Shown: one piece after another, positions 1 through 31,598 of the stretch | Layout of the letters: each line of letters begins with the position of its first letter | Position numbering within the stretch: the stretch's first letter is position 1 | Source: Deltaproteobacteria bacterium | GTDB lineage: Bacteria > Campylobacterota_A > Desulfurellia > JAGGSF01 | Assembly: GCA_021159235.1 (NCBI GenBank) | Contig: JAGGSF010000101.1 | Span: forward strand, 1 to 31,598 | DNA: 31,598 nt | Direction of reading: 5' to 3' | Made by a program: the position numbers and the translations under genes | The notes under the pieces: model-generated | What the model saw: the letters and a program-made list of their open reading frames with translations, nothing else | Database searches by the model: none | Told to the model about the DNA's origin: nothing

Positions 1-536
1 AACACAAACTGGTTCCCTTTGGTGAGTTCATACCATTCCATTCCATAGCAAATCACATTCCCTTCATAAAGAATTTCACAGAAAATATAAAGGACTACTC
101 AAAGGGAAAGGATTTTACCCCTTTTGTTATAGATTCACATAAACTGGGCATCCTAATCTGCTATGAATCAGAATTCGAAAGCCTTTTCAGAAAATGGATG
201 AAAAAAAATGTGGATGGAATAATAATTATAAGCAATGATGCCTGGTACAGGGGGAGTATTTTGCCCTATCTTCTATACAAAACCTCTATTATAAGAGCAG
301 TTGAGAATAGAACCTGGATAATCAGATGTGCCAATACAGGAATAAGTTGTATCGTTGACCCCTATGGTAGAGTGGTAGCCAGAATTCACTGGGGAGAAAG
401 AAAAGTATTGTGTCATCCTTCGTTGAACAAAAATAAAAAATCTGTCTTCTTAAAGGGGGGATACCTCTTTCTTTATCTTTCATTACTGTTTTTTGCTGTA
501 TTCATATTTATTGACAGAAAAACACAATTGTCCTAA
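1..536 (+). CDS. lnt: Apolipoprotein N-acyltransferase, C-terminal part (5' truncated)
   Basis: This is the C-terminal nitrilase-like half of Lnt, which N-acylates the N-terminal cysteine of lipoproteins at the inner membrane. The frame is open from base 3 and continues upstream of the window. Visible motifs are LVPFGE (codons from base 9), which carries the essential Glu, and ICYE at about bases 159-170, which carries the nucleophilic Cys of the Glu-Lys-Cys triad. The catalytic Lys should lie three residues before LVPFGE; only the last two bases of that codon (AA) are in the window, compatible with Lys. SNDAWY and ENRTW follow, as in the family. A hydrophobic segment near the C-terminus (GGYLFLYLSLLFFAVFIF) matches the last membrane helix. 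lepA starts 11 bases downstream. The call is firm; the N-terminal membrane domain is not visible here. Confidence 0.93.
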   Translation, partial: HKLVPFGEFIPFHSIANHIPFIKNFTENIKDYSKGKDFTPFVIDSHKLGILICYESEFESLFRKWMKKNVDGIIIISNDAWYRGSILPYLLYKTSIIRAVENRTWIIRCANTGISCIVDPYGRVVARIHWGERKVLCHPSLNKNKKSVFLKGGYLFLYLSLLFFAVFIFIDRKTQLS

Positions 537-547
537 CATTTTAACCC

Positions 548-2320
548 GTGAATATAAAAAAGATAAGGAACTTTTCTATCATCGCTCATATTGATCATGG
601 TAAATCTACACTTGCCGATAGACTGATTGAACACACCCATGCGTTACCTATGAGAGAAATGAAAGAACAAATACTGGACACCTTAGAAGTAGAAAGACTG
701 CACGGCATTACAGTAAAATCACAATCGGTAAGACTCAACTACAATGGATATACTCTAAATATGATAGATACGCCGGGACATGTAGATTTTTCCTATGAGG
801 TTTCCAGAAGCCTTTCCGCCTGCGAAGGAGCATTACTGGTGGTGGACGCCTCTCAAGGAGTGGAGGCACAAACCATCGCTCATTCCTATTTAGCCCTGGA
901 AAACGGATTGAAGATTATTCCTGTTATCAACAAAATAGACCTTCCTACAGCAGATGTGGAAAAAACAAAAACAGAAATTAAAGAGGCAATAGGAATTGAT
1001 ACAGAAGATGCAATCTGTATCTCCGCAAAGCTCAACACAGGTATAGATAAGGTTCTGAAATCAATTATAGAGAAAATACCGCATCCAAAGGGAAAGGAAA
1101 AACCTCTAAAAGCTCTGATTATAGATTCCTGGTATGACAATTATAAAGGCATAGTATGTCTGGTAAGGGTCTTTGATGGGAAGATCAAAACTGGTGAAAA
1201 CATCATGATGTATTCCACCAGGAAAACATATGAAGTAACAGAATGCGGAGTATTTACGCCGAAGATAAATGTATTAGATGAACTTCCCACAGGTTCGGTA
1301 GGCTACATGATTTGTGGAATTAAAAATATAAAAGAGGCATTGGTGGGCGACACCATAACAGATCCCGAAAAACCAGTAAGCGTTCCCATCTCGGGTTTTA
1401 AAAAATCTAAGCCCTGTGTTTTTGCGAGTATATACCCCACGGACCCCAGAGATTTTCCAGAATTTAAAAAAGCCCTGGAAAAATTACAGCTGAATGATGC
1501 ATCACTAACCTTTCAGCCTGATTCATCAACTGCATTGGGTTGTGGTTTCAGATGTGGCTTCTTGGGTCTTTTACACCTGAAGATTACAAAAGAACGGCTG
1601 GAAACAGAGTTCGGATTAGACATAGTGGTGACTGCACCCACTGTAGTTTATCGCGTAAAGACAAAAGAAGAAAAGATAATGGATATTTCCAATCCCGCAC
1701 ACTTCCCGGACAATGTTCTATCAGTATCAGAACCATATGTCTCTGCAGAAATAATAATACCAGCAGAATTTTTAGGCAACACCATGAAACTTTTAAGGGA
1801 AAAAAGAGGAATACAAAAAGATATGACCTACATATCCTCTAATAGAGTAATTGTAAAGGTTCTCCTCCCGTTCAGCGAAATAGTCACAGATTTTCATGAA
1901 AAACTGAAATCTTATACTAAAGGTTATGGCTCCTTTGATTATGAGTTTGAAGGGTATAGACCCTCCGATATAGTAAGGTTAAACATATTGGTTAATGGAA
2001 AGCCTGTAGATGCATTAAGCACGATTATACACAAAGAAAAAACCTACGTATATGCCAGAAATATGTTGCAGAACCTGCGCAAACTGGTTCCCAGACAATT
2101 GTTTGAAGTGCGCCTGCAGGCAGCCATAGGAAAAAGGATCATCGCCAAGGAAGAGATAAAACCGCTGCGGAAAAATGTTACCGCAAAGTGTTACGGAGGC
2201 GACATAACGAGAAAGATGAAACTACTGGAAAAACAAAAGGCAGGAAAAAAACGCATGAAAGAAATAGGAAATATAAAAATAGACAAGGAAGCATTCCTCC
2301 AGGCTTTAGGAATACAATGA
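548..2320 (+). CDS. lepA: Elongation factor 4 (LepA)
   Basis: This is a 590-aa translational GTPase of the LepA/EF4 family, which acts on the ribosome (back-translocation or initiation quality). The G motifs are complete: AHIDHGKST (13-21), DTPGH (74-78), NKID (128-131) and SAK near residue 160. The C-terminal half carries the LepA-specific domain, ending with the conserved basic GGDITRKMKLLEKQKAGKKR stretch. The start is GTG, chosen because the protein then begins MNIKKIRNFSIIAHID, the normal family N-terminus; no Shine-Dalgarno is evident. The G2 loop is unusual: ERLHGIT where most LepA proteins have ERERGIT. It lies in an operon after lnt and overlaps lepB by ATGA. Length is usual for the family (about 600). 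Confidence 0.97.
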   Translation: MNIKKIRNFSIIAHIDHGKSTLADRLIEHTHALPMREMKEQILDTLEVERLHGITVKSQSVRLNYNGYTLNMIDTPGHVDFSYEVSRSLSACEGALLVVDASQGVEAQTIAHSYLALENGLKIIPVINKIDLPTADVEKTKTEIKEAIGIDTEDAICISAKLNTGIDKVLKSIIEKIPHPKGKEKPLKALIIDSWYDNYKGIVCLVRVFDGKIKTGENIMMYSTRKTYEVTECGVFTPKINVLDELPTGSVGYMICGIKNIKEALVGDTITDPEKPVSVPISGFKKSKPCVFASIYPTDPRDFPEFKKALEKLQLNDASLTFQPDSSTALGCGFRCGFLGLLHLKITKERLETEFGLDIVVTAPTVVYRVKTKEEKIMDISNPAHFPDNVLSVSEPYVSAEIIIPAEFLGNTMKLLREKRGIQKDMTYISSNRVIVKVLLPFSEIVTDFHEKLKSYTKGYGSFDYEFEGYRPSDIVRLNILVNGKPVDALSTIIHKEKTYVYARNMLQNLRKLVPRQLFEVRLQAAIGKRIIAKEEIKPLRKNVTAKCYGGDITRKMKLLEKQKAGKKRMKEIGNIKIDKEAFLQALGIQ

Positions 2321-2940
2321 AGAAAGTGTTAAAATTTATAAAATCCATAGTCATTGCTCTCATTATCGCTCTTATTATTAGAGCATTTATCGTTCAAGCC
2401 TTTCGTATACCATCCAGTTCTATGAAGGACACCCTGCTGGTTGGAGACCATATCCTGGTATGCAAATTCATATATGGAGTAAGATTACCCGTATTTAGTG
2501 TAAAGATTGTTCCCGTATCCGAACCAAAAAGGGGGGATATTGTTGTATTTAAGTGGCCTCCAAACCCCAAGGTGAATTTTATCAAGCGGTGCATAGGCCT
2601 ACCTGGTGATGAGATTAAAATTGTGAATAAAAGGGTATATATAAATGGCAAACTGTTGACTGAACCTTATGTAAAATTTACCGACCAGCATATATATCCA
2701 TATCATACAAACAATGCTTTTGCCTGCACCATATCTGGCTCAAGGGACAACTTTGGTCCTGTAAAGGTCCCTCCACACCACTATTTCATGATGGGGGATA
2801 ATCGTGATAACTCACTGGATTCACGATACTGGGGATTTGTGCCAGAAAAAAATATCCTGGGTAAGGCTTTCATTATCTACTTTTCATGGAACAAACATCA
2901 TACTATAAGATGGCATAGATTCTTTCACATTGTAAGATGA
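2317..2940 (+). CDS. lepB: Signal peptidase I
   Basis: This 207-aa type I leader peptidase cleaves signal peptides at the outer face of the inner membrane. A single N-terminal membrane anchor spans about residues 8-29. The catalytic Ser is S35 in the IPSSSM box and the general-base Lys is K90 in KRCIGLPGD. Box E (GDNRDNSLDSRYWG) follows near residue 160. The ATG overlaps the lepA stop (ATGA), which indicates translational coupling. The frame stays open upstream to 2188 inside lepA, but starting there would add 43 unrelated basic residues in front of the anchor, so I reject that start. With only one anchor the protein resembles the short form found outside Enterobacteria. The lepA-lepB order is conserved in many bacteria. 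Confidence 0.96.
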   Translation: MKKVLKFIKSIVIALIIALIIRAFIVQAFRIPSSSMKDTLLVGDHILVCKFIYGVRLPVFSVKIVPVSEPKRGDIVVFKWPPNPKVNFIKRCIGLPGDEIKIVNKRVYINGKLLTEPYVKFTDQHIYPYHTNNAFACTISGSRDNFGPVKVPPHHYFMMGDNRDNSLDSRYWGFVPEKNILGKAFIIYFSWNKHHTIRWHRFFHIVR

Positions 2941-3503
2941 AAATGTATAAAATATATACCATCCCCAATGTAATAACCTGTATAAGGGTAGCATTAGTTT
3001 TCCCTATACTTATTTGCCTTTTTAGAGAAAAGATAATGTTAGCTACTATCCTATTCATCACTGCCGCTGTTACTGATTTTATAGACGGGTGGATAGCACG
3101 CAAGTTCAATCAGAAAAGTGAGGTGGGCAGCTTAATAGATCCATTTGCCGACAAATTGCTCCTAAACTCCCTATTTATTACCTTAGGAGCGAAGGGATGG
3201 ATACCGAACATCCTATGGATTGCAGTGATGCTGAGGGATATTATTGTGGGAATGGATAGTCTCTATGTCTTCTGTGTATCACATCTCTTTGAAGCAAAAC
3301 CCTCCTTCTATGGCAAGACATTCACCTTGTTCCAGATATTCACCATAGGACTTGTCCTGTTCGAAAAACTAAATATCCCCCTGTACAATAAGCATCTCTT
3401 GATATTCTGCATGTATATGACTGTTATTCTGGCTTTCGCCTCTCTTATAGATTACCTGCTAAAAGGAATGAAGATAGTGAAAAACAACAGGGTAAAAATG
3501 TGA
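2937..3503 (+). CDS. pgsA: CDP-diacylglycerol-glycerol-3-phosphate 3-phosphatidyltransferase
   Basis: This 188-aa integral membrane enzyme of the CDP-alcohol phosphatidyltransferase family makes phosphatidylglycerophosphate from CDP-DAG and glycerol-3-phosphate. The signature DGx2ARx8Gx3Dx3D is complete: DGWIAR, then G at +8, then DPFAD. Several hydrophobic segments follow. The start overlaps the lepB stop (ATGA); a second ATG two codons later (MYKIYTIPNV) is also possible. PgsA is preferred over phosphatidylserine synthase because of the size and the N-terminal TIPNVITCIRV motif typical of PgsA. The gene ends two bases from the convergent ugd stop, with no convincing terminator between them. 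Confidence 0.92.
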   Translation: MKMYKIYTIPNVITCIRVALVFPILICLFREKIMLATILFITAAVTDFIDGWIARKFNQKSEVGSLIDPFADKLLLNSLFITLGAKGWIPNILWIAVMLRDIIVGMDSLYVFCVSHLFEAKPSFYGKTFTLFQIFTIGLVLFEKLNIPLYNKHLLIFCMYMTVILAFASLIDYLLKGMKIVKNNRVKM

Positions 3504-3505
3504 TT

Positions 3506-4789
3506 TTATCTTCCCCAGCAAACATATTTAAATCCCAATGACTGTAACTGTTTTTTATCATAAACATTTTTTAAATCAACAAATATTCTCTCTTTCATTA
3601 TCCTGGATATACGCACAAGATCCAATCTTCTGAATTGACTCCACTCTACCGCCAAAACTATCGCATCTGCTTTCTCTGCCACACCATAGGCATTTTTCTC
3701 ATACCTTATCTGTGGCAGAACTGATTTTGCATTAGCCATGGCAGCAGGGTCAAATGCCTTCACCTTCGCCCCCTCTTCTATCAGTCTTCCAGCAATATAC
3801 AGGGCAGGTGACTCTCTTATATCATCCGTATTTGGTTTGAATGACAACCCTAAGATACCAATTACCCTTCCTTTTACCTCCCCACTCAAGGCATCTATTA
3901 TCTTTTTTACAGCAATCTCTCTCTGTCTTTGGTTTACCTCTACCGTTGTTTTCAAAAGAAGAAAATCATAACCTACCTCTTTTGACTTGCTAATTAAGGC
4001 CTTTATATCCTTAGGAAAACAGGAGCCACCATATCCAGGGCCGGGATGAAGAAACTTAGACCCAATGCGTGAATCCAGACCCATAGCTCTTGCCACGTCA
4101 TCTACATTTGCCCCCACATATTCACAAAGATTGGCAATCTCGTTGATGAATGTAATCTTTAAGGCCAGATAAGCATTACACGCGTATTTGATGAGCTCTG
4201 CCGTCTCTATACTTGTAATGACAAATGGTGTTTCTTTTAGATATAGAGGGATATAGATATCCTTCATTATAGCAATAGCCTGCTCGCTCTCAGCACCGAT
4301 AATCACCCTCTCTGGATACATGAAATCCGTTATCGCTGCCCCTTCCCTCAAAAATTCAGGGTTACTTACAACGTCCACATTTCTATTCACAAATTCTTTC
4401 ATCCACCTGCCCGTTCCAACCGGCACTGTAGATTTATTCACAATAACCTTATACCCATCAGCATTTTCTCTAATCATCTCAGCCACAGACTCAACATACC
4501 TCATATCGCACGAACCGTCACTCTTGGGCGGTGTTCCCACTGTGATAAAGACAACAAGATTGTTTTTTATTGCTGAGGCAACATCCTCAGAAAAATGCAA
4601 TCTCCCTTCCTTGAGATTCTTTTTAACCAGATCTTCCAGTCCCGGTTCAAATATGGGAATAATTCCCTTCTTCAATAATTCTATCTTCTCCCTATCTATA
4701 TCCACACAGGTAACATCCAATCCAAACTCCGCCAGACAAGCTCCAGTCACCAACCCCACATATCCTGTTCCAATCACACCAATATGCAT
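3506..4789 (-). CDS. ugd: UDP-glucose 6-dehydrogenase (UDP/GDP-sugar dehydrogenase family)
   Basis: This 427-aa cytosolic NAD-dependent enzyme performs the four-electron oxidation of UDP-glucose to UDP-glucuronate, a precursor of surface polysaccharide. The N-terminal Rossmann motif GTGYVGLVTG (7-16) is present. The central domain has KYACNAYLALKITFINE (from 201), and the catalytic Cys is C257 in GPGYGGSCFPKD. The C-terminal NDP-sugar domain includes LSFKPNTDDIRESPA. The substrate is inferred from family resemblance; GDP-mannose or UDP-ManNAc dehydrogenase is less likely given the GYGGSCFPKD form. It is the last gene of the archease-rtcB-ugd run, two bases after the rtcB stop. Its link to RNA ligation is unclear and may be only transcriptional. 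Confidence 0.93.
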   Translation of the reverse strand: MHIGVIGTGYVGLVTGACLAEFGLDVTCVDIDREKIELLKKGIIPIFEPGLEDLVKKNLKEGRLHFSEDVASAIKNNLVVFITVGTPPKSDGSCDMRYVESVAEMIRENADGYKVIVNKSTVPVGTGRWMKEFVNRNVDVVSNPEFLREGAAITDFMYPERVIIGAESEQAIAIMKDIYIPLYLKETPFVITSIETAELIKYACNAYLALKITFINEIANLCEYVGANVDDVARAMGLDSRIGSKFLHPGPGYGGSCFPKDIKALISKSKEVGYDFLLLKTTVEVNQRQREIAVKKIIDALSGEVKGRVIGILGLSFKPNTDDIRESPALYIAGRLIEEGAKVKAFDPAAMANAKSVLPQIRYEKNAYGVAEKADAIVLAVEWSQFRRLDLVRISRIMKERIFVDLKNVYDKKQLQSLGFKYVCWGR

Positions 4790-4791
4790 AT

Positions 4792-6210
4792 CTACCCCTT
4801 TACTATGCCAACTGGTCTAAGTCTAACAATCTTCTTTGCCAAATTCGCACCCTCCACAATAGAGATAATCTCCTCTATATCCTTGTATGCCCCGGGCACT
4901 TCTTCCAATAGAGATCTTACACTGGGTGAAAGAATCACAATACCTCTTTTCTCCAAGTCTTCAAGAACATCCTTCTTAAAAGACTTTAATGCCTTCCTTC
5001 TACCCATTATTCTGCCTGCACCATGACAGATACTTCCAAAACTCTCCTCCATCGCCTCTTTAGTACCTACACAAATGTAGGAATAACTCCCCATACTACC
5101 AGGAATGTTCACCGGTTGCCCCACTTCTTTAAACGAGGAAGGAGTAAGTTTATGTCTAGGAGGAAATGCCCTGGTTGCTCCTTTTCTATGCACACACAGT
5201 CTCATTTTTTTCCCATCTACCATATGCTCTTCTATCTTGGCAATATTGTGACATACATCATAGACAAGATTGTAATCTACATTCCTTTTCAACACCTCCC
5301 CAATTGTCTCCACCGCCTTAAAAGAGATAATCTGGCGATTGGCAAAGGCAAAGTTAGCAGAAGCACACATAGCGGAAAAGTACTCCTTTCCATCTTCAGA
5401 TAAAATAGGAACACTAATCAATTCCCTATCCGGGACAGTGATACCATAGTCGGTGCTTCTCATCTTCTTTATATAATCACCACACACCTGATGCCCCAAT
5501 CCCCTGGAACCGGTGTGAACGAGAAGAACCATCTGCCCTTCTTCTAAGCCAAACACATGGGCTACATCCCCATCATAGATTTCATCCACTACATCCATCT
5601 CCAAAAAATGATTTCCAGAACCTAAGGATCCCAGCTCTTTGCCACCTCTTTCCCTTGCCTCTTCACTTACCATTGATGGGTCCGCATCCACCAGGCATCC
5701 ACCATCCTCTATCCTTTCTAAGTCTTCTTCCTTCCCAAATCCCTTTTTTACTGCCATTCTTGCTCCACAGGTCAAAATATTATCCAGCTCTTTTCCTCTT
5801 ACTGGATATATCGCAGCATCACTCACCATTCCCTTTGGTATCCTGAGATATAAAGCCTTCATCACCTCTTCCAACTTACTCTTCATCTCAGAAAGAGACA
5901 CGGATAAGGCAACACTTCTCACTCCACAGTTTATATCGTAACCCACACCACCAGGAGAAATAACACCTTTTTCTACATCAAACGCCGCAACTCCACCAAT
6001 GGGAAACCCATATCCCTGATGACCATCAGGCATGAGCAATGCCCTCTTCACAATGCCCGGAAGATGTGTGATGTTTATCAACTGCTCAATTGTCCTATCC
6101 TGTTTTATCCTTTCCAGAAGCACCTCATCGGTAAACATTCTCGCCGGAACGAGCATATCCCCTTCTCTCTCAATATCGTATATAAAGGGAGAAATCTTAA
6201 CAATCTTCAT
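4792..6210 (-). CDS. rtcB: RNA-splicing ligase RtcB (3'-phosphate/5'-OH RNA ligase)
   Basis: This 472-aa GTP- and Mn-dependent ligase joins 2',3'-cyclic phosphate or 3'-phosphate RNA ends to 5'-OH ends (tRNA splicing in archaea and eukaryotes, RNA repair in bacteria). Metal-site residues are visible: D92 and C95 in GYDINCGVR, H201 in GSGNHFLE, H232 in VHTGSRGLG and H321 in YDVCHN. The guanylylated His is H396 in CHGAGRIMGR. The length matches the long, archaeal-like RtcB rather than the roughly 408-aa E. coli form. No intein is present, although RtcB hosts inteins in some archaea. The start overlaps the archease stop (ATGA), so the ligase is coupled to its activator. Confidence 0.97.
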   Translation of the reverse strand: MKIVKISPFIYDIEREGDMLVPARMFTDEVLLERIKQDRTIEQLINITHLPGIVKRALLMPDGHQGYGFPIGGVAAFDVEKGVISPGGVGYDINCGVRSVALSVSLSEMKSKLEEVMKALYLRIPKGMVSDAAIYPVRGKELDNILTCGARMAVKKGFGKEEDLERIEDGGCLVDADPSMVSEEARERGGKELGSLGSGNHFLEMDVVDEIYDGDVAHVFGLEEGQMVLLVHTGSRGLGHQVCGDYIKKMRSTDYGITVPDRELISVPILSEDGKEYFSAMCASANFAFANRQIISFKAVETIGEVLKRNVDYNLVYDVCHNIAKIEEHMVDGKKMRLCVHRKGATRAFPPRHKLTPSSFKEVGQPVNIPGSMGSYSYICVGTKEAMEESFGSICHGAGRIMGRRKALKSFKKDVLEDLEKRGIVILSPSVRSLLEEVPGAYKDIEEIISIVEGANLAKKIVRLRPVGIVKG

Positions 6211-6608
6211 ACATCAAAAACGATATTCGCCCTCCATTTGTCATCTTTTTTTATCCTCAAATATTCATAGGTTGCTGCCTTTATCTCCATCTTCAATCTA
6301 TCTTTATCCTTATCAAAATAGTAACCGGAAGCCTCTATATCCAGCTTCTCATCCACTTTTACCCTACACTCCACACACACAAATCCACAGGTATAGAAAA
6401 GATACAAAAACTCATTCAACATATCCACTAAAGCATCTTCTTCATTTATACAGTCAACCTTTAATTTTCTTATATCTTCTATGCGTCTTTTTCCCTCCAC
6501 CATGATATCATACATAGACAAAACAGCATTTGCAAAAAGCCTTTCTTTAGTTTCTCCAGACACACAGATGTAGATATCAGCGGTATGATTGAGAAAAATA
6601 TAATCCAT
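6207..6608 (-). CDS. Archease, RtcB activator
   Basis: This 133-aa protein belongs to the archease family, which promotes RtcB guanylylation and multiple turnover. Family marks are NHTADI at 7-12, with the metal-binding Asp at D11, EEDALVDMLNEFLYL at 56-70, EIKAATYEYLRI at 108-119, and the C-terminal W-x-A-N-I-V-F-D-V with D132. It is the first gene of the operon and is coupled to rtcB by a 4-base overlap. No Shine-Dalgarno precedes the ATG, and a -10-like TTAAAT lies only 6 bases upstream, so the mRNA may be leaderless. The pairing with rtcB makes the assignment strong. Confidence 0.93.
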   Translation of the reverse strand: MDYIFLNHTADIYICVSGETKERLFANAVLSMYDIMVEGKRRIEDIRKLKVDCINEEDALVDMLNEFLYLFYTCGFVCVECRVKVDEKLDIEASGYYFDKDKDRLKMEIKAATYEYLRIKKDDKWRANIVFDV

Positions 6609-6614
6609 AGCTTA

Positions 6615-6643
6615 ATTTAACCGCATATCACATAAAATATCAA
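6615..6643 (-). promoter_or_regulatory. Putative promoter of archease-rtcB-ugd
   Basis: On the minus strand the -35 is TTGATA (6638-6643), the spacer is 17 bases and the -10 is TTAAAT (6615-6620). The -10 ends 6 bases before the archease ATG, implying transcription starts at or beside the start codon. The -35 matches consensus at 5 of 6 positions and the -10 at 4 of 6. Confidence 0.4.
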
Positions 6644-6696
6644 GCCATGAATCTCAAAGAGATTTAAGCCTGCAAAACTTCTGGGTTCGTCAAGCA

Positions 6697-6728
6697 ATTG
6701 AGTATTGATTTTATGTATTCAATATTAT
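6697..6728 (+). promoter_or_regulatory. Putative nadA promoter overlapped by an inverted repeat
   Basis: TTGAGT (6698-6703), a 19-base spacer and TATTAT (6723-6728) form a plausible though long-spaced promoter. An imperfect inverted repeat, ATTGAGTA (6697-6704) and TATTCAAT (6716-6723), matches at 7 of 8 positions and covers the -35 and the start of the -10. That placement suits a repressor operator, possibly for NAD control, but I match it to no known NiaR, NrtR or NadR consensus. The rest of 6609-6740 holds the divergent archease promoter and a small hairpin, AATCTC-AAA-GAGATT (6650-6664). Confidence 0.35.
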
Positions 6729-6740
6729 ATCCTTTACAAA

Positions 6741-7652
6741 ATGAATAATGGAGAATTAATTGATGAAATAAACACCTTAAAGAAAAAAAAGAATGCGGTT
6801 ATCTTAGCCCATTACTATCAAACCGCTCCTGTTCAAGCCATCGCTGATTTCACCGGTGATTCCCTTGCCCTGGCTGTTTCCGCATCCAAAACGGATGCCG
6901 CCATTATCGTTTTCTGCGGGGTATGTTTTATGGCAGAAACAGCAAAGATCATCTCTCCTCAGAAAAAGGTTCTCCTTCCTGCTCACGATGCCGGTTGTCC
7001 ACTGGCAGATTTTGCAACAAAAGATGCTGTTTTAAGAAAGAAAGAAGAACTGGGAGATGTTGCCGTCGTTTCCTATGTAAACACGACAGCAGAGGTAAAA
7101 GCCGTTTCTGATATCTGTTGCACCTCATCCAATGCCGTAGAGGTAGTAAAAGCTATCCCCCAAAACAGGATCTTGTTTGTTCCTGATAGAAACTTAGGAG
7201 AATATGTAAAAGAGAATGTGCCAGATAAAGAGATACTTCTCTGGGACGGTTATTGTTATGTGCATACAGCAATCAAGAAAAGGGATATATTAAAAATTAA
7301 GGAAAAGTATCCCCATGTAAGGTTAGCTGCTCATCCTGAATGCAACAAAGAGATTAGAGATATGGCAGATGCAATTGGTTCTACCACAGGTATTATAAAT
7401 TTTGCCACTCAAACCGATGCGAAAAAAATCATCATTGGCACAGAACAAGGTGTAACCTATCCCATAAGGAAGAAAACGCCAGAAAAAGAACTGTTTATTT
7501 TAAAAGATGCAATCTGTGAAGATATGAAAAAAACGAATCTCATAAAATTGAGAGATGCCTTATTATATGAACAGCATGAGATAAAACTTCCAACCTATAT
7601 ATTGAAAAGTGCATACAAACCTATACAAAAAATGCTCGAACTTAAGATATGA
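6741..7652 (+). CDS. nadA: Quinolinate synthase (NadA)
   Basis: This 303-aa [4Fe-4S] enzyme condenses iminoaspartate with dihydroxyacetone phosphate to quinolinate in de novo NAD synthesis. The three cluster ligands are C86 (AGCPLADF), C172 (WDGYCYVH) and C259 (DAICEDMKK); their spacings of 86 and 87 agree with the family. Other motifs are ILAHYYQ (21-27), MAETAKI and AAHPECNKEI. The ATG at 6741 gives the usual N-terminus; an upstream in-frame TTG at 6705 is rejected because its 12 extra residues are unlike the family and overlap the promoter. No Shine-Dalgarno is evident. nadC follows with a 4-base overlap. nadB is absent, so iminoaspartate must come from an unlinked aspartate oxidase or an aspartate dehydrogenase. 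Confidence 0.95.
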   Translation: MNNGELIDEINTLKKKKNAVILAHYYQTAPVQAIADFTGDSLALAVSASKTDAAIIVFCGVCFMAETAKIISPQKKVLLPAHDAGCPLADFATKDAVLRKKEELGDVAVVSYVNTTAEVKAVSDICCTSSNAVEVVKAIPQNRILFVPDRNLGEYVKENVPDKEILLWDGYCYVHTAIKKRDILKIKEKYPHVRLAAHPECNKEIRDMADAIGSTTGIINFATQTDAKKIIIGTEQGVTYPIRKKTPEKELFILKDAICEDMKKTNLIKLRDALLYEQHEIKLPTYILKSAYKPIQKMLELKI

Positions 7653-8476
7653 ACCCTCTGTTTCTGGAAAATCTATTGAGAAATTATCTTTTAGAGGACG
7701 CCCACTACAGGGATTTAACCACAGACTCTATTGCTTCAGGTAAAACTTGTGATGCTTATATTTTAGCTAAAAAGGAGGGCATACTGGCAGGCGGTATATT
7801 TTTAAAACCTCTATTAGAACTGCTTGATAAAAATACAGAAATAGAGCTGTTAAAGGATGAAGGAAAGAAAATAAAAGAAGGAGATGTCGTTGCCCACATA
7901 AGAGGAAAAGATAAAACAATACTGTATGGAGAAAGAACAGCTCTAAATATTATCCAGAGATGCTCCGGTATTGCCACAAAAACATATAGGTTAAGTTCTA
8001 TCATAAAAAAATATAAAGCCCAGCTTACAGATACCAGAAAAACAACACCCGGTTTTCGTTTATTTGAAAAATATGCAGTCAGGGTAGGTGGAGGAACAAA
8101 TCACAGGATGGGGCTGTTTGATTGTGTCCTTATCAAAGACAATCATATAAAGATCGCGGGAAGCATAAAAGAGGCAGTGAAAAGGGTTAAAGAAAATATC
8201 CCATTTACCACCAAGATTGAAGTAGAAGTAGAAAATCTGGAAATGTTGAAAGAGGCATTGTCTTTGAAAGTTGATATAATTATGCTGGACAATATGAATA
8301 TAGAAGAGATGAAAAAAGCAGTAAAGATAGCAAATGGAAAGGCAACGTTAGAAGCTTCAGGTAATATAGATGAAAGAAATATTGAACAGGTAGCTAAAAC
8401 AGGTGTAGATTATATATCCTGTGGAGCTATAGTTCATCATGCAGTATGGCTGGATATGAGCATGGAGATAAAATGA
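7649..8476 (+). CDS. nadC: Nicotinate-nucleotide pyrophosphorylase (quinolinate phosphoribosyltransferase)
   Basis: This 275-aa enzyme converts quinolinate and PRPP to nicotinate mononucleotide with loss of CO2. Conserved blocks are ERTALNIIQRCSGIAT near 91-106, DTRKTTPGFR, RVGGGTNHRMGLFDCVLIKD, EVEVEN and EASGNI. Length and motif order are normal for NadC. The ATG overlaps the nadA stop (ATGA) and the nadC stop overlaps the nadE start the same way, so the pathway genes are translationally coupled in reaction order. The nicotinate-nucleotide adenylyltransferase (nadD) needed between NadC and NadE is not in this window. Confidence 0.96.
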   Translation: MNPLFLENLLRNYLLEDAHYRDLTTDSIASGKTCDAYILAKKEGILAGGIFLKPLLELLDKNTEIELLKDEGKKIKEGDVVAHIRGKDKTILYGERTALNIIQRCSGIATKTYRLSSIIKKYKAQLTDTRKTTPGFRLFEKYAVRVGGGTNHRMGLFDCVLIKDNHIKIAGSIKEAVKRVKENIPFTTKIEVEVENLEMLKEALSLKVDIIMLDNMNIEEMKKAVKIANGKATLEASGNIDERNIEQVAKTGVDYISCGAIVHHAVWLDMSMEIK

Positions 8477-9258
8477 CCGACAAACTTTTAGAAAAACTAA
8501 ACTTTGACCCTTCATCTGTGCATAAACATCTAACAGCATTTATTAAAAAAAATGTAAGGAACAGAGGATTTCAAAAGGTAGTGGTGGGTCTTTCTGGGGG
8601 CATAGATTCTTCCCTATCTACTTATCTGGCAAAGGATGCCTTAGGTAAAGAAAATGTATGGGGTATTTTAATGCCTTATAAGACCACAAGTAAGGAAAGC
8701 ATTAAAGATGCAATGAGGGTAGTAACAGAAACAGGTATAAATTATAAGAAGATAGATATCACACCAATGGCCGATGCCTACTTCAACTACTTTGATGAGA
8801 TGAGCGACATTAGAAAGGGCAATGTCATGGCAAGGATAAGAATGACAGTTCTGTTTGATATGTCCAAATATTTAGATGCACTGGTTTTAGGAACAAGTAA
8901 TAAAACAGAGCTTCTTCTGGGTTATGGAACCTGGTATGGGGATACTGCATGCAGTATAAATCCCATTGGAGATCTGTATAAAACACAGGTAAGAATCCTT
9001 GCCAGATATCTAAACATTCCCCAATCCATCTTAAATAAAAAGCCTACCGCTGACCTGTGGCAGGGACAAACAGATGAAGAAGAACTGGGATTTACATATG
9101 AACAAGCAGATATAATACTTTACCATCTAATGGATTTAAACTGGAAAGTAGAGGAAATAACAAACCTGGGATTTAGCAAAAAACTCATCTGTAAAATAAA
9201 AGACAGGGTTGAAAAATATAGTTTTAAAAGGTTTCCTCCAGAAATTGCAAAACTTTAG
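8473..9258 (+). CDS. nadE: NH3-dependent NAD+ synthetase
   Basis: This 261-aa N-type ATP pyrophosphatase amidates nicotinate adenine dinucleotide to NAD. The PP-loop SGGIDSS is at 41-47; GTSNKTE and KPTADLWQGQTDEEELGF follow. There is no N-terminal glutaminase (nitrilase) domain, so ammonia is the expected nitrogen donor. The ATG at 8473 is chosen over 8446 because GGAG sits 5 bases upstream and because it makes the third consecutive ATGA overlap in this operon. The last 4 bases overlap the convergent pgeF stop region, leaving no room for a terminator between the genes. Confidence 0.95.
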   Translation: MTDKLLEKLNFDPSSVHKHLTAFIKKNVRNRGFQKVVVGLSGGIDSSLSTYLAKDALGKENVWGILMPYKTTSKESIKDAMRVVTETGINYKKIDITPMADAYFNYFDEMSDIRKGNVMARIRMTVLFDMSKYLDALVLGTSNKTELLLGYGTWYGDTACSINPIGDLYKTQVRILARYLNIPQSILNKKPTADLWQGQTDEEELGFTYEQADIILYHLMDLNWKVEEITNLGFSKKLICKIKDRVEKYSFKRFPPEIAKL

Positions 9259-10007
9259 TTAAACATGATGCCGGATATCATCCTTCCCGTTTCTTTATCC
9301 CTTCTATAAGAAAAAAATATTTCGTTCTCTTTCGTGCATAAATTTAAAGAATATATATTCGAGGCTAAAACACCACTATCTTTTGCAAAAAATATATTCG
9401 CCTTCAATAAAGAAGCATAAAATTTACCATCTTTTTTACTAAAACATCCGGAAGGAAACCTTACAGCAATTTCCTCACTTACCTCATAGCAATTTTCACA
9501 GATGTGAGGACCTGTAAATACAAGAATATCTTCTGATCTGGTGTTAAACTTTTGATAAAGAATAGAAATTGTCTTACCCAGTATGTTTTTAACAGTTCCT
9601 CTCCACCCCGCATGAACAGCGGCAATCACATTATTTTTCTTGTCTAAAAGTATTACGGGTAGACAATCTGCTGTTTTTACCCCAATAAACACCCTTCTTT
9701 GTGCAGTTATAATAGCATCCCCCCATTCTCGCTTACCTCTGCCATCGTAGATAAATACATTATCTGAATGAATCTGATCAAGGGTAATAATTTTGTAAGC
9801 CTTTGTAATTTTCTTCAATCTGGTAAAATTCTTCCTTACATCTTCAGGGTTATCTCCAACCTGAAAACTAAAGTTGAAGGAAGAAAATGGTCCTTTGCTT
9901 AAACCACCCAAGCGAGTGAAGAAGAAACAGGATACATTGTATCTTTCTGCCAGAACAGGTTTAAAATAGAAACTACCCTGACTTTCTAACTCAGTGAAAT
10001 CCTTCAT
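9255..10007 (-). CDS. pgeF: Laccase-domain protein PgeF/YfiH (peptidoglycan editing or purine nucleoside phosphorylase)
   Basis: This is a 250-aa protein of the YfiH/PgeF (DUF152, multicopper-polyphenol-oxidase-like) family. Relatives are reported as adenosine phosphorylase/deaminase or as factors excluding aberrant peptidoglycan precursors. Putative metal ligands are visible as QIHS (H80), TADCLPV (C115) and VHAGWRG (H132). GDNPEDVRKN is also typical. I chose ATG 10007, which gives the family-like N-terminus, but it has no Shine-Dalgarno. The frame is open to a GTG at 10034 and includes a TTG at 10028 with GGGAGG 5 bases upstream, and that Shine-Dalgarno is inside the citrate synthase terminator stem. 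The start is therefore uncertain by up to 9 codons. Confidence 0.85.
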   Translation of the reverse strand: MKDFTELESQGSFYFKPVLAERYNVSCFFFTRLGGLSKGPFSSFNFSFQVGDNPEDVRKNFTRLKKITKAYKIITLDQIHSDNVFIYDGRGKREWGDAIITAQRRVFIGVKTADCLPVILLDKKNNVIAAVHAGWRGTVKNILGKTISILYQKFNTRSEDILVFTGPHICENCYEVSEEIAVRFPSGCFSKKDGKFYASLLKANIFFAKDSGVLASNIYSLNLCTKENEIFFSYRRDKETGRMISGIMFN

Positions 10008-10010
10008 AAA

Positions 10011-10042
10011 TAAAAAAGGGAGGTGCAAATGCACCTCCCTTT
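10011..10042 (-). terminator. Rho-independent terminator after citrate synthase
   Basis: A perfect 12-bp inverted repeat (arms 10015-10026 and 10031-10042, 4-base loop) is followed on the minus strand by a run of six T (complement of 10012-10017). It begins about 20 bases after the citrate synthase stop. Its 5' arm on the minus strand reads AAAGGGAGGTGC, which doubles as a Shine-Dalgarno-like sequence just ahead of pgeF. Confidence 0.88.
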
Positions 10043-10062
10043 AAATTTTGCCTGAACCTGCA

Positions 10063-11370
10063 CTACTTCTTAATCCCTGCAATCTCCTCCAGCATATCTG
10101 TAGTAAGGGATTTTGGTCTCTCAATAGCCTGACCTACAGCCCTATCCCAGATGATATTGGCACATACACCGAGTGATCTTCCAATGCTGAACAGGCAGGT
10201 ATAGAAGTTGTATTCCCGAACACCATAATGCCACTGTATACAACCGGAATGTGCATCCACATTTGGCCATGGATTCTTTGCCTTTCCATGCTTCTGCAAG
10301 ATGGGTGGCACTACTTCGAACAACATGCTTACATACTTGAATGTCAGATCATCAGGCAGATGCTTCAAGCAATATTCTCTCTGAGCCATATATCTGGGGT
10401 CTGTCTTTCTCAAAACGGCATGACCATAACCTGGAATTACCTGACCCGAATTCAACAGATCCCAGCAGTATTTCTCCAACGCTTCCTTGGTAGGCTCCTG
10501 GTAATTCATATCTTCCATCATCTTCTGTATCCACTTCAATGTCTCCTGATTTGCCAGACCATGCAACGGACCAGCCAGACCATCGATCATAGCAGAAATT
10601 GAATAATAGATATCTGCCAATCCGCTGGCAACCAAGTGACCGGTATGGGCAGAGACATTTCCACTCTCATGGTCAGAGTGCAATAAGAAATACAATCTGG
10701 ATACCTCATCATAAGGTTCAGGAATGCCCATCATATAAGCAAAGTTCGAACCGAAATCTAAGTCTGGATCTGGTTCAATAGGTGTGTCATTCCTGTATTT
10801 TATTCTGTAGATGTAAGCGCCAATAGTAGCCATCTTGGGTAATAGATCCATGACATCTTCATACATTGGCTCCCAGGCTGTCATCTTTCCCAATTTGCCT
10901 TCCTGATAGGTTTTAAAGAACTTGGATTCCCTCTGCATAGACACCACTGCCGCAGAAAACATGGTCATAGCTTCCGTATCTCTGGGAAATGCTCTCAAAA
11001 TATCCTTTACATAATCAGGAATCCTGTATCTCTTGCTCCACTCCGCCTTTACATCGGCAACATCTTCTTCTGTGGGTATATCTCCTGTCAAAAGCAGATA
11101 GAAATGACCCTCATCATAAGGTATATCTTTTCCTGGTGGTTTTGGCAACTTTTCCAGGCATTCTGGAATGGTATAACCACGAAATCTGATTCCCTCATAA
11201 GGATCAAGGTAAGAAATGTCTGTTGTCAAACATTTTATACCCCTCATTCCACCATACAGCTGTCTGATGGTAACCTCATCTACCTTAACATTACCGTATT
11301 CCTTGACCAATTTTGTAACTCTTGGTCGCCATTCATCAATCTTCTTTGCCAACACTTCTTTCAATGCCAT
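10063..11370 (-). CDS. gltA: Citrate synthase, eukaryote (mitochondrial)-type
   Basis: This 435-aa enzyme condenses acetyl-CoA and oxaloacetate to citrate. It resembles mitochondrial citrate synthases far more than E. coli GltA: YGGMRGIKCLTTDISYLDP is close to the N-terminal region of the pig enzyme. The catalytic triad is H270 (PLHGLANQE), H317 (VIPGYGHAVLRKTDPRY) and D372 (NVDAHSG). A C-terminal GRSLGVCANIIWDRAVG and ERPKS carry the expected CoA and citrate contacts. Eukaryote-like enzymes are known in Geobacter and some other anaerobes. A good promoter, a short leader and AAAGGAGG 6 bases before the ATG indicate strong independent expression. No other TCA gene is adjacent. Confidence 0.96.
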   Translation of the reverse strand: MALKEVLAKKIDEWRPRVTKLVKEYGNVKVDEVTIRQLYGGMRGIKCLTTDISYLDPYEGIRFRGYTIPECLEKLPKPPGKDIPYDEGHFYLLLTGDIPTEEDVADVKAEWSKRYRIPDYVKDILRAFPRDTEAMTMFSAAVVSMQRESKFFKTYQEGKLGKMTAWEPMYEDVMDLLPKMATIGAYIYRIKYRNDTPIEPDPDLDFGSNFAYMMGIPEPYDEVSRLYFLLHSDHESGNVSAHTGHLVASGLADIYYSISAMIDGLAGPLHGLANQETLKWIQKMMEDMNYQEPTKEALEKYCWDLLNSGQVIPGYGHAVLRKTDPRYMAQREYCLKHLPDDLTFKYVSMLFEVVPPILQKHGKAKNPWPNVDAHSGCIQWHYGVREYNFYTCLFSIGRSLGVCANIIWDRAVGQAIERPKSLTTDMLEEIAGIKK

Positions 11371-11392
11371 CTTTAACCTCCTTTAAAATAAA

Positions 11393-11421
11393 TTTATATT
11401 CCACACTTTACTCCCTGTTAA
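11393..11421 (-). promoter_or_regulatory. Promoter of the citrate synthase gene
   Basis: On the minus strand TTAACA (11416-11421), a 17-base spacer and TATAAA (11393-11398) each match consensus at 5 of 6 positions. The predicted transcription start near 11386 leaves a very short leader consisting mainly of the Shine-Dalgarno AAAGGAGG (11377-11384). Confidence 0.7.
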
Positions 11422-11491
11422 TTATTCTTACCACCTTATACTGAAGATGTCAAGTAAATTTTTATGAGTTGTGATTACTATTTAAAAATGT

Positions 11492-11520
11492 CATAAAAAT
11501 TCTCACTGAGAATTTTTATG
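11492..11520 (-). terminator. AT-rich palindrome over the SNF transporter stop codon
   Basis: There are 14-bp perfect arms (11492-11505 and 11507-11520) around a single central base. The stem includes the TGA of the transporter gene. On the minus strand it is followed by ACATTTTTAAA, so it may act as a weak terminator for the long upstream operon. The remaining bases up to 11392 lie upstream of the citrate synthase promoter and show nothing else. Confidence 0.5.
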
Positions 11521-12993
11521 CCTGTGACAAGAAGCAAACACAAAAGCTAAAATCATGGTGAGAATCAGCCAGTCTCTGCCAATGACAACCACTGCCAGAG
11601 GTGAATAATCTCCGTAGGGGGCAGCAAATTCTTTCAACAATGTGCTTATAAATATTATGATTAAAACAAAAGGCGTAATAAATTTTATAGAATAATCCCA
11701 GATTGAAGGAAGCCTCCAGATGCCAGCAGTATTAATATGTTCACGCAACAAAGATGCCTTATAAAACCAGCCTATCAAAAGGCATTCCAGAATACCAGCC
11801 AGAACAAGTCCATAGTTGGTAATAAAATGATCAACAATATCCAGCCAGAACAGTCCACCCTGAGTAGCAAAGATAAGACTTCCAAAAAAACACACAATAC
11901 AAACCACAGATACAACAGCTTTCCTTGAATAATGAAATTTATCAATAACACTTGATGAAAAAGCCTCCAGAATAGATACAGAAGAGGAAAGTCCAGCTAT
12001 CACTAAAGAGGCAAAGAAAAGAATGCCAAAGAGTTTCGAAAAAACAGGAAGAAGACTTATCGCTTTAGGATAAGCCACAAAGGCAAGGCCTATAGATTGA
12101 GTAACAACTTCATTAAGCGGTTTTCCTGTAGCCTGAGCCATATACCCTAAGACAGAGAACACACCTAACCCTGCAAATATAGAAAAAAAGCAATTTGTAA
12201 AACCAATGGTTACAGAATCCCTTACTATCTTAGCCTTCTTCGGCAAATAAGAAGCATAGGCTATCATTATTCCAAAGCATAGACTTAGGGTAAAGAAAAT
12301 TTGAGAGAAAGCATCCATCCACACCTTAACATCCTTTAACCGGCTGAAATCCGGTTTTAGATAAACACTCAATCCTCCTTTTGCTCCTGGTAACCCAATA
12401 CTCCACATAACGAGCACAAAGGTAATGAAAAACAAAAGGGGCATAAACACCTTATTGGCTTTCTCCAATCCCCTTTCTACACCCAAGACCACAGTCAACC
12501 AGTTGAGAAACCATATCAAAACCAGCGAAACTAAAACAGGACTCCTTACATTTCCAATCTCAAATGGACCTTTACTTATTGAAAGAAATTTTTTAAAAAA
12601 GAAGGTATTCGGGTCAGAACCCCAGGATAGATTAAAGGAGAAAAAGAAAAAATCAAGACACCAGGCAATAACCACTGAATAATACAAAACAATACCAAAA
12701 GTAACAAATATCACCTGCCACCAGCCCAACCACTCCCAATACCTGCTCACGGAAGCAAAGCTCACAGGAGCAGAACTCTTTAATTTATGACCCAAGCCCA
12801 ACTCCAGAATCATGAGGGGCACACCTACGAGCAAAAGGGCTACAAAATAGGGTATGAGAAATGCACCCCCTCCATCTTTATAACAGAGATACGGGAACCT
12901 CCAGACATTGCCCAATCCAATAGCAGAACCAACAGCCGCAGAAATGAAACCAATATGCGTCTGCCATTGAGGACGAGGCAGGGTATCTTTCAT
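11503..12993 (-). CDS. Sodium-dependent transporter, SNF/NSS family
   Basis: This 496-aa, multi-spanning (about 11-12 helices) inner-membrane symporter is of the neurotransmitter:sodium symporter (LeuT-like) family and probably takes up an amino acid with Na+. The TM1 signature GSAIGLGNVWRFPYLCYKDG near residue 22, with the unwound Na/substrate site, is clear. PLMILELGLG in TM2 follows. TM6 to TM8 regions (FSQIFFTLSLCFGIMIAYAS, SSSVSILEAF) also match. The substrate cannot be assigned from sequence. It ends the ten-gene operon and overlaps the preceding GNAT gene by 4 bases. Confidence 0.93.
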   Translation of the reverse strand: MKDTLPRPQWQTHIGFISAAVGSAIGLGNVWRFPYLCYKDGGGAFLIPYFVALLLVGVPLMILELGLGHKLKSSAPVSFASVSRYWEWLGWWQVIFVTFGIVLYYSVVIAWCLDFFFFSFNLSWGSDPNTFFFKKFLSISKGPFEIGNVRSPVLVSLVLIWFLNWLTVVLGVERGLEKANKVFMPLLFFITFVLVMWSIGLPGAKGGLSVYLKPDFSRLKDVKVWMDAFSQIFFTLSLCFGIMIAYASYLPKKAKIVRDSVTIGFTNCFFSIFAGLGVFSVLGYMAQATGKPLNEVVTQSIGLAFVAYPKAISLLPVFSKLFGILFFASLVIAGLSSSVSILEAFSSSVIDKFHYSRKAVVSVVCIVCFFGSLIFATQGGLFWLDIVDHFITNYGLVLAGILECLLIGWFYKASLLREHINTAGIWRLPSIWDYSIKFITPFVLIIIFISTLLKEFAAPYGDYSPLAVVVIGRDWLILTMILAFVFASCHRHKNSQ

Positions 12994-13451
12994 AAATCAC
13001 CAATACAATATATCACCGCCTCTTCCGGGCAGTTAGGGAAAAACGGACAGTGAACACAGTCCCTCCATATCTTTCTATCCGGTAACCTGTTCTTTTCTAT
13101 TTTTTTAAAACCCAGATGAAGGAAAAATGAAACCTCCATCGTCAGGGCAAATACCTTACTTATACCTAAATTCTTTGCCTCCTCTATGTTAAATAAAACG
13201 AGCTTTTCGCCAATGGATTTTCCACGATATTCTTTCTTTACACAGAGAGTCCTTATCTCTGCCAGACGGTTAGAATATATACGCAATGCACTTACACCGA
13301 CAATCTCCTTCTCCTCCGCCACTACAAACTCCCTGATTCTCTCCTCTATGTCATCCTGTGAACGTGGAAGCACCTTTTTTTCTTCAGCGCATGCATCAAT
13401 AATCTCTTTTATCTTTGGACTATCTCTGAGATGTGCCTTTCTCAATATCAT
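12990..13451 (-). CDS. GNAT N-acetyltransferase, short N-acetylglutamate synthase-like (ArgA-type)
   Basis: This is a 153-aa GNAT-fold acetyltransferase. The acetyl-CoA loop is YRGKSIGEKLV, after the beta4 strand EIRTLCVKKE. The C-terminus has LPDRKIWRDC-VHCPFFPNC-PEEA. This Leu-Pro-x-Lys-x-Trp-x-Asp-Cys-x2-Cys-Pro-x4-Cys pattern is typical of short N-acetylglutamate synthases that supply the first step of arginine synthesis; the cysteines could bind a metal. The start overlaps hisD by 32 bases, with GGAAAGGA upstream. The hisD neighbourhood supports an amino-acid biosynthetic role, but the substrate is inferred. Confidence 0.8.
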   Translation of the reverse strand: MILRKAHLRDSPKIKEIIDACAEEKKVLPRSQDDIEERIREFVVAEEKEIVGVSALRIYSNRLAEIRTLCVKKEYRGKSIGEKLVLFNIEEAKNLGISKVFALTMEVSFFLHLGFKKIEKNRLPDRKIWRDCVHCPFFPNCPEEAVIYCIGDL

Positions 13452-14709
13452 CTATCCTTTCCTGCAATGCATTCTTGTGAGCAAACAACCCTTCCACCTC
13501 GGCAATCCTCATAGCAAAAGGCGCCTTCCCTTTAAATGCCTGTTTCGTAAAATAAATGACGCTGCTTTTTTTCATAAATGTTTGAGGAGACAAAGGGGAT
13601 AAAAAACGGGCACAGGTTTGTGTGGGCAGGGTATGATTTGGTCCTGCGATGTAATCACCCAAAACCGCAGGCGACCAGTTACCTATAAATATTGCACCGG
13701 CATTCTTTATCTGAGGATAGATTGAAAACGGCTCCTCGGTCATAATCTCCACATGCTCACAGGCTATGGTATCTATTATAGATTTGAAATTTTCTTCATC
13801 GGTATGAACAAATAACACATTTTTAAAGGATTTTTCTAAAATATCTCTCCTCTTTTCTCTCTTTACAAGTTCTTGAATAATACCCTCTATCTCTCTCAGC
13901 TTTTTTTCATCCAGGCTCACAACAAAAGCCTTCGCATTTTCCTCATGCTCCAGTTGAGCAACAATATCTCGAGCTGCATACCGAGCAGGTGTAGTCTCAT
14001 CTACTACAACCAGTACCTCCGAAGGACCTGCCAGACCATCTATACCCACATCACCAAAGACCTCCTTCTTGGCATAGTTTACATACACATTACCCGGACC
14101 TGCAATCAAATCCACTTTTTTAACACTTTCTGTTCCATAAGCAAAAGCAGCAACAGCCTGAGCCCCACCCATCTTATAGATTTCCGTTATATGGCACAGG
14201 GATGCTGCAAACAAAATATAAGGACTGATCTTCCCATTACAGGCTGGTGTGGCTAAGGCAATCTCTTTTACTCCTGCCACAATTGCAGGAATAGCGGTCA
14301 TCAAAACTGTGGATGGATATGTAGCCTTTCCCCCTGGTGCATATATCCCCGCTCTTTCCACAGGCGTTATATTTTCTCCTAAAATCATTCCCTCTTCTGT
14401 ATAAAACCACGATTCTTGCAACTGTTTCCTACAGAATTTCTCTATTCTTCTATAGGCAACTTCCAGTGCCTCTTTCACCTCTTCTTCTATCGCTTCCCCT
14501 TGAAGCATCTCTTCCTCGGTAACCCTTATGCTTTCCTTATCTGGCTTAAAATTATCAAACTTTTCCGTATAATAAAACAATGCCTCATCTCTTCTCTCTT
14601 TTATTTCACTGATGATCTTTCTCACAGATTCTCTTATACCTTCGTCTTTTTTCCGGGAGAAAAGCAATAGATCCTTCAGTTCTTCTTCTCTCTCAATCCT
14701 CAATCGCAT
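13420..14709 (-). CDS. hisD: Histidinol dehydrogenase
   Basis: This 429-aa Zn-dependent, NAD-linked enzyme catalyses the last two oxidations of histidine synthesis (histidinol to histidine). Zn ligands are Q252 and H255 (AQLEHEE), D352 (GDYIAGPNHT) and H411 (EGLFAHKNAL). The catalytic pair E319-H320 is in CEHVE. The NAD region includes ERAGIYAPGGKATYPST and IAGPGNVYVNYAKK. No other his gene is present, so the pathway is dispersed in this genome. The gene overlaps coaBC by 17 bases upstream and the GNAT gene by 32 bases downstream. Confidence 0.96.
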   Translation of the reverse strand: MRLRIEREEELKDLLLFSRKKDEGIRESVRKIISEIKERRDEALFYYTEKFDNFKPDKESIRVTEEEMLQGEAIEEEVKEALEVAYRRIEKFCRKQLQESWFYTEEGMILGENITPVERAGIYAPGGKATYPSTVLMTAIPAIVAGVKEIALATPACNGKISPYILFAASLCHITEIYKMGGAQAVAAFAYGTESVKKVDLIAGPGNVYVNYAKKEVFGDVGIDGLAGPSEVLVVVDETTPARYAARDIVAQLEHEENAKAFVVSLDEKKLREIEGIIQELVKREKRRDILEKSFKNVLFVHTDEENFKSIIDTIACEHVEIMTEEPFSIYPQIKNAGAIFIGNWSPAVLGDYIAGPNHTLPTQTCARFLSPLSPQTFMKKSSVIYFTKQAFKGKAPFAMRIAEVEGLFAHKNALQERIDDIEKGTSQR

Positions 14710-15919
14710 CCTTTATCTCTTTTAAAATGTTGTAGGCCACCTTCTCCTTCACATCCTTTTCAATATGTACCTTTCGCCCGTCTTTAAATATTATATCCAC
14801 CTCGTTGTAGGGTGAAGAAAAACCTATATCATTTCTGGAGACATCATTCACCACACAAGCCCATAATCCCTTCTCCTCAATCTTTTTCCTTGCATTCTGC
14901 TCAACATGTTCCGTTTCTGCAGCAAAACCTACCATCTTTACAGGTAACCTTCTTTCTTCTACAACTCCACGCACAGTCTTCAATATATCTTCCGTCTGCA
15001 CAAGCTCCAGTATCATCCTCTCTTTCTTCTTTATCTTTTGAGAAAATCTTTCCTTAGGTTTAAAATTGGAAACAGCAGCAGCCATAAGAAGAAGTGTCCT
15101 TTTATCTTCCAGTTCTTTTATCACCTCATCCCTCATCTGTTCTGTATCCTCTACCTCAATAAAATTCTTTACATTATAGGATGGAGAAAGATGAGTATAT
15201 CCAGAAATGAGGGTAATATCTCCTCCCATCTTTGCCGCTACACTGGCAAGACAAAAACCCATCATTCCTGAAGATGGATTGGAGATAAACCTCACCGGAT
15301 CCATATATTCCCTGGTAGGACCAGCGGTAACCACAACTTTCCATCCTGAAAAAATTTTTTCACAAAACAGATCCTCTATTGCATCCACAATGACATCTTC
15401 TTCTGTTATGTGCCCCTTCCCATAGCTACCACATGCGAGTTTTCCTTCCTTAGGTTCCAAGATCTTCCAACCTCTTTCGATCAATTTTCTTATATTCTCT
15501 TGAGTTGCAGGATTTCCATACATATCGCCATGCATGGCTGGCACACAGAGCTTCTTTGCCTTCGTAGCCAAAGCCAGAAGCGATACAGGGTCATCCGCTA
15601 TTCCATGAGCAATCCTGGCAATGATATTGGCAGTAGCAGGAACAATGACCAGTGCATCTGCCCAGCTTGCCCAGTTTATATGAGTGGTGCTGGTTGGAAC
15701 AGGAGAGGATGAGATAAAATCACTCTTGAATATATCACTGAATACGGGTGAATTCGTCAAGCACTCAAACAGAAGGGGAGAAATAAATTTAGTGGAATCC
15801 TCTGTCTGCACCACCCTTACATGGGCATTCTTTTTCTTCAGTAAACTTATGACCTCCAGCGCTTTATATATAGCAACACCACCCGTCACTCCAATAACGA
15901 TATTCTTTCCTTCAATCAT
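14693..15919 (-). CDS. coaBC: Bifunctional phosphopantothenoylcysteine decarboxylase / phosphopantothenate-cysteine ligase
   Basis: This 408-aa Dfp/CoaBC protein catalyses the two middle steps of coenzyme A synthesis. The N-terminal flavoprotein CoaC domain (about 1-185) has VTGGVAIYKALE, active-site H80 (TTHINWA), and C163 in the substrate flap (GKLACGSYGKG). The C-terminal CoaB domain (about 190-408) has VVVTAGPTREYMDPVRFISN and later VGFAAETE. The usual PAMN motif reads PAMH (H130), replacing the Asn shown to be important in E. coli; I recall His variants in other lineages but could not check. It overlaps the aldehyde dehydrogenase stop by 4 bases. Confidence 0.95.
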   Translation of the reverse strand: MIEGKNIVIGVTGGVAIYKALEVISLLKKKNAHVRVVQTEDSTKFISPLLFECLTNSPVFSDIFKSDFISSSPVPTSTTHINWASWADALVIVPATANIIARIAHGIADDPVSLLALATKAKKLCVPAMHGDMYGNPATQENIRKLIERGWKILEPKEGKLACGSYGKGHITEEDVIVDAIEDLFCEKIFSGWKVVVTAGPTREYMDPVRFISNPSSGMMGFCLASVAAKMGGDITLISGYTHLSPSYNVKNFIEVEDTEQMRDEVIKELEDKRTLLLMAAAVSNFKPKERFSQKIKKKERMILELVQTEDILKTVRGVVEERRLPVKMVGFAAETEHVEQNARKKIEEKGLWACVVNDVSRNDIGFSSPYNEVDIIFKDGRKVHIEKDVKEKVAYNILKEIKDAIED

Positions 15920-17340
15920 CCTAAATTAAATGCAATAAATTTAATCTCCGTCATCTCTTCAATGGCAAAAGCCAAACCTTCTCTACCTACGCCCGAGGAT
16001 TTCACACCACCATAAGGCATCTGATCCACACGGAATGTAGGATAATCGTTGATGATAACTCCTCCTGCTTCTAATTTTAAAGCTGCCTTCCAGGCATTCT
16101 GCAAATCATTTGTGTATACACCCGCATTCAATCCATAGATAGAGTTATTCGCCATATCTATTGCCTCATCGAAATCAGAAAATGGTATAACACATACTCC
16201 AGGGGCAAACAATTCTCTGCACACAACCTTCATCTCGGGTTTAGTATTGGTGATGATAGTGGGAGTTAAGAGCCTCTTTCCTGTGAACTTTCCACCTACC
16301 TCTATCTTCGCTCCTTCCCGCACCGCCTCATTTATCCACTCCTCTACTCTTGTACATGATGCATCATCAATTAAAGGTCCATATTCCGTATCTTCATCCA
16401 TGGGATTACCCACCTTTATCCCAGATACCGCCTGTTTAAAACCGCTCAAAAACTCATCAAAAATATCCTCATGCACATATATTCTCTGAATGGATATACA
16501 TACCTGACCTGCATTGGCAAAAGAACCAACTACGCATCTGGGTATAATCTTTTCTATATCTGCAGACCTATCCACAATCAGTGCGGAGTTAGAACCCAGC
16601 TCAAGTGTAAGTCTCTTTGCTTTTGTCTCCTCTTTTAAATAAGAACCTACCTCCAGGCTCCCGGTAAAGGTAAGCATGGCTAACCTTTCGTTTTTTATGA
16701 GTCTTTTTCCTATGGTTGAACCCGAACCATATATCACATTAAACATACCATCAGGCAGACCTGCTTTTTTCATCATCTCTGCCAACCTTGCCGCCGTAAG
16801 GGGGGTTGCAGTAGCCGGTTTTAAAACCACACTATTTCCAGCGGCAATAGCTGGTGCAACCTTGTGAAGAACGAGATTCAATGGGAAATTCCAGGGGGTG
16901 ATAGCTCCCACTACACCGATAGGCACACGCATGTAAAACCCTACATAGTTCTCTCCACTCTGAGAAGCATCCATGGGTATTGTCTCTCCATGCAACTTCA
17001 ATGCTTCAGCTGCAGCAAAACGAATGGTTTCTATCCCCCTTTTCACTTCACCTCTGGAATACTTGATGGCTTTTCCCGACTCAAGGGTAATGAGACGGGC
17101 AACCTCCTCCAGATCCTCCTCCATCAGATCTGCGGTTTTAGAAAGAATACTGAATCTTCTGTGTGCAGGGAGATTGCAGGTTTTAAATGCATTTTCTGCC
17201 ACATCTATTGCCCTGTCTACATCCTCTTCTTCCGCTTGAGTCACATACCCCACCAATTCATCATTGTAAGGATTCCTTACCTCTATCCTTTTCTCTCTTT
17301 TTATAAAATCCCCCCCTATGAAGAGTCCGTATTCATACAT
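15916..17340 (-). CDS. NAD(P)-dependent aldehyde dehydrogenase (lactaldehyde / GAPN-like)
   Basis: This 474-aa aldehyde dehydrogenase superfamily enzyme oxidises an aldehyde to a carboxylate. Catalytic residues are N151 (TPWNFP), E247 (LELGS) and the nucleophile C281 (NAGQVCISIQR). The cofactor loop is FTGSLEVGSYL. The GQVCISIQR form groups it with lactaldehyde, sulfolactaldehyde and non-phosphorylating glyceraldehyde-3-phosphate dehydrogenase-like enzymes, including archaeal ones. The substrate is unknown. GGGAGG lies 6 bases before the ATG, inside the end of kdsB. Its place between kdsB and coaBC gives no clear pathway. Confidence 0.88.
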   Translation of the reverse strand: MYEYGLFIGGDFIKREKRIEVRNPYNDELVGYVTQAEEEDVDRAIDVAENAFKTCNLPAHRRFSILSKTADLMEEDLEEVARLITLESGKAIKYSRGEVKRGIETIRFAAAEALKLHGETIPMDASQSGENYVGFYMRVPIGVVGAITPWNFPLNLVLHKVAPAIAAGNSVVLKPATATPLTAARLAEMMKKAGLPDGMFNVIYGSGSTIGKRLIKNERLAMLTFTGSLEVGSYLKEETKAKRLTLELGSNSALIVDRSADIEKIIPRCVVGSFANAGQVCISIQRIYVHEDIFDEFLSGFKQAVSGIKVGNPMDEDTEYGPLIDDASCTRVEEWINEAVREGAKIEVGGKFTGKRLLTPTIITNTKPEMKVVCRELFAPGVCVIPFSDFDEAIDMANNSIYGLNAGVYTNDLQNAWKAALKLEAGGVIINDYPTFRVDQMPYGGVKSSGVGREGLAFAIEEMTEIKFIAFNLG

Positions 17341-17342
17341 AT

Positions 17343-18062
17343 CTACCTCCCCATTAGAACCTTTTCCACCCGTTTTACATCCTCCAACACATCCACTCCA
17401 ATTAGATGAGCTTTCGTCTCAAAAACCATAATATCGTACCCATTTTCCAATGCCCGCAACTGCTCCAATTTTTCAGTTTTTTCCAGTGAAGAGGGTGGAA
17501 GATGACTTAATAAAAGGAGTGCTTCTTTGGTATATGCATATATGCCAATATGTTTTAAGAATAAACCATCTTTCCCCGGATATGGAATGAGCGAACGGGA
17601 AAAATACAGTGCTCTTCCATCCTTGTCCTTTACCACCTTTACCACATTGGGATCTTTTGCCTCCTCTAAGGAAACAGGCTCAGCCAACGTAGCAATGGAT
17701 ACATCTTTTATACGGTGAATAAATGCTGAAATAAGCCCATCTATAATTTCCCCTTCTACAAGCGGTTCATCTCCCTGAACATTTACCACTATATCATAAT
17801 CCTTATTCTCTATAAAAGCACCTATCCTTTCTGTGCCATTCCTGAAATCACCCTTTATCAATCTTGCCTCCCCTCCAAAGGAAGAAACAGCCTCTTCTAT
17901 CCTTTCACTATCTGTCAATACAAGAACTTCATCCTTCAACTTAGATTCTTTGCTTCCTTCCCATACCCATTGAATCATGGGTTTGCCCAAAATAGGATAA
18001 AGCACCTTACCGGGAAAGCGAGAGCTAAAATACCGTGCCGGAATGGCAATCAGTATCCTCAT
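17343..18062 (-). CDS. kdsB: 3-deoxy-manno-octulosonate cytidylyltransferase (CMP-Kdo synthetase)
   Basis: This 239-aa cytosolic enzyme activates Kdo as CMP-Kdo for lipid A-core assembly. The nucleotide-binding N-terminus IPARYFSSRFPGKVL, GKPMIQWVW, RNGTERIG, NVQGDEPLV and HIGIYAYTKEALL are all as in the family. Length is normal. It directly supports an LPS-bearing outer membrane. The start overlaps the rfaE1 stop by 4 bases, joining two LPS inner-core functions. Confidence 0.95.
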   Translation of the reverse strand: MRILIAIPARYFSSRFPGKVLYPILGKPMIQWVWEGSKESKLKDEVLVLTDSERIEEAVSSFGGEARLIKGDFRNGTERIGAFIENKDYDIVVNVQGDEPLVEGEIIDGLISAFIHRIKDVSIATLAEPVSLEEAKDPNVVKVVKDKDGRALYFSRSLIPYPGKDGLFLKHIGIYAYTKEALLLLSHLPPSSLEKTEKLEQLRALENGYDIMVFETKAHLIGVDVLEDVKRVEKVLMGR

Positions 18063-18985
18063 ATCCTCTTCAATATCTCATTCAATTCTTCCCTGCTCAC
18101 CACCTGAGTTCCTCTCTTTCCCACCACCACTGCCGCCGCCTCATTGGCTAAATTCACCACTCTTTTTAAAGGAAGTCCTGCCGCTAAACCCAGGACGAAC
18201 ATAGCGACCACCGTGTCTCCTGCCCCTGTCACATCATATACCTCTTTTGCCCGTGCATCTACATGAAAACTTTCCCTTTCAGAATAAAGTGTCATTCCTC
18301 TATATCCCTCTGTTATCAAGACACATTTTGCATTTGTTTCCTTCAATATCCTTTCTGCCGCCCTTTCCTCATCTCGATAATCCTTTATGGTAATACCACT
18401 CATCAGTTCTGCCTCTTTAAGGTTCGGTGTAATTACCGTAACATCTCTATACAGACTGGTATGATTGACCTTGGGATCCACAACAACAGGCTTCTTAAAA
18501 GAACACAAACCCCTGACCAATCCCTCTGTTACCACCCCTTTCCCATAATCAGAAACTACTATGGCATCAAATGCCTTCTTACTCACCGACTGCAGCAATT
18601 TCCGCTCTACCCCGGGCTCTACAGGCTTTACAACTTCTCTGTCCAATCTTACAATTTGCTGTCCTTGAGCAACAATTCTCGTTTTAACCGTAGTGATACG
18701 ATCTTTCAAGACAACACACCCGCTGCAATCTATATTCCTCTCTTTCAACATTTTTCTTAGATTCTTTCCCCCTTCATCCTCACCAAAGACACCAAACAGG
18801 TTCACCCTGGATCCTGTAACCCTTATGTTGTGGGCAACATTCGCCGCTCCGCCAGGAAACATACTCTCCGCACCTATGGCTACAACAGGAACCGGCGCTT
18901 CAGGAGAAACCCGCTCCACTTTACCCTCAATATACCTATCCAGCATTATATCCCCTACAACAGCTATATTCAGCCTGGAGAACAT
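18059..18985 (-). CDS. rfaE1: D-glycero-beta-D-manno-heptose-7-phosphate kinase (RfaE domain I)
   Basis: This 308-aa PfkB-type kinase phosphorylates heptose-7-phosphate at O-1 in ADP-heptose synthesis for the LPS inner core. The N-terminal GDIMLDRYIEGKVERVSPEA is diagnostic of RfaE rather than ribokinase. GGAANVAHN (46-54), SDYGKG (145-150) and the catalytic TGAGDT (253-258) follow. Only the kinase domain is present; the adenylyltransferase domain (RfaE2) is not fused and not in the window. It starts two bases after the yebC stop and is coupled to kdsB. Confidence 0.93.
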   Translation of the reverse strand: MFSRLNIAVVGDIMLDRYIEGKVERVSPEAPVPVVAIGAESMFPGGAANVAHNIRVTGSRVNLFGVFGEDEGGKNLRKMLKERNIDCSGCVVLKDRITTVKTRIVAQGQQIVRLDREVVKPVEPGVERKLLQSVSKKAFDAIVVSDYGKGVVTEGLVRGLCSFKKPVVVDPKVNHTSLYRDVTVITPNLKEAELMSGITIKDYRDEERAAERILKETNAKCVLITEGYRGMTLYSERESFHVDARAKEVYDVTGAGDTVVAMFVLGLAAGLPLKRVVNLANEAAAVVVGKRGTQVVSREELNEILKRI

Positions 18986-18987
18986 AC

Positions 18988-19740
18988 CTATTGAAATTTC
19001 TCCATTATCTCATTTGGTATGTCAAAATTGGCATATACCTGAGAAACATCCTCATCCTCATCCAGTTTATTCATGAGGTTTAGCATCCTTTCTGCATCTT
19101 TTCCCTCCAGCTTCACCGTGCTTTGAGGAATCATCTCAATACCATCTGTTTGAGGTTTGAAACCAGCACGAATAAGAGCATCCCTTACCTCGTTAAAAAC
19201 TTTGGCCTCTGTAATTACTTCATATACATCATCTTCTTTATTGTCTATTACATCTATCGCTCCTGCCTCTATTGCTTTTTCCATCAACTGTTCTTCATCC
19301 GTCTCTTTTTTGCTAAAGGTCAAATGACCTCTCCTTTCAAACATCCAGGAAACACAACCATTTTCACCTAAATTTCCACCATATTTACTCAAAATATGCC
19401 TTATACTGGCTGTAGTGCGCTTCTTGTTGTCCGTAGTAGCATAGATCATCATTGCTACACCACCGGGACCATAGCCTTCATACAAAACCTCTTCGTAGTT
19501 CGCACCGGGTAATTCTCCAGCTCCTTTTTTTATTGCCCTTTCAATATTTTCCTTGGGCATATTGTTTTCCTTAGACTTTTCCACTGCCAACCTCAGGCGA
19601 GGGTTAGCATTTATATCCTTTCCTCCCAAACGAGTAGCAATAATAATCTCCTTGATAAGCTTGGTAAATATTTGTCCTCTTCTGGCATCCGTTACCCCTT
19701 TCTTCCGCTTAATGCTGCTCCATTTACTATGTCCAGACAT
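18988..19740 (-). CDS. yebC: YebC/PmpR (TACO1) family protein
   Basis: This 250-aa conserved cytosolic protein carries the canonical N-terminus MSGHSKWSSIKRKKGVTDAR. GYGPGGVAMM, TDNKKRT and GCVSWMFERRG follow in order. Family members were described as transcriptional regulators (PmpR) and, more recently, as translation factors that relieve stalls, as TACO1 does in mitochondria. The length is normal. It lies 8 bases after dcd and 2 bases before rfaE1; yebC is often beside ruvC in other bacteria but not here. Confidence 0.95.
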   Translation of the reverse strand: MSGHSKWSSIKRKKGVTDARRGQIFTKLIKEIIIATRLGGKDINANPRLRLAVEKSKENNMPKENIERAIKKGAGELPGANYEEVLYEGYGPGGVAMMIYATTDNKKRTTASIRHILSKYGGNLGENGCVSWMFERRGHLTFSKKETDEEQLMEKAIEAGAIDVIDNKEDDVYEVITEAKVFNEVRDALIRAGFKPQTDGIEMIPQSTVKLEGKDAERMLNLMNKLDEDEDVSQVYANFDIPNEIMEKFQ

Positions 19741-19748
19741 ATCCTCTC

Positions 19749-21557
19749 CTAAATCATTTTAGGTGGTTCAATACCTGTTTGTTTTTGATATCTACCCTTC
19801 TTATCTTTATAAGAGATCAAACATTCTTCTTCAGCACTCAAAAAGATAACCTGTGCAATACCTTCGTTGCTATATATCTTCGCCGGCAGTGGTGTGGTGT
19901 TGGATATTTCAATGGTTACATAACCTTCCCAGCAGTTACTTGACCAGCAGGCTTTTCCATTTCTCCTTACATACAAAGTATGATTAGGAACTGTAACATC
20001 ATATACATAATCATCATAATCTATTTTTGAGAATGACCTTTTGTATATTTTAGGTGTTAGCTGTTTCTTACTTATTCGGATTTTATAAATGTCATAGTTA
20101 TATTTTATAATATGTTGTCCCAGTCTCCTCATAGGCATTTTTTCTTTTGGTATTCTTCTCACAGTAGAAGCCCAGCCAGCCTTTAAGACGAGCTCTTGTA
20201 TGTCATCTGCTAACTTTTTTGAAGTGGTTGTGTAAGTTAGAGTTTGTTCATTCCCATCTCCCATCATGTATGCATCTAAGAAAATTTTAATCTGCTTAGG
20301 TGGTAAAGACTTTATCTCAGGAGGAACAAACTTTTCTGAAGCATGTCCAAACCGCAAAAGGTATAAGCAAAGCTGCTTACTCTCTATTTGAAATCCTGTG
20401 TCAGTAATATAATATCTAAAAGGTAATTTTTTAATCCATCCTTCAATTATTTTTTTATTTTTGCCAAAAGCAGCAACTTTAACATGATATCCTTTTTTAG
20501 AAACACAAGCACTACCTTCAGCAATCCATATTCCAAAAAATCTTAGCCAATCATCCATAGGAATTTTTACTGGTTCACTGTAACAATCACTGTCTGCATA
20601 ATTAATATCCTTCAGTGACCATACATATATCTTGTTTGCACCTATATTCCTTTTTGCATACATAACCCTTCTTTCTAAAACATCTTGCTCATATAAATCA
20701 GAAAGTATTTTAGCAAATTCACGATAGCTAATCTTAGTCTGGATATTGCTATATAACTCTTTAGAATTTAATTCACCCTCTTTCAAAAGATCTATTATTT
20801 CCTGCCTTATTTTATAATATATTGAAAATCGCAAGCTTTTCATAACAGGTGGTAGAATAAAGTAGTCCTTTTTTTGCCCCTTCCATATAGCATCCCTCTT
20901 AAATTCATAATTATATTTCCCATAAATTTCATCTGCTCTAATAAATTCAAAAGTATCACTCCCTTTCTTCCTTACAAAAAGTTGATGTGCAGGAGTAACA
21001 GCAAGGTCAACATTTCTTCCTCTTATTTGTATAAGCTTATCTTTGAATCTAAACTTTTGTCTCCTGATAATTCTTTGATATTCTATCTCTCCCTGTTCAC
21101 TCAATGTTGCAACAATTTCATCATCTTTTATGTCTTTAAACCTTTTCCACCCATCAAGAGTGAGCAATTCTGTTTCTTTATCATAACAGGGTTCCAATGG
21201 TGTAATGTTGACTACAATCCCGCATCTGGCATAGGTAGACTTCCCCAGGCAAATAGCCAATACATCTCTTGGTATCCTGAAATACTCCATACTGCGAGCC
21301 AAAGCGAAGGAATTGGGAGGAATAATACATACATCTCCCTTAAAATCTACATAGTTTTTATCCGTGAAATTTTTAGGATCCACTATGGTGCAGTTCACAT
21401 TGGTAAATATTTTAAACTCATCCGCCACCCGCATGTCATAGCCATAGGAAGAAACACCAAAGGAGATAACGCCTTTTGATACCTGCTTCTCTTCAAAGGG
21501 AGATATCATCCCCTTCTTTGCCTGTTCTATAATCCAGCGATCATTCCTCACACTCAC
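19749..21557 (-). CDS. dcd: dCTP deaminase precursor interrupted by an intein
   Basis: This is a 602-aa precursor. The exteins (1-123 and 542-602) join to a 184-aa dCTP deaminase, the normal size, which makes dUTP (or dUMP in bifunctional forms) for thymidylate synthesis. Host motifs are SYGYDMRV (37-44), [20 protein letters not shown] (104-123) and, after the intein, [20 protein letters not shown] with catalytic Glu E550 and NEGIAQVIF. The intein splits the conserved stretch between P123 and the +1 Cys C542, where relatives usually have Glu or Gly before WEG. The start is GTG, overlapping the previous stop (GTGA), with GGGAAGG upstream. Splicing is required for activity because the break is inside the active-site region. 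Confidence 0.95.
19935..21188 (-). mobile_element. Intein with LAGLIDADG homing endonuclease in dcd
   Basis: This 418-aa in-frame insertion covers precursor residues C124 to N541. Block A starts at C124 ([17 protein letters not shown]). Block B is [13 protein letters not shown] with T188 and H191. Block F is [13 protein letters not shown] (518-530) and block G is ACWSSN followed by Cys 542. The endonuclease has both LAGLIDADG helices: FFGIWIAEG (E347) and [11 protein letters not shown] (D434), so the acidic catalytic residues are intact. Between the Hint N-half and the endonuclease lies a winged-helix-like segment (about 246-315). Two 120-base samples of intein DNA have 31 and 36 G+C, against 47 in a flanking extein sample, which suggests later acquisition. 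It encodes no tail of decay: no stops or frameshifts. Confidence 0.93.
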
Positions 21558-21838
21558 CTACCTTCCCTCTTAATTATCCTTCCTACAAAATGTAGCATAA
21601 ACAGCTTCTTTCTGTGCTCAATATCAGGCAGGTACCGCATTTTTATCTTTTCAGCATCTTCCTCTGTAAAATTTATATTGTTATCCTCCAAAAACCTTTC
21701 CAAAGCAACAACATACTCCGCTACCTTCTCTATTTCCCCTACAATAGCATCCCTTTCCCCTCTATCCAGAACAAACATAAATTTCTTTATAATATCTTCG
21801 TAGGTAGGTTCTTTTATCTCCCATCCATACTCATCCAT
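21554..21838 (-). CDS. 94-aa hypothetical protein
   Basis: I do not recognise this protein. It is 94 residues, charged, predicted helical, with no signal peptide or membrane segment. It starts [20 protein letters not shown] and has an acidic centre ([23 protein letters not shown]) and a basic end (GRIIKREGR). It is very likely real: it has its own promoter with a perfect TATAAT, a strong GGGAGGGA Shine-Dalgarno 4 bases before the ATG, and its TGA overlaps the GTG start of dcd. It is the first gene of the ten-gene operon. Confidence 0.75.
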
Positions 21839-21855
21839 TTTTCCCTCCCACCAAG

Positions 21856-21885
21856 ATTATATACAAATTTTCCCTTTATTGGCAA
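21856..21885 (-). promoter_or_regulatory. Promoter of the 94-aa gene-dcd-yebC-rfaE1-kdsB operon
   Basis: On the minus strand TTGCCA (21880-21885), an 18-base spacer and a perfect TATAAT (21856-21861). The expected transcription start near 21849 leaves about 11 bases holding the Shine-Dalgarno. The same string TTGCCAATAAA begins the rpmB promoter. Confidence 0.75.
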
Positions 21886-21892
21886 ATATTTT

Positions 21893-22222
21893 TCAAGCAA
21901 CAATACCCAGTTTCCGAAACACTAAAACCACAATAAGCCAAACAAGCATACTCAGAATCAGTGAGGTGGTAAAGGGCATCTTTTTCAACAGTATGATAAA
22001 AGATACAAAAAAGATAATGGTAGGAGCTATACCTATAATTACGCCCTTAGAAAACGAAATTATAATATTTGAAGGATTTTTTTCTATTTTCAGCCAGATG
22101 ATCACAAGCAGTGTAGTAAGTGGCATAGCTGCAATTACACCACTCAAGCAGGGCATTTTCTTGGCTAATTCAGAGAGAATGACGATAACAAATGCAGATA
22201 TTGTAAGCTTTAACCAAAACAT
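21893..22222 (-). CDS. Small integral membrane protein, DUF3147/GlpM-like
   Basis: This 109-aa protein is almost entirely hydrophobic, with about four membrane helices. The pattern SGVIAAMPLTTLLVIIWL, a polar turn, then SFSKGVIIGIAPTIIFFV resembles DUF3147/GlpM-type small membrane proteins; the resemblance is from memory and moderate. No catalytic motif is visible. Its ATG shares one base with the stop of the phosphatase gene (TAATG), so the two are coupled. It is followed by a 54-base gap containing the promoter of the next operon. Confidence 0.7.
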   Translation of the reverse strand: MFWLKLTISAFVIVILSELAKKMPCLSGVIAAMPLTTLLVIIWLKIEKNPSNIIISFSKGVIIGIAPTIIFFVSFIILLKKMPFTTSLILSMLVWLIVVLVFRKLGIVA

Positions 22223-22854
22223 TATACTTGAAGAACCTGCCGTTCAGGAAGAATAAGACAGGTGAGTTTTCCCCCGTATACCGCTCCAGTATCAATGCCA
22301 ATCTTATTCCTCATAAATACAGGTTCGGCCAGTGGAGTATGTCCAAACACAACAACCTTGCCAAAATTACAATCACTGTATATAAACTCATCTCTTATCC
22401 ATACCAGATCATCAACAGATTGTTTTCTTAAAGGTATATTCGGTCTCAATCCGGCATGAACAAATATATAATTGTCCGTCTCATAATATGGGAGAAGGCT
22501 TCTAAAAAATTCCATGTGCTCAGGAGGGAAAAGGTGGAAGGAGATATCATGCCCTCTTATGCCATAGCTTAACAGCGTAGCTTCTCCTCCATTGAACAGC
22601 CACATCTCTATAGGCAAACCCTTCTGAAGAACATCTAAAAGCATTTTTTCATGGTTACCCAAAAGTGTAACGGTATGGTGCCGGGATTTGAGATTTATCA
22701 CTTCATCCACTACTTTTTTTGAATCCGCGCCCCTGTCAATATAATCTCCCAGGAATACAAGCATATCATTGTTTTTTACATGTATTTTCTCTAACAATGT
22801 CTTCAATTTTTCATAGCAACCATGAATATCACCTATAACAAATATGCGGTTCAC
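22222..22854 (-). CDS. Metallophosphoesterase, PPP-family serine/threonine phosphatase-like
   Basis: This 210-aa protein has the full PPP metal-site series: GDIHG (8-12), GDYIDRG (36-42), GNHE (66-69), then VHAGLRP and VFGHTPL. It resembles bacterial PrpA/PrpB and ApaH-like enzymes; protein phosphatase or diadenosine-tetraphosphatase activity cannot be told apart here. The start is GTG, giving MNRIFVIGDIHG, with no Shine-Dalgarno and a -10 element 7 bases upstream, so the message may be leaderless. It is coupled to the small membrane protein downstream. Confidence 0.9.
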   Translation of the reverse strand: MNRIFVIGDIHGCYEKLKTLLEKIHVKNNDMLVFLGDYIDRGADSKKVVDEVINLKSRHHTVTLLGNHEKMLLDVLQKGLPIEMWLFNGGEATLLSYGIRGHDISFHLFPPEHMEFFRSLLPYYETDNYIFVHAGLRPNIPLRKQSVDDLVWIRDEFIYSDCNFGKVVVFGHTPLAEPVFMRNKIGIDTGAVYGGKLTCLILPERQVLQV

Positions 22855-22861
22855 AGATTTA

Positions 22862-22889
22862 AGAATATTTTTTCATCTACAGTTGTCAA
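22862..22889 (-). promoter_or_regulatory. Putative promoter of the phosphatase operon, -35 inside the hairpin array
   Basis: On the minus strand a perfect TTGACA (22884-22889), a 16-base spacer and TATTCT (22862-22867, 4 of 6). The -35 is part of the first array linker. The -10 lies 7 bases before the GTG start. Confidence 0.5.
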
Positions 22890-22979
22890 GACAAACACCA
22901 GAGGTGTTTGCTTGCAACTGCCAGAGGCAGTTGTCAAGACAAAGCTTTGCTTTGCTTGCAAGTGTAAAAATACACTTGC
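22880..22979. repeat. Array of alternating imperfect hairpins
   Basis: Two linkers alternate: A = TTGTCAAGACAAA (22883-22895 and 22931-22943) and B = TTTGCTTGCAA (22907-22917 and 22951-22961). B equals the reverse complement of A with two single bases removed. Between them sit short inverted repeats of differing sequence: CACC-AGA-GGTG, CTGCC-AGA-GGCAG, GC-TTT-GC and GTGTA-AAAA-TACAC. Each A-B pair folds with two one-base bulges (T and A) on the A arm; B1-A2 can fold alternatively. The 16-base direct repeat CAGTTGTCAAGACAAA recurs at a 48-base interval. The array fills most of the divergent gap between the phosphatase gene and rpmB. Confidence 0.85.
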
Positions 22980-23004
22980 CAATAAAATATTTTCGTGGTA
23001 TATT
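22976..23004 (+). promoter_or_regulatory. Promoter of rpmB
   Basis: TTGCCA (22976-22981), a 17-base spacer and TATATT (22999-23004), each 5 of 6 to consensus. The -35 overlaps the 3' arm of the last hairpin of the upstream array. Confidence 0.7.
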
Positions 23005-23035
23005 TTTTTATATTAAATATATAGAGGTTGAGGAA

Positions 23036-23233
23036 ATGGCACAAAAATGTGATATTTGTGGTAAAAGAAGGGTGGTGGGGTTCAAGGTAGCTCATTCCAA
23101 CAGGAAAACGAAGAGAAGATGGTTGCCAAATCTTCACAAGATGAAAGTATTGGTGGATGGAAAGGTGAAAAGGATCAATGTATGCACGAAATGCCTTAAA
23201 ACAGGTAAAGTGGAAAAATATGTTCGCATCTAA
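23036..23233 (+). CDS. rpmB: 50S ribosomal protein L28
   Basis: This 65-aa basic large-subunit protein begins MAQKCDICGKRRVVGFKVAHS. It has two CxxC pairs (CDIC and CTKC), so it is the zinc-binding (C+) form. The frame is open upstream to 22844, but the start must be ATG 23036: it gives the conserved N-terminus, AGAGG lies 8 bases before it, and the promoter ends inside the upstream extension. nrfD follows after 27 bases. rpmG, its common neighbour, is absent. Confidence 0.96.
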   Translation: MAQKCDICGKRRVVGFKVAHSNRKTKRRWLPNLHKMKVLVDGKVKRINVCTKCLKTGKVEKYVRI

Positions 23234-23260
23234 ACGAAGAGCAAGAGGCGGGAGGTTTAT

Positions 23261-24421
23261 ATGAACGGAATAGCAACGCAGAGAATGTCGGGCTGGCATC
23301 TAATATGGATGCTAATTTCGTTGATAGTAGTGGCAATTGGTGGTATTACTGGTTTATACGGCTGGGTTTTCGGGCAAGCTGGGATGTATGGTTCAACACG
23401 TGAGATGACTATGGGTGTCTGTCTTATCGGCTATCTCTACTTCGTTGGCATTACCACTGGTTTGTGTGTGATTGGTGCATTGGGGCATTTGTTTGGTTTT
23501 GACACTTATGAGCCGGCAACATCAAGAGCAGCCTGGCTGGCTATCATGTCTCTTTTGGCTGGTTTTTTCTGCATCCTGTGGGATTTAGGTCATCCCATTA
23601 AAGCAATTTTTCTGTTCCTCTTTTCACCAAATCTTTCTGCGCCTATAATGGGAATGGCTATCTTCTACGCATCTTATGTTGTTTTTGCCATTGTAGAATT
23701 CATACTGCTTATGTGTAAGAAATATGGAATAGCTGTTGTGTTTGGCGGAATAGCACTTGTGCTTGATGTTATAGCAAGAGCAAATGTAGGATTTGTGTTT
23801 GGCTCTGCTGTTGCCAGACCATTTTATGTTGGACCGTTTCCTTCTTTCTTTTTCCTGGCTCTATCTATGACTTCCGGAATGGCCGTTTTCCTTCTGGCTA
23901 CCACCTGGATTTCCATATTGAGGAAAAAAAGCAATCCTTCACTTATAAAAGCGGCTACAAAATTGCAGATTGTGTTCCTATGTGTAGCAGCACTGTTTTA
24001 TATCTGGTATATAGTAAGTGGCAAGTTCGGTCTTGTCCCGGGCAAATATGAAGCGGTAAAAGCATTATATGCAGGTCCCCTTTCCTTAAACTTCTGGGTA
24101 TTTGAGATAATATGCGGAATTGTCTTACCTTTAATACTCTATGCTTCAGCTAAGGGAAAATCGGCAACAATTACATTCATTGCCTCTATATTGGTTATCG
24201 CCGGTACATATGTTGCTCATTACGACTTCACTATGGCAGGGCAAATTGTTCCTGTACTATATCCATTAGGCATGACAACAGAACACTCCACAATGTATCT
24301 GAGCTATACTCCAAAAATAGCAGAATGGCTTATCATCGCTGGAGGATATGGCGTATTATCCTTACTATTCTTTTTGGGTGAAGCAATATTTAAATTCCCC
24401 GTCAGTGAAAAAGCAGAGTAG
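23261..24421 (+). CDS. nrfD: NrfD/PsrC-family quinone-interacting membrane subunit, orphan
   Basis: This 386-aa polytopic membrane protein (about 10 helices) is of the NrfD/PsrC/DsrP family, the quinone-reacting anchor of multi-subunit oxidoreductases such as polysulfide reductase. Family-like features are GLCVIGALGHLFG, LLAGFFCILWDLGHP in the third and fourth helices, ARPFYVGPFPSFFF and the C-terminal VAHYDFTMAGQIVP. GGGAGG lies 5 bases before the ATG. No molybdopterin, cytochrome or FeS subunit gene is adjacent, which is unusual for this family. It is followed by a strong palindrome that ends the unit. Confidence 0.88.
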   Translation: MNGIATQRMSGWHLIWMLISLIVVAIGGITGLYGWVFGQAGMYGSTREMTMGVCLIGYLYFVGITTGLCVIGALGHLFGFDTYEPATSRAAWLAIMSLLAGFFCILWDLGHPIKAIFLFLFSPNLSAPIMGMAIFYASYVVFAIVEFILLMCKKYGIAVVFGGIALVLDVIARANVGFVFGSAVARPFYVGPFPSFFFLALSMTSGMAVFLLATTWISILRKKSNPSLIKAATKLQIVFLCVAALFYIWYIVSGKFGLVPGKYEAVKALYAGPLSLNFWVFEIICGIVLPLILYASAKGKSATITFIASILVIAGTYVAHYDFTMAGQIVPVLYPLGMTTEHSTMYLSYTPKIAEWLIIAGGYGVLSLLFFLGEAIFKFPVSEKAE

Positions 24422-24448
24422 TAAAGGGGAATATTCCCCTTTACTACT
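24417..24448. terminator. Bidirectional terminator between nrfD and UPF0280
   Basis: A perfect 32-base palindrome (16-base arms 24417-24432 and 24433-24448) with a GGGGAAT/ATTCCCC core. It overlaps the nrfD TAG and fills the 28 bases to the convergent gene. On the minus strand a T-run (complement of 24408-24412) follows after a few bases; on the plus strand there is only CTTAA. Confidence 0.7.
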
Positions 24449-24449
24449 C

Positions 24450-25217
24450 TTAAGGCAAAATTTCCATGTCTCCCCATATGCCTGTTCTGTTACCCGCAAT
24501 GATGATGCATCCCAAAACACCATCTATGCTTTGAGCAAAATCCAATCCCTTTTTTATATCTTCTTCACTTTTTACCATGTTGCCAATCCTTGTTGCTAAG
24601 GCATCAGATAGTATTGCACTGTGAGATATAACAACGCAGGCATCAGCCTTGCCAAAACTAAGAGATGGTCCTACTGTTGATGACGAGGTACATATACCAT
24701 ATGGTAATATATCCTCCTTCAACTTTACCATAAATCCACTGAAAGGAGAGAAACCCGCAAACACAGCTACCTTCGGTTGCTTGCTCAATTTGAGAAATAT
24801 ATCACCACCGTTCTCTATGATATATTCTTCATCACCCATTACCATCTTTCCCACAAATTCTGCTATCGCTCCAGCCACAGCAGCCATCGGGCCTACACCG
24901 GCAATTTGTGTATATCTTATCATCTCTCTGACAATCGGTGGTGCCTCATCATCCATTTCCAACGGTCTTAAGGAAAAAAGAAAATCTCTTCTCCTTTTAA
25001 TATAGTTTTCAATATCTTCCCTTAAACTCTTTACACATCTTCTCACGTTTTCCTCTTTGTTAGTATGCGATTTTATAAACAGGTCACTCTCCCCCACCTT
25101 TACGGTATAATTTTGAAAACCTTCTGAAGGAGTGCGATAGAAGCGATTCATTTTTGCTAATTTAGATACTTTCCCTTTATTTTCAAGGTTCAATATTTCC
25201 TTGCTTAAAAATATCAT
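24450..25217 (-). CDS. UPF0280 family protein (ApbE-like fold)
   Basis: This 255-aa conserved protein has no firmly established function. Its closest structural kin are ApbE-type FAD transferases. Family blocks are DDEAPPIVREM, AGVGPMAAVAGAIAEFVG, IIENGGDIF, GICTSSSTVGPSLSFGKADA and DALATRIGNMV. Relatives start near MNRFYRTPSEGF, which here is M23 (ATG 25151), but neither start has a Shine-Dalgarno. TATTAT (25227-25232, minus strand) lies 9 bases before ATG 25217, which would fit a leaderless message from the longer start. It is transcribed alone, convergent to nrfD and divergent from rpsF. Confidence 0.88.
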   Translation of the reverse strand: MIFLSKEILNLENKGKVSKLAKMNRFYRTPSEGFQNYTVKVGESDLFIKSHTNKEENVRRCVKSLREDIENYIKRRRDFLFSLRPLEMDDEAPPIVREMIRYTQIAGVGPMAAVAGAIAEFVGKMVMGDEEYIIENGGDIFLKLSKQPKVAVFAGFSPFSGFMVKLKEDILPYGICTSSSTVGPSLSFGKADACVVISHSAILSDALATRIGNMVKSEEDIKKGLDFAQSIDGVLGCIIIAGNRTGIWGDMEILP

Positions 25218-25231
25218 TCATGATATATAAT
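25201..25231 (+). promoter_or_regulatory. Putative promoter of the rpsF operon
   Basis: A perfect TATAAT (25226-25231) with TTGCTT (25201-25206) 19 bases upstream. It overlaps, on the other strand, the -10-like TATTAT of the divergent UPF0280 gene, so the two promoters may compete. Confidence 0.55.
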
Positions 25232-25241
25232 ATTTATCCTT

Positions 25242-25258
25242 GCCCTCCCTGGGAGGGC
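25242..25258 (+). promoter_or_regulatory. rpsF leader hairpin, possible S6:S18 control site
   Basis: GCCCTCCC (25242-25249) and GGGAGGGC (25251-25258) form an 8-bp GC-rich inverted repeat in the predicted rpsF leader, 12 bases before the Shine-Dalgarno AGGAGG. CCCTCC could also pair with that Shine-Dalgarno. The position matches autogenous S6:S18 leader elements, but I do not see their conserved CCG bulge. Confidence 0.4.
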
Positions 25259-25281
25259 TAAATATCCATAAGGAGGTAGAT

Positions 25282-25599
25282 GTGTGGTATGAGCTTTTAT
25301 ACATTGTTCCGTCTGTGCTTTCCGATGAAGCGGTAAAAGAAGTACAGAGCACTGTAAATGCCATTATTACACAGAACAGAGGAGAAATCCTAAAATCCGA
25401 TATCTGGAGCAGAAGGAAACTTGCATATCCCGTTAAAAAATACGAAGAAGGGATATATATTCTTACCCATTTTAAAGCACCACCTGCAGTTCCACGTATA
25501 ATAGATACAAAACTGAAGTTCATGGAAAATATAATAAGGTTTATGATTAGTAAAATGCTTAAAAAAGATATAGATAAATACAAAAAAGAGACAAAATAA
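25282..25599 (+). CDS. rpsF: 30S ribosomal protein S6
   Basis: This 105-aa small-subunit protein pairs with S18 on 16S rRNA. It starts MWYELLYIVPSVLSDEAV and has RRKLAYPVKKYEEGIYILTHF, both diagnostic. The start is GTG 25282 with AGGAGG 5 bases upstream; the frame extends upstream to 25240 but that part is leader. ssb starts within the stop (TAATG). The order rpsF-ssb-rpsR-rplI-dnaB is the classic arrangement. Confidence 0.96.
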   Translation: MWYELLYIVPSVLSDEAVKEVQSTVNAIITQNRGEILKSDIWSRRKLAYPVKKYEEGIYILTHFKAPPAVPRIIDTKLKFMENIIRFMISKMLKKDIDKYKKETK

Positions 25600-25985
25600 T
25601 GGCTTATTATAACAGAGTGATTTTGATGGGCAATCTCACCAGAGACCCGGAACTGCGATTTCTTCCTTCAGGCATGGCTGTTTGTTCATTCGGTCTGGCG
25701 GTGAACACACAGTTCAAACGGAACGACGAGACCGTAAAAGAAACATGCTTCATAGATATCACGGTTTTTGGCAAACAGGCAGAAAATGTTCACGAATACC
25801 TCTCTAAAGGACAAACAGCACTTGTGGATGGAAGACTGCGTTATAGAACATGGGAGGATCAGGATGGAAAGAAATATCATAAGCACGAAATAATAGCGCA
25901 AACGGTGCAATTTATAAATAGCAGGTTTAAAAACAGAGAAGACAGATCTCAAGAAAGTGAGGAGAAGGATGATGTTCCATTATGA
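25599..25985 (+). CDS. ssb: Single-stranded DNA-binding protein
   Basis: This 128-aa OB-fold protein coats ssDNA in replication and repair. [25 protein letters not shown] and [16 protein letters not shown] are typical, followed by [17 protein letters not shown]. The linker is short (about 20 residues) and ends in EEKDDVPL, a variant of the acidic DDDIPF tip that recruits partner proteins. It sits between rpsF and rpsR; its stop overlaps the rpsR coding region by 14 bases. Confidence 0.96.
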
Positions 25986-26250
25986 AAAACAAAACGACAA
26001 GTACAAGAACAGAAATTATTCTTTTTTTAAGAAGAAGGTGTGTTATTTTTGTGTAAATAAGTTGAATGAAATAGATTATAAGGATGTAGGTCTTCTTTCT
26101 AAATTTACCACAGAGAGATATAAAATCATTCCTGGAAGAACATCGGGTACCTGTGCTAAACATCAAAGAATTCTTGCCAAGGCAATAAAAAAGGCAAGAT
26201 TGATGGCTCTTCTACCGTTTTCATCAAGTAAAAGAGAGTTAGGTCGTTAA
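25972..26250 (+). CDS. rpsR: 30S ribosomal protein S18
   Basis: This 92-aa S18 is of the cysteine-containing (C+) type (CYFC, then TCAKHQ), probably binding zinc. The core [21 protein letters not shown] and [14 protein letters not shown] is conserved. Tandem ATGs occur at 25969 and 25972; the second has GAGGAG at 7 bases and is preferred. The gene overlaps the end of ssb in another frame. The N-terminus ([21 protein letters not shown]) is longer than in E. coli. Confidence 0.93.
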
Positions 26251-26259
26251 GGGGGAAAA

Positions 26260-26715
26260 GTGAAGGTAATTTTTATGGAAGATGTAGAAGGAACAGCCTA
26301 CGCAGGTGATATTAAAGAGGTAGCTGATGGATTTGCCAGGAATTATCTCATTCCACGTAAATTGGCATATCCAGCAACAAAAAAGAATATAAAAGTCTTT
26401 CAGGAGAAAGAAAAAAGTATTTTGAAAAAGGCAGAAAAAAAGCTAAAAGATGCCCAAAATTTAAAACAACAAATTGAGAATATTACTCTCAATTTTAAGA
26501 AGAAAGTAGGAAAAGAAGGGAAACTATTTGGCGCGGTAACCCCTCAGGAAATATCTGAAGCTCTTTTAGATAAGGGGATTGATACCGGGAAAAAAGCTAT
26601 TAGATTAAAGCAGGACATGAAAAAGATAGGTGAATATACGGTGGAAGTTGCTCTTTACAGAGATATAAAGGCGAATCTGAGAATTGTTGTAGAGGGAGAA
26701 GAAAAACAACAATGA
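26260..26715 (+). CDS. rplI: 50S ribosomal protein L9
   Basis: This 151-aa two-domain protein has an N-domain with MKVIFMEDVEGTAYAGDIKEV and the rRNA-binding GFARNYLIPRKLA, a long charged connecting helix (about 40-75), and a C-domain with GKLFGAVTPQEI. The start is GTG with GGGGG 4 bases upstream. Length is standard (about 148). It overlaps dnaB by ATGA. Confidence 0.96.
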   Translation: MKVIFMEDVEGTAYAGDIKEVADGFARNYLIPRKLAYPATKKNIKVFQEKEKSILKKAEKKLKDAQNLKQQIENITLNFKKKVGKEGKLFGAVTPQEISEALLDKGIDTGKKAIRLKQDMKKIGEYTVEVALYRDIKANLRIVVEGEEKQQ

Positions 26716-28037
26716 GCGATATTAAAATCTATCCTCAAGCCATAGAGGCAGAAAGAGCTGTTCTGTGTTCTATACTGCTGGATAATGCTGTAATGGCAGA
26801 TGTTCTGGAAAATGTTGAGGCAGAAGACTTTTTTGACAAGCGAAACAGTATATTGTTTAAAACTATGACAAAATTGTATGAACAGGGAAATCCCATTGAT
26901 GTGATAACATTAACCAACAAATTGAAGGAAGACGGAACACTGGATTTAGCAGGTGGATACAATTATTGTCTGGCATTACCTGATGTCCTTCCCACTGCAT
27001 CCAACGCTTCTCATTACGCGCAGATTATACGGAAAAAATCCATTTTAAGGAAACTTATAGATGCTTGCACCACCATTTCAACCATATGCTACGGTGAACC
27101 GGAGAATATAGAAGAAACAATAGACCTTGCTCAGGAAAAGATATTTGATGTCTGCAAGAAAAGAGTAAGTTCCCAATTTGTAGCTCTGTCGGATACAACA
27201 GAGAAGATAGAGCAATACCTCCAGAGATTGTCTCAAGGAAACATCACCTATAGCGGAGTACCTTCAGGGTTTACAGACTTAGACAAATATACGAGTGGGT
27301 TTCAAAAGGGAGACCTTATTATCATTGCTGGCAGACCATCAATGGGAAAAACAGCATTTGCATTGAACGTTGCAATAAATGCCGCCAGCGAGGGACAGGC
27401 TGTAGCCATATTCAGTTTAGAGATGTCTGTGAAGCAACTTGTATTGAGAGTAATTTCATCTATCTCCGGTATAAACAATTATCACCTGCGCACAGGCTAT
27501 ATGAGAAAAGAAGAATGGGATAGGCTTCCTGCTGCATTTGATTATATAAGAAAATTACCCATATACATAGATGACAGCCCGATGCTTTCTGTATTAGATA
27601 TAAGGGCAAAAGCAAGAAAGATAAAATTAGAAAAGAATATATCTTTGATTATTGTTGATTATCTTCAGCTTATAAAAGGCATGAGTAGAGAATCTCGGGT
27701 TCAGGAAATAACGGAAATTTCTCGTTCTTTGAAGATTCTGGCAAAAGAGCTGAATATACCCGTTATCGCTATCTCTCAACTCAACAGAGGGGTGGAGACC
27801 AGGGAAAACAAAATGCCTATATTAGCTGATCTGCGTGAATCGGGGGCAATAGAACAAGATGCAGATGTTATCCTGTTTATATATAGAGAGGAAATGTACA
27901 ACGAAAACACACCGGAAAAGAACATTGCGAGAGTAAAGATTGGAAAACAGAGAAACGGCCCTGCAGGTATGACCATAAAGATGAACTTCTTCAGCAACAC
28001 TATGACATTCAAAGACCTGGCAAAAGGGGTGGCATGA
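26712..28037 (+). CDS. dnaB: Replicative DNA helicase DnaB
   Basis: This 441-aa hexameric 5'-3' helicase acts at the replication fork. The N-terminal domain (about 5-110) has [16 protein letters not shown]. The RecA-like domain has Walker [10 protein letters not shown] (about 207-215), LEMS (H1a-like), Walker B IIVDYLQL and the [14 protein letters not shown] and KQRNGPAG motifs near the subunit interface. DnaB is a frequent intein host, but this copy has none. Its start overlaps the rplI stop and its stop overlaps the uvrA start. Confidence 0.97.
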
Positions 28038-30883
28038 AGTGGATAAAGGTAAAGGGTGCATGTGTAAACAACCTGAAGAATATTTCTGTAGATATACCAA
28101 AATTCAAACTGGTAGCTATAACCGGCCCTTCTGGTTCTGGCAAATCAACGCTTGCCTTTGATATCTTATACGCTGAAGGTCAAAGGAGATATGTGGAATC
28201 TCTGAGCACCTATGCTCGCCAATTTTTAGAGAGAATAGAAAAGCCTGAGGTAGAGTCCATAGAAGGACTTTCTCCTGCTATCGCCATTAACCAACGCGGC
28301 ATATCTTCCAATCCCCGTTCTACCGTAGGCACAATTACAGAAATCTATGATTATTTGAGGCTTCTGTTTGCTCATATAGGGAAGCCTTATTGTTATAAGT
28401 GCGGACGTCCCATAGTGTCTCAGAGTGCCTCAGATATTGTGGAAAAGGTTAAAAAGAGAAAGGATAAAAAGATTACTATTCTTGCCCCTATTGCCCTGGG
28501 AAGGAAAGGCGAATTTTCGGATACTCTGGAGAATTTAAGAAAAGAAGGTTTCTTAAGGGTAAGGATAGATGGGGAATATAAGGTTCTGGAAGATGAAATA
28601 AAACTAAATAAGAATAAAAAACACGACCTGTTTCTGGTTATAGACAGGCTTTTGATAAGAGATGATTTAGGCTCAAGACTTCATCAATCTATTGAATTGG
28701 CTCTAAAAAAAGGGAATGGCTTCGTCTACATTTCCGAACCAGACAAGGAAGATGAGGTATTTTCGGAAAAACTCGTATGTCCTTTCTGTGGAATAAGCTA
28801 TAAGAAGATTACCCCCCAAAGCTTCTCCTTCAACAGCCCTCAAGGAGCCTGCCCTTTTTGTGGAGGTCTGGGTGTAAAACACATGCTGGATATAAAAAAA
28901 CTCATTCCAGACGAAAGTTTGAGTCTGAGAGAAGGAGCAATAAAACTGTGGAGGAGAAAACATTACAAGTTTTACCAGGTGATATTAAAAGAGGTATGCG
29001 AATACTTTAACATAGATATGTACAGACCATTTAAAGAACTTTCAGAAACAGAAAAAGATATTATTCTCCATGGAACGGGAGAGAAAAAGGTAGAGTTTTA
29101 CTTCAAAAAGGATGGAAAGCTCTACACCTACGAAAAGCCGTTCGAAGGTGTAATAAATCTGATTGGTAAGCAATTTGTGGAGACAGAATCATCTACTGTG
29201 CGCAGAGAAATCAAAGAATTGATGAAAGAATTCACCTGCCCGGAATGTAAAGGAAAGAGATTAAACAAAGAGAGCCTGTCTGTGAAAATCAAGGGTAAAA
29301 ATATCATTGATATTACGGATATGCCCGTTAAAATGGCCTATGAATTCTTCCTGAATTTAGAAAAAGAGCTTACCCCGTGGGAAGAAAAGGTAGCAGGAAA
29401 TTTGTTAGAAGAGATCAAAACACGTCTTAACTTTCTCCTAAATGTGGGGTTAGATTACCTTACACTTTCCCGTTCCGCATCCACTCTGTCAGGAGGAGAG
29501 TCACAGCGTATCAGATTGGCCACCCAGGCCGGCTCAAAGCTAACGGGAGTCCTGTATATATTAGATGAACCATCCATAGGACTGCATGCCTCCGATACTT
29601 ACAGACTTATAAATACCTTAAAATCCTTACAGAACGGCAATACAGTGATAGTGGTGGAGCATAACGAAGCCATTATAAGAGCAGCTGACTGGGTAATAGA
29701 TATGGGCCCGGGTTCAGGCATATATGGAGGAAAAGCGGTAGCTTGCGGCACACCGAAAAACATAGAAAAAAGTGAAACATTAACTGGATTATACCTGTCC
29801 AGAAAAAAATACATAGAGAGAAATTTTCACTTCAGAAGACCCAAAAACTATCTTCGCATCACAGGAGCCAAGGAACACAATCTGAAAAATATCGATGTGG
29901 ATATACCACTGGGTGTATTTGTATGCATAACAGGTCCTTCAGGTTCAGGTAAATCTTCGCTTATATTCGACACCCTCTATCCATGTGCAATAAACACCCT
30001 ATACGGATTAGATATTCCCGAGGGAAAATGCAAGAGTATTGAGGGAATCGAAAATATAGACAAGATTATCCATGTAGATCAGACCCCTATTGGAAAAACA
30101 CCAAGGTCCAATCCCGCCACATATACGGGAGTATTTACAGACATAAGAGAACTCTATGCCCAGATTCCTGAATCGAAGATGGCAGGATACACACCTGCCC
30201 GTTTCAGTTTCAATGTGAAGGGAGGAAGATGTGAAAAGTGCAGGGGGGAAGGCTTTGTGAAGATAGAGATGCAGTTTCTCCCTGATGTATACGTGAAGTG
30301 TGATGCCTGTGAAGGTAAGAGATACAATGAAGAAACCTTAAGGATAAAGTACAGAGGAAAAAGTATAGCCGATGTGTTAGATATGACAGTAGAAGAAGCA
30401 TGGATGTTCTTTAAGAATATTGTGCATATTGAGAAAAAATTAAAACTGCTAAAAGACATAGGGTTAGGTTATATGAAATTGGGACAGAGCGCAACCACAC
30501 TTTCTGGAGGAGAAGCACAGAGGATAAAACTGGTACGAGAACTCATTCATCCTCAAACAGGTAAAACACTATACCTTTTAGATGAGCCTTCTGTGGGATT
30601 GCATCCAGACGACATAAACAAACTACTGTCCATTATAGATAGATTGGTAGACCTGGGTAACACGGTGATCGTTATAGAACACGATTTAGACATCATTAAA
30701 AGAGCAGATTACATCATTGACTTAGGTCCAGAAGGAGGAGAGAAAGGAGGTGAGGTGGTAGCCTGCGGCACACCTCAGGAAATCATTCACAATCCTCATT
30801 CCATAACTGGCAAGTATCTAAAGGAAAGGATAGAAATGGAGGACGGTTTCAGACAGAGATCAGCGGAGCGCATTGCTAACTGA
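28034..30883 (+). CDS. uvrA: Excinuclease ABC subunit A
   Basis: This 949-aa damage-recognition ATPase of nucleotide excision repair has two ABC modules. The first has Walker A GPSGSGKS (31-38), [12 protein letters not shown] and [10 protein letters not shown]; the second has [29 protein letters not shown] and [13 protein letters not shown]. Zinc modules are visible: CPFC...CPFC (about 249-279), a CPEC motif, and CEKC...CDAC before the second signature. The length is normal. It is coupled to dnaB (ATGA) and followed 2 bases later by an NfeD-type protease gene. Confidence 0.97.
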
Positions 30884-30885
30884 GT

Positions 30886-31598
30886 ATGAAAAGATTGAAA
30901 TTCTTCTTCCTTGTTTTACTCTTCTTCGCAGTAGTTGAAGGAAAAGCTTTTAGCTCTAATATTGAAGTTCTCCAGGTAGAAGGCATCATCGTTCCTGTAG
31001 TAGCTGATTATATTGAAAGAGGTATTACTAAAGCAGAGAAAGACAACTCCTTATGTATTATTGAGTTAAATACCCCAGGAGGACTTCTCAACTCTACAGA
31101 CAAAATAGTAAAAAGAATTGTAAATTCAAAAGTACCGATTGTAGTTTATGTTCATCCCAAGACAGCCTGGGCAGCTTCAGCTGGAACGTTTATTACCCTG
31201 TCTGCCCATATTGCAGCTATGACTCCAGGCACCACAATTGGCGCCGCTCACCCTGTGACCGCAGGAGGAGAAAAGATATCAAAAGAACACATGAAAAAGA
31301 TAGTAAATTTTTCTGCCAAGTGGATGGAAACCATCGCTAAGGAGAGAGGTCGTAATATAAAGGAAGCCAGATTAGCTGTAACTGAAAGTAAATCTTTCAG
31401 GGATGATGAGGCACTGAAAGTAGGTCTCATAGATATAAGAGCAGAAAGCCTACAAAAGCTTATTTCTCTTATAAATGGTAGAGAAGTTACATTGGCCGGT
31501 GGAAAAAAAATTACCATTGATACAGGGAAATACAGAATAATTAAAAATGATATGAATGGCATTGAACACTTTTTACAGACCATAAGTAATCCTAATAT
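30886..31598 (+). CDS. NfeD1b-type membrane serine protease (3' truncated)
   Basis: The frame is open from ATG 30886 to the end of the window (237 codons, no stop). Residues 1-23 look like a signal sequence (MKRLKFFFLVLLFFAVVEG). The ClpP-like domain has ELNTPGGLLNST (60-71) and the nucleophile S98 in AASAG, followed by TPGTTIGAAHPV; K138 is the likely Lys of the Ser-Lys dyad, by analogy with the Pyrococcus 1510-N protease. The missing C-terminus should hold membrane helices and an OB-fold NfeD domain, usually with a stomatin-like gene next. It starts 2 bases after uvrA; no clear Shine-Dalgarno is seen. Confidence 0.9.
   Translation, partial: MKRLKFFFLVLLFFAVVEGKAFSSNIEVLQVEGIIVPVVADYIERGITKAEKDNSLCIIELNTPGGLLNSTDKIVKRIVNSKVPIVVYVHPKTAWAASAGTFITLSAHIAAMTPGTTIGAAHPVTAGGEKISKEHMKKIVNFSAKWMETIAKERGRNIKEARLAVTESKSFRDDEALKVGLIDIRAESLQKLISLINGREVTLAGGKKITIDTGKYRIIKNDMNGIEHFLQTISNPN

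Follow-up and report, generated by a model that had tools for sequence, protein, structure and literature searches.

The dCTP deaminase gene (dcd) in the DNA that we analyzed very probably carries, in the active-site region of the enzyme, a mobile homing intein of the LAGLIDADG type, which we infer would splice, cleave, and home. The intein is of a known kind, and its host protein is a known one too; its site is not the one that has been characterized. Its most interesting trait is that it supplies its own cysteine at the first position of the downstream extein (the +1 position). By the window we mean the whole stretch of 31,598 nucleotides (JAGGSF010000101.1, positions 1-31,598); coordinates are counted from its first letter.

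The dcd frame has 602 codons, runs from 21557 to 19749 on the minus strand, and has no internal stop. Pfam DCD is matched in both flanks of a 418-amino-acid insert (19935-21188; precursor residues 124-541, between P123 and C542), and the window's Dcd scores 140.3 bits with TIGR02274, the equivalog model for Dcd, against a cut-off of 92.8. When the exteins are joined, they form a protein of 184 amino acids that aligns end to end with a solved Dcd, 4DHK (E = 3.8e-82). In the other two genomes of the genus, G001 and G002, Dcd is an uninterrupted frame of 184 amino acids, and the joined exteins are identical to these proteins at 172 and 173 of the 184 positions, respectively (93-94%). A preliminary description of this DNA had placed a 418-residue in-frame insert at exactly this position, and it was correct to the base: the spliced 184 residues fit uninterrupted Dcd, and the extein alignment that it proposed as a check is full-length for G001, G002, and 4DHK. 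It also reasoned that the insert would not be an intein if the same 418 residues were a normal domain of uninterrupted Dcd; 61 genes from 193 relatives are without them. The features are as follows.

21189..21557, minus strand: N-extein of Dcd, residues 1-123, aligned with the uninterrupted Dcd of G001 and G002 and with 4DHK
19935..21188, minus strand: intein, C1 to N418, precursor residues 124-541; missing from Dcd of the same genus, with same-site homologs in 13 genomes and an AlphaFold match to homing inteins
21150..21188, minus strand: splicing block with the nucleophile C1; C1, T6, L9, T10, and G13 are invariant in 12 inteins
20973..21014, minus strand: splicing block with TxxH; T65 and H68 are invariant in 12 inteins
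20613..20834, minus strand: predicted winged-helix accessory domain, intein residues 119-192 (H-H-H-E-E), from the AlphaFold model and structural matches
20508..20549, minus strand: LAGLIDADG motif 1 (block C) with the acidic E224; E or D in 12 of 12 inteins
20247..20285, minus strand: LAGLIDADG motif 2 (block E) with the acidic D311; D in 11 of 12 inteins and E in 1
19965..20006, minus strand: splicing block, from the alignment of 12 inteins
19935..19955, minus strand: splicing block G, KACWSSN, with the terminal N418 and a penultimate Ser; N418 is invariant, and 12 of 12 inteins end in SN or GN
19932..19934, minus strand: codon for the +1 nucleophile, TGC (C542); GAA or GAG (Glu) in the intein-free genus-mates
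19749..19934, minus strand: C-extein of Dcd, residues 542-602 plus the stop codon, aligned with uninterrupted Dcd

Anatomy and fold of the intein

The insert has the features of a class 1 intein: it lies in frame, its removal restores a conserved host protein, and it combines an N-terminal Cys nucleophile, the TxxH of block B, a C-terminal Asn, and a Cys at +1. C1, T65, H68, N418, and both LAGLIDADG acids are retained in all 12 of the inteins that we aligned, and the usual penultimate His is missing from all 12. Among domain models, LAGLIDADG_3 from Pfam (PF14528) is above its cut-off in the insert; Intein_splicing from Pfam and the NCBIfam models for the N and C termini of inteins score below theirs.

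The AlphaFold (AF2) model of the intein has a mean pLDDT of 90.7, and its whole length matches solved homing inteins. The top structural matches are TliVMA (7QSU; Z = 26.6, 300 aligned residues, 4.0 Å) and PI-TkoII (2CW7; Z = 26.6, 364 aligned residues, 6.8 Å), with PI-PfuI and PI-SceI also near the top. A Hint fold is apparent from VIA, in which many solved Hint domains match, such as 7OEC (Z = 18.1, 1.7 Å over 139 residues); that a family is missing from the VIA lists was given no weight as evidence. Thus, the preliminary description of a complete homing-type intein is supported by the splicing blocks, by both LAGLIDADG motifs, and by the fold, with Ser in place of the usual His before the terminal Asn (SSN/C, where the slash marks the splice junction). 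We consider the intein to be real, complete, and probably active as a homing element.

Between the N-terminal part of the Hint domain and the endonuclease, residues 119-192 are modeled as three helices and two strands. When this segment was modeled alone (pLDDT of 81.8), its VIA matches were overwhelmingly to winged-helix proteins, including the PadR, MarR, and HxlR types (best Z = 10.9). It is probably an extra domain, resembling DNA-binding proteins, beside the endonuclease, and contact with DNA is predicted. TliVMA and PI-TkoII contain an accessory domain that resembles helix-turn-helix DNA-binding proteins (PMC8966425), so the winged helix is one more version of an established arrangement. 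Like the window's intein, both TliVMA (7QSS/7QSU) and PI-TkoII (2CW7) combine Hint, LAGLIDADG, and helix-turn-helix-like parts; in the window's intein, however, the last of these parts is a winged helix placed ahead of the endonuclease in the sequence, and the host proteins and sites are different.

If the intein splices in the usual manner, Cys1 would attack the Pro123-Cys1 bond (an N-to-S shift), the N-extein would pass to Cys542 by transesterification, and cyclization of Asn418 would free the 418-residue intein. The exteins would then join to give a 184-residue Dcd that reads ...TPLEP-CWEG... We found a single copy of dcd in the window's genome, along with ThyX and a weak match to the thymidine kinase family, and we did not find a dUTPase of family PF00692 in that genome. 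With one dcd, ThyX, and no PF00692 dUTPase, splicing of Dcd is probably important for the supply of dUMP and dTTP.

The residue after the intein

Except at C542, the window's C-extein is the same as that of G002. The motif [NH][VI]TPx[ED]P-X-W, in which X is the +1 residue, was found in 61 intein-free genes (46 genera, from 193 relatives): X is Glu in 54, Gly in 4, Gln in 2, and Met in 1. Cys was found at X in none of these 61 genes, and a search for ...PCW matched 0 of 386 genomes. At +1, Glu or Gln is present in 21 of 21 intein-free relatives from the window's own class for which this pattern was used; Thr occurs at this position once among the intein-free genes of Caldisericota. Every genomic intein-bearing dcd gene with a readable junction has Cys at +1. 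Since all of the readable intein alleles have this Cys and none of the 61 intein-free genes do, the Cys comes in together with the intein.

In published accounts, the host residue that follows an intein insertion site is C, S, or T (e.g., PMC2814812), in contrast to the Glu, Gly, Gln, or Met that we see in uninterrupted genes at the P/C site. Because the native Glu is none of C, S, or T, an incoming copy must overwrite that codon with Cys. The endonuclease would be expected to cut an intein-free allele around ...CCN-GAR-TGG..., probably with help from the winged helix in contacting the DNA, and repair templated by the intein-bearing copy would insert the intein and replace the +1 codon with one for Cys. 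In effect, we infer, the mobile unit is the intein plus its +1 codon. Beyond that codon, no co-conversion tract was seen: 5 of the 36 codon differences that are specific to the window fall in codons 112-136 (p = 0.57). Once spliced, the window's Dcd would carry Cys in place of Glu; none of the 61 uninterrupted genes has Cys at this position.

A similar situation is known for the MCM-d intein of Haloferacales, whose empty sites have Pro at +1 and whose occupied sites have Ser; such co-conversion is rare and limits invasion (PMC10643990). Both inteins face a non-nucleophile at +1 in empty sites and need co-conversion. Whereas co-conversion is rare for MCM-d, the swap is present in every readable dcd allele with an intein at P/C. 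A more specific reading, which we rate at somewhat under an even chance, is as follows: the lineage lives only where uninterrupted hosts lack the nucleophile, its own +1 Cys codon is obligatory, and it crosses phyla and leaves no Cys-marked empty alleles. On this reading, the lack of Cys-marked empty alleles implies that losses, if any, occur when an intein-free allele replaces the gene and not by precise deletion. Because uninterrupted genes have Glu, Gly, Gln, or Met at this site, each invasion leaves its mark in the +1 residue, from which gains and losses can be counted.

Same-site inteins and movement between phyla

Inteins at the same site of Dcd were found in 13 further genomes, from Caldisericota, Chloroflexota, Elusimicrobiota, Patescibacteria, and Methylothermaceae; such recurrence at one codon greatly exceeds what chance would give. 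A pattern scan of genome contigs from 84,980 species, which demanded Cys at position 1 of the intein but allowed any residue at +1, gave 11 of these: one each from Patescibacteria, Anaerolineales, Thermoflexales, Thermoflexus, Methylothermaceae, and Elusimicrobia, four from Caldisericota, and one bacterium within the Caldisericota set. A protein search of Caldisericota added two (G078 and G089), and 7 of the 38 Caldisericota genomes with a match bear the intein. None of the 24 other genomes from the window's own phylum have an intein at this site. That phylum is not Caldisericota: G037, which shares only the domain with the window, has match coordinates identical to those of G087 from the Caldisericota list. 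In the phage and plasmid collections, no Dcd with an intein at P/C was present among the matches listed (60 of 128 for phage records), which were intein-free Dcd or unrelated hosts. A scan of viral contigs for the exact pattern of the P/C site gave no match; a looser variant, L082, surfaced through another site and is described below.

These same-site inteins differ in their architecture. The copies from Caldisericota (L039-L042, L044, and L049), Elusimicrobia (L037), and Patescibacteria (L046) share with the window's intein the site, P/C or A/C, and the three-domain build with the winged helix; they are 45-73% identical to it where aligned, in hosts from other phyla. We found no paper that describes the same-site Dcd inteins of these three groups. 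The Chloroflexota copies (L032, L033, and L036) are alike in site and in having LAGLIDADG, but they are shorter (335-341 amino acids), lack the winged helix, and are just 37-40% identical. In L039, the second LAGLIDADG motif is altered (LRDGS for LGDGN), possibly an early stage of endonuclease decay.

The host gene and the intein have different histories. In the tree of exteins, the window groups with G001 and G002 (support of 100/100) inside its own class; in the tree of inteins, it groups with three copies from Caldisericota (100/99). This conflict implies that the intein moved across phyla, and it is a clear example of an intein being transferred from one bacterial phylum to another, into a host gene that has itself descended vertically. 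A patchy distribution together with such a conflict is the pattern of a homing intein. Between the window and L039-L041, synonymous sites are saturated in the exteins, whose identity is 74-77%, and the inteins are 70-78% identical with a dS of about 0.7-1.5; given these values, the intein is younger than the host gene in this lineage. The direct donor is not among the sampled genomes, where the closest copy is 73% identical. Within Caldisericota, L040 and L042 have exteins that are 76% identical and middle (endonuclease) regions that are 45% identical.

Might the intein still splice but have an inactive endonuclease, so that it is now inherited vertically or is kept as a regulatory switch for Dcd? 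The altered second motif of L039 is in keeping with such decay, and the supply of dUMP could become conditional if the protein is spliced so close to its active site. However, both catalytic acids are present in all 12 inteins, and the region that separates the two splicing halves has a dN/dS of 0.12-0.24 in those pairs with the least saturation (Nei-Gojobori; rough values), which fits a working endonuclease under purifying selection. Recent mobility is also implied, as just one of the genus's three genomes has the intein and its place in the tree is with copies from another phylum. We therefore regard an inactive endonuclease as unlikely.

Still less probable is an intein that was already present in the ancestor of the genus and that G001 and G002 have since lost. 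Loss is a normal phase of the intein cycle, and three genomes alone cannot polarize the change. But the intein-free relatives from the class have no leftover Cys at +1, the intein is as similar to L039-L041 as the exteins are while its synonymous sites are less saturated, and the extein and intein trees conflict. Finally, although Intein_splicing scores under its cut-off, the notion that an extra domain of the ordinary kind, or an artifact of assembly, explains the insert can be set aside, as the same insert is found, precise to the codon, in 13 independent assemblies, the model has the Hint and LAGLIDADG folds, and all of the splicing nucleophiles are retained.

Other inteins in Dcd and in other proteins

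The preliminary description hinted that dcd might be a new host for inteins. This did not hold: Dcd of cyanophage vB_AphaS-CL131 (ORF069) was already known to contain an intein, which excises itself in E. coli (PMC6293099). The window's intein shares that host protein but is not of the CL131 type, as shown by both insertion site and endonuclease class: the CL131 intein lies at STYAR/C, 11 residues upstream, and has an HNH endonuclease. At STYAR/C, unlike at P/C, Cys is the native +1 residue in the window's class. We found no description of the P/C site of dcd in the literature. Because Dcd inteins from Proteobacteria and Chloroflexi are cited (PMC6293099), we do not claim that this site is unreported; the Chloroflexi intein cited there may share it. 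Dcd is, moreover, a hot spot for inteins, with three sites within 20 residues of extein. A Dcd intein from Chloroflexi is reportedly described by MacGregor et al. 2013 and Novikova et al. 2016.

All three sites are occupied in a single dcd gene from Thermoflexales (L033, JAUQXC010000528.1), which has inteins of 412, 376, and 341 amino acids at GK/S, STYAR/C, and FEP/C. This gene is also seen in L077 (from nucleotide 1158, 1327 amino acids). The extein pieces between its inteins have just 5 and 12 residues, so an enzyme of about 190 amino acids is spread over a frame of 1,327 codons. Eight viral contigs (L078-L085) have Dcd inteins at STYAR/C; those of L078 and L083 are the size of mini-inteins, and others look like the HNH-type intein of CL131. 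In one of the eight, L082 (IMGVR_UViG_3300049489_000838), the window's site is occupied as well (TPGEA/C...GN/SWKG), and this second intein is followed by Ser instead of Cys at +1.

More distant relatives are found in phages. The LAGLIDADG inteins that end in RRNGKxxW(S/C)(G/S)N (L028, L029, and L116-L195, including Lak phages) are recognizably related, with 26-45% identity in the best segment, but their hosts are phage tail proteins, methyltransferases, and others, and no winged helix was detected in the 55 viral relatives considered. L116-L195 form a large family with the common ending RRNGKxxW(S/C)GN, in many phage proteins and with S, T, or C at +1. Another relative (36.5% identity) lies in a radical-SAM gene in the plasmid collection (LC711081.1, 23489-24553; the record is 84 kb long and derives from an uncultured archaeon).

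We also noticed other inteins in related genomes. In the window's own genome, the anaerobic ribonucleotide reductase NrdD (contig G000:C15; L075, frame from nucleotide 634, 1,866 amino acids) has three inteins, the first of which apparently starts with Thr (GAY/TYFGKE...WNHN/CVGWD), an unusual first residue; an NrdD intein is also present in the genus-mate G001 and in the classmate G009. A CapD-like polysaccharide-biosynthesis epimerase from Patescibacteria (L076 in G061:C54, frame from nucleotide 277, 981 amino acids) has an intein-like insert. Within the window, RtcB (472 amino acids), UDP-glucose dehydrogenase (427 amino acids), and DnaB (441 amino acids) are all uninterrupted, just as had been described. 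Directly upstream of rtcB (4792-6210) is a frame that resembles archease (6207-6608, minus strand), which may be an instance of the known functional pairing of archease with rtcB.
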